A stretch of 64,000 nucleotides of DNA from positions 124,001-188,000 of the forward strand of contig CASGEL010000001.1 of NCBI GenBank assembly GCA_949300485.1. The letters run 5' to 3'. The position numbers were made by a program, and so were the translations under genes. The DNA comes from an uncultured bacterium (GTDB lineage: Bacteria > Cyanobacteriota > Vampirovibrionia > Gastranaerophilales > Gastranaerophilaceae). The notes beneath the pieces are model-generated. The model saw only the letters and a list, made by a program, of their open reading frames with translations, was not told the origin of the DNA and did no database searches. This document shows positions 1-64,000 of the stretch, in pieces. The first letter of the stretch is position 1. Every line of letters starts with the position of its first letter.

Positions 1-306
1 GGTCTATTAGGAGCATTTACATACGGACCTCAAATGATGATAGGCGGGCTATGTGCAGTTGAATCAAGCTCTAAAAAAGTCGCCTCTGCAGCTACAGGCT
101 TCACCGGAACATTTGGTTATATCGGAGCATTTTTATCTTCAACAGGAACAGGCTTCATTGTTGATAAATTAGGTAAAAACGGAGAAGCTGACTGGAACGG
201 AGCAATTTATTTCTGGCTTGCCTCAGGAATTATCTGTTTAATTATCTGTGCAATCCTCGCAATCGAAGAATATGCAAAAGATAAGAAAAAAATGAAAGAA
301 GCTTAA
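1..306 (+). CDS. GlpT/UhpT-type organophosphate:phosphate antiporter, C-terminal fragment
   Basis: The reading frame is open from the first base, so the 5' end lies outside the window and only the last 101 residues are seen. The segment G-P-Q-M-M-I-G-G followed by KK-(x)5-A-T-G-F-T-G-T-F-G-Y is the pattern of the organophosphate:inorganic phosphate antiporters (GlpT, UhpT, UhpC) of the major facilitator superfamily, inner-membrane carriers that exchange glycerol-3-phosphate or hexose phosphate for phosphate. Two hydrophobic helices are visible, the last just before a charged lysine-rich cytoplasmic tail. The substrate cannot be assigned from this fragment. A strong terminator follows directly. 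Confidence 0.75.
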   Translation, partial: GLLGAFTYGPQMMIGGLCAVESSSKKVASAATGFTGTFGYIGAFLSSTGTGFIVDKLGKNGEADWNGAIYFWLASGIICLIICAILAIEEYAKDKKKMKEA

Positions 307-312
307 ATAAAA

Positions 313-350
313 AAAGAAGAACCTTAAAAAAGGTTCTTCTTTTTTTATTC
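313..350 (+). terminator. Rho-independent terminator after the transporter
   Basis: A 12-bp perfect stem (313-324 with 331-342, arm AAAGAAGAACCT) with a short A-rich loop is followed by a T-run. It lies just after the transporter stop codon. The methyltransferase gene converges on it from the other strand, and the A-run before the stem would let it work in both directions. Confidence 0.85.
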
Positions 351-363
351 TTATTCTGATACG

Positions 364-1290
364 TTATAATATTTTAACTGCCACTTGCTCTAAAGTATAC
401 ACATAACCAAGGTATTCATATTTTAATCCGCTATCTGTAATAAATTCCTGAAAGGCTTTATATTCATGATTTTGCCAATTCGGATAATTGAAATACTCAT
501 CAAAAACAATAATAGTTCCCGGTTTAATACTATCTTTTAAATTTTCAAAAATAGTTTTTGTTGATGAATATAAATCACAATCTACATGCAAAAAAGCACA
601 TTGTCCATTATGATCTTTTACAAATTCCGGTAATGAATCATCAAACCAGCCCTTGATAAGTTGAACATTCTCCCGAACCTCAGGTAAAATATCTTTAGCA
701 AACTTACCTTTTTCAAATCCTGAGCGCCAACTCTCCGGCAATCCTTCAAAACTATCAAATCCATAGACCGCAACATCTGGACGAGCTTCTGCAATATGAT
801 TGATAGTATTGCCTGAATACACACCAAATTCTAAATACAAACCATCCAGTGTAACTTTTGATAACGCATAAGACAATAAATCATATTTATTTTTGAAATA
901 AGGCACTGCCGGCATATTCTCAATAATATAACGAGCAGTTTCCATGCCTGCAAATTCATATAAATATTTTCTTATATTTTGAACAGGTTTTTCTGTTATG
1001 TAAGATTTTACAGAAGCTAATTCTACACTTAATTTATCGCATTTCTTAAAAATCACATCAAAAGCGGAAGAATTAGCTTGCTCTAATTTAATTAAATCTT
1101 CTGCATATTTACTAAGTAGTTTAAATTGTTCAGAATATTTTTTAAGTTCTATTTCCTGAGCATTTAACCTATCTACAAGAATTTTGTATTTATTTTTAAC
1201 TTTAAAATTAAAGCCTAATAAAGTAGTAACTTTATAGATTCCTTCATTTTCAACAGAAAATATTGCCTTCAGTAAACCTTTTTTCTTCAT
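364..1290 (-). CDS. TylF/MycF-type SAM-dependent methyltransferase with coiled-coil N-terminus
   Basis: I place the start at the ATG at 1290, giving 308 residues, because AGGAG lies 5 bases upstream (1296-1300). In-frame ATG (1305) and TTG (1323) codons further upstream are less well placed. The C-terminal half is a class I methyltransferase of the TylF/macrocin O-methyltransferase family. The SAM loop LEFGVYSGN is at about 153-161, followed by the YGFDSFEGLPE strand and the metal-binding region HVDCDLY at about 235-241. The family O-methylates sugars or polyketide glycosides; here a surface-glycan sugar is the likely substrate. The N-terminus carries the short leader K-x-I-F-S-V-x-N...LLGF also seen in the CDP-polyol transferase nearby, then a heptad-like helical stretch. 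It is transcribed divergently from the glycosyltransferase. Confidence 0.8.
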   Translation of the reverse strand: MKKKGLLKAIFSVENEGIYKVTTLLGFNFKVKNKYKILVDRLNAQEIELKKYSEQFKLLSKYAEDLIKLEQANSSAFDVIFKKCDKLSVELASVKSYITEKPVQNIRKYLYEFAGMETARYIIENMPAVPYFKNKYDLLSYALSKVTLDGLYLEFGVYSGNTINHIAEARPDVAVYGFDSFEGLPESWRSGFEKGKFAKDILPEVRENVQLIKGWFDDSLPEFVKDHNGQCAFLHVDCDLYSSTKTIFENLKDSIKPGTIIVFDEYFNYPNWQNHEYKAFQEFITDSGLKYEYLGYVYTLEQVAVKIL

Positions 1291-1514
1291 TGTTGCTCCT
1301 GCCATCTTCTCAAATTCCAACAATAAAAACTATTTCAATAGAATATTATATAAATTATATCATAAAATTATTAATAATATTTAATATTTTATATTTAATA
1401 AGTTAATAAAAATATCTTTATGATAATATCGAAATAGGAATTAAGAAATTTATACACTAGATATTTTATTTATTGGAATTAAGAACATTTAGAGAGGCAA
1501 AGGAGACTATAATC

Positions 1515-2933
1515 TTGAAAATTTTACTCTATAACTGGGTTCAGTTTGATAATAAAGAAAAAGCCGGCGGAGGAGTTTCTGTATATATAAAAAATTTAAT
1601 TGAATATTTGATAAAAGATCATAACCATATTGTATATTTTCTAAGCAGCGGGAATAAATATGATCCATTAGTTTCTGAGCCTTATATAAAAAAATCAAAA
1701 AATATATTCGGTAATAGATGTCATACATATGAAGTAATAAATTCTGATATCATAGGGCCTCTAGGAACTTTATGCTGGGATCTTGACAGATATTTAGAGG
1801 ATACAAGAACCACAAAAATTATGGAAGACTTCATTAAAAAAAATGGTCCCTTTGATATTATACATATTCATAATATTGGCGGATTTGGCCAAAATTTTTT
1901 AAGGATGAAAGAAAAATTCCCGAATACAAAATTCATCTTCGATTTGCACAATTATAATTGTTTTTGTATGAATAGTTATCTTTTTAATCAAAAAGAACAA
2001 GTCTTATGTACAAATTATCATACTGGGAATGATTGTTTAACCTGCTATTCTAAAATCGGTGCTTCTGAAAAATTATATAAAAATAGAGTTAAATTATTTT
2101 GGAAAGATCACTTATTTTCTAAATTAATTTATAAATTTAAACATGGATTTAAAAATTTGTATAAAAATAACTATAAACAATACTACGTAACTACATATAA
2201 AAATTGTAGATGTAATGCACAATCATACGTAAAATTTAGAGAAAATAATATTAAATATATAAATGAAAATTTTGACATTATTTTAGCTGTTTCTCAAAAA
2301 GTTAAAGATGTTGCAATTAATTACGGACTAGATGCAGAAAAAATAAAAGTTTCATATATCGGAACAAAATTTGCAGAAAATGTCAAACCGCCAAAAGTTT
2401 ATAACTCAAATAAAAAATTTAAGATTGCATATATGGGATATGCAAACACACTTAAAGGATTTTTCTTTCTGGTTGAAGCTTTATCTTCCTTATCTGAAGA
2501 AATTGCACAAAATATAGATCTTGTATTTGCGGCAAAAGGAGCAAAAGAAAAATTTGTAAAAGAAAAACTTTCAAAGTTTCATTCCGTAGAAGTTCTTAAC
2601 GGTTATACACATGACAATATCCACTCTATTTTGCAAGATGTAACACTAGGTATTGTCCCGGTATTATGGGATGATAATTTGCCACAGGTTGCTATTGAGA
2701 TCGTTTCAAACGGAATCCCTATATTATGCAGTGATTTAGGAGGGGCTTCCGAATTAAGTACCTCTGAATTATTTAAATTTGAAGGTGGAAATATTGAGGA
2801 CTTTAAAAATAAATTAATTTATCTTATTCAAAATCCATCTGAATTACAGCAGTATTGGATTCACCATAACGGTTTAATGACTATGGATAAGCATATAAAA
2901 ATTTTAGAACAGATATACAAAGAAAATAATTAG
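1515..2933 (+). CDS. Glycosyltransferase family 4 (GT-B)
   Basis: The TTG at 1515 is the preferred start: AGGAG lies at 1501-1505, and the protein then begins MKILLYNW, as GT4 enzymes usually do. The upstream in-frame TTG at 1473 has no ribosome site. The product is 472 residues. The N-domain has the glycine loop KAGGGVSVYI, and the C-domain ends with DDNLPQVAIEIVSNGIPIL followed by GGASE, the donor-nucleotide acidic motif of GT4 retaining transferases. Between the domains is a cysteine-rich insert (CFC, LC, CLTCY), found in some polysaccharide GT4 proteins, that may bind a metal. It probably adds a sugar to a lipid-linked surface glycan at the cytoplasmic membrane. It leads an operon with the next two genes. 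Confidence 0.85.
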   Translation: MKILLYNWVQFDNKEKAGGGVSVYIKNLIEYLIKDHNHIVYFLSSGNKYDPLVSEPYIKKSKNIFGNRCHTYEVINSDIIGPLGTLCWDLDRYLEDTRTTKIMEDFIKKNGPFDIIHIHNIGGFGQNFLRMKEKFPNTKFIFDLHNYNCFCMNSYLFNQKEQVLCTNYHTGNDCLTCYSKIGASEKLYKNRVKLFWKDHLFSKLIYKFKHGFKNLYKNNYKQYYVTTYKNCRCNAQSYVKFRENNIKYINENFDIILAVSQKVKDVAINYGLDAEKIKVSYIGTKFAENVKPPKVYNSNKKFKIAYMGYANTLKGFFFLVEALSSLSEEIAQNIDLVFAAKGAKEKFVKEKLSKFHSVEVLNGYTHDNIHSILQDVTLGIVPVLWDDNLPQVAIEIVSNGIPILCSDLGGASELSTSELFKFEGGNIEDFKNKLIYLIQNPSELQQYWIHHNGLMTMDKHIKILEQIYKENN

Positions 2934-2954
2934 GCATTTCTAAGGATTTCAAAT

Positions 2955-4226
2955 ATGGCAAATGTATTTTTACAGAAAATATTTTCAATTACTAACAAAA
3001 AGAATCATAAAATAATCACTATATTAGGAATAAAAATAAAATTTTCCAAAAAACTTCCTAAATACATTATTTTATTAGGAAAAATATTAGATAAAATTAT
3101 ACCCAAAAATCATACCAAAATAGTCTTCTGCTCATATCCTGATTACTCAGATAATGCGAAAGAATTTTTTGAATATATGAAAACAAATCATGCTAATGAA
3201 TATAGTATGATTTGGTTATGTAATAACCCAAATTCACTTGAAATACCTGTAAAAAAATATAAAATACACTCAATAAAAGGATTATTGGAATTACTTACGG
3301 CCAAATATACTGTAAACACATTTTTTTCATTAGAACAATTTACATCCTCAAAGCGGAGAGTTAATATACAGTTATGGCATGGTATGACATTAAAAACCAT
3401 TGGATATTTAGAAAAAAACATTCCTGATCATATGTTCAAAGCCTATAAAAAAAATAAAGATGCATATTTCTTTGTTACTTCTGATATATTTAAATTAGCA
3501 ATGTCTGCATCTTTCTTAGTAAATCCAAACAGAATATTTATAACCGGGCAGCCAAGAACCGATTGTATTATCTCAAAACGAAATTCCAATAAAATAAAAA
3601 AATTTTTAGATTGTTACAATTATGACAAAGTTATTCTATTCACACCTACTTACAAAGAATGTAAACGCAAAGACGGAGGTCGTGATGTCGATCATTTATT
3701 CAATAATATATTCTATATGGATGATTATTCTGAAGAAAAATTTTACCAACTATTAGAGAATAAAAATATTTTATTTGTGATTAAACCACATCCTTTTGAA
3801 GAAAAATTTTATAGAAATTTAGAAGCAAATAATACATTCAGTCATCCAAATATAAAAATTCTATATAATACTGATATAAAAAACAATGACCTGTACTTCT
3901 ATGAATTCTTCCAGATTGCAGATTTAATGATTACAGATTTTTCTTCAATAGGGATTGATTATTTAATAACACAAAAACCTATAATATTTTTAAATTCTTT
4001 AGCCGAAGAGTATAATAAAAATAGAGGTTTTACACTTGAAGATAATTATGAAATTATGATGCCTGGAGAGAAGGTCTATAATTTTCACCAATTGCTAAAT
4101 GCAATTGAAGATGCTATATTTACTGATAAATGGAAAAACTCAAGATTAAAAATACTTCCATTACTACATAAGTATTGTGATAGTAATGCTTCTGAACGAA
4201 TTTATAACATAATGAAGGAATTATAA
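2955..4226 (+). CDS. CDP-glycerol/CDP-polyol phosphotransferase (TagB/TagF-like)
   Basis: This 423-residue protein matches the CDP-glycerol glycerophosphotransferase family (Glyphos_transf), which moves polyol phosphate from a CDP carrier to a teichoic-acid-like or capsular acceptor. Visible motifs are QLWHGM at 139-144 (catalytic-site histidine region), KPHP at 277-280 and ITDFSSIGID at 326-335. The N-terminus has the leader KIFSITNKKNHKIITILGIK, which closely parallels the methyltransferase upstream. AAGGA precedes the ATG. It sits 21 bases after the glycosyltransferase and 3 bases before a gene with a CDP-polyol-forming domain, so donor synthesis and use are probably coupled. Whether the polyol is glycerol or something else is not shown. 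Confidence 0.85.
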   Translation: MANVFLQKIFSITNKKNHKIITILGIKIKFSKKLPKYIILLGKILDKIIPKNHTKIVFCSYPDYSDNAKEFFEYMKTNHANEYSMIWLCNNPNSLEIPVKKYKIHSIKGLLELLTAKYTVNTFFSLEQFTSSKRRVNIQLWHGMTLKTIGYLEKNIPDHMFKAYKKNKDAYFFVTSDIFKLAMSASFLVNPNRIFITGQPRTDCIISKRNSNKIKKFLDCYNYDKVILFTPTYKECKRKDGGRDVDHLFNNIFYMDDYSEEKFYQLLENKNILFVIKPHPFEEKFYRNLEANNTFSHPNIKILYNTDIKNNDLYFYEFFQIADLMITDFSSIGIDYLITQKPIIFLNSLAEEYNKNRGFTLEDNYEIMMPGEKVYNFHQLLNAIEDAIFTDKWKNSRLKILPLLHKYCDSNASERIYNIMKEL

Positions 4227-4229
4227 AAT

Positions 4230-5597
4230 ATGAAAAAAATTATAACTTACGGCACATTTGATTTACTTCATCGAGGGCATCTTAATATTCTTCAAAAAGC
4301 AAAAGCTATGGGAGACTATTTAATTGTCGGTGTAACTAGCGAAAATTATGATATGTCTCGTGGAAAATTAAATGTTTCACAATCTTTGATGGAAAGAATT
4401 GAAAATGTTAAAAATACAGGATTAGCTGATGAGATTATTGTCGAAGAATATATGGGGCAAAAAATACGAGATATAAAAAAATATGGTGTTGATACTTTTG
4501 TAATCGGATCTGATTGGCTAAATAAATTTGACTATTTAAAACCATTTTGCAATGTTGTTTATTTGGAAAGAACTAAAGGAGTATCTTCAACTGAATTACG
4601 AAATGAACAAAATACTATCCTTAAACTTGGAGTTGTAGGCAACGGCAGAATAGCAAAACGATTTATAAAAGAATCAAAATACGTCAGCGGAATAGACATT
4701 GACTATGTTTACGGCAGAAATCCTCAGAAATTAGAACAATTATGTAATGATTTTGGACTTGAAAAATATTTTACTAACTACTCAGAATTTTTAAAAAATG
4801 TTGATGCCGTATATATAGCTTTACCGCATACAATGCACTATGAATATACAAAAAATGCACTGTTAGCAGGTAAACATGTTCTTTGTGAAAAACCTATAAC
4901 TTTAATAGAAAAAGAAACCGAAGAATTATTTAAAATAGCAAAAGATAAAGGTTTAATTCTTCAAGAAGCCATTAAAACAGTTTATTCGCCTTGTTTTGAT
5001 AAACTAATAAGCATTGCTCAAAGCGGAATTATAGGTACAATAAGAGATATTGATGCTACATTTACAAAATTGTTAACCGATAAAACCTTAAGAGAATTTA
5101 ATCCGGAACTGGGTGGAGGCAGCCTTACAGAACTTGGAAGTTATCCTTTATGTATAATAACCAAACTTCTTGGAACTCAGCCCGACAAAATTGAATATAC
5201 AACAATGATAGATCCTGAAACCGGTGTTGATTTAATGACTAAAGCCGCTATCATTTATGAAAAAGCAATAGGGATTGCAAATGTCGGAATCGGAGTTAAA
5301 AAAGAAGGCGATTGCGTAATTTCTGGAACTGACGGTTATATCTATATCCCTGCACCATGGTGGAAAACAGAATACTTTGAAGTAAGATTTGAAGATTTAA
5401 ACAAAACCCAAAAAATATTTACAAAATTTGATGGGGATGGTTTAAGATACGAACTTGCAGAGTTTTTGAAATCAATAAATACTAAAACTAAAACATATAA
5501 ATTAACCGATGAAGAATCAATATTCATAAGCCGTATAATAGAAGAATTCAACAAGCAAAAAGAAATTAACCAAAATATTAATTATATAAAATTATAA
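4230..5597 (+). CDS. Fused cytidylyltransferase (TagD-like) and Gfo/Idh/MocA oxidoreductase
   Basis: This is a two-domain protein of 455 residues. Residues 1-128 are a glycerol-3-phosphate-type cytidylyltransferase: HRGH at 14-17 binds nucleotide, and RTKGVSST at 114-121 is the second family signature. Residues 132-455 are a Gfo/Idh/MocA dehydrogenase with a Rossmann loop GVVGNGRIAKR at 134-144 and the EKP catalytic motif at 220-222. The frame is continuous across the junction. The N-domain should make CDP-glycerol or a similar CDP-polyol for the adjacent transferase. The C-domain should oxidise or reduce a sugar or polyol with NAD(P)H. That one polypeptide makes and activates a modified polyol is inference. 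Start choice is secure because it follows the previous stop by 3 bases. Confidence 0.85.
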   Translation: MKKIITYGTFDLLHRGHLNILQKAKAMGDYLIVGVTSENYDMSRGKLNVSQSLMERIENVKNTGLADEIIVEEYMGQKIRDIKKYGVDTFVIGSDWLNKFDYLKPFCNVVYLERTKGVSSTELRNEQNTILKLGVVGNGRIAKRFIKESKYVSGIDIDYVYGRNPQKLEQLCNDFGLEKYFTNYSEFLKNVDAVYIALPHTMHYEYTKNALLAGKHVLCEKPITLIEKETEELFKIAKDKGLILQEAIKTVYSPCFDKLISIAQSGIIGTIRDIDATFTKLLTDKTLREFNPELGGGSLTELGSYPLCIITKLLGTQPDKIEYTTMIDPETGVDLMTKAAIIYEKAIGIANVGIGVKKEGDCVISGTDGYIYIPAPWWKTEYFEVRFEDLNKTQKIFTKFDGDGLRYELAEFLKSINTKTKTYKLTDEESIFISRIIEEFNKQKEINQNINYIKL

Positions 5598-5633
5598 AAT
5601 ATGACAGTATTTATCTAAAATCAAGGTGTAAAA

Positions 5634-5735
5634 GTGCTGGGAAAGTATTTAAGTTTAATTGGTTATAAAAAATGTACAGGGTGTGGTGCTTGTATGAATT
5701 CATGCCCGTTTGTTTTTTATTGTGTTACAATTTAA
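5634..5735 (+). pseudogene. Ferredoxin-motif stub, probable remnant of an F420H2-dehydrogenase-beta-like gene
   Basis: A 33-codon frame starts with GTG after AAGG and reads into KCTGCGACMNSCP, a complete C-x2-C-x2-C-x3-C-P [4Fe-4S] motif (Cys 14, 17, 20, 24), then stops at 5733. Surface-polysaccharide loci often carry genes of the coenzyme F420 hydrogenase/dehydrogenase beta-subunit family that begin with just such a motif. This looks like the first codons of one whose remaining several hundred codons have been deleted. An intact 33-residue ferredoxin-like peptide is possible but unlikely, since only one cluster motif and no fold remain. Confidence 0.55.
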
Positions 5736-5773
5736 TCAGGGAATTTTTATTTTAAAACTCCACAGGGGGAAAG

Positions 5774-6757
5774 ATGAAAGCTGCAGAGATTGAAAACAAT
5801 ATTTTAGTTATAAAAGAACGGGAAGATGAACAGCTTAACGGTCGAAAAGGTGCTATTGTTAAGCTTTTAGGCTGCGGACTTTGTGGGTCTGACATAGTTA
5901 AGTTAAAACAGCATTTGGCAAAAAACGGTACCGTTTTAGGGCATGAAATTGTTGCACAAATAATAGAAATTGATTCTGATACTGAATTTAAAAATGGTGA
6001 TGTTATAGTTACATCACACCATATTCCATGCGGCAAATGCGAATATTGCAAAAATGGTAACGTTTCTATGTGCAGACATTTCAAGGAAACTAATATCAAG
6101 CCCGGCGGGTTTAGTGAATTAATTTTTGTTTCAGAAGAACATTTAAAAAATGTTGCACATTTAAAGCCTGAAAATCTCTCAAATGAAGAAGCATCATTTT
6201 ATGAGCCTTTAGCCTGCTGCATAAGAGCAGTAAAACGCGCCCAATTAAAACAAAATTCAACAGCACTTGTGATCGGTTTAGGCTCAATAGGAATTTTAAT
6301 GGCTCAAGCTCTTAAAGCTTTTGGAATGAATGTTATAGGATGTGATTTAATCTCTTCAAGAGTTGAATTATTAAAAAATCTCGGAATTGAAGCATTCAGT
6401 GTTCCTGAAATGTGCGAAAGTATTAAAGCAGATGGAGTTTTTATGACTTCAGGCTCTGATAAAGCTATTGATACTGCATTAAAATTTGTTCGGGACGGCG
6501 GAAAAATTTTAGTTTTTTCAAGCACGCCAAATAATTTTGGATATGCAAATAATGAAATTTATTATAGAGAATTAACCGTTCTGGGAAGCTACTCTCCATC
6601 TCCGCAAGATTTAAAAGATTCATTAGAACTTTTGAAAAACAAACAAGTCAAAGTTGCAGGATTATCAACCGATTATCCGCTTGAAAAAATACAAAAAGCA
6701 ATTAACGATACTCTTGACAATAAAATCCTAAAAGCTTATATAAAAATAACGGATTAA
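5774..6757 (+). CDS. Zinc-dependent medium-chain alcohol/polyol dehydrogenase
   Basis: This is a 327-residue MDR-family NAD(P)-dependent dehydrogenase. Catalytic zinc ligands are Cys37 (GCGLCGSD) and His57-Glu58 (GHE). The structural zinc site is Cys86, 89, 92 and 100 (PCGKCEYC...MC). The nucleotide loop is GLGSIG near residue 168. A strong AGGGGGAAAG precedes the ATG. It is slightly shorter than the typical 340-350 residues. It forms a pair with the next gene, 6 bases downstream. Given the polyol transferase upstream, oxidation or reduction of a polyol or keto-sugar (as in TarJ or sorbitol dehydrogenase) is plausible, but the substrate is not deducible. Confidence 0.85.
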   Translation: MKAAEIENNILVIKEREDEQLNGRKGAIVKLLGCGLCGSDIVKLKQHLAKNGTVLGHEIVAQIIEIDSDTEFKNGDVIVTSHHIPCGKCEYCKNGNVSMCRHFKETNIKPGGFSELIFVSEEHLKNVAHLKPENLSNEEASFYEPLACCIRAVKRAQLKQNSTALVIGLGSIGILMAQALKAFGMNVIGCDLISSRVELLKNLGIEAFSVPEMCESIKADGVFMTSGSDKAIDTALKFVRDGGKILVFSSTPNNFGYANNEIYYRELTVLGSYSPSPQDLKDSLELLKNKQVKVAGLSTDYPLEKIQKAINDTLDNKILKAYIKITD

Positions 6758-6763
6758 AATAAA

Positions 6764-7804
6764 ATGAAAGCAATACAATATTACGGACCCAAAGATATAA
6801 GACTTGAAAATATTATGGTAAAGCCGCCTGAAGAAGGCGAAGTTGTCGTAAAAATCATGGCTGCATTAACCTGCGGAACAGATGTAAAAACCTTTAGAAG
6901 AGGCCACCCTGTATTGATTAAAGAAATTCCGTCAGGTTTTGGACACGAATTTTCAGGAATCATAGAAAAAATCGGTAAAAATGTTGAAGGATTTAAAGTC
7001 GGCGACAGAGTAGTAGCAGCAAATTCCGCACCTTGCGGAGAATGTTTTTTCTGTAAAAAAGAAGAATACAATCTGTGTGAGAATTTAAACTTATTAAATG
7101 GAGCATACGCACAATACATAACCGTTCCGGCCCGTATTGTTAAAAAAAATATGTTGATTTTACCGCAAGATTTAAGCTTTGAACGTGCTGCATTCTGTGA
7201 ACCTTTGGCTAATGTTGTTCACGGAGCAGAAAGAACCGGTATAAAACCCGGTGACAGCGTAGGGATTATCGGAATAGGCCCGATAGGTTTAATGTTTGCA
7301 AGGATTGCAAAATTAATGGGAGCAAGGGTAATTGTTGCTGGTAGAAATCCTATAAAACTAAAGGCTGCAGAAGATTTTGCCCATGCGGATGAAATTATAG
7401 ACTTAAAAAAATACCCTGCACCTGTCAAAATTTTCAAAGAATTTTCTGATGAAAATAAAGGTGTTGATGTTGCTGTAGAATGTGTAGGCCTGCCTGAAAT
7501 TTGGGAACAAATTTTTGACTGTGTAAGACCGGGCGGAACTGTACACTTCTTTGGCGGATGCAAATCAGGTTCAACTGTAACTTTCGATACCACAAAAATG
7601 CATTATGGCGATATTACAATGATGAGCGTATTTCACCATACCCCTAAATATTTCAGAAAAGCACTTAAATACATCTCCTCTGGAGAAATCGAAGTTGAAA
7701 AATTAATAACAGAGACTCTTCCCTTGGAAAAAGTTGAATATGCAATGGAACAGCATATTGCAGGAAAAGCGATTAAATTTCTAATTCAACCATGGCAGGA
7801 ATAA
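6764..7804 (+). CDS. Second zinc-dependent medium-chain alcohol/polyol dehydrogenase
   Basis: This 346-residue MDR-family protein has Cys37 and His61-Glu62 as catalytic zinc ligands, Cys91, 94, 97 and 105 as the structural zinc site, and a Rossmann loop GIGPIG near 170. It is a paralogue of the preceding gene but clearly diverged. Only 6 bases separate them and there is no strong ribosome site, so it is probably translated by coupling. Two neighbouring MDR enzymes could interconvert two positions of one sugar-alcohol intermediate; this is inference from context. Confidence 0.85.
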   Translation: MKAIQYYGPKDIRLENIMVKPPEEGEVVVKIMAALTCGTDVKTFRRGHPVLIKEIPSGFGHEFSGIIEKIGKNVEGFKVGDRVVAANSAPCGECFFCKKEEYNLCENLNLLNGAYAQYITVPARIVKKNMLILPQDLSFERAAFCEPLANVVHGAERTGIKPGDSVGIIGIGPIGLMFARIAKLMGARVIVAGRNPIKLKAAEDFAHADEIIDLKKYPAPVKIFKEFSDENKGVDVAVECVGLPEIWEQIFDCVRPGGTVHFFGGCKSGSTVTFDTTKMHYGDITMMSVFHHTPKYFRKALKYISSGEIEVEKLITETLPLEKVEYAMEQHIAGKAIKFLIQPWQE

Positions 7805-7815
7805 AACTTTTAAAA

Positions 7816-8184
7816 CTATAAGTAATAAGTATTATATTCATCACCGTCATCATAAGAATTATCATAAACTGCTTCAAACTCCTGAGTATCTTTGACACTA
7901 TCGTCATACCAATTAGCAACAATCTTACCGCCTACGGATTTAATTTCACCATCCGCAAAATAATTAACAACTTTTCCGCCAATAGAATGAATCTCTCCGT
8001 TAGAGCCGTATTTAACTTCTTTGCCTCCTATAGATTGAATATTCCCGTCTTGAGAATAAGCAATAAGCTTATCATCAATAGCATAAACCTGACCATCATT
8101 CCAACAATGTAATTCTGGTTCCATCAAAGGGGTAGAACTATCTGAGCTATAGGAACATAATAAACTAAGTTTCTTTTTATTCAT
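7816..8184 (-). CDS. Hypothetical protein with 16-residue G-x-I-x-S-I-G-G-K repeats
   Basis: The protein has 122 residues and a clear GAGGA ribosome site. I do not recognise a family. The middle contains three near-exact tandem units of about 16 residues (DGNIQSIGGKEVKYGSN, GEIHSIGGKVVNYFAD, GEIKSVGGKIVANWYDD) and a weaker first copy (DDKLIAYSQ). Each has the pattern G-x-I-x-S-[IV]-G-G-K-x-V, which suggests a short beta-solenoid or hairpin-repeat fold. The tail is acidic and tyrosine-rich. There is no signal peptide or membrane helix. It lies convergent with the dehydrogenase pair. Confidence 0.7.
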   Translation of the reverse strand: MNKKKLSLLCSYSSDSSTPLMEPELHCWNDGQVYAIDDKLIAYSQDGNIQSIGGKEVKYGSNGEIHSIGGKVVNYFADGEIKSVGGKIVANWYDDSVKDTQEFEAVYDNSYDDGDEYNTYYL

Positions 8185-8368
8185 ACTCTTAATATCCTCG
8201 CAACTTTATAACGAATAAAATCCAAAAGAGTTCATTTTTTATAAAATTAAATTTAATATAATTATTCACTATGTTACAAGACGTGGTATAGCCGATAAGA
8301 TACATTTACACCACTTGTAAAAAATTTTTGTGTGTACGATAATATTTGTATTACTAGAAGGATATGAC

Positions 8369-8983
8369 ATGTCAAACATTTTGGTGTATTCATTAGAAGG
8401 TAAGACGTATATAAATTTAACAAACAGATGCACAAATAGCTGTATATTTTGTTTAAGACAAGACAAAGATGATGTTTGCGGACAAAATTTATGGCTTGAG
8501 GATGAAAATTTTAGTGCTGAAGATGTTATTAATCAATTAAAAAATTTTGAAATTTCTAATGAAGTTATATTTTGCGGTTACGGAGAACCTCTATTAAAAT
8601 TAGAAATTCTAAAAAAAGTCGCAGAATATATCAAAAAGAATTATCCAGAAACAAAAATAAGAATAAATACAAACGGACACGCAAATTATATTTATAAAAG
8701 AAATATCGTACCCGAATTAAAAGGTTTGATAGATAAAATATCAGTAAGTCTAAATGCCCCAAATTCTGAAGAATACAAAGAATTATCACAGCCAAAATTT
8801 GACAACGCGTATGAAGAAGTAAAAAAATTCATCAAGTGCTGTACAGAAGAAGGTATAAAAACAGATGCTTCAATCGTTGACGGGTATAAAGGACACAGGC
8901 TTGATATAGAAAAATGTGAACAAATAGCTCAAAATCTTGGAGCAAAATTAAGAGTGAGAGAGTGGATTGTTAACGGTTACTAA
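8369..8983 (+). CDS. Radical SAM protein, TatD-associated type
   Basis: I chose the ATG at 8369 because AGAAGGA sits 6 bases upstream; the protein is 204 residues. The C-x3-C-x2-C iron-sulfur motif is Cys21, 25 and 28 (NRCTNSCIFC). GYGEP at 70-74 is the SAM-binding GGEP-like motif. The short length, N-terminal YINLTNRC and C-terminal GAKLRVREW match the family annotated as TatD-linked radical SAM proteins, whose reaction is unknown. No tatD gene is found in this window, so the usual partner is elsewhere or absent. The next gene follows after 19 bases. Confidence 0.75.
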   Translation: MSNILVYSLEGKTYINLTNRCTNSCIFCLRQDKDDVCGQNLWLEDENFSAEDVINQLKNFEISNEVIFCGYGEPLLKLEILKKVAEYIKKNYPETKIRINTNGHANYIYKRNIVPELKGLIDKISVSLNAPNSEEYKELSQPKFDNAYEEVKKFIKCCTEEGIKTDASIVDGYKGHRLDIEKCEQIAQNLGAKLRVREWIVNGY

Positions 8984-9002
8984 TTAGAATAAGGAGTATA
9001 TT

Positions 9003-9443
9003 ATGCAGGTTACAGCCATATCAAATTCACAACCAAATAAGCAAAATTTCCAAGGAAATATCAATATTGTAAACGATTTAAGTTATCTTCCCTGTAAATA
9101 TGTAAGAAAAGCTTACAGTGCCATGGAAGAAATGATTAAAGACAAACCGTTTGATTTATTTATAAAACAAAATCACCCTGAAAAATCAATTAGCATGATT
9201 GCTAAAAAACCTGAACATCTGGGTAAAATCAACAAACCATTCATGGAAAATATAATAATCGATGCTTCAACTATGGATAACGGAAGCGATACAGTTGATT
9301 TATACACTGCAGTAGCTAGAGAAACTATTAATACATATGATAAAGCATTCCCGACAATTTCAACGGGAGAAAAGATAAAAAAATTTTTAAATAAACTTGG
9401 TAATAAATTTGTAAACACATTCCAAGATAAAGATGAAATATAA
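9003..9443 (+). CDS. Hypothetical lineage-type protein with N-terminal NFQGN motif
   Basis: This 146-residue protein has a good ribosome site (AAGGAG). No enzyme family is recognised. The N-terminus MQVTAISNSQPNKQNFQGN is low in complexity and carries the F-x-G motif shared with other hypothetical proteins of this window. The body is mixed alpha/beta with DLFIKQNHPEKSISMIAKK and ends in a basic amphipathic helix. It lies between the radical SAM gene and the acetyl-CoA synthetase, same strand, with gaps of 19 and 30 bases, so the three may be cotranscribed. Confidence 0.7.
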   Translation: MQVTAISNSQPNKQNFQGNINIVNDLSYLPCKYVRKAYSAMEEMIKDKPFDLFIKQNHPEKSISMIAKKPEHLGKINKPFMENIIIDASTMDNGSDTVDLYTAVARETINTYDKAFPTISTGEKIKKFLNKLGNKFVNTFQDKDEI

Positions 9444-9473
9444 ATCATGTAAATTAAAAGGAAAGGACAAAAC

Positions 9474-11636
9474 ATGAACATTTTAGACAAAATCATGAAA
9501 CCGAAATCCATTGCGGTAATAGGTGCTTCTACAAAAGAACACACTATCGGTTCTGATATTATGAAGAGATTAGAAGAGTACAAATTTAACGGAAAAATTT
9601 ATCCTGTCAACCCAAAAGGAGGGATAATCCAAGGATTGCAAGCATATACTTCAGTATTGGAAGTACCAGGAGAAGTTGACCTTGCAATTATCGTAGTTAA
9701 TGCAAAATTCGTATTATCTACAATAGATCAATGTAATGAAAAAGGTATTAAAGGTATTTGTATAATTACAGCCGGTTTCAAAGAAACAGGAGCTGAAGGC
9801 GCTGAATTAGAAAAACAACTTGTTGAAAAATTAAAAGAATATGGAATGAGATGTGTAGGTCCTAACTGTTTAGGTGTTGTAAATACTCACCCTGACATCA
9901 GAATGGACGGATGTTTTGCTGAAAGTTTGCCTGAACGTGGAAACATTGGTTTCGTATCTCAATCAGGTGCTTTAGGCGGAGGAATTTTAAACATATTAAA
10001 AGACCTAAACCTTGGCTTTGCTCAATTCATTTCTATCGGTAACCAAGCTGATGTTAACGCTGAAACAGCTATCGAATACTGGGAAAATGATGATGACGTT
10101 CAACAAATCTTACTTTATATGGAATCAATCCAAAATCCTGAAAACTTTAGAAAATTAGCATCAAGAGTAAGTAAGAAAAAACCTATCCTTGCATTAAAAT
10201 CAGGCAGATCTGCTGCCGGAGCTTCAGCAGCTTCATCACACACCGGATCTTTAGCCGGTGCAGATAAAGCAGCTGCCGCATTATTAAAACAATCAGGTGT
10301 AATCAGAGAATTTTCATTGCAAAACCTGTTTGAAACAGCAAAAGTATTTGCAAACTGCCCAATTCCAAAAGGCGATCGAGTTGCAATTATTACAAACTCA
10401 GGCGGTCCTGGTATTATGGCAACAGATGCTGTATGTGAATACGGTATGCAAATGGCTAAAATTACAGATGCTACAAAAGAAAAATTAAGAAGTTTCTTAC
10501 CTGCTGCTGCATCAGTTAAAAACCCAATCGATATGATAGCTTCAGCTCCTATCGAACACTATAAAGAAACTTTAAAAACAGTTATTGCCGATGAAAACGT
10601 TGATATGATTATTACAATTTATCTTCCATTCTTAGGTTTGAAAGATATTGATGTTGCAAAAGCTTTAATGGAAATTAAAGCTCAACATCCTGAAAAACCA
10701 ATTATCGGTGTATTTATGACTAAAAATGAATTTTTCTCAAAACTTTCAGATATGGATGTTAATATGCCGTTCTTTATGTATGCAGAACAAGCTGCTGACG
10801 GTCTAAACAGATTAAATCAACAAAGATTATGGATGGAAAGACCTGAAGGAAAAATTCCTGTATACGATGTTGACAGAGAAAAAGCTAAACAAATTATTAA
10901 ACAATCATTATCTGAAGGTCGTGCTCAATTAACAACAAGAGAAAGTATCGATGTATTGGATGCATACGGAATCAGAGTTTGCAAATCAGGATTTGCAACA
11001 ACTGAAGATGAAGCTGTAACAATAGCAAATTCAATCGGCTACCCTGTTGTTATGAAAATGACATCAAAAACAACTTCTCACAAAACAGATGTTGGCGGTG
11101 TTAGAGTAAACATCCAATCTGAAGAACAATTAAGAGCAGAATATCAAGACTTAATTGCAAAATTAACAGAAAGAGGTCTTGTAGACGGCTTAGAAGGTGT
11201 AATCATTCAAGAAATGGTTAAAGGTAATCGTGAAATGGTTTGCGGTATCGCTACAGATCCCCAATACGGACCAATGATGATGTTTGGTTTAGGCGGCGTA
11301 TTCATTGAAGTTATGAAAGATGTAACATTCAGAATTGCTCCTTTAACAGATGTTGACGCTGAGGAAATGATTAAATCAGTTAAAGCATATAAATTGTTAG
11401 AAGGCGCTAGAGGTACTAAACCTGCTCAAATGGATCAAATCCAAGAAACATTATTGAGATTATCTCAATTAGTTCATGATTTCAGCTTTATCGATGAGTT
11501 AGATATTAACCCATTGTTAATCTCTGAAAAAACAGGTGAAGGTATTGCAGTTGACGGACGTATTAAAGTTCGTATGGAAGAAGCTCAAAAAGCTTTAGGA
11601 TGCGAATGCGGATCTTGCTGCGGCTGCTGCCAATAA
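9474..11636 (+). CDS. Acetate-CoA ligase (ADP-forming), fused alpha-beta form
   Basis: The protein is 720 residues, the full single-chain length of ADP-forming acetyl-CoA synthetase. The CoA-binding domain starts at KSIAVIGAST (about 11-20). The phosphohistidine His256 lies in SSHTGSLAG. The ATP-grasp domain begins near 485 (LDAYGIRVCKSG) and contains GYPVVMKM and TDVGGVRVN. The enzyme converts acetyl-CoA, ADP and Pi to acetate, CoA and ATP, a substrate-level energy step in fermenters. An odd C-terminal tail CECGSCCGCCQ has six cysteines in the last eleven residues. A strong terminator follows. Confidence 0.92.
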   Translation: MNILDKIMKPKSIAVIGASTKEHTIGSDIMKRLEEYKFNGKIYPVNPKGGIIQGLQAYTSVLEVPGEVDLAIIVVNAKFVLSTIDQCNEKGIKGICIITAGFKETGAEGAELEKQLVEKLKEYGMRCVGPNCLGVVNTHPDIRMDGCFAESLPERGNIGFVSQSGALGGGILNILKDLNLGFAQFISIGNQADVNAETAIEYWENDDDVQQILLYMESIQNPENFRKLASRVSKKKPILALKSGRSAAGASAASSHTGSLAGADKAAAALLKQSGVIREFSLQNLFETAKVFANCPIPKGDRVAIITNSGGPGIMATDAVCEYGMQMAKITDATKEKLRSFLPAAASVKNPIDMIASAPIEHYKETLKTVIADENVDMIITIYLPFLGLKDIDVAKALMEIKAQHPEKPIIGVFMTKNEFFSKLSDMDVNMPFFMYAEQAADGLNRLNQQRLWMERPEGKIPVYDVDREKAKQIIKQSLSEGRAQLTTRESIDVLDAYGIRVCKSGFATTEDEAVTIANSIGYPVVMKMTSKTTSHKTDVGGVRVNIQSEEQLRAEYQDLIAKLTERGLVDGLEGVIIQEMVKGNREMVCGIATDPQYGPMMMFGLGGVFIEVMKDVTFRIAPLTDVDAEEMIKSVKAYKLLEGARGTKPAQMDQIQETLLRLSQLVHDFSFIDELDINPLLISEKTGEGIAVDGRIKVRMEEAQKALGCECGSCCGCCQ

Positions 11637-11658
11637 TTAAACTCAAAATAATTAATTA

Positions 11659-11705
11659 AAAATGAATGGGTCGTTATTTAACTGACCCATTCATTTTAGT
11701 TTTAT
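11659..11705 (+). terminator. Terminator after ADP-forming acetyl-CoA synthetase
   Basis: A 14-bp perfect stem (11659-11672 with 11684-11697, arm AAAATGAATGGGTC) is followed by a T-rich run. It lies between convergent genes and probably serves both strands. Confidence 0.85.
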
Positions 11706-11720
11706 TGCTAAGAAATTTAA

Positions 11721-11933
11721 TTACAATACTGCTTTATTGGCATTGAAAATGGCTTTGATAAATTTAGCAGTTTTTTGAATAAAATTTAATTTCTTATTAC
11801 TACTTAATACAGCCAAATCTGCACTAGGCTGTTTCTTATTCAGATTAACCATTGTTGTGTAAGCTTCATTTATAGACTGATAATGTGAAGATTTTCTGGA
11901 TAAGAAAATACGATGGGTATGCAATTTGATCAT
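11721..11933 (-). CDS. Hypothetical small basic protein, 70 residues
   Basis: The gene has a strong ribosome site (AAAGGAG, 8 bases before ATG) and lies between two well-supported genes. The protein is rich in Lys, Asn and Ala with no cysteines, signal peptide or recognised domain. The C-terminal part LNFIQKTAKFIKAIFNANKAVL could form an amphipathic helix that associates with membrane or a partner. It is downstream of, and on the same strand as, the uridine-kinase-like gene, separated by 44 bases. Confidence 0.55.
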   Translation of the reverse strand: MIKLHTHRIFLSRKSSHYQSINEAYTTMVNLNKKQPSADLAVLSSNKKLNFIQKTAKFIKAIFNANKAVL

Positions 11934-11977
11934 AATTTTACTCCTTTGGATTTTAAATGTATATTTATCTATAAACT

Positions 11978-12835
11978 TTATTGAAAATTATTTGTAATGT
12001 CATAAATGTACTCAAGCATCTGTGCAAAATATTTTAAATCAGAATTACCGTTGATAACTAAATCCGCTTCTTTTCTAAATGGTTTAACATATTTTTCACC
12101 GGCTTCAGTTATATAATTCCAATGTTTTTGTGCATTTTCTTCACTTTGATTTCTTTCTTCAACCGCACGATTTAAAAAACGACGCTTTCTTAATTCATTT
12201 TCTGTTTCCACATAAATTTTAATGTCAAAGACATCCTTAACTGATTCATACATTGTAGCAATGCCTTCAACTACAATAATTTTTTGAGAATGCACATCAA
12301 GCGTTTTAGGCATTGAAATCCCTGTACCGTTTGGCAAATACATAGGCGCCTTGATGTCTAATCCATCAGATAAATCTTCAAGGTCAGAACGCAAAACATC
12401 CAGCTGAAAACTTGACGGTGCATCCACATCATAACCGTTATCTCTTAAATTATCAAAAGAACCATATTTATTAATTAATGCAGAAATATCATTAAAATAA
12501 TTATCCGTACTCAAAATAGTAACAGGCATAGACAATTGTTCTATTACATTTTTAATTTCATGGCATATAGTTGATTTACCTGATGCAGATTCACCCGTTA
12601 CACCTATCAAAAGACGTTTTGTAGGTTTGTTTATCAATCTTCTTGAAAATTTATCGATAAAATCATGATTTATACTATTTATAATTGGTATTGGCTGTTT
12701 TTTATCAAATAAAAATATTTGCCTAAATTTTGTTTGGAGGTAAAATGCCAATAATTCGCGTCCTGATTTGGATGTTAAATCCGGTTTGTAAATCTTATCA
12801 TTAGAATTTAATTCTTTTCCTATTAACAATTGCAT
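11978..12835 (-). CDS. Uridine kinase/phosphoribulokinase-family P-loop kinase
   Basis: This 285-residue protein has a Walker A loop GESASGKST at 81-89, then LSTDNYF (the DxYY-like substrate loop of uridine kinase), DVDAPSSFQLDVL (the D-P-x-A-F-D-like region) and the VVEGI strand. It therefore belongs to the uridine kinase/phosphoribulokinase fold, phosphorylating a nucleoside or sugar phosphate with ATP. It carries about 75 extra N-terminal residues compared with a classic uridine kinase, so the substrate may differ. It is divergent from atpD, with 173 bases of AT-rich promoter sequence between. Confidence 0.75.
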   Translation of the reverse strand: MQLLIGKELNSNDKIYKPDLTSKSGRELLAFYLQTKFRQIFLFDKKQPIPIINSINHDFIDKFSRRLINKPTKRLLIGVTGESASGKSTICHEIKNVIEQLSMPVTILSTDNYFNDISALINKYGSFDNLRDNGYDVDAPSSFQLDVLRSDLEDLSDGLDIKAPMYLPNGTGISMPKTLDVHSQKIIVVEGIATMYESVKDVFDIKIYVETENELRKRRFLNRAVEERNQSEENAQKHWNYITEAGEKYVKPFRKEADLVINGNSDLKYFAQMLEYIYDITNNFQ

Positions 12836-12936
12836 ATTCTTTCCATTTATTTATAAAATATAAAACATATAATACACAAGAAAAAAGTTTTTTGCTAGTA
12901 GTTTAAAAAATTATTAATATTTAAATCTACGGATAG

Positions 12937-12964
12937 TTTATAAAATTTTTTCTTGATGTATAAT
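12937..12964 (+). promoter_or_regulatory. Candidate sigma70-type promoter for atpD-atpC
   Basis: TTTATA (12937-12942), 16 bases, then a perfect TATAAT (12959-12964), about 45 bases before the atpD start. The region is very AT-rich, so the assignment rests mainly on the consensus -10 box and its position. Confidence 0.5.
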
Positions 12965-12969
12965 AATAA

Positions 12970-14418
<1,449 letters not shown>

Positions 14419-14421
14419 TTT

Positions 14422-14814
14422 ATGAAATTAAAGATTATTACACAAGAAAGAGTTGTTTTTGACCAGGAAGTGGATGCAATATATTCAAAGGGTATTGACG
14501 GTGAATTCGGTATATTGAAAGGTCACATACCAATGATGAGTGCTTTAGATATCGGTGTTACTCGTGCTATTGTAAATGATGAAGTAAAAACATTTACAAC
14601 AATGGGCGGAATATTACAATTTAAAGATGAAGAATGCCTTATTTTAACAACATTGGCAGAACCCGGAGAAGAAATCGATGAAGCCAGAGCAAGAGAAGCT
14701 TTGGAAAGAGCAAGAACAAGGTTGCGTAATGCAAATGCAAGACTTGAAGCTAAAAGAGCTGAAGCTGCAATAGCAAGAGCTGAAGCTAGACTAAAAGCAA
14801 AATTGTCTCAATAA
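14422..14814 (+). CDS. atpC: ATP synthase F1 subunit epsilon
   Basis: The 130-residue epsilon subunit has an N-terminal beta-sandwich (KIITQERVVFDQEVDAIYSKG, then GILKGHIPM) and a long C-terminal helical hairpin rich in Ala, Arg and Glu (from about residue 90), which in this family binds the rotor and can inhibit ATP hydrolysis. It follows atpD after 3 bases. A hypothetical membrane protein follows after 13 bases. Confidence 0.95.
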   Translation: MKLKIITQERVVFDQEVDAIYSKGIDGEFGILKGHIPMMSALDIGVTRAIVNDEVKTFTTMGGILQFKDEECLILTTLAEPGEEIDEARAREALERARTRLRNANARLEAKRAEAAIARAEARLKAKLSQ

Positions 14815-14827
14815 AAAGGAATAAATT

Positions 14828-15232
14828 ATGGCAGCATTCAATCCAAAATACAAGCTGGCATTTAGCTGGGGATTAGTTGTGATTAGTATAATTTTTGCAG
14901 CTTCGATTCTGCCGGTGACAACAATTGAATGCAGAAACAAACAGCAAACCTGTTCTGTTTATAAAAAACAAACGTTATACAGTTCTAAAGAAGAACTTCT
15001 TAACTTTTCAACAGCAAATATAAAATCTCATGCATACAAAAAATTCCTGATTGGGCAAAAATCAACTTCATATAATCCTATTTTGATTTTAAATGATGGA
15101 GAAGAAGTTGAAATACCTTTAATGGCTTCTTACAAAACAGCACAAAATGTTATTAAACATATAAAAAACGATAAAAATTATAAAGAATCTTTTTGGCTTG
15201 GAAAATACAGTTTAGGCAAGATTACATTTTAA
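14828..15232 (+). CDS. Hypothetical single-pass membrane protein downstream of atpC
   Basis: This 134-residue protein has one hydrophobic helix at about residues 10-30 (LAFSWGLVVISIIFAASILP), followed by a domain with two cysteines (ECRNKQQTC) that could form a disulfide outside the membrane. A ribosome site AAAAGGA precedes the ATG. It probably shares the atpD-atpC transcript. I do not recognise a family. Its 3' end overlaps the end of the convergent serB by 4 bases. Confidence 0.65.
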   Translation: MAAFNPKYKLAFSWGLVVISIIFAASILPVTTIECRNKQQTCSVYKKQTLYSSKEELLNFSTANIKSHAYKKFLIGQKSTSYNPILILNDGEEVEIPLMASYKTAQNVIKHIKNDKNYKESFWLGKYSLGKITF

Positions 15233-15849
15233 ACATTATCCAAAATAAAAGTCAAATCCTTATAATCAATAATCACATCCGCTTGTTTTTTCAAAACCGG
15301 TCTTGCGCAAAAGGCAATTCTTTTACCTGCATATTGAAACATACTCAAATCATTAGCACCATCACCAATTGCTATTGTTTCATCTTTTGACACATCCATG
15401 ATAGCTTGTATACGTTTTAATAATTCGCCCTTACTATCATTGAATAACAAACCTCCTCCAACAGAACCGGTTAAGATACCTTCTTTTGAATGTAAAATAT
15501 TTGAAAATTCGGCATCTAAATTGGCCTTTTTAGCGAAAGGAACAGTTGCATTTTGAAAACCTCCGGAAAAACAAATTACTTTATAACCCAGTTTATGTAA
15601 CTCATTAATAGTTTCCAATGCACCGTTCATAACAGGTAAATTTTCACAAATACGATTAACCTTATCGACAGATAGGCCTTTTAAAAGAGAAACTCTACGT
15701 TGTAAACTTTCAAAAAAATCCAATTCACCTCGCATTGCACTATCTGTAATTTCTTTAATTTCTTGCTCTATGCCGATTTCTCGGGCTAAAAACTCTAAAG
15801 TTTCGCCGTCTATAAGTGTTGAATCAAAATCAAAAGCTGCTAATTTCAT
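15229..15849 (-). CDS. serB: Phosphoserine phosphatase
   Basis: The 206-residue HAD-superfamily phosphatase has the motif AFDFDSTLID with nucleophile Asp7 and acid/base Asp9, then CFSGGF (motif II region) and IGDGANDLSMFQYAG (motif IV). It hydrolyses O-phospho-L-serine to serine, the last step of the phosphorylated serine pathway. It is the third gene of the operon, 13 bases after serA. Confidence 0.92.
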   Translation of the reverse strand: MKLAAFDFDSTLIDGETLEFLAREIGIEQEIKEITDSAMRGELDFFESLQRRVSLLKGLSVDKVNRICENLPVMNGALETINELHKLGYKVICFSGGFQNATVPFAKKANLDAEFSNILHSKEGILTGSVGGGLLFNDSKGELLKRIQAIMDVSKDETIAIGDGANDLSMFQYAGKRIAFCARPVLKKQADVIIDYKDLTFILDNV

Positions 15850-15862
15850 GTTTTTCCTTTCT

Positions 15863-17461
15863 TTAGACTTGCGCGTTTAATTTTATATACTTAGGATTAT
15901 GAACCCCGTCTATTTTAGAAATTTCGGATAGTACCGAATTGTTAACCTCTGAGTCAATATTGATAACCATAATTGATTCAGTTTCGTGTTTATCATTTTT
16001 CTGAACAACGTTCATTGAACCAATATTAATATTATTTTCACCGATAACCTTTGCAACTTTAGCTATCATAGAAGGCTTGTTCACATGCGGAACAATAAGC
16101 ATATGTTTTTGCGGACGAATACTTGTTTCATAATCGTTTATTTTAACTATACGTGGAATATCTTTTGCCACAAGCGCACCTGAAACAACATTTTCACCTT
16201 TATCAGTTTTAAATTTAATTGATAATAATCCTGCAAAGTTACATTTTATATTAGACCTTGTAGAAATTATATCAATTCCTCGTTTTTTAGCAATTACCGG
16301 AGCATTAACATAATTAATTCCTTCTAATATTGAAGATAGAGCACCCTTTAATACTGCAACCTCTAACGGCTGAATATCTAATCCTGCAAGATCACCCTGT
16401 GCAGTAATTTCAATAGACTTAATTACACCGTCTGAAAGCTGCATACCCAATTCTCCTGAGTTTTCTGCAATCAACATATAATCTTTAACAGGTTCCAATT
16501 TGTCAGGACGTAAAGATGGGATATTAACTGCAGAAGAAGCAGATCCCCCGGATAATACCTCCTTTATTTGAGTTGCAACATCAGTTGCAACATTAAGCTG
16601 TGCTTCCTTTGTACTTGCTCCAAGATGAGGAGTAAGTACGAGATTTCCACTGCATGAGATTAAAGAACATTCAGAAATATTTGGTTCATTTTCATACACA
16701 TCGATTGCGGCAGATGCGACATAACCTGATTCCAATGCCTCTTTTAAATCTCTCTCATTAATAATACCGCCCCTTGCACAATTTATAAGCCGAACACCAT
16801 TTTTCATTTTTGCAATAGTCGATTTGTTAATCAAATTTACAGTTTCGTTATTTTTTGGAACATGAACAGTTATGAAATCACACTTACCCCAAAAATCATC
16901 CAAACTTTCAGCATATTCCGCACCAAATTTTTCAACAACATCCTTAGAGGCATATGGATCATAAATAACAAGCTTCATACCAAGAGATAAAGCTACTTCA
17001 GCAACATGAGTTCCAATTTTTCCAAAACCTATAATTCCTAAAGTTTTACCAAACAATTCACAACCGGTAAATTTTGACCTGTCCCACTTGCCCTCTTTTG
17101 TTGAAAGCGCAGCAGGGACAATATTTCTTGCCATTGCAAACATTAAAGCAATTGTATGCTCTGCTGCTGCTATAGTATTACCGTCAGGAGAATTCACTAC
17201 AATAATACCCTTTTGAGTAGCCGACTCGACATCGATATTATCTACACCAACCCCTGCTCTGCCTATAATCTTTAAATTTTTTCCGGCTTCTATAATTTTT
17301 GATGTAACTTTTGTTTGACTTCTTACCATCAAAGCATCATACTGCGGAATAATTTTTATTAATTCCTCTTCAGTCATAGTAGGCAAAAAATCTACTTGCG
17401 CAACAGGTTCAATAATTTTTCCTGCTGATTCGTTTATTTTATCAGTAATTAAAACTTTCAT
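15863..17461 (-). CDS. serA: D-3-phosphoglycerate dehydrogenase
   Basis: The 532-residue protein is the long form of phosphoglycerate dehydrogenase: a substrate domain, an NAD-binding loop GIIGFGKIG near 146-154, the catalytic INCARGGIINE stretch, an intervening ASB-type domain (about 320-450) and a C-terminal ACT domain (LIVPHVNKPSMIAKVAKVIG onward), which usually senses serine. It catalyses the first step of serine synthesis from 3-phosphoglycerate. It is the second gene of an aminotransferase-serA-serB operon, 11 bases after the aminotransferase. Confidence 0.95.
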   Translation of the reverse strand: MKVLITDKINESAGKIIEPVAQVDFLPTMTEEELIKIIPQYDALMVRSQTKVTSKIIEAGKNLKIIGRAGVGVDNIDVESATQKGIIVVNSPDGNTIAAAEHTIALMFAMARNIVPAALSTKEGKWDRSKFTGCELFGKTLGIIGFGKIGTHVAEVALSLGMKLVIYDPYASKDVVEKFGAEYAESLDDFWGKCDFITVHVPKNNETVNLINKSTIAKMKNGVRLINCARGGIINERDLKEALESGYVASAAIDVYENEPNISECSLISCSGNLVLTPHLGASTKEAQLNVATDVATQIKEVLSGGSASSAVNIPSLRPDKLEPVKDYMLIAENSGELGMQLSDGVIKSIEITAQGDLAGLDIQPLEVAVLKGALSSILEGINYVNAPVIAKKRGIDIISTRSNIKCNFAGLLSIKFKTDKGENVVSGALVAKDIPRIVKINDYETSIRPQKHMLIVPHVNKPSMIAKVAKVIGENNINIGSMNVVQKNDKHETESIMVINIDSEVNNSVLSEISKIDGVHNPKYIKLNAQV

Positions 17462-17472
17462 TAATATAACCT

Positions 17473-18624
17473 CTATTTTTTCAACTCTGCAATCAATGTA
17501 CTTACCCCAACACCCGGTGTAAAGTCATGGCCCAATTTTATCAAGGTAGCTTCTAAAGCCCCAACAGACGCGATTAAATCCCGTTCACAGACAAAACCTA
17601 ATGTACCCATTCTGAAAATTTTATCTTTTAATTGGTTTTGACCGTTAGCAACCACAATGTCATAATCCTGCTTCAGAATTTTTCTTATTTCTGGAACAGA
17701 AATTCCGTCAGGCGGAAGTATAGAAGTAATTGCATAACTTGCATTTTTATCATCTTCTACTAAGAGCTTCAAGTTTAAAGCTCTTATAGCAGCTCTCAAA
17801 GCCATAGCATAACGTTTATGACGTGCATTAACATTATCAATTCCTTCTTCTTTTATCATTTTTAAGGCTGTATTTAATCCCACAATAAGATTAACAGCAG
17901 GTGTAAACGGAGTCGAATTTGCTTGAACAGATTTTTTATAAGAACCCCAGTCAAAATAAAAGCTTGGATGTTCACATTTTTCATAAAGTTTCCAGGCTCT
18001 TTCATTTGCAGTTAAAAAGGCCAATCCCGGTGGAATCATAAAACCTTTTTGAGAACCTGATATCAAAACATCAATTCCCCACTCATCAGGTTTACAAGGC
18101 ATTGCACACACACTTGTAACTCCGTCCACAACAGAGATTGCTCCATGCTCTTTTATAATTGAACATAGAGTTTTTACATCATTTGCAGCACCAGTTGAAG
18201 TTTCGCTATGCGTAAGAGTTACAATTTTAATCTCTTTATTAACGTCTTTGTCTAACCTATCTTTTAAAACGTCAGGATTGATAACTGCCCCGGCTTCTAC
18301 TTCTATTTTCTCAACTTCAGCACCCCTTGACTGCGCAATTTTTGCCCAACGATTTCCAAAATTACCAAGTGATAAACATAAAACTTTATCACCTGGATTA
18401 ATTAAATTTTCTAAAGCTGCACACATTGCACCTGTTCCGCTTGCAGTATATAGAAATACATCATTTTTTGTTTGGAAAACATATTTCAAATTTTCATAAA
18501 CTTCTTCTAATATGGAGGAAAATTCGGAGCTTCTATGCCCTATAGGATGTTTTGCAATATCAAGCATTACAGATTCAGGAACCGGCGTAGGTCCTGGAAT
18601 CATTAAAAAAGTTTTGTCTTTCAT
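17473..18624 (-). CDS. Class V aminotransferase of the alanine-glyoxylate/serine type, probable phosphoserine aminotransferase
   Basis: The 383-residue PLP enzyme begins MIPGPTPVPESV and has the Schiff-base lysine in SGSQKGFMIPPG and an N-terminal IGHRSSEF segment. These are typical of the alanine-glyoxylate/serine-pyruvate aminotransferase subfamily (PucG/SpuA-like) rather than classical SerC. Since it leads an operon with serA and serB and no serC is present, it most likely converts 3-phosphohydroxypyruvate to phosphoserine using glutamate. Such substitution is known in some other bacteria and archaea; here it is inferred from context. Confidence 0.88.
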   Translation of the reverse strand: MKDKTFLMIPGPTPVPESVMLDIAKHPIGHRSSEFSSILEEVYENLKYVFQTKNDVFLYTASGTGAMCAALENLINPGDKVLCLSLGNFGNRWAKIAQSRGAEVEKIEVEAGAVINPDVLKDRLDKDVNKEIKIVTLTHSETSTGAANDVKTLCSIIKEHGAISVVDGVTSVCAMPCKPDEWGIDVLISGSQKGFMIPPGLAFLTANERAWKLYEKCEHPSFYFDWGSYKKSVQANSTPFTPAVNLIVGLNTALKMIKEEGIDNVNARHKRYAMALRAAIRALNLKLLVEDDKNASYAITSILPPDGISVPEIRKILKQDYDIVVANGQNQLKDKIFRMGTLGFVCERDLIASVGALEATLIKLGHDFTPGVGVSTLIAELKK

Positions 18625-18802
18625 ATATTCTTTCCCCCCATTAGTATTATTCTATTATTACTTATTTTATAAATAAAGGATAGTATTTTATAAAAGTTAA
18701 TTATTCGTATTTATATAAATTAGATTATAAACAGACGGATAATGCATGAACTCAACCCGTTTGATACTATTGATAGGCAGCCAACAAAAAAAGGAGATTC
18801 TA

Positions 18803-19780
18803 ATGACACACCCTACTTCAAGTCAACCAAACCTATCTAAAAAAGTATCCGTATTTGTAAACTCTTTAAACAATGAAAATCTAAAACCTTTATATGAATT
18901 ATCACCTAAAGAAGCAAGAGAATTTCTTATAAATTTGCAGTCTGAATACTCTGTAAAAAATATTGAAACAACAGTTGAAGATACAATAATTCAAATACCT
19001 GAAGGAAAAGAAATAAAAATAAGAATTGTACGCCCTAAAAATAATGAAGAAAAATTACCGGTAATTTTATACCTGCATGGAGGCGGATGGATTTTAGGCG
19101 GAATTGAAACTCATGATAATCTTATAAAAAAACTATCCCTCTATTCAAATTCAGTTGTAATATTTGTTGAGTATTCTCTATCTCCTGAAGCAATATATCC
19201 AACAGCAATTAACGAAGCATTCGAAATCTTGAAATACATCTATAAAAATGAAGATATATTTAATATAGATAGAAATAAAATTGTACTTGCAGGAGATAGT
19301 GCAGGTGGGAATATGGCAACAGTCCTGGCTGCTAAAACAGCAAAAGAACAAGGCCCCGAAATATGTTTTCAAGCTTTATTTTACCCTGTAACAGATGCTA
19401 AGATGAATACTCAATCATACAAAGACTTTGAAAACGGTCCTTGGTTAAGCAAAAAAGCAATGGAATGGTTTTGGGATGCATATACACCGGATAAAAATAT
19501 CCGAAATAAGCCCGAAATTTCACCAATAAATGCAGAAGAAAAAGATTTAAAAATACTCCCCCCAACTTTAATTATCACTGCAGAAAATGATATCCTTAGA
19601 GATGAAGGAGAAAACTATGCAAAAAAACTCGATAATGCAGGAGTTAAAGTTTTTAACATAAGAATAAACGGAACTATTCATGATTTTATGATGTTAAATG
19701 CTTTAGAAAATTCTCAAGAAACTCAAGGAGCCATTTTTATTGCTGGTAAAATAATAAAAAACGCACTATATAAAAAATAA
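18803..19780 (+). CDS. Alpha/beta hydrolase of the hormone-sensitive-lipase (acetyl-esterase) family
   Basis: The ATG at 18803 is chosen for its AAGGAG at 18791-18796; a longer frame from 18746 lacks one. The 325-residue protein carries YLHGGGW (oxyanion hole), GDSAGGN (nucleophile serine), the acid in ITAENDILRDEG and the histidine in TIHDFM. This is the complete triad layout of the HSL/AB-hydrolase 3 family of cytoplasmic carboxylesterases. It has no signal peptide. It stands alone between the serine operon (divergent) and a SulP transporter, so the substrate is unknown. Confidence 0.88.
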   Translation: MTHPTSSQPNLSKKVSVFVNSLNNENLKPLYELSPKEAREFLINLQSEYSVKNIETTVEDTIIQIPEGKEIKIRIVRPKNNEEKLPVILYLHGGGWILGGIETHDNLIKKLSLYSNSVVIFVEYSLSPEAIYPTAINEAFEILKYIYKNEDIFNIDRNKIVLAGDSAGGNMATVLAAKTAKEQGPEICFQALFYPVTDAKMNTQSYKDFENGPWLSKKAMEWFWDAYTPDKNIRNKPEISPINAEEKDLKILPPTLIITAENDILRDEGENYAKKLDNAGVKVFNIRINGTIHDFMMLNALENSQETQGAIFIAGKIIKNALYKK

Positions 19781-19879
19781 AATTAGTCATAAAAGCTAAA
19801 TAGTTTACATTTCTTAATTGTATTTTTAACACTCAATATGATAACATATTCTTGTATATAGTAAAAAGGGGATATCACA

Positions 19880-21427
19880 ATGCCAGACACAATCAAAAAG
19901 GACTTTTTAGCTTCAATAATAGTATTTTTAATAGCATTACCTCTTGCTATAGGGATATCTATTGCCTGCGGTTTGCCGATATATAGCGGTATTGTTGCAG
20001 GAATCATCGGCGGTATTGTAGTCGGAATGTTTTCCGGAAATTCACTCCAGGTGTCAGGCCCTGCGGCAGGTCTTATCCTTATAATTGTTGATATTATTCA
20101 GCACATGGGAGTAGATAAACTGTTTTTGATAATATTTCTTGTAGGGCTTATGCAAATCGGTTTTGGTCTTTTGGCTTTTGGAAAGTGGTTTAGAGCCATT
20201 TCCCCTGCAATAATACAAGGAATGTTGGCAGGTATCGGTATTTCAATCTTTTTATCTCAGTTTCATATAATGCTTGACAGCAATCCGCAAAATAATTTTA
20301 TTGATAATATAAAAGATTTGTTTAGCGTTATATATAACTCAGTACTCCCTCTCGATGGCTCAGTTCACCATCAGGCTTGTATGATAGGTTTATTAACCAT
20401 CTCAATAATTTTATTGTGGAATGTTTTACCATACAAAAAATTAAAAGCAATACCGGCCGCTTTAGTCGGAATTATTGTTTCATCCATAGTTGCGAATTCT
20501 CTTCATCTTGAAATAAATTATATTCAAGTGAGTTCAAATTTCTGGAGTGATATTAACTTTATAAAATTCTCTGAATTTAGTCATATATTTAACTTAAATG
20601 TTATTTTAAATGCACTTGTAATCACATTCATTGCCAGCGCAGAAACTCTATTAACATCTGCCGCAATAGACAAAATGAGTGACAGATCAAAAACAGATTA
20701 TGACAAAGAAATTATCGCACAAGGTATCGGAAACTCTATTTCAGGAATGCTTGGAGGCTTACCGATAACAGGAGTTATAGTAAGAAGTGCAGCAAATATT
20801 AACGCAGATGCTCAAACTCGACTATCCGCTATTTTACATGGATTTTGGCTTTTATTATTTGTAACAGCATTTCCAACAGTATTAAACTATATTCCGATAT
20901 CTGCACTTGCGGCAATCCTTGTATACACAGGATATAAACTTATTGATATAAATGCTGCAAAATACATTCTTAACCTTAGCAAAGGGGAATTTGCAATATA
21001 TATAATCACCCTTGTGGCAATATTATTTACAAACCTGTTTGAAGGGATTTTAATCGGTTTTGCCTGTGCATTTATAAAAAGTGCATATAAAGTCTTAAAA
21101 GTTGATATTGACACTGAAAATATAGAAAATGAAAACAAAATTGTCGCAAATCTACATGGAAATATTACATTCCTGCAATTACCAACATTAATTGAAACAT
21201 TAGAAAAACTTCCTAAAAACAAAAATCTTACACTATGCGCAAGCAGATTACATTTTATAGACCATGCCTGCATTGATTTTATAAAATCGTGGGAAAAAGA
21301 AAGAAAAAATAATATGGAAGGATATGAAATCTATATTGATTGGGAGAAAATGAGCAAAGCTTACCCAAGCTTTAAGTGGCACTTCTTCCATGATGAAGAT
21401 AATGAAAAACTTAACAGCGGACATTAA
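19880..21427 (+). CDS. SulP-family anion transporter with STAS domain
   Basis: The 515-residue inner-membrane protein has about ten or more hydrophobic helices starting at residue 9, the QVSGPAAGL motif near 57 typical of SulP/SLC26 permeases, SAETLLTSAAIDKM in the middle, and a C-terminal cytoplasmic STAS domain (about 415-505). The family moves sulfate, bicarbonate, dicarboxylates or other anions, often with sodium or protons; sequence alone does not tell which. A GGGGAT ribosome site precedes the ATG. A second SulP gene is present at the right end of the window. Confidence 0.9.
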   Translation: MPDTIKKDFLASIIVFLIALPLAIGISIACGLPIYSGIVAGIIGGIVVGMFSGNSLQVSGPAAGLILIIVDIIQHMGVDKLFLIIFLVGLMQIGFGLLAFGKWFRAISPAIIQGMLAGIGISIFLSQFHIMLDSNPQNNFIDNIKDLFSVIYNSVLPLDGSVHHQACMIGLLTISIILLWNVLPYKKLKAIPAALVGIIVSSIVANSLHLEINYIQVSSNFWSDINFIKFSEFSHIFNLNVILNALVITFIASAETLLTSAAIDKMSDRSKTDYDKEIIAQGIGNSISGMLGGLPITGVIVRSAANINADAQTRLSAILHGFWLLLFVTAFPTVLNYIPISALAAILVYTGYKLIDINAAKYILNLSKGEFAIYIITLVAILFTNLFEGILIGFACAFIKSAYKVLKVDIDTENIENENKIVANLHGNITFLQLPTLIETLEKLPKNKNLTLCASRLHFIDHACIDFIKSWEKERKNNMEGYEIYIDWEKMSKAYPSFKWHFFHDEDNEKLNSGH

Positions 21428-21435
21428 AAAATTAC

Positions 21436-21466
21436 TTGACTGATAGCTGCTATCAAGTTGTAAAGT
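21436..21466 (+). promoter_or_regulatory. Promoter with 19-bp spacer and internal dyad, MerR-regulator style
   Basis: TTGACT (21436-21441), a 19-base spacer and TAAAGT (21461-21466). Within the spacer is the inverted repeat GATAGC-T-GCTATC (21442-21454). A consensus -35, an over-long 19-base spacer and a centred dyad are the hallmarks of promoters activated by MerR-family regulators. It lies 44 bases before the cupin gene. No MerR gene is seen in the window. Confidence 0.5.
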
Positions 21467-21509
21467 AATAATATAGAGGTAATCTACTAGAATAAGAAAG
21501 GGCTTAATC

Positions 21510-21968
21510 ATGAAAAAATTACTCGCTATATTATTTTGTACAGTACTGATAACAGGAGGAAATGCAGCTATGTCACAAAATTTGGAACAACCGTTTGCAC
21601 AAGGTGAGATAAACCCTTATGGCAAATTTTTTACCGGAACTACATATCTTAGCAGACTTGTTGAAAAAGATGATATATGGAATTCATCAATTGCAAATGT
21701 AACTTTTGAACCGGGAGCAAGAACAAACTGGCACAAGCATTCAGGCGGGCAGCTTTTACTTGTAACCTCAGGCGAAGGAAGATATCAGGAAAAAGGTAAA
21801 GATATACAAATTTTGAAAAAAGGCGATGTTGTTAAAATCCCGCCAAATGTAGAGCACTGGCATGGAGCAGCTCCAAATAGCTGGTTTGCACATATTTCAA
21901 TAGAGCCAAACATTCCAAATAATTCCGTAACCTGGCTTGAACCGGTAACGGATAAAGAATATAAATAG
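21510..21968 (+). CDS. Secreted cupin-domain protein
   Basis: This 152-residue protein has an N-terminal signal peptide (MKKLLAILFCTVLITGGNAA) and a single small cupin barrel. Metal ligands are visible as His75 and His77 with Gln81 in NWHKHSGGQ (cupin motif 1) and His116/His118 in EHWHG (motif 2). This type is usually annotated as a cupin accompanying carboxymuconolactone-decarboxylase-like proteins; its substrate is unknown. Export to the envelope is inferred from the signal. It has its own promoter with a MerR-like operator, suggesting induction by a chemical or redox signal. Confidence 0.85.
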   Translation: MKKLLAILFCTVLITGGNAAMSQNLEQPFAQGEINPYGKFFTGTTYLSRLVEKDDIWNSSIANVTFEPGARTNWHKHSGGQLLLVTSGEGRYQEKGKDIQILKKGDVVKIPPNVEHWHGAAPNSWFAHISIEPNIPNNSVTWLEPVTDKEYK

Positions 21969-22003
21969 TAGATATAAAAGAAGAAGATAAGGAGAACTAT
22001 TAA

Positions 22004-23752
22004 ATGTCAATCTTAGATAAGATTAACAGTCCTCAAGATGTAAAAAAATTATCTCTAGAGGAAATGAAGACACTTGCCCAAGACATAAGAGAAGGAATAT
22101 TAACCCGAGTTAACGCAATAGGCGGACACTTAGGCCCTGATTTGGGGATAGTTGAAACAACTATTGCACTGCATTATGTTTTCAACTCGCCTGTTGATAA
22201 GATCGTTTTTGATGTATCTCACCAGGTATATCCGCATAAAATGTTGACCGGAAGAAAAGAAGGATTTACAAACCCTTTGGAACATTCAGAAATTTCAGGA
22301 TATTTTAATCCTAATGAAAGTGAACATGACCCGTTTATTATAGGGCACACATCAACTTCAATAAGCTTGGCTACAGGTCTTGCCAAAGCAAGAGATTTAA
22401 AAGGTGAAAATTATAATATTATTGCCCTTATTGGAGATGGTTCCTTAAGCGGAGGGGAAGCATTTGAAGGATTTAACAATGCTTCAGTACTAAATTCTAA
22501 CTTCATTGCAATAATTAATGATAATGAAATGTCTATTGCAGAAACCCATGGCGGATTATACAAAAATCTTGCTGAATTAAGAGAATCCAAAGGTAAAGCT
22601 GAAAATAATTTCTTTAAAACTTTCGGATTTGAATATTACTATGTAGAAGAAGGCAATGATATTAAAACAATGATTGATATTCTACAAAAAGTAAAAGATA
22701 CCAATAAACCTACGATCATTCATATCCATACATTGAAAGGGAAAGGATATGAACCGGCAATTTTAGACAAAGAATCTTACCACTGGCAATTACCAGGGTT
22801 TATGGATAAACATGAAGATACTGAACAGATTGAAAGTTATTACTCTATTACAACAGACTATATTCTAAAAAAACATGAAAAAGATAATACAGTAATCGCA
22901 ATCAGTCCATCTACACCTGGAGCTTATGGATTTACTAAAGAATTTCGGAATAAATTAGGCAAAAATTATACAGATGTCGGTATTGCTGAAGAACATGCAG
23001 TTGCATTCGCATCAGGCCTTGCTAAAAATGGTGCAAAACCTATTTTGGCAGTATTAAGTTCTTTCATCCAAAGAACTTATGACCAATTATCTCAAGATTT
23101 AGCGCTAAATAATTCTCCTGCAACACTTTTAATTTGCTGGGGAGCAATTTCGCCTGCTGATGCAACACATCTTGGAGTATTTGATATCCCGATGATTTCA
23201 AACATTCCAAATATTGTTTACCTTGCACCTACTTGTAAGGAAGAATATTTAAGAATGCTTGACTGGTCTGTAGAACAGACTAAATATCCTGTTGCAATCA
23301 GAGTCCCGTTTGGAAATGTTATATCTACAGGAATCGAGGATACTACAGATTACTCAATTCTAAATAAATTCAAAGTTGAAGAACAAGGTAAAGAAATTGC
23401 AATTTTAGGTCTTGGAAACTTTTTACAGCTTGCAAAAGAAGTAAAACAAGAATTAAAATCAAAAATGAACATCAATGCAACAGTAATCAATCCAAGATTT
23501 ATTACAGGCTTGGATAAAGAACTGTTAGAAACCCTAAAGCAAGACCACAGCCTTGTTATAACATTGGAAGATGGTGTTTTAGAAGGCGGATTTGGTGAAA
23601 AAATTGCAAGCTACTATGGTTCAAGTAATATGAAGGTTCTGAACTACGGAGCTCAAAAAGAATTCACCGACAGAATCCCTCTTGATAAATTGTACGAAAA
23701 ATATCATTTAACAAAAGAACTTATAGTTAAAGATATTAAAAACATACTATAA
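22004..23752 (+). CDS. dxs: 1-Deoxy-D-xylulose-5-phosphate synthase-like enzyme (divergent, short form)
   Basis: The 582-residue thiamine-diphosphate enzyme has the DXS layout: GGHLGPDLG near 40, DVSHQVYPHKMLTGR near 70, GDGSLSGGEA with NDNEMSI (TPP/Mg motif), KGKGYEPA, and the catalytic AEEHAV glutamate. DXS condenses pyruvate and glyceraldehyde-3-phosphate for isoprenoid, thiamine and pyridoxal synthesis. It is about 40 residues shorter than classical DXS, with DVSHQ for DVGHQ and KGKGYEPA...YHW for the usual FHG. It therefore belongs to a divergent branch also seen in Firmicutes and could be a second copy. It has a strong AAGGAG ribosome site and no isoprenoid neighbours. Confidence 0.8.
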   Translation: MSILDKINSPQDVKKLSLEEMKTLAQDIREGILTRVNAIGGHLGPDLGIVETTIALHYVFNSPVDKIVFDVSHQVYPHKMLTGRKEGFTNPLEHSEISGYFNPNESEHDPFIIGHTSTSISLATGLAKARDLKGENYNIIALIGDGSLSGGEAFEGFNNASVLNSNFIAIINDNEMSIAETHGGLYKNLAELRESKGKAENNFFKTFGFEYYYVEEGNDIKTMIDILQKVKDTNKPTIIHIHTLKGKGYEPAILDKESYHWQLPGFMDKHEDTEQIESYYSITTDYILKKHEKDNTVIAISPSTPGAYGFTKEFRNKLGKNYTDVGIAEEHAVAFASGLAKNGAKPILAVLSSFIQRTYDQLSQDLALNNSPATLLICWGAISPADATHLGVFDIPMISNIPNIVYLAPTCKEEYLRMLDWSVEQTKYPVAIRVPFGNVISTGIEDTTDYSILNKFKVEEQGKEIAILGLGNFLQLAKEVKQELKSKMNINATVINPRFITGLDKELLETLKQDHSLVITLEDGVLEGGFGEKIASYYGSSNMKVLNYGAQKEFTDRIPLDKLYEKYHLTKELIVKDIKNIL

Positions 23753-23782
23753 TAATAGCCCTAAATTATATACCTCAAAATG

Positions 23783-23832
23783 TATAAACTGCTTATGAAT
23801 TTATATATTCCTAAGCAGTTTATATGCTTTTT
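23783..23832 (+). terminator. Terminator after the DXS-like gene
   Basis: A 13-bp perfect stem (23783-23795 with 23812-23824, arm TATAAACTGCTTA) is followed by TGCTTTTTT. It overlaps the 3' end of the convergent DUF1893 gene, so it probably serves both. Confidence 0.7.
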
Positions 23833-24280
23833 TAGGACTGTCAATATCTTGAACCTTCTTTTCCATAGGACAAAGGTCCGTTCCGTCCGAATTTTTAATA
23901 TTATCTACCACAACATCTGCAAAGTATTCTACTTTGTATTCCTCAAAGACTTTTATAGCAGGTTTTGAAATTAAAGGAGTATAAACTTTTTTAGCTTTAC
24001 CATATACTAATAATAATGCAGAGGCTTTACCAATACATCTATCTCCTACATATGCGTTTCTAAAATTGTTATGCTCAAGATAAGTTATAACAGGTCTTAC
24101 ACCTTTTCCTTCGTAAAAATGAATATCACTTCCTTTTTCAACAACAAGCGAATGTACTGCAAGAAAATTTCTCATCTGATTTTCTGTAGTTTGAAATTCT
24201 TTTGCCTCTGCACTATTAAAAAATAAAAGAAATGTTATTACTGTTAGAAATATTGATTTAATAAAATTTTTTATTTTCAT
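23801..24280 (-). CDS. Exported DUF1893-domain protein
   Basis: The protein is 159 residues. An N-terminal signal peptide of about 26 residues (hydrophobic core IFLTVITFLLFFNSAEA) is followed by a DUF1893 domain: GVRPVITYLE, DRCIGKASALLLVYG, KPAIKVFEEY, and the family's C-terminal DLCPMEKKVQDIDSPKKAY. DUF1893 proteins are normally small and cytoplasmic, of unknown function, so the signal peptide is unusual. A GGAG site precedes the ATG. It is 31 bases downstream of another exported hypothetical protein, and the pair may form an operon. Confidence 0.8.
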   Translation of the reverse strand: MKIKNFIKSIFLTVITFLLFFNSAEAKEFQTTENQMRNFLAVHSLVVEKGSDIHFYEGKGVRPVITYLEHNNFRNAYVGDRCIGKASALLLVYGKAKKVYTPLISKPAIKVFEEYKVEYFADVVVDNIKNSDGTDLCPMEKKVQDIDSPKKAYKLLRNI

Positions 24281-24311
24281 TTTATTAACTCCGATAAAAG
24301 TTCCTACAGTG

Positions 24312-24863
24312 CTAAAATTCTATTTTTAACTCTTCTGCATTATCATCAAAAATAAAAATAAGTTTTTGAATTTTATCCATATCTAAACCCAAAGCCAAAA
24401 TACGTAATGTTTCACCTTTTTTTATTGTATAATCTTTTGGAAAATCATAAAGATATGGCTGAGTTTCAAGCTGACTTTTCAAGCCGAAGTAGTCATCAAT
24501 AAATGGTACATATGTATACCAATACTTATAAGACCTGACATTAACTCTTGTCCAATGACTTTTACGAGTAATATTTTTATTTGCATGATATTCAGAATCA
24601 ACGCCTTTTAATAATAAATCTTTATCTGTGTTATTTGTAATAATATATTCATAAGGTTTTCCATCCTTGTAAGAATATTTAAATTCAAACATATTCTTTT
24701 CAATTTTTATCCCATCTTTTTCATAAACATCATGATATGTTTTATTAAGCTTTATTTCTTCATTGTATGGTTTGTATGGATTTGTATTAACCCAAGTGTC
24801 TACAGCTGCAAATACAGGATTGCATAAAAATCCAAATAAAACGATTAAAAGAATCTTTTTCAT
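24312..24863 (-). CDS. Exported hypothetical protein
   Basis: This 183-residue protein has a clear signal peptide (MKKILLIVLFGFLCNPVFAA) and a strong GGAGGG ribosome site. The mature part is rich in Tyr, Lys and Asp and looks like an all-beta domain with YEYIITNNTDKDLLLKGVDSEY and KGETLRILALG. These resemble immunoglobulin-like folds that stabilise periplasmic proteins, but no family is recognised. It is the first gene of a probable two-gene unit with the DUF1893 protein. Confidence 0.65.
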   Translation of the reverse strand: MKKILLIVLFGFLCNPVFAAVDTWVNTNPYKPYNEEIKLNKTYHDVYEKDGIKIEKNMFEFKYSYKDGKPYEYIITNNTDKDLLLKGVDSEYHANKNITRKSHWTRVNVRSYKYWYTYVPFIDDYFGLKSQLETQPYLYDFPKDYTIKKGETLRILALGLDMDKIQKLIFIFDDNAEELKIEF

Positions 24864-25123
24864 AATTTCCCTCCAATTTATGTAAAGGTTAGTTTACTAT
24901 AAGTTAAGTATAATTTCATCTAAAAAAAAGAATTCTTAATAATTCGTAAAATTAATGAGAAATTTAAATACATATAACTTTGATTTATAAATAAACACAT
25001 AATATAAGTTTTAGTAACATAGTAATTTACTTATTTGTAATAATTTGTAAAGTAGACCTACATATATAGCAATTTTATATTTTCAGTTCTTTATAGTGTA
25101 TGTGTATAAATAAGGACAATAGT

Positions 25124-26566
25124 GTGTTAATCAATCTTACCCCGATAAATTTTCAATATAAAAATTATACACAAAATCAACGTGTAACCAAATCACATCT
25201 TGCACCTTTAGCTCAGGATACTGTTTCGTTTGGAGCAATGAAAAAGAAAGAATTTGAAGGGATAGATTTAGCGGTTGTTGAAAAATTTAAAGCGCCTATT
25301 GAAAAATTTAATTCTAACGAAGATTTACAAAACTGGGCAGGCAATAAAGCAAAAACTATTGCCGAAACAGACTTTGGCGGACGGCAGCATGAAACTGAAA
25401 TTCAAAGGAAAGCAATAATCAAAGAGTGGGCAGATTATGTGTTTAATGAAAATGACGCTTATTCAAACACAACTGCACTTTTAATTTTGAATGCCATAAC
25501 AAAAGATTTAAAACCCGATAACGATACAATCCCTCCTGTTTTAAACAAAGGAGTTCTTGCTGATTGCATATATGAAATTGATAAAAATACTAAAAATGAC
25601 CAGAAATACCGGTTTGATTTAAACAAAATGTATCAAAATAAGTTGCGTGCTTTTTATCTTGCTGACACAGGAACTAATACCGGCGAAACTGATACAAAAT
25701 GGATTATTATTCCATCTAAAAAACACGACCCTGAAAATTTTGAAGCTAACGTTGAGAAATTGAAAGCACTATCCTATAAAACCTGGTGTACGAAAAGTAA
25801 TAACGCAGAACCATACCTTGCAGAAGGGGATTTCCACGTATATCTTGAAAACGGTAAGCCCAAACTCGGAGTGAGATTTGTTGGAGATGAAATACAGGAA
25901 ATTCAGGGCGAACGAAACAACAATAGAATTCCGGTGGATTCGCTGGATGTTATGCAAAAACATATTTCTGAAAATAATATGCAACTAACAAATAATGCAA
26001 AAGATGAAATAAAATCTGCGGTAACTGCAAGAAAAGAAATAACAAAAATAAAAAATGATTTAAAAGCAGCAATAGAGAATAATGATGCTAAAACAATATA
26101 TAGATGCTTGGGAATAGAAGTAGAAGAAGATAAAGACGGATATTTAACAATTTTTGAATACGAACAACAGTCTGAGGACTATACATTTAAAGATTTAGGA
26201 ATAAATGAAAATAAACTATTAGAAAAAGTTAAAAAAATCGAGAATGATGCTGATTTCTATGATTCAGAGGTTACTAATTTAAAAAATCTTGAAGTTATAG
26301 ATGGAAATGCTAATTTCTGTCATTCCAAGATTACTGATTTAGGAAACCTCAAAAAGATTGGAGGAAATGCTTGTTTCTATGCTTCTCAGGTTACTAATTT
26401 AGAAAATCTTCAAACTATTGACGGAAACGCTGATTTCAGTGATTCACAGGTAACTGATTTAGGCAACCTTGAAAAAATCGGTGGGGATGTTTATATCAAA
26501 AACTCACCGCTGACTGTTGAGGATTTTAAAAATATTAAAATCGACGGTGATATTGTTGTTGATTAG
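25124..26566 (+). CDS. Hypothetical lineage-type protein with VSFGAM motif and 20-residue leucine-rich-like repeats
   Basis: I favour the GTG at 25124 because AAGGA (25112-25116) lies 7 bases upstream; an in-frame ATG at 25100 has no ribosome site. The protein is 480 residues. The N-terminus carries DTVSFGAM, the short motif shared with other hypotheticals here. The centre is a mixed, charged domain (about 30-380). The C-terminus has four tandem 20-residue units of the pattern N-L-x-x-I-x-G-N-A-x-F-x-x-S-x-[IV]-T-[DN]-L-x, ending at GDVYIKNSPL, which predict a short parallel beta-helix/LRR-like solenoid. The domain may bind a partner protein. No signal peptide is evident. Confidence 0.7.
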   Translation: MLINLTPINFQYKNYTQNQRVTKSHLAPLAQDTVSFGAMKKKEFEGIDLAVVEKFKAPIEKFNSNEDLQNWAGNKAKTIAETDFGGRQHETEIQRKAIIKEWADYVFNENDAYSNTTALLILNAITKDLKPDNDTIPPVLNKGVLADCIYEIDKNTKNDQKYRFDLNKMYQNKLRAFYLADTGTNTGETDTKWIIIPSKKHDPENFEANVEKLKALSYKTWCTKSNNAEPYLAEGDFHVYLENGKPKLGVRFVGDEIQEIQGERNNNRIPVDSLDVMQKHISENNMQLTNNAKDEIKSAVTARKEITKIKNDLKAAIENNDAKTIYRCLGIEVEEDKDGYLTIFEYEQQSEDYTFKDLGINENKLLEKVKKIENDADFYDSEVTNLKNLEVIDGNANFCHSKITDLGNLKKIGGNACFYASQVTNLENLQTIDGNADFSDSQVTDLGNLEKIGGDVYIKNSPLTVEDFKNIKIDGDIVVD

Positions 26567-26691
26567 ATAAGATTAGAAGCTGTTAGTTTGGCTTTCTTTT
26601 CAAACGTGATTTAACAGGACATTAATCGTATTTGAAATTTTCTTTGATTTTGGAAGTTTTTAGCCAAATGTAAAGTAAAATGTGAAAACTA

Positions 26692-26730
26692 AAAATTCCA
26701 CGGGCTATTAATTCCGTGAAATTTTCAATA
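26692..26730 (+). terminator. Probable terminator after the repeat protein
   Basis: An imperfect stem AAAATTCCACGG / CCGTGAAATTTT with one mismatch, then a weak T-run. It lies 125 bases after the stop codon, so the assignment is uncertain. Confidence 0.4.
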
Positions 26731-26783
26731 TCTGAATACGCAAGGCACTTATATCTTTGCTTTTAGACTTAATGCATCATATC

Positions 26784-27416
26784 TTATTTTATAAAATTTG
26801 TGTAAATATAATTTTCAATATTTGGTAAATCGTGATTAGATTTAATATAAAATTCTTTCATTTCTAAAAACCAAGCCATATTTGTACCTAATATTCTCAT
26901 AGTCTGCAGACCTTCTTCATCTTTTTTAACATCTTCAGGCGTCCAACCATGAACCATATTCCAATATCTTGAAGATATAATAGGCATTTCTGACACTAAA
27001 AAATATTTATTTAATTGGTCTAAAGTTGCAGTTGTTCCTGCACGTCTTGCAGAAATTATTGCTGCACCGGGTTTAAGATAAAACCTCTTTTTATTGCTCA
27101 AAGAATCTGCAAAAAAGGCTCTATCTAAAAAAGGTACAATTATACCGCTGGCACTTGCATAGTGAACAGGAGAACCAAAAATAAATCCATCAGCATTTTC
27201 AGCTTTATCAAGGAATTCATTCACTTTATCGTTAATAACACATTTGCCTAATTTTGCACAAGCTCTGCAATCTCGGCAAGGAGAAATTGCATTTGTTCCA
27301 ATATAAAATATTTCAGTTTCAATATTTTTTTGATTTAATACATTTGCGACTTCACATAAAGCAGTATAAGTACAGCCCAGTTTATGTGGTGAACCATTTA
27401 GTAAAAGAACTTTCAT
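26784..27416 (-). CDS. Flavodoxin-fold NAD(P)H-dependent oxidoreductase with cysteine cluster
   Basis: The 210-residue protein starts MKVLLLNGSPHKLGCTY, the FMN phosphate loop of the NADPH-dependent FMN reductase/iron-sulfur flavoprotein family. A compact C-x2-C-x2-C-x5-C cluster (Cys47, 50, 53, 59) could hold an iron-sulfur centre as in Isf proteins. GSPVHYASASG is the isoalloxazine-contact loop. Start is the ATG at 27416 with GGAG upstream; a GTG directly before it is less likely. It follows the lumazine-binding-like gene by 2 bases, with the pair divergent from an HxlR regulator, so it is probably induced by a redox-active or electrophilic compound. Confidence 0.85.
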   Translation of the reverse strand: MKVLLLNGSPHKLGCTYTALCEVANVLNQKNIETEIFYIGTNAISPCRDCRACAKLGKCVINDKVNEFLDKAENADGFIFGSPVHYASASGIIVPFLDRAFFADSLSNKKRFYLKPGAAIISARRAGTTATLDQLNKYFLVSEMPIISSRYWNMVHGWTPEDVKKDEEGLQTMRILGTNMAWFLEMKEFYIKSNHDLPNIENYIYTNFIK

Positions 27417-27418
27417 CA

Positions 27419-27799
27419 CTACTCTCCATAAGATAATGTATCATAAACTTTTGCAACAATTTTCCAATCACCGTTAATCTTATTCATAATTAATAAATCT
27501 GTGAATTTATACCCGTGCCAATTATCTTCAATAACCCTCACTACCGCAATGGTTTTTTCTAATGTAATAACATCCACTCTTGCGACATAATCATCTGTGC
27601 AAGCCCCCATTTTATCTATAGTATCGTAGAAAAGTTGAATTGAACCTGATTGATATTCTTTTTCATTTAATTGACCATAGAAGCTTGCCTTTTCATAAAA
27701 ATAAGGTTTTACAATTTCACTATTACCATTTTTAACAGCTTCAATAAATTTTCTTGCTAAATTCTCAACTGTGTTGAATTCTTCTATTTGTTCTCTCAT
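27419..27799 (-). CDS. NTF2-like/putative lumazine-binding protein
   Basis: This 126-residue protein has the cone-shaped NTF2/SnoaL-like pattern: a helical start (NTVENLARKFIEAVKNGN), a middle SFYGQLNEKEYQSGSIQLFYDTI, and paired strands VARVDVITLEKTIAVVRV and DLLIMNKINGDWKIVAKVY. The last is characteristic of the putative lumazine-binding family. Its role is probably small-molecule binding or isomerisation. A very strong AAAGGAGG ribosome site precedes the ATG. It is the first gene of the divergent unit opposite the HxlR regulator. Confidence 0.75.
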   Translation of the reverse strand: MREQIEEFNTVENLARKFIEAVKNGNSEIVKPYFYEKASFYGQLNEKEYQSGSIQLFYDTIDKMGACTDDYVARVDVITLEKTIAVVRVIEDNWHGYKFTDLLIMNKINGDWKIVAKVYDTLSYGE

Positions 27800-27900
27800 A
27801 TAATCCTCCTTTACTTTTTACAAGAAGCATGATAAACTTTAGCGGTAATTTATTCAAGTACGGATATTTAGGTAACCTACTTACTTTAAAGGAACCATTT

Positions 27901-28245
27901 ATGGAAAAAGAAGAAAAAGATTGCATAAATAGTGTTGAAAGTTTTGAAGAAACTGGATTTAATTATACTCTATCTCTAATAAGCGGAAAATATAAACTAA
28001 CAATTTTATATGCTCTATATAGACATAAAGTAATTCGCTTTAATCAATTACAAAAATATTTAAAAATGATTTCACATAAAACATTAAGTAATGTATTAAA
28101 AGAACTTGAAGCGGATGATTTAATCATAAGAAAAGAATATCCGCAAATTCCTCCTAAGGTTGAATATTCGTTATCGGAAAAAGGGAAATCACTTATTCCT
28201 ATACTATATTCATTATGTGAATGGGGAGAGAAGCATAAAATTTAA
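27901..28245 (+). CDS. HxlR-family transcriptional regulator
   Basis: The ATG at 27901 (114 residues) has AAAGGA upstream. A longer frame from 27829 overlaps the divergent promoter and is unlikely. The winged-helix domain shows LISGKYKLTILYALYRHKVIRFNQLQKYL, MISHKTLSNVLKELEADDLI (recognition helix) and YPQIPPKVEYSLSEKG (wing), all HxlR signatures. One cysteine near the N-terminus (KDCINS) and one near the C-terminus (SLCEWG) could sense oxidants or electrophiles, as in several HxlR proteins. It is divergent from the flavodoxin/lumazine-binding pair, its likely target. Confidence 0.88.
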   Translation: MEKEEKDCINSVESFEETGFNYTLSLISGKYKLTILYALYRHKVIRFNQLQKYLKMISHKTLSNVLKELEADDLIIRKEYPQIPPKVEYSLSEKGKSLIPILYSLCEWGEKHKI

Positions 28246-28693
28246 AACTTTTTATAGTAACCGGACTTTATTTACTTAAAATGTCAAATAATCGTTTTAG
28301 CCGTACAAGTTAGATTGTGAGGGCGGAATAGACTATAACATTGGTTTTAAAATAGAAAATTTAAGTCAATTCTTGGACAGTAATCGGACAATGATGACCA
28401 TCAAAAGACCTTTTTGTAACATATAAAACGATTACTTCCGACTGCTAAAACTTAAACACAAAGCCAACTTTGCCGAATAATCTTTTTATGCGTGCAGATA
28501 AAATGTCCCGTTAAATTACACCAAATTTAAAAATATTCTTTGTGATTGTATATCCTAATAAAGTCCGATTTAAGCAAGTTTAAAAATCCAATATCATACA
28601 CCGTCCGACGGCTGATATAAAAACGGAGAAGGTAGTTTCTGCATCAAAAGTCTATCTTGAAGTCTTAAAGCTATTTAAAATTTTTATAATATA

Positions 28694-28728
28694 AAAATTC
28701 CCTGCTAATTCAATTTTCAGGGAATTTT
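28694..28728 (-). terminator. Hairpin, likely terminator for the lipase gene
   Basis: An 11-bp stem AAAATTCCCTG (28694-28704) / CAGGGAATTTT (28718-28728), with a T-run on the minus strand just below 28694. It lies about 120 bases beyond the lipase stop. Confidence 0.5.
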
Positions 28729-28780
28729 GAATTAATTTCGCAAAATTTTCCTTTTAAACACTTCCATAACAATACTTTTG

Positions 28781-28816
28781 GACAATTCCCTGCATTATAT
28801 AAAACAGGGAATTGTC
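28781..28816. repeat. Second hairpin with the same AATTCCCTG core
   Basis: A 12-bp perfect stem GACAATTCCCTG (28781-28792) / CAGGGAATTGTC (28805-28816). No clear T-run follows on the minus strand. It shares its core with the hairpin 85 bases away and with the one at 30987-31020. Confidence 0.5.
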
Positions 28817-28845
28817 ATTTTGTATTATACCCAAATTATAATATT

Positions 28846-29763
28846 TTATTTACTTCTATAGTAACCTTTTACTTTTGTTCCATCAGAACGTGTATATGAA
28901 TTTACATAAATTAAATTTCCAGCTCTTAATTGTTGTTTTGCTTCTGCTTCTGACATAACTTTTCCAGCCGCCAATTGTTGATTTATAAAACTTTCTAAAC
29001 GACTATATTCATCTGATGTCATTTGTTTTATTTCTTCATTTGTAAATATCCTATCACTATCAATATCTCTGAAATCAATATCTAGATTAATTTGCCCTTC
29101 TAGCCTAGTAGGTTTATACTCAACAGCATTTTCTAAATCTCCCATTCCTTCTATAAAATGATATTTTAATGGATATGTACCCCCTAAATATTCACCATCT
29201 ACATTCTTAGTTATGTAATCGCTATTCTGCCCGTATCCAATTATATATGTATGTCCAAGTTGATTATTTAAGTTAAAATTAAATGTACTATCATCAACAT
29301 TTCCATAGTTTCTTATATTATCAAGATTCTCTCTCACATTCCCCTGTAATATATCCCTTACACCATAAGCATTAAAAGTTACAGTCTCACATCCTGTTTT
29401 ATTTGACATTAGTTGTGCTAAACTACCACCTAAAGAATGACCGGTAAAAACTATTCTTTTATCAGGAAAATCCTTTTTTATTTTTTCATAGAATTTTTGA
29501 GCATCAACATATTGTGCTGGAAGTTTTTTCATACCTAGATGTCCAATATCTTCTTTTATAAAATCATTTAAAATTTCATCCGTTCCTCTAATTGAGATTA
29601 CAATAGTTCCATTTTTATAAAAGGCTTCCGCATGAAAACCTGTTTTACTATTATCAAAATCTGAAAATTTAATCCAATCCTTTGGTATAAGTTTTTCATT
29701 TCCTTTGTATACCCCCATTGATAGTATCTTCATTTCATCATCAAAGTCTTTTGTATTTGTCAT
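28846..29763 (-). CDS. Class 3 lipase-like alpha/beta hydrolase with C-terminal RSDGT-x-V-x-G tail
   Basis: This 305-residue protein has a lipase class 3/DUF2974-like core: the strand GTIVISIRGTDE near 50 and the nucleophile elbow GHSLGG near 120, followed by NAYGV. Lipase residues at the C-terminal side are less clear. No signal peptide is present. The last 25 residues, AGNLIYVNSYTRSDGTKVKGYYRSK, match a short tail (SYxRSDGTxVxGYYR) often seen at the ends of mobile-element, phage or toxin-type proteins. It could be a cell-targeting effector or a decayed phage protein; neither is proven. An AAAGGA site precedes the ATG. Confidence 0.75.
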   Translation of the reverse strand: MTNTKDFDDEMKILSMGVYKGNEKLIPKDWIKFSDFDNSKTGFHAEAFYKNGTIVISIRGTDEILNDFIKEDIGHLGMKKLPAQYVDAQKFYEKIKKDFPDKRIVFTGHSLGGSLAQLMSNKTGCETVTFNAYGVRDILQGNVRENLDNIRNYGNVDDSTFNFNLNNQLGHTYIIGYGQNSDYITKNVDGEYLGGTYPLKYHFIEGMGDLENAVEYKPTRLEGQINLDIDFRDIDSDRIFTNEEIKQMTSDEYSRLESFINQQLAAGKVMSEAEAKQQLRAGNLIYVNSYTRSDGTKVKGYYRSK

Positions 29764-29800
29764 AGTTGTTTTTCCTTTCGCTTTTTTGTAATATTAAGTT

Positions 29801-30193
29801 ATGTTTTTAGATAAATTTAGGAATCGTTATAGCTTCAATTTTTTATCCGTTTGCGGTTGGATAATAATTATTTTATGTACAATTTTTACTCTTCCTGAGT
29901 TGTATATTGAATACATTGCTGGAAATACGGCACATGCTTTGGGAGTTGGAATTACTTTTTTAGGTATACTATGCTTAAATATTCTATTTTTTATATTAAC
30001 TTTTTTGGTTTATGTTTTTGAAATTGTAAGTTGGAAAAGAATAACTAATGAAAAAATTTTGAATAATAAATATTTCAAATTAATTCAAAATTTAGGCATT
30101 GTTTTTGCATTTTTGCCTATTCTTATTCTTATATTATTTTTTACTTTCAGCTTTATTAAAAGTATTGTTTATAACATTCAGAGCATTGAGTAA
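29801..30193 (+). CDS. Hypothetical small membrane protein
   Basis: This 130-residue protein has three strongly hydrophobic segments (about 15-33, 44-75 and 103-125) separated by short polar loops. There is no recognised family and only a weak ribosome site. It starts 37 bases from, and divergent to, the lipase-like gene. A small membrane protein paired with a lipase resembles effector/immunity organisation, though such pairs are usually co-directional, so this is only a possibility. Confidence 0.55.
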   Translation: MFLDKFRNRYSFNFLSVCGWIIIILCTIFTLPELYIEYIAGNTAHALGVGITFLGILCLNILFFILTFLVYVFEIVSWKRITNEKILNNKYFKLIQNLGIVFAFLPILILILFFTFSFIKSIVYNIQSIE

Positions 30194-30474
30194 CAATTAC
30201 CAAACTATGAATCAATGCTTTATAACGCTTTAATGAATTGGTCTGCATTGATATATTTGTATGGCTTAATCCTAAATTTGCTATTGCGAAAATTTAAAAA
30301 AAATACTTAATCAAAAAAATGTTCCCTAATTTCAAATTAAGCTTTAAAATTAATATGCCAAAGTTTATTATTGTTATTTATAATGTAATATTTTTTATAA
30401 AATTTGTGCCGGCTTGCTTTTTGTTTTTAATTACTTTGCCTTTTTCAATCAAAACCATAATATAATTTTCATAA

Positions 30475-30885
30475 TTATTTTCCTCCTATATTTCGGTTTG
30501 TGTTCATCTTGCTATTTATATTGTTCATATATTCTACCTCCGCATTTATAAATTTTTGCTGAAGCTTTTCAGTTTCCTCAATTGCGTAGGATGCTATTTC
30601 TATTACTGTTTTCAATCTTTTGATTTTTTCTCCCAAATGAATTTCAATAGAATCTTTACCTTGTTTTGTTATCCATTCACAAGTTACCTCTTTTAAATCT
30701 GATTCTAAAATTTCTGGTAAAAGTTCATTTGTTATAATTGCTCTTACATAATCTGGTAATGATAATCTTAATATTTTAGATTGTTTTTCTATATGCCTTT
30801 TTAAATCTTTAGGAATCCGAATACTAAATTGTTCAGTCTTACTTTTCATATTATTTTTTATAAATTTAATTATTTTTTTATACAT
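30475..30885 (-). CDS. Ribbon-helix-helix DNA-binding protein (CopG/MobC-like)
   Basis: The 136-residue protein has the ribbon-helix-helix core EQFSIRIPKDLKRHIEKQ followed by LRLSLPDYVRAIITNEL (about 18-55). It then has a charged helical tail that could dimerise. Proteins of this build act as antitoxins, plasmid copy-number repressors or mobilisation accessory (MobC-like) factors. A GGAG site fits the start at 30885. No toxin or relaxase gene is intact next to it. Its position beside recombinase remnants suggests it came with a mobile element. Confidence 0.65.
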   Translation of the reverse strand: MYKKIIKFIKNNMKSKTEQFSIRIPKDLKRHIEKQSKILRLSLPDYVRAIITNELLPEILESDLKEVTCEWITKQGKDSIEIHLGEKIKRLKTVIEIASYAIEETEKLQQKFINAEVEYMNNINSKMNTNRNIGGK

Positions 30886-30986
30886 ATTAACTCCTAATCA
30901 ATATTTATAATAAGGTATTTTCTCAATAATGTCAACATAAATTTTAAAAACATGTATTCATATAATTCTGTATTTATGTTTACAAA

Positions 30987-31020
30987 AAAATTCCCTACCA
31001 GCATTGTGGTAGGGAATTTT
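30987..31020 (-). terminator. Terminator 3' of the DUF5681 remnant
   Basis: A 14-bp stem AAAATTCCCTACCA (30987-31000) / TGGTAGGGAATTTT (31007-31020) with a 6-base loop. On the minus strand it is followed by TTTTTTTGT, so it ends transcription of the gene remnant directly upstream. Confidence 0.8.
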
Positions 31021-31030
31021 CGCAGTTATA

Positions 31031-31360
31031 CTACAAATTTTCAGGATTATTCCGGTAATAATCTTCCAAGATTTTGCGCAAAGTATCTTTGTAGAATTTC
31101 TCATCTTCTTCACTTGTCTCAGGCTCAAAATCCTCAAATGCCTTATTCTCAATCATCTGCCAGAAATCAAAGTTCAGCAAATTCAAGTTCTGCAGAAGCA
31201 TTTTCCGAGAAGGCCCGTCATTTTTAATCGCATCCTGCACTATTTTTTGTGCGAAAAGCTGTATGAAAGAAATTTTTTCACGATTTCCATTTTCATTAGT
31301 AATCGTAGCTTCCCGTATAAATGCTAGACGCAACGCTTCCATAATTGTTTTAGGCAGCAC
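31031..31360 (-). pseudogene. 5'-truncated DUF5681 gene
   Basis: The 109-residue frame reads LPKTIMEALRLAFIREATIT, ENGNREKISFIQLFAQKIV and KNDGPSRKMLLQNLNLL, the C-terminal pattern of DUF5681 proteins found in phages and mobile elements (helix, ENGxxRKITK-like turn, helix). The usual basic glycine-rich N-terminus is missing. The only start is a GTG at 31360 with no ribosome site, and an in-frame stop lies just upstream at 31370-31372. The break coincides with the start of recombinase homology on the other strand. Confidence 0.6.
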
Positions 31361-31370
31361 TTTTTTCTGT

Positions 31371-32018
31371 TATTATGTATCACAAGCTAATATCCAACAT
31401 AAAAAAGACCTTGCGGGTTCAGTAAATAAAATTCCTGGAGATGAAATTGAAAACATTGTAAAACAGGAAATAGCAGCTTTTATTTCGAATAAAACTATAA
31501 TTCAACCATATTTGAACAATTATGCATTAGAGGTCCAGAATAAAATTTTAAGTTCTCTTGAAGATTTAAAGCTCAATGATCAGATAATACGATTAATTGT
31601 ACACAAAGTGACAATATCTAAAGACAATATTGTATTAGAATTAAATACAAACATAACAATTAAGATTTTAGAAAATCTAGCTTACAATAAAGAAATACCC
31701 ATAAATATTCAAGATACTGAATTTATCATAATTAAAAAAGATATAAAAATAATTTCAACTCCAAGCCATGGCAATAAACTAATTATAGGAGATGAAGTTA
31801 AATACAATTCTACTTTAATAAAAGCGATAATAAAAGGCTTTTATTATTATAAATTATGGAAAGATGGAAAGTTATCTCCAGAACAGAAAAAGAGTTCATA
31901 TGTTTATAGATTAATGAATTTAAGATTCTTACCTCCTAATATTGTAGAAGATGTTTTAAATGGAAGACAAGCTGCAGAAATTACTGTAAAAAAGCTACAC
32001 AAGATTGCAAAACTCTAA
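31371..32018 (+). pseudogene. C-terminal remnant of a large serine recombinase
   Basis: From 31371 the frame reads YYVSQANIQHKKDLAGSVNK then IPGDEIENIVKQEI, the end of the recombinase domain with its YRYYVSxA and P-x-x-E-I-E-x-x-V pattern. At the 3' end it reads YVYRLMNLRFLPPNIVEDVL and NGRQAAEITVKKL, the C-terminal pattern of phage-type serine recombinases. The whole catalytic resolvase domain with the nucleophilic serine is missing. An open frame continues upstream to 31263, but that part is only the antisense of the DUF5681 remnant. The product cannot be an active recombinase. Confidence 0.72.
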
Positions 32019-32262
32019 TAATTTTATTTATTAATCTTTTTCTCGAAAATCTGAATAACGGGTCTTGATACTTTTGTTATAATAGATAATTTTAATACAA
32101 GCATCTATGTAATCTTAATTTGTAAAAAGTTTTTAGAAATGGAATAATTAACTAGATAAGCTTGCACTTCGAAAAATCTAGTCTGAGACTTTTTTGAATT
32201 TTCGGTATTGATTTTAACAAATTCACATAAATTAAGTCTCAAAATATGATATTAATAATTAA

Positions 32263-32285
32263 AAATGCCCGAAATTCGGGCATTT
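32263..32285 (-). terminator. Terminator downstream of tRNA-Ser
   Basis: A 9-bp G+C-containing stem AAATGCCCG / CGGGCATTT with a 5-base loop, followed by TTAATTATT on the minus strand, 46 bases after the tRNA 3' end. Confidence 0.7.
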
Positions 32286-32331
32286 CCTTAAACTTATAAC
32301 TTGCACTTTATGTGCTTTATATACTAAAAAA

Positions 32332-32420
32332 CGGAGAAGGAGGGATTTGAACCCTCGGTGCAGGTTACCCCACACAACACCTTAGCAGGGTGCCGCCTTA
32401 AGCCACTCGGCCACTTCTCC
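32332..32420 (-). tRNA. tRNA-Ser (GCT anticodon)
   Basis: The minus strand folds into a class II tRNA. The acceptor stem is GGAGAAG / CTTCTCC with discriminator G. The D-arm begins GGCCGAGTGGCTTAAGGC. The anticodon loop CTGCTAA has anticodon GCT at 32384-32386. There is a long variable arm, and the T-loop is GGTTCAAATCC. CCA is not encoded (GTT follows the discriminator), so it must be added by the nucleotidyltransferase found later in the window. Confidence 0.95.
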
Positions 32421-32549
32421 AAAGTGATAGTAATCTGTTCCCCTCTCGGTGATTACATCTTTCATTCTAGCATAAAGATTTTCATTTGAAAAGCTTATTT
32501 AAAAAAAATTTTTATTAGTTATAATACTTATTATACAAGTGAGGTAATT

Positions 32550-33065
32550 ATGATTGAAATGAAAGTTATGGGCATTGCCCTTGATACAAGAACCGGTTCT
32601 CCTATAGTTGTTCTGCACGATAAAGAAAACAGACGTGCTCTGCCTATTTGGATTGGCTCTGCGGAAGCAAGCTCAATTATCAGAAAAATCGAAAATCTTA
32701 GTGTAACAAGACCGATGACACATGATTTAATAATAAGTATTATAGAAAAAACCGGATATAAAATTACTAAAGTAGAAATAAATGATGTCGAAAAAGATAC
32801 CTATTTTGCAACAATATTTCTTGAAGATAAAGATGGAAATGAAATTGAAATAGATTCAAGACCATCTGATGCTATAGCCATTGCTATAAGAATTGATGCA
32901 CCAATTTACGTGACTGCAAATGTTTTATCAAACGGATCAGTTTCAACTGACAGCGCTAAAGATGCCCAAGAAGCTGAAGAATTTAAAAACTTTGTACAAA
33001 GTATTAAGCCTTCTGATTTTGCAAGACTAATGAAAGATAATGATCACCACGAAAGTGATCAATAA
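32550..33065 (+). CDS. Bifunctional nuclease family (BFN/DUF151) protein
   Basis: The 171-residue protein starts MIEMKVMGIALDTRTGSPIV and contains LPIWIGSAEA, RPMTHDLI, and ARPSDAIAIA-like RPSDAIAIAIR, the conserved core of the BFN/DUF151 family. Members have been described as DNase/RNase enzymes or wound-response proteins. Its exact role in bacteria is unclear. The C-terminal 40 residues are acidic and less conserved. A GAGG ribosome site and a strong terminator bound it as a single-gene unit. Confidence 0.9.
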   Translation: MIEMKVMGIALDTRTGSPIVVLHDKENRRALPIWIGSAEASSIIRKIENLSVTRPMTHDLIISIIEKTGYKITKVEINDVEKDTYFATIFLEDKDGNEIEIDSRPSDAIAIAIRIDAPIYVTANVLSNGSVSTDSAKDAQEAEEFKNFVQSIKPSDFARLMKDNDHHESDQ

Positions 33066-33088
33066 TCCTATATTTAACACTTTTTACC

Positions 33089-33136
33089 AAAAGAAAGAAT
33101 TGTTAATTTTGTAACAATTCTTTCTTTTTTTGAAAT
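33089..33136 (+). terminator. Terminator after the BFN gene
   Basis: A 17-bp perfect stem (33089-33105 with 33112-33128, arm ending GAAAGAATTGTTA) with a 6-base loop and a T-run. Confidence 0.88.
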
Positions 33137-33179
33137 TTACTAACAAAAATAAACTTTATCTCTATAAGAGAGATTAACT

Positions 33180-33383
33180 ATGTTCAATGCTATAGATGAA
33201 ATAAAACGTCAATATATGTACACCATACAGCCTGTACAGTTGTTTGAAAGCAGAAACACACAAGCTGCGCAGAAAAATTCGTTTGATTTTTTAAACCAAA
33301 CGAATAAATCTTCAAACTATAACCTTTTACATCCTGATGTATCTAATTCTGCCAAAGGCAAACATTTAGATTTAATGGGCTAA
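33180..33383 (+). CDS. Hypothetical small protein, 67 residues
   Basis: The frame has an AGAGAG ribosome-like site 8 bases before the ATG. The protein is hydrophilic, rich in Asn, Gln and Ser (SRNTQAAQKNSFDFLNQTNKSS), with no membrane segment or known domain. It sits in a cluster of three tiny genes between two terminators. Codon pattern and spacing look real, but no homologue family is recognised. Confidence 0.5.
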   Translation: MFNAIDEIKRQYMYTIQPVQLFESRNTQAAQKNSFDFLNQTNKSSNYNLLHPDVSNSAKGKHLDLMG

Positions 33384-33389
33384 AACTTA

Positions 33390-33605
33390 CTATGCAACCC
33401 ACACTTTTTCAGGTGTAGAATATCCAGGTAACAAACCCTTTGTCGGAACAGTATCTAATACCTGCGGAGCTCTTTCATACGGAATTGAAGCATACGAAGC
33501 TGTTTTATAAGATGGAGCAACAGCCTGTGCCTGAGGTCTATACTGTACATGACCAACCGAACCGCCTGTAATTCCTAATAATTTTCCAATTAATCCTGCA
33601 CTCAT
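33390..33605 (-). CDS. Hypothetical small glycine/proline/tyrosine-rich protein, 71 residues
   Basis: A GGGGA site lies before the ATG. The protein begins MSAGLIGKLLGITGGSVG, a short hydrophobic glycine-rich stretch that could insert in a membrane. It continues with an extended region rich in Ala, Pro, Tyr and Ser (QYRPQAQAVAPSYKTASY) that is probably unstructured. It converges with the 67-residue gene, with 6 bases between the stops. Confidence 0.5.
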   Translation of the reverse strand: MSAGLIGKLLGITGGSVGHVQYRPQAQAVAPSYKTASYASIPYERAPQVLDTVPTKGLLPGYSTPEKVWVA

Positions 33606-33710
33606 ATTTATGCGTCCCCAATTTTTCCCTATACTTATATAAGTATATTTTCTGACAAAAATTGATTAATTTACAGAAATATATTAAGAAATATTAAAAA
33701 AATATTATAA

Positions 33711-33872
33711 TTATAATAAAAAGAAGTTATTATTATAATTCGGTTTAAATACTCGCCTGTTAAAATTTAACTTTGGCTGATTATAATAAGTATACGTTTC
33801 TTTTTTTTCTTTAAAACGGCTCAGACCTACTGCAGGAACCTCATCTTTGAAAAAAAATTTTATTAATTCCAT
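33711..33872 (-). CDS. Hypothetical very small protein, 53 residues
   Basis: This 53-codon frame starts with ATG at 33872, preceded by GAAGGAAG about 9 bases upstream, and stops at TAA 33711-33713. It reads MELIKFFFKDEVPAVGLSRF, then a Lys/Glu/Tyr-rich part and a tail of Asn, Arg and Phe. The amino acid composition looks coding rather than random. It lies 105 bases upstream of, and on the same strand as, the 71-residue gene. No family is recognised. Confidence 0.45.
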   Translation of the reverse strand: MELIKFFFKDEVPAVGLSRFKEKKETYTYYNQPKLNFNRRVFKPNYNNNFFLL

Positions 33873-33960
33873 AACTATGCACTTCCTTCTTTTTTAATGT
33901 ATAATGTCTATAATAAAAGTTTAATGATAAGTATCTAAAAGTCAAAAAGGAGATAAGATT

Positions 33961-34170
33961 ATGGCTGAAAAAGTAACAAAAGATATGAATATTCTAGAAA
34001 TTGCCCAAAAATATCCTGAAAGTATTGAAATTTTTCACAAATACGGATTAGGATGCTTGGGATGCGCTGCAGCAAGATTCGAAAATTTAGAAGCAGGTGC
34101 TAAAGTTCATGGTTACGACCCGGATGCAATGGTTGCAGATATTAATGCTGTAATTGAAGCAACTGAATAA
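33961..34170 (+). CDS. DUF1858 redox-disulfide domain protein
   Basis: The 69-residue protein is the complete domain known as the hybrid-cluster-protein-associated redox disulfide domain (DUF1858). It has VTKDMNILEIAQKYPESIEI, then GLGCLGCAAARFENL with a C-x2-C pair at Cys32 and Cys35, and AGAKVHGYDPDAMVADIN. The cysteines probably form a disulfide or ligate a metal. No hybrid-cluster protein gene is adjacent. It has a strong AAAGGAGA ribosome site and a strong terminator, as a monocistronic gene. Confidence 0.88.
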   Translation: MAEKVTKDMNILEIAQKYPESIEIFHKYGLGCLGCAAARFENLEAGAKVHGYDPDAMVADINAVIEATE

Positions 34171-34194
34171 AATATTTAATATTATAATAGCGAG

Positions 34195-34226
34195 GGCGGC
34201 TTGAAAATTTTCAAGCCGCCTTTTTG
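34195..34226 (+). terminator. Terminator after the DUF1858 gene
   Basis: A perfect 26-base palindrome (arm GGCGGCTTGAAAA, 34195-34207 with 34208-34220) followed by TTTTT. Confidence 0.9.
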
Positions 34227-34257
34227 GAGTTTATTTGATTTCGGTTTTACATATCTT

Positions 34258-36384
34258 TTATTTATTCAGAAAACCTGCCATTGTAGGCGCTGCAGATGGA
34301 ATATTTTTTTGAAATTGTACTTCTGAATTACTTTTTACTTCCGCAGCTTTTACTTTTTGATCTTTAGCTTTATCTTCTTTTGACCTTTTTTCCGTCATTT
34401 TTTCACAAAAATCTGTCAACCAAATGATTAGACCCGGAACAAGAACAAGTGTTGATAAGAATCCAAATGCACTATTGCAAGTTTTTGCTTTCCTTAATAA
34501 ACCATTATCGCCTTCAAATAATTTATAGAATTTCTTAATCAAGTCTGTTTTAGCTTTATCTGCGGAAATCAAAGCATCCTTGATTTCTTTTACCGTAGCA
34601 TCTTTGAATGATTTACCGTTGAAATCCTGTAAAATACTTTCTACAGCAGCTTTAACATCTTTATCTTGAGCAAAGGCTTTTTTAACATTTCCGCCACTGC
34701 CTTCAATAAATTCCATAAATCCGCCAACACCGTTTTTATAGTCTTCAATATGCGTATATTTAGAATTCAATTGTTTACTTGAAAGTACACTATGCCTTGT
34801 ATCTGAAGGATTTAAATAATCAATAACTTTTTGGAATACATTACGTCCTTCAAGATTTTTCTTATTTAATGCTAGACCTGTAATTTTTGTAAATCCGTCA
34901 GAGAATAATCTTGCAAGAGCTTTTGCCCCAAATAGTAACGCAGTGAATGCTGTCATATCACGTACAACAATTTCGCCGTAATCATATTTATCCTGAGCAT
35001 TCGCTAATCTAGGCGGAATACAAAATGCATACAATAATGCTGCCATTGCATTACCTGACATTATAGGACCGTTAAGTTCAAATATATCTGAAAAAGCTTT
35101 GGTGTGTTTACCATTGAAAACTTTTTCTCCGGTTTTTTCTAAGAAACTTGTCATACCTGTAAACGGCACATCTTTTTTATTTTCTGTTGCAGATTGCTGC
35201 GCATTAACTGTTGCAGCTTTTGCTTTTGCTTTAGCTTTTTCTTGTTCCTGAGCTTCCTCCTCTTCATGCGCTAAAGCCGGATTTTTACCGTTTGTTCCCA
35301 TATTGTACAGCTTAGGAATTTGTGTATAGAAAGCCGCAACAACACCAAAGATGCCGAGATTAGTAAGAACTCTTGAGCCCATTCTTCTGTTTGTAAAATT
35401 CTTAACAACATTATCAATAACTGCTGAAGGATCTTTGGTTAATGCCTTTTTGGTATTATTAACAGCATCACCGAAATAATCATTCATAGCTTTTACTAAT
35501 TCGCCGATACCTCCATGTTTAACACCGCCTTTTGAAGATGTAATTTGAACCGACATTTCATCAACAGTACCGCCTACCTTATTTTTCATCAACTTCATAA
35601 ATGCATCTTCAACAGTTCCTACTTCTGCAATTTTTGCATTTCTTGCTTTTTTATTCAAAGACTTATCTGCCTGAATAGCCTCGATTTGAAGCTGTTTATC
35701 GGTAAATTCTCTTGCTACATTTACAATTTCATCAGAACTCATTTTTTCAGATGCTGGCAATTGATTATTAACGGTTTTGTTAATAGCATCTTCAAATACA
35801 GCCTGATAAAATTCTGTCTTATTAGCTGTACCGTTTTTGATAGCTTCTATATTATTTTTTGCATACTCTGTAAATGGAGTCTTAAAACTGTCAATATAAT
35901 TTAATTTAACATTATTACCGTAGCCGAATTTTCTATTAATTACAGCCAACATACCGAGTGGAATTAAAAATGCACTTGGACCTGTAATAATTTCTCTTAA
36001 TGCTTCTTTTCTTGCATATGCCCAATTTAATTCACGTTTAGGCTTACCGTTTTCATCAAGAATATCATTACCATTTTCATCTTTTTTCTTTTTACCGCCA
36101 CGAACAAGCCCTTTTCCAACACGAGGGAAAATAAAACCTAAACCGTCTTGAATACAAAATGATGCAGCGTATCCGCCGGCCTCAATAAAATCCATCAAAC
36201 CGACAATAGGGTTCACCCCACCTGCACCTTTGAAAGATACATTCTTCGACTGAGGAACTTGCGGTTCTTGAGGTAAACTATTTCCATATTGCAATGATGT
36301 ATTTCTTACAACATTAAGCTTTAATTTATTTGAATTATTATTATTATTTGAGTCTATACTTGGTATGATTGGTTTTACTGACAT
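34258..36384 (-). CDS. Large hypothetical membrane protein, lineage-type, with VSFKG motif
   Basis: The 708-residue protein is not recognised as any characterised family. It begins with an Asn-rich stretch (DSNNNNNSNK) and then NVSFKGAGG near 48. A second PFTGM occurs near 400. Hydrophobic segments occur at about 55-85, 137-150, 340-360, 440-460, 475-495 and 645-665, separated by long charged helical linkers, including a KAKAKA-rich stretch near 380. The two halves each have a membrane region and a helical region, suggesting an old duplication. The C-terminus is a Lys/Glu-rich tail ending PTMAGFLNK. GGGA lies before the ATG. It may organise the envelope, but this is a guess. Confidence 0.7.
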   Translation of the reverse strand: MSVKPIIPSIDSNNNNNSNKLKLNVVRNTSLQYGNSLPQEPQVPQSKNVSFKGAGGVNPIVGLMDFIEAGGYAASFCIQDGLGFIFPRVGKGLVRGGKKKKDENGNDILDENGKPKRELNWAYARKEALREIITGPSAFLIPLGMLAVINRKFGYGNNVKLNYIDSFKTPFTEYAKNNIEAIKNGTANKTEFYQAVFEDAINKTVNNQLPASEKMSSDEIVNVAREFTDKQLQIEAIQADKSLNKKARNAKIAEVGTVEDAFMKLMKNKVGGTVDEMSVQITSSKGGVKHGGIGELVKAMNDYFGDAVNNTKKALTKDPSAVIDNVVKNFTNRRMGSRVLTNLGIFGVVAAFYTQIPKLYNMGTNGKNPALAHEEEEAQEQEKAKAKAKAATVNAQQSATENKKDVPFTGMTSFLEKTGEKVFNGKHTKAFSDIFELNGPIMSGNAMAALLYAFCIPPRLANAQDKYDYGEIVVRDMTAFTALLFGAKALARLFSDGFTKITGLALNKKNLEGRNVFQKVIDYLNPSDTRHSVLSSKQLNSKYTHIEDYKNGVGGFMEFIEGSGGNVKKAFAQDKDVKAAVESILQDFNGKSFKDATVKEIKDALISADKAKTDLIKKFYKLFEGDNGLLRKAKTCNSAFGFLSTLVLVPGLIIWLTDFCEKMTEKRSKEDKAKDQKVKAAEVKSNSEVQFQKNIPSAAPTMAGFLNK

Positions 36385-36596
36385 AATCCCTACTAATTAT
36401 TAAAATCACCTACACAGTATGAAAAAAACAACAACAAGTCTGAAATTGCCATTTCTTTCGGGTAATGTTTCAAAACTTTTACATTTTTTACGAAATTTCA
36501 AAACAAGTGTACTTATTATACTTAATCATTACATAAATAGCAAGAAAAACTTACTACAAAGATAACATTTTGTAACATTACTATACATATACCAAT

Positions 36597-36625
36597 TTGA
36601 CAGCAAGGTATATCTTGGCTAAACT
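36597..36625 (+). promoter_or_regulatory. Promoter directly in front of trmFO, suggests a leaderless transcript
   Basis: Consensus TTGACA (36597-36602), 17 bases, TAAACT (36620-36625). The expected start of transcription, about 7 bases on, falls on the trmFO ATG at 36632. No ribosome site at normal distance is seen. Confidence 0.55.
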
Positions 36626-36631
36626 ACAGGA

Positions 36632-37942
36632 ATGAACAACGAAATAAATATTATTGGAGCAGGTCTTGCCGGTTCTGAAGCTGCGCTTCAACTTGCAAAA
36701 CGAGGATTTAAAGTTAATTTATACGAAATGCGCCCGAATGTAACAACCGGCGCACATACAACTAAAGACTGTGCAGAATTTGTATGCTCAAACAGCCTTG
36801 GGTCTTATGATATTACAAATGCCAGCGGACTGCTAAAGCATGAAATGGAAATATTGGGAAGCGAATTGATTAAAATAGCTAAAGCATGCCATGTTCCTGC
36901 AGGAAATGCTCTTGCTATTGACAGACACAAATTTTCTAATACTGTAACTGAAAAAATAGAACAAAATCCCAACATTACTCTTATAAGAAAAGAAATAACA
37001 GAAATACCGCAACAGCCAACAATTATAGCATCCGGACCTCTGACAAGCTCAAAATTTTGTGATGCCATCAAAGATTTTACCCAAAGCGAATATTTACATT
37101 TTTTTGATGCAATAGCACCAATAGTTGAAAAAGACAGTATAGATTTTAATACTGCATTTTGGGCCAGCAGATACGACAAGGGAGAAGCATCATATATAAA
37201 TTGTCCTATGAATAAAGAGCAGTATGAAAATTTCTACAATATTTTAATTAATGCTCCTAGAATTGAACAACATGATTTTGAAAAAGGAGCAAAATTCTTT
37301 GAAAGCTGCTTACCTATTGAAGTTTTAGCATCCAGAGGAGTCGATACTTTACGTTTCGGACCAATGAAACCTGTCGGATTAATAGATAAACGCACAGGTG
37401 AAAAGAATTATGCAGTTGTACAATTAAGACAGGATAATTCCGCAAAAACACTGTACAATCTTGTCGGATTTCAAACAAACCTGAAATGGGGTGCTCAAAA
37501 AGAGCTACTACAAGCAATCCCCGGACTTGAAAATGTTAATATCGTAAGATACGGTGTTATGCATAGAAATACATTTATTAACTCTCCAACCCTTTTAAAA
37601 CCAACACTTCAAACAAGAAAACGAGATGATCTCTTCTTTGCTGGACAAATAACAGGAACAGAAGGTTACACAGAATCAATAGCATCAGGTCTTTTAGCAG
37701 GAATAAATATAGCTAAATTATTAAATAACGAACAGCTATTAGAACTGCCAAAAGAAACCATGCTCGGAGCGCTCACTCACTATATAACAGATCCTGAACA
37801 TGACAATTTTCAGCCAATAAATTCAAACTGGGGTATCGTTCCGCCGGTTGAACTACCTAAAAAAGAAAGAAAAAATAAAAAACTAAAGGGTGAATTATTA
37901 TCTGCAAGGTCAATCGAAACCCTAAAAAGTTTAAACAACTAA
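36632..37942 (+). CDS. trmFO: Methylenetetrahydrofolate-tRNA-(uracil-5-)-methyltransferase
   Basis: The 436-residue FAD enzyme has the N-terminal dinucleotide loop GAGLAGSEAA, YEMRP, the CSNSLGS stretch, PAGNALAIDR, and the C-terminal FFAGQITGTEGYTES of TrmFO. It makes 5-methyluridine at position 54 of the tRNA T-loop using methylenetetrahydrofolate. The catalytic-type cysteines lie near CNSLGS and in the FESCLPIEVLASRG region. Its start is supported by alignment of the GAGLAG loop, though there is no normal ribosome site. Confidence 0.95.
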   Translation: MNNEINIIGAGLAGSEAALQLAKRGFKVNLYEMRPNVTTGAHTTKDCAEFVCSNSLGSYDITNASGLLKHEMEILGSELIKIAKACHVPAGNALAIDRHKFSNTVTEKIEQNPNITLIRKEITEIPQQPTIIASGPLTSSKFCDAIKDFTQSEYLHFFDAIAPIVEKDSIDFNTAFWASRYDKGEASYINCPMNKEQYENFYNILINAPRIEQHDFEKGAKFFESCLPIEVLASRGVDTLRFGPMKPVGLIDKRTGEKNYAVVQLRQDNSAKTLYNLVGFQTNLKWGAQKELLQAIPGLENVNIVRYGVMHRNTFINSPTLLKPTLQTRKRDDLFFAGQITGTEGYTESIASGLLAGINIAKLLNNEQLLELPKETMLGALTHYITDPEHDNFQPINSNWGIVPPVELPKKERKNKKLKGELLSARSIETLKSLNN

Positions 37943-38041
37943 CTTCTTTACATTTATTCATATATTCCAAATTTACCTAAAGTTTATCAAAATCAAACCG
38001 ATATCACCTTAGTGTGTACATCTTAAACTAAGGAGAATACT

Positions 38042-38683
38042 ATGACAGAAATAGGTAGATTTGATAATGACTCTTCCCAAAATATTAGAAATGACAAGAT
38101 CCATTTAAAAACAGGCGAAAATTTGAATAAACTGAAAAAAATTGTTATTGACTACAAATTTAATAAACCTGCACAATCAATATCTAACAATGAAGTTCTT
38201 GAAGCATTGAACAAAATACATCTGCATAATACTCCCAGTGGAAACTCAGAAATATATGTAAACAAAATTAATAAAGAAGAAACTGATATCTCAAACATAC
38301 TCGATAGAGGTAAAGAACCTATTAAACGTCCGGATGAAAAACCTACTTTTGTAATGGATGAAGGTCCTAATGGAGGGAAATTAGAACAATTTCCTCAACG
38401 AGCAAACGGAACCTATAGAACAATCGAAACCCTTCCAAACGGAGCAACTATTGAATGTACATACTCCCAAACCGGAACGTTGTTAAATGAAATTAAACGA
38501 GACGGCGACACAGCACAAGTAACAACTTTTAATGGAAAATTTTATGATAAAGTCGCAATATTTACAGACAATACAGGAAGACAAATAATTGGAAAAATAC
38601 AAGTCGGGAATTACCAATCCGCACAACGTCCTACTCTACAAGACATAACAGGAAAACCCCTTGCAGGATTTCTAATTAAATAA
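38042..38683 (+). CDS. Hypothetical soluble protein
   Basis: This 213-residue protein has a clear AAGGAG ribosome site and a terminator after it. No family is recognised. The N-terminal 100 residues are charged and probably disordered. The C-terminal half (LEQFPQRANGTYRTIETLPN to the end) alternates short strands with turns such as ETLPNGATIECTYSQTGTLL and TFNGKFYDKVAIF, suggesting a beta-rich domain. It converges with the end of the ribosomal cluster. Confidence 0.65.
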   Translation: MTEIGRFDNDSSQNIRNDKIHLKTGENLNKLKKIVIDYKFNKPAQSISNNEVLEALNKIHLHNTPSGNSEIYVNKINKEETDISNILDRGKEPIKRPDEKPTFVMDEGPNGGKLEQFPQRANGTYRTIETLPNGATIECTYSQTGTLLNEIKRDGDTAQVTTFNGKFYDKVAIFTDNTGRQIIGKIQVGNYQSAQRPTLQDITGKPLAGFLIK

Positions 38684-38692
38684 TTAAGATTA

Positions 38693-38732
38693 AAAAAAGT
38701 CTGATTTGCATATAACAAATCAGACTTTTTTT
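38693..38732. terminator. Bidirectional terminator between the hypothetical gene and rplR
   Basis: A 16-bp stem with arm AAAAAAGTCTGATTTG and its complement (right arm from 38716), A-run on the left and T-run on the right. It ends the plus-strand gene and, read from the other side, the L18-ending ribosomal transcript 18 bases after the rplR stop. Confidence 0.88.
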
Positions 38733-38750
38733 TCGAATAATGTTATAAAA

Positions 38751-39119
38751 TTAGAACATCAAACCGGCTTCTCTTGCTGCATCTGCTAATGCGGCAACTC
38801 TACCATGATATAAAAATCCGCCACGATCAAATACAACACATTCAATACCAGCTTTTTTAGCTTTTTGAGCAATAGCTTCACCAACAACTTTAGCAGCTTC
38901 AATATTACCACCATGTGATAATTTAGCTTTTAATTCTTTGTCATTTGATGAAGCTGCAGCTAATGTTACATGATTTTCATCATCGATTAACTGAGCATAA
39001 ATATGTTTTGTACTTCTAAATACTGCTAATCTTGGGAATTCTGCAGTACCTGAAAGTTTTACTCTGATTGTTCTGTGTCTTTTTTGAACTAACGGTTTTC
39101 TAGCTTTTTGTTTAATCAT
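38751..39119 (-). CDS. rplR: 50S ribosomal protein L18
   Basis: The start at 39119 ([19 protein letters not shown]) has GAAAGGAAAG upstream and gives the usual 122 residues; a longer in-frame reading adds 16 residues without a ribosome site. The 5S rRNA-binding protein is recognised by [21 protein letters not shown] and [17 protein letters not shown]. It is the last gene of the cluster and a terminator follows immediately. The usual next genes S5, L30, L15 and SecY are absent. Confidence 0.96.
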
Positions 39120-39185
39120 TTTTCTTTCCTTTCGTTTCACCCAAACCTGCTTGAAAAACCACTTCAAGAGTTTATACGGGCTTTG

Positions 39186-39500
39186 TTATGCTATAGTATC
39201 AAGGTTTAAATAAACCTTAGTCTTATCTACAAATTGATCAGCCAAATTAGGATTTATTACGGATAATGTATCATAAATCTGTCCAGGATTATCAATAGTA
39301 GTAGTCATTAAAATATCACTGGTTGATTGATTTTCATTTTGAGGCTGGATATTTTCTCGATATAAAGATTCCATATACATATAATTATTTTCTTCTATAT
39401 GTTTTTGCAGATCTTCTCTTTTCTCCTTTATCATTTCATTACTGTATGATTTAGGAAATTTTATCAGATAAATACCAGAAAATGAAAGACTATCAATCAT
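39186..39500 (-). CDS. Hypothetical protein inserted between rplF and rplR
   Basis: This 104-residue gene begins with an ATG that overlaps the rplF stop by one base (TAATG), so it is probably translated by coupling. The L18 ATG follows 66 bases later. No known ribosomal protein matches. The N-terminus DSLSFSGIYLIKFPKSYSNE has the S-F-x-G motif seen in other hypotheticals in the window. It then has a Glu/Lys/Asn-rich helix and a C-terminal half rich in Thr, Asn and Asp (TTTIDNPGQIYDTL, VDKTKVYLNLDTIA). Standard bacterial and cyanobacterial operons have nothing here. Confidence 0.7.
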   Translation of the reverse strand: MIDSLSFSGIYLIKFPKSYSNEMIKEKREDLQKHIEENNYMYMESLYRENIQPQNENQSTSDILMTTTIDNPGQIYDTLSVINPNLADQFVDKTKVYLNLDTIA

Positions 39501-40039
39501 TATTTCTTACCAGCTTTACCTGCTTTACGTCTGATATATTCACCTTCGTACTTAATACCTTTACCTTTATATACTTCAGGCGGACGTTTAGATCTTATTA
39601 AAGCTGCAATATCACCGACTTTTTGTTTATTAGAACCTTTTACGGTAATCTTTGTGTTAGCTTCAACAGAAATTGTAATACCTTCAGGTGGAACAATATC
39701 AACCGGGTGAGAATAACCTAAAGCCATATTCAAAGTTGTACCTTGCATCTGAGCTCTGTAACCTACACCGTTGATTTCAAGTTTTTTAACAAAACCTTCT
39801 TTTACACCATGAACAGCATTTGCTACTAAAGTTCTTGACAAACCATATAATGCATCTGTTTCACGAGATGTTCCTACTTTTGATAAGATAATATGATTAT
39901 CTTCAACTTTAATAGAGATTTCAGGACGAACATTTACAGTTTCAGTACCCAAAGGCCCTTTTGCTGTAACTACTTGTCCTTCAATTTTAACCTCAACACC
40001 TTGAGGTATTTCTATAGGTTTTTTACCAATTCTTGACAT
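39500..40039 (-). CDS. rplF: 50S ribosomal protein L6
   Basis: The protein is 179 residues, the usual length. It begins MSRIGKKPIEIPQGVEV, with GVGYRAQ-containing EINGVGYRAQMQG near 90 and RSKRPPEVYKGKGIKY plus the basic C-terminal RRKAGKAGKK. It binds 23S rRNA near the sarcin-ricin loop. It is the second gene of the S8-L6-hypothetical-L18 unit; its stop overlaps the next ATG. Confidence 0.97.
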   Translation of the reverse strand: MSRIGKKPIEIPQGVEVKIEGQVVTAKGPLGTETVNVRPEISIKVEDNHIILSKVGTSRETDALYGLSRTLVANAVHGVKEGFVKKLEINGVGYRAQMQGTTLNMALGYSHPVDIVPPEGITISVEANTKITVKGSNKQKVGDIAALIRSKRPPEVYKGKGIKYEGEYIRRKAGKAGKK

Positions 40040-40113
40040 TTTTAATTTCTCCTTGTGGTATATCTACACTACTGCCAAATCTTTCTACCAATTACATCTG
40101 ACAGTTACTAAAA

Positions 40114-40512
40114 TTAGTAAACGTAGCAAAGAACTTCACCGCCAACGTTTTCTTTTCTTGCTTTTCTGTCAGTCAACAGTCCTTTTGGAGTTGAAACAAC
40201 AGCAATACCCATTCCGCCTAAAACCTTCTGTAAGTTTTTAGCTTTTGAATAGTGTCTTAAACCTGGTTTAGAAATTCTTTCCAATTTTGTGATAACAGGT
40301 TTGCCTTTAGAATCATATTTCAAAGTAATAGAAATAACTTTGAATTTACCTTCTTCTTTCACTTCATAATCAGCGATATAACCTTCTTCTTTTAAAAGTT
40401 TTGCTAATTGAACTTTCAATTTTGAAGCTGGAACATCAACTGTAGGATGTGAAGCCATGTTAGCGTTTCTGATTCTTGTTAGCATATCTGCTATAGGATC
40501 TGTCATTGCCAT
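40114..40512 (-). CDS. rpsH: 30S ribosomal protein S8
   Basis: The protein is 132 residues with [14 protein letters not shown] at the start and [16 protein letters not shown] at the end, both S8 signatures. It is a central-domain 16S rRNA-binding protein and, in E. coli, the repressor of the spc operon. Here it starts a separate unit: a terminator and about 385 bases lie between it and rpsN. Confidence 0.97.
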
Positions 40513-40899
40513 AATTTATATTTCCTTTTCTAACTAATACAGACTTACCCACAGTTCATAGGCAGTATCTGTTGTATTACACCGCTTGCTGAATTAATTT
40601 TGCTCCAATTAAAGTTTAACTTATGAGGAACTTATTTCAGTAGTTCGGAACTGTATATATCTATATTACAACAGAAAAATATATTTACAAGCATGTGTTA
40701 GCAAATATTAACACTCAAATTTGACATGCAACAACTTGCAACAATATTTATAAATAATTTATAAATAAACAGTTATTACAAAATTATAATAAAAATGAAG
40801 AAAGCTAAAATTATTAACAAAAAAGCGGCATATAGCCGCTTTTTTGCATATCAAATTTTATAAACCGTAATCATTACAATTTATAATCCGGCAGTAAAA
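40513..40899 (-). other. 387-bp gap between rpsN and rpsH with terminator and likely new promoter
   Basis: On the minus strand a terminator (40819-40845) ends the upstream genes. The remaining 300 bases are AT-rich and hold no protein frame. They include a weak promoter candidate TTGTAA, 16 bases, TAATAT (about 40675-40700 in window coordinates). The long untranslated leader to S8 could carry a regulatory site, though I see no clear S8-type hairpin. Confidence 0.5.
40819..40845 (-). terminator. Terminator between rpsN and rpsH
   Basis: Stem GCGGC / GCCGC extended by six A-T pairs, 5-base loop, T-run on the minus strand. It splits the ribosomal cluster after S14. Confidence 0.8.
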
Positions 40900-41106
40900 C
40901 TACCAGCTTGCTTTTGTTACACCAGGTAATAATCCTTGGTGAGCCATTTTTCTTAAACAAATTCTGCACAACCCGAAATCTCTATGATAACCATGAGGTC
41001 TACCGCAGATACTGCATCTGTTGTGAAGTCTTACTGTTGGGTATTTGCCGGCAGCAGCAAGTTTTTCTCGTCTAAGTTCTTTGTTAATCATCGCTTTTTT
41101 AGCCAT
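40900..41106 (-). CDS. rpsN: 30S ribosomal protein S14, zinc-binding type
   Basis: The protein is 68 residues, the short type Z form, with two C-x2-C pairs ([10 protein letters not shown] and LCRICL) that bind zinc. The C-terminal LPGVTKASW is conserved. Cyanobacteria mostly carry the long cysteine-free form, so the zinc form here is notable but common elsewhere. It is the last gene of the S10-to-S14 transcript, 25 bases after rplE. Confidence 0.96.
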
Positions 41107-41131
41107 GAAATTCTCCTTTATTGTACCTTAA

Positions 41132-41689
41132 TTATTTGTGACTACCTTTGAATGGCATTCCTAAGAGTCTTAACAACTCTCTTGCCTCTTCATCTGTTTC
41201 AGCCGTTGTGATTACTGAAACATTCATACCCTTAACTAAATCTACTTCTTCATAAGTGATTTCAGGGAATAATGCTTGTTCTTTTAAGCCTAGAGTATAA
41301 TTTCCTCGACCATCAAAACTTTTTGGGCTGATACCTCTGAAGTCACGAATTCTAGGAAGTACAACACAAATTAACTTTTGTAAGAAATCATACATTCTTT
41401 CACCGCGCAATGTTGCCATTGCTCCAACAGGCATTCCTTCTCTTAATTTGTATGAAGCAATTGATTTTTTAGCTTTTGTAACTACTGCTTTTTGACCTGC
41501 AATTTTAGTTAACTGAGCTTCAATTGATTCAGCAATTTTTGAGTTGTGAGAAGCTTCACCAACACCCATATTTAAAACAATTTTTACTAATTTTGGTACT
41601 TGGTGATCATTTTTGTAGCCGAACTTTTCTTTCATTGCCGGAACTACATCTTCAACATATTTTGATTTTAAATTTTTTGTAACTGTCAT
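41132..41689 (-). CDS. rplE: 50S ribosomal protein L5
   Basis: The protein is 185 residues with [11 protein letters not shown] near 45, [25 protein letters not shown] in pieces, [15 protein letters not shown] and the acidic C-terminal [17 protein letters not shown]. It binds 5S rRNA and the central protuberance. It sits between rplX and rpsN as in the standard spc order. Confidence 0.97.
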
Positions 41690-41737
41690 TTTTCCGTTTC
41701 CTTTACTATTGGTATTAATGTCGTAAATCTTTACACA

Positions 41738-42076
41738 TTAAGCATCTAGTTGTTCACCGCATTTTTTGCAAACGCGAACTTTCTTGCCATCGATAACTTT
41801 CATTTCAACTCTTGTTGCTTTTTCGCAAGCCGGACAAATAATCATAACATTTGAAGAATCAATTGGAGCTTCAAGTTTGATTAAACCGCCTTGGATACCA
41901 GCAGCAGGCTGAGGTTTTTGAGCTTTAGTAACCATATTGGCTCCTTCTACAACAACTCTGCCTTTAACAAGGTCAACTTTTTTAATATTACCGATTTTTC
42001 CCTTGTCCTTACCTGCAATAACAACGACTCTGTCGCTTGTTTTTACATGTATAGTTTTTTTATCTTTGTTTGTCAT
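41738..42076 (-). CDS. rplX: 50S ribosomal protein L24
   Basis: The protein is 112 residues. The KOW motif is at the start (SDRVVVIAGKDKGKIGNIKKV), followed by EGANMVTKAQKP. The C-terminal end has two C-x2-C pairs (CPACEK and CKKCGE), a zinc-ribbon-like tail found in many but not all L24 proteins. It starts assembly of the 50S subunit. A 106-base structured spacer separates it from rplN. Confidence 0.96.
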   Translation of the reverse strand: MTNKDKKTIHVKTSDRVVVIAGKDKGKIGNIKKVDLVKGRVVVEGANMVTKAQKPQPAAGIQGGLIKLEAPIDSSNVMIICPACEKATRVEMKVIDGKKVRVCKKCGEQLDA

Positions 42077-42110
42077 TTTTTTCTCCTGGTTATTAATCTT
42101 TTCATGGACT

Positions 42111-42172
42111 GACCATGATAGGTCTATTACATGGTTATGCCCCTATCGGGGATCCTGAAACAAGTTCAGGAT
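42111..42172. repeat. Cluster of three short palindromes between rplX and rplN
   Basis: GACC-atgata-GGTC (42111-42124), CCCC-TATC-GGGG (42140-42151) and ATCCTGAA-acaag-TTCAGGAT (42152-42172) stand in line within the spacer. The last is of the small palindromic repeat type (GATCCTGAAACAAGTTCAGGAT) scattered through many bacterial genomes. No protein frame is present. Confidence 0.6.
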
Positions 42173-42182
42173 AACTTAAAAG

Positions 42183-42551
42183 TTAAATTACTTCCGGTGC
42201 AAGAGAAACGATCTTCATATAACCTTTGTCTCTTAATTCACGAGCAACAGGTCCGAATACACGTGTACCTCTTGGATTGCCGTCTTTGTTAATAATAACT
42301 GCAGCATTTTCATCAAATCTAATAACAGAACCGTCATTACGTTTGATATCTGCTTTAGTTCTTACAACAACAGCACGTACAACTTCACCTTTTTTCACAG
42401 CCATATTTGGAGTCGCATCTTTTACAGAAGCAACGATTTCATCGCCAACTGCTGCAAATTTTTTATTTGAGCTTCCCATAACACGGATACATAACAATTG
42501 CTTTGCACCTGTATTATCTGCTACTTCTAGTCTTGTTTCTTGTTGTATCAT
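42183..42551 (-). CDS. rplN: 50S ribosomal protein L14
   Basis: The protein is 122 residues with [19 protein letters not shown], the conserved [29 protein letters not shown] and [14 protein letters not shown] segments. It binds 23S rRNA at the 30S interface. It lies 121 bases after rpsQ, longer than usual for this pair. Confidence 0.97.
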
Positions 42552-42672
42552 TTTTCTTTCCTTTTAGTATTTACTGCTTTATTCTTTTGCCTCTCATTAC
42601 TCTGTGGTAATGTTGCAATCCCGTTGATATCGGGTACTCATTTTTACTAAATGCATTAAAGCATATTAAGCA

Positions 42673-42918
42673 TTAACGAGCTTTTTCTACTATCTCAGCC
42701 ACTGTCCAACGTTTGTCGCCTGAAATAGGTCTTGATTCAACGATTCTTACGATATCGCCTTCATTACAAGCGTTTTGTTCATCATGAGCTTTATAGTGTT
42801 TATTTGATTCCATAATTTTTTTGTATTTTGGATGTGGTTCGTAATCAGCAACTTTTACAACAACTGTTTTGTCCATCTTGTTACTAACTACCATTCCTTG
42901 TTTTTCTTTTTTAGGCAT
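42673..42918 (-). CDS. rpsQ: 30S ribosomal protein S17
   Basis: The protein is 81 residues with [16 protein letters not shown] at the N-terminus and [28 protein letters not shown] at the C-terminus in pieces, the OB-fold S17 signatures. Its start overlaps the end of rpmC by 8 bases, indicating translational coupling. Confidence 0.96.
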
Positions 42919-43108
42919 TTTGTACCTCTTTTTCTGTTATTACTGTTTTTGCTTGAGCGATGAGTCTTTTTGTTTTAGAAATTGTTGCCACATTTTCTAG
43001 CTTATGAGTTGATAATTGCAATCTTGCTTCCAATAATTGCTTTTTCCAATCAACAATAGCATTTTGTAACTCATCTACTGTTTTTTCACGCATTTCACTT
43101 AATTTCAT
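42911..43108 (-). CDS. rpmC: 50S ribosomal protein L29
   Basis: The protein is 65 residues, two antiparallel helices: [18 protein letters not shown] and a second helix from [20 protein letters not shown]. It lies near the peptide exit tunnel. It overlaps rpsQ by 8 bases and lies 75 bases after rplP. Confidence 0.94.
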
Positions 43109-43183
43109 TTTTTATGTTTCCTTTATCTTGTTCAACTCACCTTATACCGACCTGAGAGCTTCCTCTTGTTAAGGTTTGTTGAC

Positions 43184-43606
43184 TTATTTTGCTTGTTCTC
43201 TTGGTTGTTCTACAATTTTTACTTTGATAGGTAACTTTTGTGCAGCCAATTCTAATGCATGAACTGCAACACTTCTATCAAAGTAGTCAAGTTCAAATAA
43301 TAATCTATTTGGCTTAACAACTGCTACCCAGTATTCAACATTACCTTTACCTGAACCCATACGAGTTTCTGCAGGTTTTGCAGTAATTGGTTTATCCGGG
43401 AATATTTTTATCCAAACGTTACCGCCACGTTTGATTTCACGAGTCATTGCACGACGTGCAGCCTCGATTTGACGGCTGGTAATCCAACCTGGCTCTACAG
43501 CTTGCAGAGCATATTGACCGAATTCAAGTTTTGTACCTCTAGTTTCAGTACCCTTCATTCTGCCTTTCATCATTTTGCGGTATTTTGTTTTCTTAGGCTG
43601 TAACAT
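43184..43606 (-). CDS. rplP: 50S ribosomal protein L16
   Basis: The protein is 140 residues with [14 protein letters not shown] at the start, GYALQA-like [23 protein letters not shown] in pieces and [21 protein letters not shown]. It binds near the A-site tRNA elbow. It follows rpsC after 34 bases. Confidence 0.97.
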
Positions 43607-43640
43607 TATATTTTGCTCCTATTATTTTTATACCTTTTAC

Positions 43641-44378
43641 TTAGCTTTGAGATGTTGTTTCAACATTTCTGCCGCGTCTTGGACGTCTTCCAGTTTTTTC
43701 TAAATTGTCTTTGCCGCTTTTGTGTTTAATGTTAGGGTCTGCCATTTCTCCAGGCATTAAGTTACCTTTGAAAATCCATACCTTAACACCAATTTTACCC
43801 ATAATTGTATCAGCTTCTGCAAAACCGTAATCTACATCTGCTCTCAATGTCTGAAGAGGAATTCTTCCTTCTTTAGCCCATTCAGAACGTGCAATTTCAG
43901 CTCCGCCCAAACGTCCTGATACCATAACTTTGATACCTTGAACGCCTGATCTCATTGTTCTTTGCATAGCCTGTTTCATTGCTCTTCTGAAAGCAATACG
44001 TTTTTCTAATTGTTGAGCAATATTTTCTGCAACTAATTGAGCATCTGCATCAATTCTTGCTACTTCAACAACATTAATTATAACAGGTTTGCCAATGTAT
44101 TTTGTTACTTCTTGACGAAGTTCATCAATACCTTGTCCGCCACGACCAACAACTATACCAGGTTTTGCTGTTACAACTGTGATTGTTGTATTTTGTGCTT
44201 TTCTGGCTATCAAAATTTTTGATACGCCTGCTGCATATAGTTTTTTCTTAACGAATTTTCTGATTTGATCATCTTCTTTTACAAAATGGCGATATTCTTT
44301 AAACTTTGCATACCATGAGCTTGCCCAGTTTTGAATAATGCCTACTCTAAATCCGGTTGGATGTGTTTTTTGTCCCAT
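43641..44378 (-). CDS. rpsC: 30S ribosomal protein S3
   Basis: The protein is 245 residues with [14 protein letters not shown], the KH-domain loop [11 protein letters not shown], and C-terminal [21 protein letters not shown] and [10 protein letters not shown]. It lies at the mRNA entry site. A basic, poorly conserved tail ends the protein. It follows rplV after 12 bases. Confidence 0.97.
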
Positions 44379-44390
44379 TTTATTACTTTC

Positions 44391-44729
44391 CTATTTTGTT
44401 GTATCACTAACTACTAATGTAAGGTGTGATGTACGTTTCATTCTTGAATACATACGACCTTGTGCTCTTGTTCTTGCACGTTTATATGTAACACTTTCAT
44501 CAGCAAAGATTTGTGAAATCTTTAATGATTCCGGAGCTACGCCATATTGCTCACGAGCGTTTGCAACTGCAGCTTTCAAGTTCTTTTCAACTACTCTTGC
44601 TGCAAAATAAGGCATAAAACGTAACATATCTTGAGCTTCTATAACAGCTTTACCTCTTACTTCGTTGATTACTCTACGAAGTTTTCTTGCTGTCATTTTT
44701 ATGTCTGTTTGTCTTGCTTTTGCTTCCAT
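44391..44729 (-). CDS. rplV: 50S ribosomal protein L22
   Basis: The protein is 112 residues with RKLRRVINEVRGKAVIEA, AANAREQYG-like AVANAREQYGVAPESL and the tunnel beta-hairpin ARTRAQGRMYSRMKRTSHL. It lines the nascent-peptide tunnel. A 46-base spacer separates it from rpsS. Confidence 0.97.
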   Translation of the reverse strand: MEAKARQTDIKMTARKLRRVINEVRGKAVIEAQDMLRFMPYFAARVVEKNLKAAVANAREQYGVAPESLKISQIFADESVTYKRARTRAQGRMYSRMKRTSHLTLVVSDTTK

Positions 44730-44775
44730 TTTTTTATCCTTTATTTAATATAAATATCACTTTGGATTATTATTA

Positions 44776-45054
44776 CTAACCTCTTTTAGCTTTATCTGCA
44801 CCTGCGTGGCCTTTGAATAATCTTGTAGGTGCAAATTCGCCTAATTTATGTCCAACCATTTGTTCTGTAATATAAACAGGAACGTGAGTTTTCCCATTAT
44901 GTACAGCAATTGTATGGTTTAACATATCAGGTACTATCATTGATGCTCTTGACCAAGTTTTAATAACTTTTTTCTCTGAATTTGCATTCATTTTGTCTAT
45001 TTTCTTTTGTAGAGCTTCTTCTACATATGCACCTTTTTTTAATGAACGTGCCAT
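44776..45054 (-). CDS. rpsS: 30S ribosomal protein S19
   Basis: The protein is 92 residues: [33 protein letters not shown], and the C-terminal [17 protein letters not shown]. It belongs to the head of the 30S subunit and binds S13. A GGGAG / CTCCC hairpin lies in the 75-base spacer after rplB. Confidence 0.97.
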
Positions 45055-45129
45055 TTATTTCTCCTTTTACTTATTTGTGATTTTTGGGGGAGAGAAGTAA
45101 ATCTATTACTAATCTCCCTTAAAGTTTAT

Positions 45130-45960
45130 TTATTTTGCTTTTCTTCTTCTAACAATTAATTTATCAGAAGCTTTACCTTTTTTACGGGTTTTATAACCAA
45201 GAGCAGGTTTGCCCCAAGGTGTTTTCGGATGTCCGCCAGGACCTGTTTTACCTTCACCACCGCCATGAGGGTGATCACAAGGGTTCATAGTAACACCGCG
45301 AACTGTTGGTCTGATACCCATATAACGTTTTCTACCAGCTTTACCGATTGATAAGTTTTTAAATTCAGAATTGCCTAACGTACCGATTGTAGCCATGCAT
45401 TCTTTTCTTACCATTCTCATTTCACCTGAAGGAAGTTTTATTGTTACATAATTTCCTTCTTTTGCCATAACCTGAGCTGAGTTGCCGGCAGATCTAACCA
45501 TTACACCGCCGCGACCAGGGTTCAATTCAACATTGTGAACTATAGAACCTAACGGTATCAATTCTAACGGTAATGCGTTACCAGTCTGTACCGGAGCTTC
45601 AGGTCCGCTTATGATTACATCGCCTACGTTTAAACCTTCCGGTGTTAAAATATATCTTTTTTCACCGTCTGCGTAGAAACATAAAGAAATTCTTACATTT
45701 CTGTTCGGATCATATTCAATAGTTTTTACTGTAGCCGGTACTCCGAATTTATCTCTTTTAAAATCAATTACACGGTATGCTCTTTTTACACCGCCGCCTT
45801 TATGACGACATGTGATTCTACCTGTATTATTTCTTCCTGCTGTTTTTTTCAATGATCTTAACAATGATTTTTCAGGAGTTGATGTTGTGATTTCTTGGTA
45901 ATCACTTTTTGTCATGCCTCTTTGTCCCGGAGACGTCGGATTAATTTTACGAATAGCCAT
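45130..45960 (-). CDS. rplB: 50S ribosomal protein L2
   Basis: The protein is 276 residues with [33 protein letters not shown], the conserved [17 protein letters not shown] loop that includes the functional histidine, and a basic tail. It is needed for subunit joining and peptidyl transfer. It follows rplW after 3 bases. Confidence 0.98.
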
Positions 45961-45963
45961 TTT

Positions 45964-46260
45964 CTACACTCCTATGAATTCTAATGGTTCGCCTTCGATT
46001 GTTACGATGGCTTTCTTACTTGAATCTGTTCTACCAAATTTATATCCCATTCTCTTTTCATGAGATGGCATATAAACTGTTCTTACTTTCTTAACTTTTC
46101 TTCCAGGAAAAGCTAATTCTACAGCTTTAGCAATTTCTATTTTAGTTGCATCTTTTCTTACTTCGAAAGTATATTGTGCATTTTCTGTTGCTGCCACTGA
46201 TTTTTCTGTAATTAATGATTTTTTAATTACGTCATATAATTTTTCTGTTTCTTTACTCAT
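45964..46260 (-). CDS. rplW: 50S ribosomal protein L23
   Basis: The protein is 98 residues with LITEKSVAATENAQYTFEV and the AFPGRKVKKVRTVYMP loop. It sits at the tunnel exit where trigger factor and SRP dock. Its ATG overlaps the rplD stop by one base (TAATG), indicating coupling. Confidence 0.96.
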   Translation of the reverse strand: MSKETEKLYDVIKKSLITEKSVAATENAQYTFEVRKDATKIEIAKAVELAFPGRKVKKVRTVYMPSHEKRMGYKFGRTDSSKKAIVTIEGEPLEFIGV

Positions 46261-46886
46261 TATTGTAACCTTTCTGTAATTTCATTTACAGCAGATTCAG
46301 TCATAACAACAAAATCAGCTTCCAATAAATCTTTCACATTTAAGTTTGTAGGCAATAAAAGTTTTACACTTGGAATATTTCTTGCTGATAATTCAAGATT
46401 TTTGTTTTCTTCAGCCTTTGTATCAGCAACAACTAAAACTTTTCCACTTACATTTAATGATTTCAATGCACTAACCATCAATTTTGTTTTAGGTTCAGCG
46501 ATAGTTGAGAAATCTTTTACAACAACTATTTGAGCTTCTCTTGCAGACAATGCAGATTTTAATGCTAACTGTCTTGCTTTTTGAGGCATATTAAAAGAGT
46601 AGCTCCTTGGTTTCGGTCCAAAGATTACACCGCCGCCTGCAAACAATGGTGAACGTAATGAACCTGCTCTTGCACGTCCAGTACCTTTTTGTTTCCAAGG
46701 CTTTTTACCGCCGCCTGCTACTTCAGCTCTTGTTTTTGCGCAAGCTGAACCTTGACGGGCATTGTTTAATTGTCTTCTTAATGCTAAGTGCATTACATGA
46801 ATATTAGGTTCTACACCGAAAACACTTTTTTCAAGTGTAATTTCGCCTAATTTTTCTCCGTTTGTACTTAATATTTCTTTTGACAT
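46260..46886 (-). CDS. rplD: 50S ribosomal protein L4
   Basis: The protein is 208 residues with RQGSACAKTRAEVAGGGKKP, WKQKGTGRARAGSLRSPLF and GGGVIFGPKPRSYSFNMP, the extended loop that reaches the exit tunnel. In E. coli L4 represses its own operon. A 158-base spacer separates it from rplC. Confidence 0.97.
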   Translation of the reverse strand: MSKEILSTNGEKLGEITLEKSVFGVEPNIHVMHLALRRQLNNARQGSACAKTRAEVAGGGKKPWKQKGTGRARAGSLRSPLFAGGGVIFGPKPRSYSFNMPQKARQLALKSALSAREAQIVVVKDFSTIAEPKTKLMVSALKSLNVSGKVLVVADTKAEENKNLELSARNIPSVKLLLPTNLNVKDLLEADFVVMTESAVNEITERLQ

Positions 46887-47044
46887 TTTTATTATTCCTT
46901 TTAATTATCTATATCTTTCGTTTAAGACTGCTTACCGCTTGCTTCTGCTTTATTTGGCAAGACCAGCCGGTTTTAAACTTTTCCTTGTTGTGATTCTAGT
47001 TTCGACTGAGTGTCAATACCACACAGCACATTTGTCAAAATCTG

Positions 47045-47680
47045 CTAGTTCCATTTTGTTCTTGTAGGAACGATTGTTACCAATCTGCCTTCACATCCAG
47101 GTACTGAACCTTTTACTAATACTAATCCGTTAGCTGAATCAACCTTAACTAATTTCAACTTAGTAATAGTAACTCTTTCATTACCCATGTTACCTGCCAT
47201 TCTTTTACCCTTGATAACACGTGAAGGAGTTGTACCTGCACCAATTGAACCAGGTTCTCTGTGGTTCTTAGAACCATGAGCCATAGGTCCTCTTCCAAAA
47301 TTCCATCTTTTTACTGTACCTTGGAAACCTTTACCTATTGATTTACCTGTTACGTCTACTTTTTCAACATTTTCTAATACTGAAAGTTCAACTTTATCAC
47401 CTACTTTGTAATCTTGAGGATTATCAACTCTGAATTCCTGAAGATGTCTGTAGTTTGATAAATTATTTTTCTTGAAATGACCTATTTGAGCTTTTGTCAA
47501 ATGTTTTTCTTTAGCTGCAACAGTTCCAACCTGGATAGCATTATATCCGTCAGTTTCAACTGTTTTAACCTGAGTAACCACAGTTTCATCAACTTTGATA
47601 ACTGTCACAGGAATAGCCAAACCATGTTCATCAAAGATTTGAGTCATTCCAACTTTTTTTCCTATTACACCTAGTGTCAT
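47045..47680 (-). CDS. rplC: 50S ribosomal protein L3
   Basis: The protein is 211 residues with GVIGKKVGMTQIFDEHG at the start, the GKGFQGTVKRWNFGRGPMAH loop and GSIGAGTTPSRVIKGKRMAG, which approaches the peptidyl-transferase centre. It is 248 bases downstream of rpsJ, a far larger gap than normal for this pair. Confidence 0.98.
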   Translation of the reverse strand: MTLGVIGKKVGMTQIFDEHGLAIPVTVIKVDETVVTQVKTVETDGYNAIQVGTVAAKEKHLTKAQIGHFKKNNLSNYRHLQEFRVDNPQDYKVGDKVELSVLENVEKVDVTGKSIGKGFQGTVKRWNFGRGPMAHGSKNHREPGSIGAGTTPSRVIKGKRMAGNMGNERVTITKLKLVKVDSANGLVLVKGSVPGCEGRLVTIVPTRTKWN

Positions 47681-47928
47681 ATTCTACCTTTCTAGCTCGC
47701 TCGTGTTCAGATAAATAGCATAAATTACCTGAATTTGAGTTTGCATTTTCTCTTGCGAGCGCTACTTTTGTACTGTCCTTTTACCTTTTGGAGGACTTTC
47801 ACCTCCCTCCGCGCTATTCGGGAATATCAACAAAGAAAATTCTTAATTATTATCCCGAGGGCGGGTAGTAGATCACATTATTTATGCATAATGCTTATTC
47901 AATTTTCACGATAGCCGGTATCTTGCAA
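47681..47928 (-). ncRNA. Structured 248-base spacer between rpsJ and rplC, candidate regulatory leader
   Basis: The minus strand contains several G+C-rich stems in otherwise AT-rich DNA, including GGAGG-tgaaagt-CCTCC (47790-47806) and CCCG-ccct-CGGG near 47865. No protein frame is present. The region could be an r-protein (L3/L4-type) control site or contain a second promoter. There is no known family match I can name. Confidence 0.4.
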
Positions 47929-48246
47929 CTATTTTGCTTCGATATCTACTCCAGCCGGTAAATCTAATCTACGTAACTCTTCCATTGTCTGTTGAGTTGG
48001 TTCGTATATATCTATAATACGTTTATGAGTTCTCATCTCAAAATGTTCACGAGATTTTTTATCTACGTGTGGCGAACGCAATACGCAATATATACGTCTT
48101 TTTGTAGGTAAAGGAATAGGGCCAGCAACTTTAGCGTCTGTTCTTTTTGCTGTTTCTACGATTTTTTCAGCAGATACATCAATTAGTTTGTGATCATATG
48201 CTTTCAAACAAACTCTGATTCTGTTTTTCTTAGTACTACTTGCCAT
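47929..48246 (-). CDS. rpsJ: 30S ribosomal protein S10
   Basis: The start at 48246 ([19 protein letters not shown]) has AAGGA upstream and gives the usual 105 residues; an in-frame extension of 10 residues is not supported. [20 protein letters not shown] and [18 protein letters not shown] identify S10, which also serves as NusE in transcription antitermination. It is the first gene of the cluster, behind a consensus promoter and a leader of about 138 bases. No str-operon genes (rpsL, rpsG, fusA, tuf) precede it. Confidence 0.97.
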
Positions 48247-48390
48247 TTGTATTCCTTTTTCTTTTTCTATGTACAACTGCCGATTCTTCTAAGTTCCGAA
48301 CTCTTCGCACGTTCCTTTGTTCTCGGCCCTTGAAGTGAGCTATTTATAAAATATTTCGGATATTTTACTTACTATACTTCAAGCATATTT

Positions 48391-48419
48391 ATCTTAGGAT
48401 AAACAAAATACACTGTCAA
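48391..48419 (-). promoter_or_regulatory. Promoter of the S10 ribosomal cluster
   Basis: On the minus strand TTGACA (48419-48414), 17 bases, TAAGAT (48396-48391). This is a near-consensus sigma70-type promoter placing transcription start near 48384, about 138 bases before the rpsJ ATG. The leader contains small stems (e.g. GTTCGGAAC). Confidence 0.7.
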
Positions 48420-48448
48420 CTGTGTTTTTTCATGATTGTTTAGTTTTG

Positions 48449-49036
48449 TTACAAGCCTTTTGTTTTATTTTCTGCACTTGCAGATTTTGGAAACAAATCG
48501 TTTATCATTTTTTTATTATATATATCTTCCTCAATTGCCGCCTTCATCTTAGTTGCATATTTATCTGCCTGTTGAAGATTATATGGTAAAACAGATTTTG
48601 GATTAATCCAATACCCGAATTGAACTTTAAGTAACTTCATTATGCTTCTAGTCTTAAAACTAACAATCTCAAATGTAGACATTCCATTATTTCTAAGAAT
48701 TGAAAATTTGGTTTTTATATTCTTTTTTAAATTTGCAATTTCAGATACATATTTTAAATCAGGTAAAAAAACCTTTGATTGATTTTGAACAAATTCTTTT
48801 GCCACCCGAGAAGTAGGGTATACATTAAATGAGTTTTTTGCAGCACTATATTCTATATTAAAGTGCACGTTATCAGCCTGTTCTGTCAGTAATCTGCCAA
48901 AACCGGATGTTACTTCATCTATTGATGCTTTATTGGTTAAATATTTAGTAAGGGCAGCCATAGATTTTTCATCAGGCTTTACAAAGGCCATTCCAAAACT
49001 TGGCCGCGGGGCTGGGGTATTATTTCTTATCTCCAT
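48449..49036 (-). CDS. Hypothetical lineage-type protein with PSFGMAF motif
   Basis: This 195-residue protein has a strong AGGAGA ribosome site. No enzyme family is recognised. After a short Asn/Pro-rich start (MEIRNNTPAPRP) it has SFGMAFVKPDEKSMAALTKY, the same S-F-G motif as other hypotheticals in the window. The rest is a mixed alpha/beta region (VHFNIEYSAAKNSFNVYP), then long basic helices. It lies upstream of the rpsJ promoter on the same strand. Confidence 0.7.
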   Translation of the reverse strand: MEIRNNTPAPRPSFGMAFVKPDEKSMAALTKYLTNKASIDEVTSGFGRLLTEQADNVHFNIEYSAAKNSFNVYPTSRVAKEFVQNQSKVFLPDLKYVSEIANLKKNIKTKFSILRNNGMSTFEIVSFKTRSIMKLLKVQFGYWINPKSVLPYNLQQADKYATKMKAAIEEDIYNKKMINDLFPKSASAENKTKGL

Positions 49037-49159
49037 TTTAATATCTCCTAATTTAGACTAATTTTACATACAAAACTAAAATCCGTAAATTTATTTTTTT
49101 GCGAGATAAGATAATCAAATTTACATAGTTTAACACATTATATATTACTTAGTTAGTTA

Positions 49160-50536
49160 TTATTCAGAAATAAAAGATTTTATACCTTCTATTTTATCAT
49201 TTGTATCACTTTCTATATAAATTCTCAACAGAGGCTCTGTACCTGAAGGTCTGACTAATATCCATGATGTACCGTCTTCTAAGTATAACTTAACCCCATC
49301 TTTAAAATCTTTTTTAGAAATTTTCAATCCAATAATTTCATCAATAGATGAAAACTTTTCTAATACTGGCTTTACATCTTCAACTTTTTCTAGTTTTTTA
49401 TCCACTCTTGTATTTATAAATGTGCAGCCAACAAAATTATTTAAATCTTTTTGCATCTGAACTAAAGATTTGCCGGAATACGCCATAGCTTCTAAAACAA
49501 GTAAATTTGCCAAAATACCGTCTTTTTCCGGGATATGTCCCTGAATACTTAAACCTCCTGATTCTTCTCCAGCTATTATAGGATGGTATTTGCGCATAGC
49601 TTCGCCTACATGCTTAAATCCGACAGGAGTTTCAATAACATCAATGCCCAGTTTTTGTGCAACTATATCGAGCATAAGACTTGCTCCAACTGTCTTTACA
49701 AGACAACCGGTATAATTTTTATTCTTTTTAAGATGCATCAATAAAATTGCTATAATCTCATTCGGAGTTACATAAGCACCATTTTCATTTATTACTCCAA
49801 ACCTGTCCGAATCACCATCATTCGCAAAACCTACATAATTTTTGTGAGATTTTATAAAATCAATTAACTCCTGCAAATACTGCGGCTTTGGTTCAGGCAT
49901 TCCGCCTCCAAAATTTGGATCATGATACATATGAATAGAATCATACTCAATACCTTTTTTAGACAATAATTTATCAAAATATCCGATGCTTGCAGCATAC
50001 AAACCGTCAAAAATTATATGAGTGCCTAACTCTTTTATTTTTCCAAAATCAATAATTCGCTCAACATGTTTAAAATAGTTATTTGAAAAATCCGTAACTA
50101 CTAATTTACCTTTAACACAAGATGGATATTCAACTCCAAAGTTTGACACTATTTCATCAGTTATTTCACTTGTTGCAGGTCCGGCATAATCTGGTATAAA
50201 TTTTATTCCTAAATATTCAGGCGGATTGTGAGATGCTGTGAACATAACAGCACAAGCATCCAGATATTTTGCGTTAAAAGCTAAGACCGGAGTTGGAATA
50301 ACTTTATCACTGTATAAAACTTTAAACCCTTTTGATTTCAAAATTTCAGCACATTGCATTGAAAACTCCCTAGCCTTATTTCTAGGATCATAACCTATAA
50401 TTATTGTTTTATATATTCCATAATTATCAAAAACATACTTACCTATTGCATTAGAAACGATTGCGACATTTTCTTCATTAAAATCTTTACCTACTATCGC
50501 TCTCCAGCCGTCAGTGCCAAATTTTATAGTACTCAT
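49160..50536 (-). CDS. Phosphoglucomutase/phosphomannomutase (alpha-D-phosphohexomutase)
   Basis: The 458-residue enzyme starts KFGTDGWRAIVGKDF. It has the phosphoserine loop TASHNP, the metal loop DGDSDR, the sugar-binding GEESGG and the phosphate-binding RPSGTEP near the C-terminus. It interconverts hexose-1- and hexose-6-phosphates, feeding nucleotide sugars for surface glycans or storage polysaccharide. A GAAGGAAAG site precedes the ATG. It is divergent from pheA. It could be a glucose, mannose or glucosamine mutase. Confidence 0.9.
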   Translation of the reverse strand: MSTIKFGTDGWRAIVGKDFNEENVAIVSNAIGKYVFDNYGIYKTIIIGYDPRNKAREFSMQCAEILKSKGFKVLYSDKVIPTPVLAFNAKYLDACAVMFTASHNPPEYLGIKFIPDYAGPATSEITDEIVSNFGVEYPSCVKGKLVVTDFSNNYFKHVERIIDFGKIKELGTHIIFDGLYAASIGYFDKLLSKKGIEYDSIHMYHDPNFGGGMPEPKPQYLQELIDFIKSHKNYVGFANDGDSDRFGVINENGAYVTPNEIIAILLMHLKKNKNYTGCLVKTVGASLMLDIVAQKLGIDVIETPVGFKHVGEAMRKYHPIIAGEESGGLSIQGHIPEKDGILANLLVLEAMAYSGKSLVQMQKDLNNFVGCTFINTRVDKKLEKVEDVKPVLEKFSSIDEIIGLKISKKDFKDGVKLYLEDGTSWILVRPSGTEPLLRIYIESDTNDKIEGIKSFISE

Positions 50537-50594
50537 AACTTTCCTTCTTTTTTATTTTTTGTTATAATTTTAATTGAAATATGGAGTTAAGTAA

Positions 50595-51464
50595 ATGTCA
50601 AATTTTGAAGCTATAAAAAATATCGTTTTCTTGGAACCTCAGCACTCTTTTTCAGAAATGGCCACTGATGTTTTCTGCCAAAAATATAAAATAAATTGTT
50701 TGACAACTCCAATGAAAACTATTAAACAAATTGTAGATTATGTTGCTCAAAATCAGGAAACTTTAGGGGTATTACCTATAGAAAATACAATTGATGGGAC
50801 TGTCAGAGAATCTCTTGATTGCCTGATGTTTTCAAAAAATCCTAACATACGCATTATCTCTGAAATTCTTATGCCTATTGAATATTGTTTGTTATCAAAA
50901 ACAACGGAATTCTATAGCATTACAGGGCTTATTGCTGCACCCAGATTAATAGGTAAATGTCACAACTTTATAGAAAATGAAATGCCTAGAAATCTTAATA
51001 TTATTGAAGCACCTTCTATGCTTGAATCTGCTTATTATCTTAATAATTACAACCTGACATATTCTTGTATCGGAAACAAAAAAATAGCCGAAACTTGCAG
51101 ATTAAATATATTAAAAGAAAATATCCATGATGATAAAAATAATATAACCAAATATATTTTATTCGGAGATATAGAAACTAACCCAACAGGAAGAAGTACA
51201 ACAACAATCGCTTTTAGTACAAATAACACCCCAGGGGCTTTACTAGAAATATTAAAAGTTTTTCTTGAAAATAATATAAATATGTCTTACATATCTTCAA
51301 GACCATCCAAAAGTAACCCTGAAGAATATATATTTATAATAGATCTTGACGGACATACTAAAAACGAAAATATGCTTAGAGCAATAAACACTATTAAACC
51401 TAAAACATCCTTCTTCAGATGCCTTGGTTCATATAAAAAAGCAAATACTGCGATATGCAATTAG
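50595..51464 (+). CDS. pheA: Prephenate dehydratase with ACT domain
   Basis: The 289-residue protein has the N-terminal NIVFLEPQHSFSEMATDVF, VLPIENTIDGTVRESLD and the TTIAFSTNNTPGALLEIL ACT-domain start near 205, followed by ISSRPSKSNPEEYIFIID, a phenylalanine-binding ESRP-like region. It converts prephenate to phenylpyruvate and is normally inhibited by phenylalanine. No chorismate mutase domain is fused. A GGAG site precedes the ATG. Confidence 0.92.
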   Translation: MSNFEAIKNIVFLEPQHSFSEMATDVFCQKYKINCLTTPMKTIKQIVDYVAQNQETLGVLPIENTIDGTVRESLDCLMFSKNPNIRIISEILMPIEYCLLSKTTEFYSITGLIAAPRLIGKCHNFIENEMPRNLNIIEAPSMLESAYYLNNYNLTYSCIGNKKIAETCRLNILKENIHDDKNNITKYILFGDIETNPTGRSTTTIAFSTNNTPGALLEILKVFLENNINMSYISSRPSKSNPEEYIFIIDLDGHTKNENMLRAINTIKPKTSFFRCLGSYKKANTAICN

Positions 51465-51558
51465 AGGCAATAACTTTTTATAACTTTATAACTCTATAAA
51501 TAATATTTAGCATTTTTTTATAATAAAAAGTTTTATTATAAATATAGGGGAAATTTTA

Positions 51559-52287
51559 ATGTTTATAAAACTGGGTACAAAATTATATAACCATGCGAAA
51601 AGAGCATATCCCATCCTGGCTGACGGAACCGCAATAATACCGCCCAAAATAAAATTTAGCCTAAAAAATCCATATATCTTAGAAACAATTCCGGATAAAA
51701 AACTTGAGGAATTAAAACTATTTGAAGGCAAAAAATTGAAAACAGTCTGCAGGATACTGGATAATGATAACTATATTCAAATATTAAACAGGTATAAAAA
51801 ACTATGCTCGCAATCAAAAGGATTTAGCGAGGCAGAATTACAAATTCTATATAAAAAGGCTTTTCCAAATATAAAAGTTCCTACAGATATAAATTATGAT
51901 GCATTTATATTTCTAAATAACTTACCGCCCAATATAGGTTCAAAATTTGATGCCCACGGACTTGCAAAATTTAGTGTTACGGATCAATTAAAACAATTAA
52001 ATACATTACTAACAAAAGGAATAAATAAAAATAAACCATTTTACACAGCCCCACTTTCAACCCGTTCTGATGTAGGCGCCGGAATAGGAACAGGCGGTGG
52101 GCATGCATACCGCGACGGTTCATTTATAATCGTCGGTGATAAATCAAAACTTATAAGTGAAAATGGGATTAAACACGTTATAGTAAACGATGCATATTAT
52201 AATATTATTGATGACTTGAAACAAAAATTTCCTAATATAAATTTTGTTCGGGCAGACAAAGCTGTTGAATACTTTTCTAAATTATAA
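51559..52287 (+). CDS. Hypothetical protein
   Basis: This 242-residue protein has a good AGGGGA site. I recognise no characterised family. Its centre is a helical region (DKKLEELKLFEGKKLKTVCR, FSEAELQILYKKAFPN). The C-terminal part has the glycine-rich loop RSDVGAGIGTGGGHAYRDGS, then strands SFIIVGDKSKLI and KHVIVNDAYYNIIDDL. A nucleotidyl-transferase, ADP-ribosylating or other small-ligand fold is possible, but nothing fixes it. Its end overlaps miaB by 6 bases (convergent). Confidence 0.65.
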   Translation: MFIKLGTKLYNHAKRAYPILADGTAIIPPKIKFSLKNPYILETIPDKKLEELKLFEGKKLKTVCRILDNDNYIQILNRYKKLCSQSKGFSEAELQILYKKAFPNIKVPTDINYDAFIFLNNLPPNIGSKFDAHGLAKFSVTDQLKQLNTLLTKGINKNKPFYTAPLSTRSDVGAGIGTGGGHAYRDGSFIIVGDKSKLISENGIKHVIVNDAYYNIIDDLKQKFPNINFVRADKAVEYFSKL

Positions 52288-53613
52288 CTGTATCAATTCT
52301 CCATTTAAATACCAGGTCTTGATTCCTGTAATTCTTACATTTACAAATTCACCTGTAAGATCTTTGTCGTATGGTATATGAACAATTTTATTGTTTCTGG
52401 TGCGACCTGTAACCACATTTTTGCCTTTATGATTTTCAAAATTTTCGATAAGAACTTCCATTTCGCGTCCCAGAAATTTTTTATTTGAAGCTAGACAGCA
52501 TTTTCTGTTTTGCTCATTCAACCTAGCCAAACGCTCAAATTTAGTATCTTCATCTATATATTTATCAACCCATTTAGCCGCAACTGTTTTTTCTCTTGGA
52601 GAATACGCAGCAGTATTCGAATAATCTAATCCCAAATCTTCCATTGCAGTCAAAGTCTCTATAAACTGCTCCTCTGTTTCGCCGGGAAATCCTGCGATGA
52701 AATCACTTGTTATTGTCACATCAGGAACCATATCTCTAACTTTTTGGGCAATTTTGAAATATGTCTCTCTGTCATACCTGCGATTCATCTTTTTCAAAAC
52801 TTCACTGCTACCTGACTGCATAGGAATATGAAAATATTCACAAACCTTATCAAGCTCTACTACAGTTTTTATAAGATCATCAGTGATATCCGTAGGATAT
52901 GATGTTACAAAACGAATTCTAAATTTACCTTCTATAGCATTAACTTCTTTTAATAAATCTGCAAGACGGTAATTTCTGTCTTTAAAATCTTTTCCATAAC
53001 TATCAACATTCTGACCAAGTAATGTAATTTCTTTAAAACCGGAAGCCAATGCATCTTTTACTTCTTTCAAAATTGTTTCCGGTAACCTTGAGCGTTCTCT
53101 GCCCCTGGTATATGGAACTATACAATATGTACAAAAATTATTACAACCTTCAGTTATCGGTATCCATGCATTAACCGATTTAACTCTGTTAATTTTATAT
53201 TGAACAGCTTTGTCATCTTCTGTAGCATTGGTTTCTTCACACTCACAAACCTTTTCCCCTTTGGAAACAGCTTTTATAACCTCAGGTAATGAATAAATTT
53301 TATGAGTGCCTAATACAAAATCAACATAATGCGCACGTTTAAAAATTTGTTCGGCTTTTTGCTGAGCTACACAACCACAAAAACCTATTTTTAATTCCGG
53401 TCTTGATTTTTTCCATTTTCCCCATGTACCTATTAAACTGTACGCTTTATCTTCACTTAATTGTCTTATAGAACAAGTATTTACCATTAACAAATCTGCC
53501 TCTTTTGGTTTTTCAGTTTCTTCATAGCCAAAATTTGACAACATTCCAAGCATACGCTCAGTATCAGATTTGTTCATCTGGCAGCCCATTGTTTCTATAT
53601 ATACCTTTTTCAT
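52282..53613 (-). CDS. miaB: tRNA-2-methylthio-N6-dimethylallyladenosine synthase
   Basis: The 443-residue radical SAM methylthiotransferase has the N-terminal cluster Cys11, Cys47 and Cys81, the radical SAM C-x3-C-x2-C Cys157, 161 and 164 (GCNNFCTYC), and a C-terminal TRAM domain. It adds a methylthio group to i6A37 of tRNAs. The start is supported by MKKVYIETMGCQMNKSD. It is convergent with the hypothetical gene before it. Confidence 0.95.
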   Translation of the reverse strand: MKKVYIETMGCQMNKSDTERMLGMLSNFGYEETEKPKEADLLMVNTCSIRQLSEDKAYSLIGTWGKWKKSRPELKIGFCGCVAQQKAEQIFKRAHYVDFVLGTHKIYSLPEVIKAVSKGEKVCECEETNATEDDKAVQYKINRVKSVNAWIPITEGCNNFCTYCIVPYTRGRERSRLPETILKEVKDALASGFKEITLLGQNVDSYGKDFKDRNYRLADLLKEVNAIEGKFRIRFVTSYPTDITDDLIKTVVELDKVCEYFHIPMQSGSSEVLKKMNRRYDRETYFKIAQKVRDMVPDVTITSDFIAGFPGETEEQFIETLTAMEDLGLDYSNTAAYSPREKTVAAKWVDKYIDEDTKFERLARLNEQNRKCCLASNKKFLGREMEVLIENFENHKGKNVVTGRTRNNKIVHIPYDKDLTGEFVNVRITGIKTWYLNGELIQL

Positions 53614-53659
53614 TATTCAACAACCTCTTATATTTCAACTATTGTAATTTTTATCTTAT

Positions 53660-54730
53660 ATGAAAAATAATGTTTGTAAAATTAATAAAAATTTGACCGA
53701 ATATGATTTTATACATAAAATCATAAATATAATGTCTAACTTAAATAATAAATTTCAAAAATTTTTTATAGCAACTACAATAACAATCATTATTGGAATT
53801 GTTGTATTTTACATAATATATGAAAATATTGCCACTAAACGTTTTGATACATCTATAAAAAATACAACAGCAAATACCAAAGTTATTGATGCAAATACAG
53901 ATCATAATCAGGCGCTGGATGTATCTGAATATGCGAAAAACCAAGGAGTTGAAATCCCATCAATTTTAATAAATTTTGATACTCATAGTGATATCTATTT
54001 AAATTTCAAAGTTTTAACACCCAAAGGTGCAGGAATTGAAAATTGGATAAATGAATATATTGCAAAAAACCCCAAAGTAGATACTATTTATTGGGTTATG
54101 TCAAAAGAAGCAGCAAAAAATAATAATATGCAAATATTTTTTGCCGAAAACAAGAAAAAAGATTTAGCCTGGGGTGCTCCATTATTTGGAAATGAAATAA
54201 AAAATCTTGACAAATATAAATTTGTAAAAACACCTTTATACAGACAACCTTATATACAAGAATTCTTAATAGAACCGCAGACTGCTATAATAAATGAATA
54301 TGAGCCTAACTCAAAAATGGTTAAAATATTATTTGATCCAAAAGTTCAATATAGGAAAATAAAAGTTATTAACTGCACAGAAGATACTCTGCCTGATTTT
54401 AAAAATAAAAAAGTTTTTTTAAGTATTGATGCTGATTATATAAGTAACTCAGGATTTGATACCGCAGAAAACTTCAAACTTCTTAAAAATTCAAAACAGG
54501 TAACACAAACTTTTTATTCTATGTTCAATACAATTGATAAGAAGAATATAAGACCAGAAATCATTTCACTATCATTATCACCGCAATATTTACCTCGAAA
54601 ACATCATAAACATGTACAACAAATTTTTAATTACATTATACAAACAGCAGGAAAAACAGATCCTATTCAAAAATATAAAAGGAAATATGATCCTGATCCA
54701 GATTATTTAAGAAAGACATATCATAAATAA
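53660..54730 (+). CDS. Membrane-anchored hypothetical protein with arginase-fold-like motifs (UPF0489-like)
   Basis: This 356-residue protein has one hydrophobic helix at about residues 37-56 (FFIATTITIIIGIVVFYIIY), then an extracytoplasmic domain. NFDTHSDIYLN near 110 and SIDADYISNSG near 255 resemble the D-x-H-x-D and S-x-D-x-D metal-binding motifs of the arginase/deacetylase fold as found in UPF0489 proteins. The region between includes WVMSKEAAK. The N-terminus is unclear: neither this ATG nor an internal one at about residue 25 has a good ribosome site. Enzyme activity is not proven. Confidence 0.6.
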   Translation: MKNNVCKINKNLTEYDFIHKIINIMSNLNNKFQKFFIATTITIIIGIVVFYIIYENIATKRFDTSIKNTTANTKVIDANTDHNQALDVSEYAKNQGVEIPSILINFDTHSDIYLNFKVLTPKGAGIENWINEYIAKNPKVDTIYWVMSKEAAKNNNMQIFFAENKKKDLAWGAPLFGNEIKNLDKYKFVKTPLYRQPYIQEFLIEPQTAIINEYEPNSKMVKILFDPKVQYRKIKVINCTEDTLPDFKNKKVFLSIDADYISNSGFDTAENFKLLKNSKQVTQTFYSMFNTIDKKNIRPEIISLSLSPQYLPRKHHKHVQQIFNYIIQTAGKTDPIQKYKRKYDPDPDYLRKTYHK

Positions 54731-54744
54731 ATCTTTCAACTATA

Positions 54745-57700
54745 TTAGTCAACACTCAAGACTCTATCCAAACATGCTTTTTGCGAATATTGCCATTCTC
54801 TATATGTTATACGTTTAACTTTATAACCGCAACGCTCTAAGATTGATTGCTTTTTCATATTAGACATATGAGTTTTCTTATTATCTTCAACCCCGTCAAT
54901 TTCGATTATAAAATTATTATCAACCAGTAAATCAGCACTGAGTCCAGCAACATCCGCTCCCGCTACAACTTTATGATCTAATTCTCTAATCGCTGCAGCA
55001 ACTTCGCGCTCTAATTTATTTTTATAAATATTTTCATCTATATCATTATTTAATAAAGAAGCCTTGCGTTCCTTATACTGTTTAAGATATGAAACATAAT
55101 GTCTAAAATGTCCATCAGGCATAGTTTCCAGATCATGTGACACAAAACTTATACACTTAGAACGCGCACGTGTTATTGCGACATTAAATAAATTAGGTTT
55201 TTGTAAAAAAGTAATACTTTGCGGATATGAATTATTTGCAAATGCCCAAGACATAAGTATAATATCCCGTTCATCACCCTGGAAAGTATGCGCCGTACCA
55301 ATTTCTATCTGGTGTTTTTTAATCATATAATCAGATAAAACTTTCGGAACAGAAATTTTTAACTGCTCAACCTGCGCTCTAAATGGAGAAATAATGCCAA
55401 TACTTACCGGATTATCAGGATTTTTTCTTTCGTCCTCAATAATAATTTCATGCAATGTTTTTATCAACGCTTCAATTTCAGGAAGGTTTCTTGTTGCATC
55501 CAAGTCAACTTTACCATCTGGCACCTTAATAATATCTATAGCATCATCTTCCAATGAATCCTTTTTCATAACTCGAATTCTGTCATTATAAAATTCATGG
55601 TTTGAAAAATTAATAATAGGCGGAAGACTTCTGAAATGCTCATCCAGCATAACCGAATTCATTGAATAATAATCAGCCAAATCAAACATGGAATTTGTTC
55701 TGAATCTCCACATTAATTGATATTTTTCAGGAATTCCATATTGGCTTAAGAACGACTGCTCTTTAGCCTTTTCCAAAAATGACAAATGAGGCAGCTGTTT
55801 ATCATCACCGACAACAACCGTTCTTTTAGCTCTGTACATAATAGGGAAACAGCTTGCAATATCGCACTGAGAAGCTTCATCTATAATTGCCACATCAAAC
55901 ATCCCTGGTTTCAGAGGCAGAGAATCAGATACCGCATAAGTTGTAACACACCAGCATGGAAAGGCATCTAACAAAGGTTTAAAATCTTCTTCTTCCATAA
56001 TTTGGTTTGTTTTCTTTTTCCTGCGTTCAACTAAAGCCATTGAGTGAACTTTTATCCTGCGAACTTTTTTGGCATCTCGCAAAAGAGCCTTCAAAGCTTC
56101 ACGTCTTGTACTTTTCAAAATATTTACAGCTAAGTATTTTTGTTTTTTCTTCATTTGACGAATTTGCTCCATCATTACATGAAGATTGCCTATTTTTTGA
56201 ATATCTGATTCAATTTTTCTCAATCGCCATTTTTGAGTAATAAAATCCAGTTCAACTTTTAATCTGTCAAGATTTTCAGGTTCAACCTCAAAATCTTTTA
56301 TATCAAGAATTTTCTTCAGCTGCCTTAGTGCAGACATATTAGCAAAAGAAGCAAAAAATCCTGATTTTTCCATATTATCTGTTAAGGATTTTATAACATC
56401 ATTAATATTATCAATTTCCGATTTTTTTAAAGGTCTTCGGATATATTCCATTTCTCCGACAACTGCAGACTGCTGCTGAATTTCATCTTTTAAATCATGC
56501 CAGTCTTTTTCAAGTTTTAAAATTTTTTCACATTTATCTTCTGTTTCCCTCAAGCAGTCAAGATGCTGTTTCATATCCTTAACATCCGCAAATATAAAAT
56601 CTTCAACATCTTCATCCAGCTCAAATTTACCTGAAGTTAATTCCTGCAGTTGAAAACTTAATTGTTTTTGATAATTCATACGACCGGCTCTTAAAGCAAG
56701 ATATGGAGCTCCTAAATCATTAAGCCTGTCCGCTACAACATCTACTGCTTTATCCATACGTGAAGCAACTAAAACTGTTTTTCCATTTGCTATTAAATGT
56801 GCAACAAGATTAACAATCGTCTGTGATTTACCTGTTCCAGGAGGACCTTGAACGGCAATCAACTTATTGTTTTCAACATTTCTGATAACCCTTTCCTGAG
56901 AATCACTCAAAGCTAAAGGGGTTATCGGATAAAATTCCGAAGCAGAATCTTTTAACGGGAAGTTTTTTTCAACTGATTGAGTGTATTCATCATTTATTAC
57001 GCTCAATGTAGTTTCACGAAATACTCCGCTTGGTTTTTCGGCAATTTGCATTAATTCATGTAAAACTCCTGCCGTTACTGCAGGGCGTTTTGTCAATATA
57101 ATAGCACTTTGATATGTAACAGTAAGCTTCTTAATTTCTCCGACAACAGCTTTATGTTTTTGCTCCTGAATTTCATCATCTATAATTTCATCAAAATTTT
57201 CACCCGTAATTTGAGTATCAGATAAATCTCTTGATATTTGTTCATCTTTTTCAACATTATCCTCTTCCACATTTTCAGAAGGATCGCTGCTTATTTCTAT
57301 ATCAGGAATTAAAGATTTTAATGTTGTAAGGAAAATATCCATTTTCTCTTTGGTAATAGGTAAATCCGGAACAACATCCAATATACCTTCCAAAAATAAA
57401 TCTACTTCATCATCATCTTCACCTTTTTTCAGTAAAGCAGCCAAAGCACCTGTATTAAGCGACAAAACATCATCCTGCAAAATACAATTTATGTTTACTC
57501 CATTACGTTCTAATTTACAAGGAACATACAAAAGCGGAGTTAAAAACTCATTACTTCTTCTAGATTTTCCATTACGTCCAACCAAGAACATATAACCATA
57601 TATTAAATACTTATCTCTGGCACTTGAAACTCCTTGAAGCATCAATTCTGTCAAGTTAGGATTTGCTCCGTCCAGTTTTAAATACTCAAGTCCTTGAGTT

Positions 57701-57876
57701 AGTAATGTTTCCTGTTCTTTTAAAAATATCCATTTGTTATCTTTATCGCCTTTAAGATTTCGGAATGTAGAACTTTTAACCTCTTCTCTTACACAATCAT
57801 GTAAATATTGGCTTAACTTTTTTATAAAACTGTTATTAAATGCTGAATTAAGTGCCTTAGTAGCTTCTTGTAACAT
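54745..57876 (-). CDS. SF1 (UPF1/DNA2-like) helicase with C-terminal DUF559/Vsr-like nuclease domain
   Basis: The 1043-residue protein has an N-terminal domain of about 320 residues of unknown function with an acidic linker (about 200-240). It is followed by the helicase: Walker A GPPGTGKS at 344-351, Walker B IIDEASQCD near 665, VVGDDKQLPHLS, LDEHFRS, GTAHTFQGDERD and NVAITRARS (motifs II-VI). The last 85 residues (VAAAIRELDHKVVAGADVAG, then FIIEIDG, then Y/K motifs) resemble the short endonuclease-like DUF559/Vsr/PD-(D/E)xK domain. Such helicase-nuclease fusions are common in defence islands, but none of the usual partners is adjacent. AAGGG precedes the ATG. Confidence 0.85.
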   Translation of the reverse strand: MLQEATKALNSAFNNSFIKKLSQYLHDCVREEVKSSTFRNLKGDKDNKWIFLKEQETLLTQGLEYLKLDGANPNLTELMLQGVSSARDKYLIYGYMFLVGRNGKSRRSNEFLTPLLYVPCKLERNGVNINCILQDDVLSLNTGALAALLKKGEDDDEVDLFLEGILDVVPDLPITKEKMDIFLTTLKSLIPDIEISSDPSENVEEDNVEKDEQISRDLSDTQITGENFDEIIDDEIQEQKHKAVVGEIKKLTVTYQSAIILTKRPAVTAGVLHELMQIAEKPSGVFRETTLSVINDEYTQSVEKNFPLKDSASEFYPITPLALSDSQERVIRNVENNKLIAVQGPPGTGKSQTIVNLVAHLIANGKTVLVASRMDKAVDVVADRLNDLGAPYLALRAGRMNYQKQLSFQLQELTSGKFELDEDVEDFIFADVKDMKQHLDCLRETEDKCEKILKLEKDWHDLKDEIQQQSAVVGEMEYIRRPLKKSEIDNINDVIKSLTDNMEKSGFFASFANMSALRQLKKILDIKDFEVEPENLDRLKVELDFITQKWRLRKIESDIQKIGNLHVMMEQIRQMKKKQKYLAVNILKSTRREALKALLRDAKKVRRIKVHSMALVERRKKKTNQIMEEEDFKPLLDAFPCWCVTTYAVSDSLPLKPGMFDVAIIDEASQCDIASCFPIMYRAKRTVVVGDDKQLPHLSFLEKAKEQSFLSQYGIPEKYQLMWRFRTNSMFDLADYYSMNSVMLDEHFRSLPPIINFSNHEFYNDRIRVMKKDSLEDDAIDIIKVPDGKVDLDATRNLPEIEALIKTLHEIIIEDERKNPDNPVSIGIISPFRAQVEQLKISVPKVLSDYMIKKHQIEIGTAHTFQGDERDIILMSWAFANNSYPQSITFLQKPNLFNVAITRARSKCISFVSHDLETMPDGHFRHYVSYLKQYKERKASLLNNDIDENIYKNKLEREVAAAIRELDHKVVAGADVAGLSADLLVDNNFIIEIDGVEDNKKTHMSNMKKQSILERCGYKVKRITYREWQYSQKACLDRVLSVD

Positions 57877-57940
57877 ATTTACCCTTCATAAAATTATATA
57901 ACGTCTTTCATTTTATACTATTTTACGCTAAAATCAATCT

Positions 57941-59041
57941 ATGGGCATCATCAATTTACAGGATAAAAACCTATTTTATATAGGCGGAGTTGTCAGAGAT
58001 GAACTTTTAGGTAAAAAAAGTTTTGATATTGATCTGACATACCAGGGGAACGCAATAGAATTTGCCCAAACAATTCCTGATGCAGAAATAATACAGGTAA
58101 ATGAACCATTTGGAACAGTCCGGATCAAACTGGAAAATCAGGAAATAGATATTGCCTCCACAAGAGATGAAACATACCCGCAAAAAGGGCACCTGCCGCA
58201 GGTTGAAAATATAGGCTGCTCTCTGAAAAAAGATATTTTAAGAAGAGATTTTACGATAAATGCTCTTGCTAAATCCACCTTAACAGGAGAAATAATAGAT
58301 TATACAGGAGGCCTTGAGGATTTAAAAAACAAAAAACTTAGAATTCTGCATAATAAAAGTTTTATTGATGATCCTACAAGAATTGTCCGCGGCCTGAAAT
58401 TCTCAATAAGATTTAATTTTGAGTTAGAAGAAAATACAAAAAAACTTCAGGATGAATATTTAGAAAATGTCAATTATGACATGTCCTACAAAAGATTAAA
58501 AAAAGAACTGATAGAAACTTTTAACCTTAATTCACAAAAAGCATTCGATAGATTTGTAAACGAAAAAATATATAAACTGATTTCACCTAAAGAATTTAAA
58601 CCTATTCAAAATAACAATCTTGAAAAACTAATTAATAAATATTCTCCAAAAACCGTCTGGATAATATACGTAGGGTTATTACCCGATATTGCCGGACTTC
58701 CGCTGACAAAAACAGAGAAAAAAATTGTTGATGATTTTCAAATACTAAAGTCTAAAAATTTTGAGAATGATTTTGATATTTATAAAACCTTTCAAAACAT
58801 TAATTTAGAAACTATTATAATGTATTCCGTAATAAATCCTGATATTACTCAAAAATATCTTGATCACCTTCGGTATATAAAACTTGAAATAACAGGAGAA
58901 GATTTACACAGACTACATATAAAACCTTCAATCGAGTATCAAAAATGTTTTGATTTTATTTTATCCGAAAAAATAAAAAATCCCGAGATAACTAAATCCC
59001 GGGAAGTTTTACTGGCTAAAAAATATTTTAACCTTATTTAA
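57941..59041 (+). CDS. cca: tRNA CCA-adding nucleotidyltransferase/poly(A) polymerase family
   Basis: The 366-residue class II nucleotidyltransferase has GGVVRDELLG at 15-24, catalytic Asp29 and Asp31 (FDIDL), RRDFTINALA, and DPTRIVRGLKFSIRF for the neck domain. It adds CCA to tRNA 3' ends. It is a little shorter than many family members and has no HD domain. No ribosome site is seen before the ATG, and a TAAAAT box lies 6 bases upstream. Its end overlaps the end of the convergent binding-protein gene by 8 bases. Confidence 0.88.
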   Translation: MGIINLQDKNLFYIGGVVRDELLGKKSFDIDLTYQGNAIEFAQTIPDAEIIQVNEPFGTVRIKLENQEIDIASTRDETYPQKGHLPQVENIGCSLKKDILRRDFTINALAKSTLTGEIIDYTGGLEDLKNKKLRILHNKSFIDDPTRIVRGLKFSIRFNFELEENTKKLQDEYLENVNYDMSYKRLKKELIETFNLNSQKAFDRFVNEKIYKLISPKEFKPIQNNNLEKLINKYSPKTVWIIYVGLLPDIAGLPLTKTEKKIVDDFQILKSKNFENDFDIYKTFQNINLETIIMYSVINPDITQKYLDHLRYIKLEITGEDLHRLHIKPSIEYQKCFDFILSEKIKNPEITKSREVLLAKKYFNLI

Positions 59042-59819
59042 TTCCGTAACTTTCCTGAATTTTTCTAAGATTACCGTTTTTGGTTTCAACTTTAATAATA
59101 TTATTCACTGCACTGATAAGGGTTTTTGATTCCGGGCCTTTTTTGAATGCAACTGCATACGGCTCTTTAGAATATCTTTTTGGCAGCAATTCAACACTGT
59201 CATCTTTCAAAGCCAAACCAAGCAAAATTGTATCATCAGACACTATTGCATCTGCTTTACCTTTTTTCAATGCATTAAAAGCATCCGGATAGGTTTTATA
59301 ACCAATTACTCCTACACTTGGAACAGCCATTTTCAAACTTCTTTCACTTGTTGAGCCGAATACAATAATTGCCCGTTTTTTATTTAAATCCTGCAGAGTT
59401 TTTACCTCACTGCCTTTTCTAACCAATAAAGCCTGCCCTGCCGTATAATACGGAATTGAAAAATCTAAAATCTCCTGGCGTTTAGGAGTTATAGACATAG
59501 TCGCAATAATCATATCAACATCACCTGAATACAACTTCATCATTCTGTCAGAAGCTGTTACAGGTATAAATTTAACTTTTTTATCACTGCCTAAAATCCC
59601 TCGTGCAATCAATCTTGCTAAAGCTGCATCATAACCTGCAAAATGGCCTTTTTCATCAAGATAACCAAACGGATAAGTATCGGTTTTAACCCCTACATGC
59701 AGCTCACCTCTTGACATTATAAGATTTAAATCTGAGGTTACAGGTTCTTCCTGTTTTTTACCGCATCCGCAGCATGTTATAACAACAAGCATTAACAAAG
59801 CAATTATTTTTTTATACAT
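59034..59819 (-). CDS. ABC transporter solute-binding lipoprotein (amino-acid type)
   Basis: The 261-residue protein starts with a hydrophobic signal and a lipobox-like cysteine (VVITCCGCGKK), then the SBP family 3 pattern GELHVGVKTDTYPFGY, FAGYDAALARLIA, DMIIATMSITPKRQEIL, GSTSERSL and SDDTILLGL. It binds a polar amino acid or similar ligand outside the membrane for an ABC importer. No permease or ATPase gene lies nearby, so it is an orphan in this window. Confidence 0.88.
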   Translation of the reverse strand: MYKKIIALLMLVVITCCGCGKKQEEPVTSDLNLIMSRGELHVGVKTDTYPFGYLDEKGHFAGYDAALARLIARGILGSDKKVKFIPVTASDRMMKLYSGDVDMIIATMSITPKRQEILDFSIPYYTAGQALLVRKGSEVKTLQDLNKKRAIIVFGSTSERSLKMAVPSVGVIGYKTYPDAFNALKKGKADAIVSDDTILLGLALKDDSVELLPKRYSKEPYAVAFKKGPESKTLISAVNNIIKVETKNGNLRKIQESYGIK

Positions 59820-59918
59820 AACTCTACCCTCTTTTTATCTAATAATACCTTAATCAGGTTACAAGTCAAAAAAGTTAAATATATTTATTTTTCTGAACTT
59901 TTCAGATAATATAAGCTT

Positions 59919-60419
59919 ATGAAAACAATAGTTCTAACAGGAATGATGGGTTCAGGAAAAACCCGTATAGGCAAACTGCTTGCAAAAAAATTCAATCTGC
60001 ATTTTGCAGATATTGATAACCTGATTGAGTTGCAGGAAAATATGTCTATTTCAGAAATTTTTGCACTAAAAGGCGAAGAATATTTTAGAAATATTGAAAA
60101 AGATATTATAAAAAATATTTTTAAAAATTCTGATTTGGTAATCGCACTCGGTGGAGGAGCCTTTGAAAATAAACAAACCCGAAATTTCTTATTAGAAAAC
60201 TCTTCTGTAATATATTTACAAACAGAGGCTGAAACTATTTTTCAAAGATTAAAAAATGATGATACAAGACCTCTGCTTTGTGGTAATATGTCTATAGAAA
60301 AAATAACTGAAATTATTGAACAAAGAAAACAAAATTATAAAATCGCATCCTATATAATAACAACAGACAATAAAAATCCGGATACAATAGTTGAAGAAAT
60401 TACAGGAGTTTTGAAATGA
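59919..60419 (+). CDS. aroK: Shikimate kinase
   Basis: The 166-residue kinase has a P-loop GMMGSGKT at 8-15, FADIDNLIE with the shikimate-binding aspartate, EEYFRNIE with the arginine, and ALGGGAF. It phosphorylates shikimate in chorismate synthesis. It lacks a normal ribosome site; GATAAT lies 8 bases before the ATG. Its last 4 bases overlap aroB, so the two are coupled. Confidence 0.93.
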   Translation: MKTIVLTGMMGSGKTRIGKLLAKKFNLHFADIDNLIELQENMSISEIFALKGEEYFRNIEKDIIKNIFKNSDLVIALGGGAFENKQTRNFLLENSSVIYLQTEAETIFQRLKNDDTRPLLCGNMSIEKITEIIEQRKQNYKIASYIITTDNKNPDTIVEEITGVLK

Positions 60420-61495
60420 TAAATTTATCCGTAAATATTAAAGAAAAAGAGAGAAGCTATCCAATCTACATAAATAATATTGATATAAATAATTTAAAAT
60501 CTGCAATCCTTAACGAGATAAATAACAAAAATTATATTGTAATAATAAGCCAAAAAGTTTATAAATTGTACGGTAAAATCCTTGATTTTCCAAAAGAAAA
60601 AATATTTATCCTGAAAGACGGAGAACAGGAAAAAAATGAAAAAAATTATATAAAAATTTTAAACTTTGCACTCTCAAAAAATTTAAAGAGAGAAGATGCA
60701 ATAATTGCGATTGGCGGCGGAGTTGTTGGTGATATTGCAGGATTTGCCGCATCTACGTATATGAGAGGAATAAATTTTATTCAGGTTCCGACAACACTTT
60801 TAGCAGCTACTGACAGTTCAGTAGGCGGAAAGGTCGCAATAAATTCAAAATTCGGTAAAAATCTTATAGGAGCATTCTATCAACCGAAAGCGGTTTTTAT
60901 AAATGTTAACTTTCTAAAAACACTTGATGAAAAACAACTGAAAAGCGGACTTGGTGAAGTTTTAAAATACGGATTTATCGAAAAAAGCTGCCGCCCGGAA
61001 TTTGAAGCACACCTTATCAACTTTCTGACAGAACACCACCAAAAAATTCTGTTAAAAGACATTCTAACACTTAAAGAACTTATAAAAATGTGTTTAGAAT
61101 TAAAAATTGCAGTTGTAGAAAAAGATGAAAAAGAAAATAAATTAAGAAAAATCCTCAATTACGGACATACATACGGGCACGTCGTTGAAAATCTTACAAA
61201 ATATAAAAAATATACCCATGGTCAATGTGTTATAGAAGGGATTGAATTTGCTCTTAAATTAGCACTGTATAAAAATACAATAGATAAAGAATATAAATTC
61301 CTTTGTGAAGATTTAATTAAAAAATTTGAATATTCTCCACTGCAAACTTTTGACAAAGCAAAAATTGTAAAAGTTATGGAATCAGATAAAAAAGCTACAG
61401 ATGAATATATCAATTTTATCCTTCCGACAGGATACGCAAGTGTTGAAGAATTCCAATTTACTACAGATGAAATTTTAAAAATTTTAGAAAATTAA
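60416..61495 (+). CDS. aroB: 3-Dehydroquinate synthase
   Basis: The 359-residue NAD- and zinc-dependent enzyme has KDGEQEKNEKNY, GGGVVGDIAGFAASTYMRG, VPTTLLAATDSSVGGK, GEVLKYGF and the zinc-ligand NYGHTYGHVVE. It closes the first ring of the shikimate pathway from DAHP. It overlaps aroK by ATGA. Together with pheA 10 kb away, this shows a working aromatic amino acid pathway. Confidence 0.95.
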   Translation: MINLSVNIKEKERSYPIYINNIDINNLKSAILNEINNKNYIVIISQKVYKLYGKILDFPKEKIFILKDGEQEKNEKNYIKILNFALSKNLKREDAIIAIGGGVVGDIAGFAASTYMRGINFIQVPTTLLAATDSSVGGKVAINSKFGKNLIGAFYQPKAVFINVNFLKTLDEKQLKSGLGEVLKYGFIEKSCRPEFEAHLINFLTEHHQKILLKDILTLKELIKMCLELKIAVVEKDEKENKLRKILNYGHTYGHVVENLTKYKKYTHGQCVIEGIEFALKLALYKNTIDKEYKFLCEDLIKKFEYSPLQTFDKAKIVKVMESDKKATDEYINFILPTGYASVEEFQFTTDEILKILEN

Positions 61496-61582
61496 TATTA
61501 TTGCAAACCAAGCTATATACGTGATATCATATAGAAAATTTATAGTAGCAAAAAGATACTGACTTGGAGTGCAAATTTAAAC

Positions 61583-61930
61583 ATGAATTCAAAAGATCTG
61601 CCAAAATGCCCGATAGAAACAACACTGAAAATGCTTGGCTGCAAATGGAAAGTTTTAATTATAAGAGAACTTCTCTCCGGCACCAAAAGATTTTGTGAAC
61701 TAAAAAAATCAGTAAAAGGAATAACCCAAAAAGTTCTTACGGCAAAACTACGAGAAATGGAAGAACTCGGATTGTTAGAAAGAAAAGTTTATCCCCAAAC
61801 CCCACCTAAAGTAGAATATACACTTACTGATATCGGTTATAGTCTTTTGCCTGTTATAGATGAACTAAAATCCTGGGGAAAAGATTATAAAAAATATGTT
61901 AAACTTGTTGAAAAAATGAAAATGAACTGA
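61583..61930 (+). CDS. HxlR-family transcriptional regulator
   Basis: The 115-residue winged-helix protein has KCPIETTLKMLGCKWKVLII with a conserved N-terminal cysteine (Cys9), FCELKKSVKGITQKVLTAKL, and the wing YPQTPPKVEYTLTDIG. HxlR proteins often use the N-terminal cysteine to sense oxidants, aldehydes or disulfides. No typical target such as a reductase is adjacent, so the regulated genes are elsewhere or are the small genes that follow. No strong ribosome site precedes the ATG. Confidence 0.9.
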   Translation: MNSKDLPKCPIETTLKMLGCKWKVLIIRELLSGTKRFCELKKSVKGITQKVLTAKLREMEELGLLERKVYPQTPPKVEYTLTDIGYSLLPVIDELKSWGKDYKKYVKLVEKMKMN

Positions 61931-61955
61931 TGTTTAATCAGTTCATTTTCTCTAT
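61918..61955. terminator. Terminator overlapping the HxlR stop codon
   Basis: A 13-bp stem GAAAATGAACTGA (61918-61930) / TCAGTTCATTTTC (61938-61950) with the TGA stop inside the left arm. It stands between convergent genes and can act in both directions. Confidence 0.75.
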
Positions 61956-61974
61956 AATATAAATAAAATTAAAT

Positions 61975-62190
61975 TTATTCCTCGTTAAAGTCACTTTCTG
62001 CAACAACAGATGCAATTAAATCACCGTAGCTGTTAACGCAGCCGTTAGTTTCTTCAACAATATATCTCAGACCTTTTTTACCTTCAATGGCTTTTTCTGC
62101 ACAGTCCATTGCTTCGTCATAATCTTTAAATTCACCTACCAAATTTTTTGATAATTCTGATTTATCGCTTGATGTGTAAACTTGAAACAT
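61975..62190 (-). CDS. Hypothetical small acidic protein, 71 residues
   Basis: The gene has a strong AAAAAGGAGA ribosome site. The protein starts MFQVYTSSDKSELSKNLVGEF, followed by YDEAMDCAEKAIEGKKGLRY and VEETNGCVNSYG, with two cysteines and an acidic C-terminus (ESDFNEE). The alternation of strand, helix, strand suggests a compact alpha/beta fold. No family is recognised. Confidence 0.6.
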   Translation of the reverse strand: MFQVYTSSDKSELSKNLVGEFKDYDEAMDCAEKAIEGKKGLRYIVEETNGCVNSYGDLIASVVAESDFNEE

Positions 62191-62232
62191 AACATATCTC
62201 CTTTTTCTTTATAATATCACACATATAAAATT

Positions 62233-63861
62233 TTAACTTAAATTATTTGCATCATTCAAATGTAAATGATTTAAAGCCTGCTCAATTGCTACATTTTCAT
62301 CAGTTAATACAGAATCTTCGCCAATTTGAGAAATAATTTCCAGAGATTTAATTTGGTTAAACACTCTTTCATTAGTTATCACAAGATAAAGTTTAATCTT
62401 TTGGGATTCCAAACGTACAATAATATCTTCCAAAGCAAATATCGCAGACATATCAAGTTCTGCATTTGAGGAATAATTTAAAATAATATATTCCGTTTCT
62501 AGCAGCTCATCAAAATGTGAAACAATCTGGGTGATTGATCCGAAGAAAAACTGACCGTCAATATGCAAAATTCTTATCTTATAATGCGACTCTCTCTCAA
62601 CCTTAGTTTCATAAGAAGAATAGGCCTCAGGTTTATACTCATTAACCTTGATATTTGTATTATCTGCAACTCTTTTGGCATACAATAATGCGGCAAGAAT
62701 AATTCCAATTCCCAATGCAAATATCAGATTATAAAACACAGTCAGCAATAATACAGTCAACAATACGTATAAATCGTCTTTAGGTGCATATTTTAAAACC
62801 TTTAAAACTTTTAAATCCAAAATATCATAACCTATTTTTATCAAAATTGCCGCTAATACACAGATTGGAATTTGCGAAATAAATCCGGTAAATTTAAACA
62901 ACAATACTGCCATAATTAAAGAACACAAAATAGCAGTAAGACGTGTCTTAGCTCCAATTTTGATGGCAGCAACACTACGCATTGTAGCAGCCGTTCCATA
63001 CATAGAACCGGTTAAGGCGCAAAATAAATTACCTATACCTTGAGAGGCGACAAGTCTTTTAGAATTGTGTTTAACTTTCATCAACGAATCCATTATAATC
63101 CCTGTCAATAAACTTTCACTGGTTGCAATAAAGGCTAAAGTCAAAGCCATAGGAACATCCTGCATTATCAGCTCTATCGAGAAATTTGGGATATGGGCAT
63201 GCGGAACCGAAAAAGTTACCCCCGCAATCTTTTCAACATCAAAACCAAAATAATAAGAAACACCCGTCATTAAAACAAGCGCCAAAAGTTGTGACGGAAG
63301 AAATTTTGTTATACATTTCGGGGTAAAAAACAAAATACCGAGCGTTATTACACCAAGAATACATGCCTGTAAATTAATATGAGAAAGTAAATGAGGATAA
63401 TACATTAAAGCTTTTATAGTAGACGGAAAAGTTTCACCGCCTAATAAAGGAGAGATTTGCAAAAGAATAATAATAAGACCTATTCCGGTTAAAAAGCCGG
63501 AAATAACAGGATAAGGTACATATTTAATCATTCTTGGTATCTGGGTTAAAGATATAATTATCTGAAATATTGCAGCCAAAATTAAAATAGGAATAACTTT
63601 ATCTATATTCCCTGTCATCTCACCGACAATAACTGCAACAATAATAGCAGTAGGACCTGTAGGCCCTGATACCAAAGGCAGATTACAGCCAAGAATCCCG
63701 GCAACAAAGGATAAAATGATAGCTCCCCATAAACCGGCTGAAGCCCCTAATCCGGAAGCCACACCAAATGCTAATGCCTGCGGAAAAGCTATTATGGTTG
63801 CAATAATTGCACCAAATATATCTCCCTTTAATATAGATAATCTTTCTTTTATATCTGTCAA
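62233..63861 (-). CDS. SulP-family anion transporter with STAS domain (second copy)
   Basis: The 542-residue membrane protein has a TTG start with AGGAGAG upstream. PQALAFGVASGLGASAGLWG and LVSGPTGPTAIIVAV mark the SulP/SLC26 family. About ten helices follow, then a C-terminal STAS domain (about 420-530) with LHIDGQFFFGS and DMSAIFALEDIIVRL. It is diverged from the 19.9 kb copy; its SGPTGPTA motif resembles bicarbonate or sulfate carriers. Substrate is undetermined. Confidence 0.9.
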   Translation of the reverse strand: MTDIKERLSILKGDIFGAIIATIIAFPQALAFGVASGLGASAGLWGAIILSFVAGILGCNLPLVSGPTGPTAIIVAVIVGEMTGNIDKVIPILILAAIFQIIISLTQIPRMIKYVPYPVISGFLTGIGLIIILLQISPLLGGETFPSTIKALMYYPHLLSHINLQACILGVITLGILFFTPKCITKFLPSQLLALVLMTGVSYYFGFDVEKIAGVTFSVPHAHIPNFSIELIMQDVPMALTLAFIATSESLLTGIIMDSLMKVKHNSKRLVASQGIGNLFCALTGSMYGTAATMRSVAAIKIGAKTRLTAILCSLIMAVLLFKFTGFISQIPICVLAAILIKIGYDILDLKVLKVLKYAPKDDLYVLLTVLLLTVFYNLIFALGIGIILAALLYAKRVADNTNIKVNEYKPEAYSSYETKVERESHYKIRILHIDGQFFFGSITQIVSHFDELLETEYIILNYSSNAELDMSAIFALEDIIVRLESQKIKLYLVITNERVFNQIKSLEIISQIGEDSVLTDENVAIEQALNHLHLNDANNLS

Positions 63862-63910
63862 AATTCTCTCCTGTTTTTAAAATCAAATAAATATATTATC
63901 AATATAACAA

Positions 63911-63943
63911 AAAAATAAGAACCTTTATCAGATTCTTATTTTT
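63911..63943 (-). terminator. Terminator upstream of the SulP gene, probably ending a gene beyond the window
   Basis: An 11-bp stem AAAAATAAGAA (63911-63921) / TTCTTATTTTT (63933-63943). It lies on the 5' side of the SulP gene, so it should serve a gene further right. Confidence 0.55.
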
Positions 63944-64000
63944 AATAATTAATTAAACCAATCTTATAAAATTATAAATTTGCAAGTTTTAGACTTACAG

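Follow-up and report, generated by a model that had tools for sequence, protein, structure and literature searches.

What left the 3′ parts of two genes, one for a DUF5681 protein and one for a large serine recombinase, lying head to head beside a tRNA-Ser gene, each without its 5′ part? The window that holds them (the whole 64,000-nucleotide stretch analysed here) lies inside a 288-kb contig of a bacterial genome that is 98.9% complete and 0.14% contaminated, and whose closest named relatives are Candidatus Gastranaerophilales assemblies. A sequence-only reading had taken the fragments for the scar of a deleted mobile element, made by a single deletion that removed both divergent start regions. 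Having compared the locus with intact relatives, we are confident that an integrative element at tRNA-Ser, stranded by one internal non-homologous deletion, survives as a remnant at 28619-32326. A scar of this kind, a grounded and internally deleted integrative element, is already known and is ordinary genome decay; its value is as a base-level case of island stranding, in which one clean deletion would have passed through the integrase and left the att sites and cargo in place. Additionally, the relatives outline a recurrent defence-carrying element in the Gastranaerophilales (non-photosynthetic relatives of cyanobacteria), and the att sites are defined well enough to put to the test the use of a tRNA 3′ end by a large serine recombinase.

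Features of the remnant, in window coordinates:
28619..28632, plus strand: attL-like direct repeat AAAAACGGAGAAGG, an exact 14-bp copy of the tRNA-Ser 3′ end
28633-28664: element-specific left arm containing GCATCAAAAGTCTATCTTGAAGT, following the attL-like repeat
28846..29763, minus strand: lipase-like cargo protein (Mbeg1-like/Lipase_3, above cut-off)
29801..30193, plus strand: small membrane protein, cargo; an ORF beside the lipase, with a homologue adjoining the same tRNA in G018
30475..30885, minus strand: ribbon-helix-helix (Arc-like) cargo protein (PHROG Arc-like repressor, E 1e-4)
30987..31020, no strand: terminator-like hairpin at the DUF5681 3′ end, 34 self-complementary bp, which L152, L156 and L166 conserve along with the DUF5681 block
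31031..31368, minus strand: 5′-truncated DUF5681 gene; residues 60-171 of 171 remain, with 99% identity to intact copies
31368..31369, no strand: probable deletion junction, with no microhomology
31369..32018, plus strand: 5′-truncated gene for a large serine recombinase; residues 308-524 of 524 remain, with 92% amino acid identity to intact relatives
32019..32326, no strand: non-coding right end of the element, with an inverted repeat and a terminator-like hairpin, ~83-97% identical to G075 and G294
32327..32340, plus strand: attR-like direct repeat AAAAACGGAGAAGG; its 23-bp form, 32318-32340, is identical in the attL of G075:C12
32331..32421, minus strand: insertion site tRNA-Ser(GCU), oriented with its 3′ end towards the element
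tRNA-Ser 3′ end: candidate recombination site AAAAACGGAG; the putative attP would be right arm + core + left arm

Two gene fragments meet at one exact join

The minus-strand fragment alone scores 23.8 bits against PF18932, under the 27.5-bit Pfam gathering cut-off, and we call it DUF5681 because it is 99% identical to intact members; the intact protein scores 58.4 bits. Intact 171-aa copies, matching at that level over the overlap, occur in other genera of the same family, and the intact gene sits downstream of a ParB/methyltransferase gene (ParB_N/N6_N4 methyltransferase). The plus-strand fragment lacks the Resolvase and Recombinase domains (residues 8-266 of the intact form) that are present in the intact homologue L096, which bears out the earlier claim that the catalytic domain was lost. 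Thus, the window copy is without the N-terminal catalytic and Recombinase domains that mark the large serine recombinases (PF00239 and PF07508), although its C-terminal 217 aa are 92% identical to the intact members in G075 and G294. The intact 524-aa recombinase and a DUF2924 gene adjoin the same tRNA-Ser(GCU) in these two other Gastranaerophilales genomes (L096/G075:C3 and L097/G294:C24). At locus L099, both genes are found at this tRNA with cargo in between, and at L098 the tail of a contig-truncated recombinase copy adjoins it. No close relatives of the recombinase tail were found in IMG/VR.

The host genome yielded neither a second DUF5681 gene nor a second copy of the window's recombinase; its other recombinase of this family shares only 51% identity with the intact form. 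A 30-bp match at G000:C4, considered as a second DUF5681 gene, was rejected as not DUF5681. Elsewhere in the host, an intact DUF2924-recombinase copy (L080, G000:C3:145000-164999) adjoins type I restriction and phage tail-like genes, and the same locus carries a reverse-transcriptase-like ORF of 526 aa (13073-14653) and, at 15502-16614, a 370-aa protein whose end is lectin-like; this is possibly a diversity-generating retroelement in a prophage.

Homology to DUF5681 loci stops at exactly 31368 (blastn; L152, L153, L154 and L156), and homology to intact recombinase loci starts at exactly 31369 (blastn; two loci, L164 and L165). Aligned side by side with its relatives, the window tracks DUF5681 through ...TTTTTTCT and then the recombinase from GTTATTATG. 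Base by base, microhomology at the join is 0, the flanking base mismatching on each side, and the join looks like illegitimate joining without repeats. Where the sequence-only reading had both fragments losing their 5′ parts within one short interval, the relatives therefore place a single clean join between adjacent bases. From DUF5681 stop to recombinase stop, the window measures 0.99 kb, whereas the smallest linked relatives measure 3.8-5.4 kb.

Gene order in relatives points to an internal deletion

Across 33 mapped loci, the DUF5681 and methyltransferase genes are adjacent, and the DUF2924 and recombinase genes are nearly always so. Fourteen of these loci carry both modules on one contig, and in 12 the modules stand head to head, DUF5681 and methyltransferase reading leftward and DUF2924 and recombinase rightward (G001, G063, two loci in G074, G080, G082, G106, G136, G193, G203, G294:C29 and G327), with stop-to-stop spans of 3.8-24 kb. 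The other two are tail to tail (G018) and in tandem (G362). The binomial probability of 12 in 14 is 3e-6 at a chance of 0.25 if the loci are independent, and is only a guide because the 12 loci are not fully so. Given this order and the intact modules in relatives, an internal deletion of at least ~2.9 kb explains the scar. The proposal that one deletion took both divergent 5′ ends thus agrees with intact copies of each gene, the prevailing orientation and the one clean breakpoint, and a single event is its probable source. Immediately outside the DUF5681-recombinase pairs of 11 loci, no convincing flanking direct repeats were found, which led us to recognise that cargo can sit outside both genes.

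We propose that the ancestral order would have been attL, the lipase, membrane and ribbon-helix-helix cargo, leftward DUF5681 and ParB/methyltransferase genes, possibly further cargo, rightward DUF2924 and recombinase genes, attR and tRNA-Ser. One illegitimate deletion may then have fused DUF5681 codon ~59/60 to recombinase codon ~307/308, taking the methyltransferase and DUF2924 genes and the catalytic and DNA-binding domains of the recombinase; the length removed would be at least ~2.9 kb, and more if cargo lay in between. The truncated recombinase was probably the element's integrase. As only its residues 308-524 of 524 remain, we read the locus as a remnant rather than an active element. 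Without the catalytic domain, it would be unable to excise itself unless another recombinase acts in trans, and such a loss of mobility would keep it in place with its cargo. No single contig holds a complete ancestral island at tRNA-Ser, and because the G075 contigs end inside the methyltransferase gene, we infer the continuity from DUF5681 to recombinase.

Copies of the tRNA end bound the remnant

The element remnant spans 28619-32326 and is inserted at the 3′ end of tRNA-Ser(GCU). The search for att repeats near the tRNA that the sequence-only reading had suggested, like its suggested search for intact relatives, was productive: AAAAACGGAGAAGG occurs exactly twice in the window, at 28619 and 32327, with 0 occurrences expected in shuffles, giving the flanking direct repeat with a tRNA 3′ end that is seen in tRNA-integrated elements. 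Among 383 genomes, GCATCAAAAGTCTATCTTGAAGT at up to 2 mismatches is found only in the host genome and twice in G075 (C19 and C12), a genome that has two copies of the window element's left end and one copy of its right end. In G075:C19, the left arm follows a complete tRNA-end core and is succeeded by patatin, CD-NTase, E1-E2 and JAB genes (CBASS by PADLOC) and then, at the contig end, by leftward DUF5681 and methyltransferase genes. In G075:C12, it lies on a contig that shares a dxs-like gene with the window; downstream of this gene, and directly inside attL, comes a broken copy of the lipase tail, 89% identical over the C-terminal 123 aa. A near-empty site in G006:C5 has the same 240-bp left flank followed by the tRNA with a differing stretch of less than 100 bp; in the window, ~95 bp between the conserved left flank and attL differ from G006. 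G018, of the same genus, retains an eroded tRNA-end copy 1.2 kb left of the tRNA. The att-like repeats, the shared left ends in G075 and the near-empty site in G006 together identify the element as 28619-32326, and the lipase, membrane and ribbon-helix-helix genes as its cargo.

Identity to G075 and G294, taken per 60 bases, stays at ~83-100% between 31390 and the tRNA 3′ end, after which it drops, the next chromosomal gene being 79% identical. Thus, the segment was horizontally moved and ends at the tRNA. In DNA comparisons with other genera, the recombinase tail reaches 96% and DUF5681 97%, but the adjacent chromosomal gene only 79%.

A non-coding stretch of 240 bp at 28284-28523 is 98% identical in G006 though neighbouring genes are ~80% identical, and about 11 further members of the genus have partial copies at other loci. 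It may be a dispersed repeat or an RNA.

Weighing other explanations

Several relatives keep the two modules apart: the methyltransferase-DUF5681 unit has no nearby recombinase in G011, G027 and G145, DUF5681 and the tRNA-Ser recombinase lie on different contigs in G294 and G075, and the tRNA-Ser element of G294 is without DUF5681 in the stretch read. These loci would suit two separate mobile modules, methyltransferase-DUF5681 and recombinase-DUF2924, that arrived apart and were joined by rearrangement. However, the window has the orientation expected from 12 of the 14 linked loci, G075:C19 holds leftward DUF5681 and methyltransferase genes inside an island with the same attL, and a rearrangement costs at least one extra event, all of which makes separate arrival improbable. 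An artificial join made by the assembler at 31368/31369 has a still smaller chance of being correct. The assembly is of metagenome type, and other species that may be present in the sample carry near-identical copies of both genes, but shared sequence is usually needed at such a join and none is present, the join lies within the 288-kb contig, and the missing gene halves are nowhere else in the host genome. As that genome has a single DUF5681 gene and a single copy of this recombinase, a chimera is unlikely.

The window also has an ATG-started, 251-aa plus-strand ORF (31263-32018) spanning the junction, which is a chance fusion of ~34 antisense-DUF5681 codons and the recombinase tail. That a protein of 217-251 aa has been retained here, for example as a DNA-binding tail competing with intact recombinases, would accord with a frame that is still open and with a tail dN/dS of ~0.56-0.68, below 1. 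Yet the private changes behind this ratio (8-11 non-synonymous and 3-5 synonymous) are too few to reject neutrality, the ratio exceeds those of the G075 and G294 copies (0.24 and 0.17), and the start codon comes from DUF5681 sequence read in antisense. A stand-alone version is absent from the relatives, and tails at least 68% identical all extend upstream to a full-length recombinase or a contig end. We hold such retention to be very improbable, and prefer an internal deletion within one integrative element.

Cargo and comparison with known elements

The lipase and ribbon-helix-helix genes and the tRNA-Ser that the sequence-only reading had placed near the scar are all present. The lipase resembles polymorphic effectors that share a C-terminal tail and are paired with an immunity-like protein; by its position, the membrane protein at 29801..30193 may be that partner, and the retained cargo may constitute an antagonism module. 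Four members of the genus have 70-78% homologues of the ribbon-helix-helix protein at other loci; the gene in the window has a NikA-like match that is sub-threshold only (E 0.0047), and no relaxase was seen. No phage structural or packaging genes, by which a prophage would be recognised, were found among the cargo genes in 28619-32326.

The lipase tail (IYVNSYTRSDGT.VKGYYRS) is common to otherwise different enzymes in relatives (L093:4750-5895 and L072:139-1059), and a small membrane gene follows the lipase. Defence cargo in the relatives comprises CBASS, a KAP NTPase, an Mrr-like nuclease, a cytosine methylase with Vsr, McrBC, type I restriction and SIR2/STAND. At the same tRNA-Ser, between recombinase and attR, L099:3500-9697 carries genes for a cytosine methylase, a Vsr endonuclease and two further proteins, one of 575 aa and one of 981 aa with two HATPase domains; PADLOC gives no match for the large ATPase. 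The same holds for an 893-aa protein (L098:1007-3688) that begins like HSDR_N, matches AAA weakly and is inserted between the recombinase and the element's right end.

The remnant resembles tRNA-3′-end integrative elements and genomic islands in its insertion point, its direct repeat of the tRNA end, its defence or antagonism cargo and the near-empty site in a relative, but differs in that the associated recombinase is a large serine recombinase, here truncated. With grounded (cryptic) prophages and islands (PMC6379469), it shares an inactivated recombinase, a fixed element and remaining cargo that is decaying or retained; however, no phage structural genes were seen in it, and a phage origin is not implied. 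In the Wolbachia prophage WO, too, a large serine recombinase and a DUF2924 gene lie close together, there at the beginning of the element (PMC11376236). WO has a full phage core, whereas in the Gastranaerophilales the DUF2924 gene comes before the recombinase gene and the cargo of the loci read is mainly for defence.

A possible serine recombinase target at tRNA 3′ ends

Integration with long tRNA-end repeats is usually linked to tyrosine recombinases. In 8 of 30 loci of the recombinase family, the 3′ ends of the recombinase gene and of a tRNA face each other at a distance of no more than ~1.5 kb, and this constant position suggests that the window's recombinase targeted tRNA 3′ ends. Near the island in G000, G075 or G294, we found no tyrosine integrase that could be the true integrase. 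In six other recombinase loci, no direct repeats of tRNA-Val, tRNA-Ser or tRNA-Gln 3′ ends of at least 13 bp could be assigned to insertion. In mycobacteriophages, tRNA genes are reported to go unused by serine integrases, and the tRNA sites there are taken by tyrosine-integrase phages (PMC9262239).

We tentatively suggest an undescribed Gastranaerophilales element family that combines methyltransferase-DUF5681 and DUF2924-large-serine-recombinase modules with swappable defence cargo, whose serine recombinase would integrate at tRNA 3′ ends with 14-23 bp repeats, and of which the window would hold a decayed member. In the open-access literature searched (subscription journals lay outside the search), one paper names DUF5681 and no such elements are described in the Gastranaerophilales. 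Several DUF5681/recombinase islands (L159, L076 and L078) lie within ~2-10 kb of a tmRNA gene, which is likely to be a second hotspot for them.
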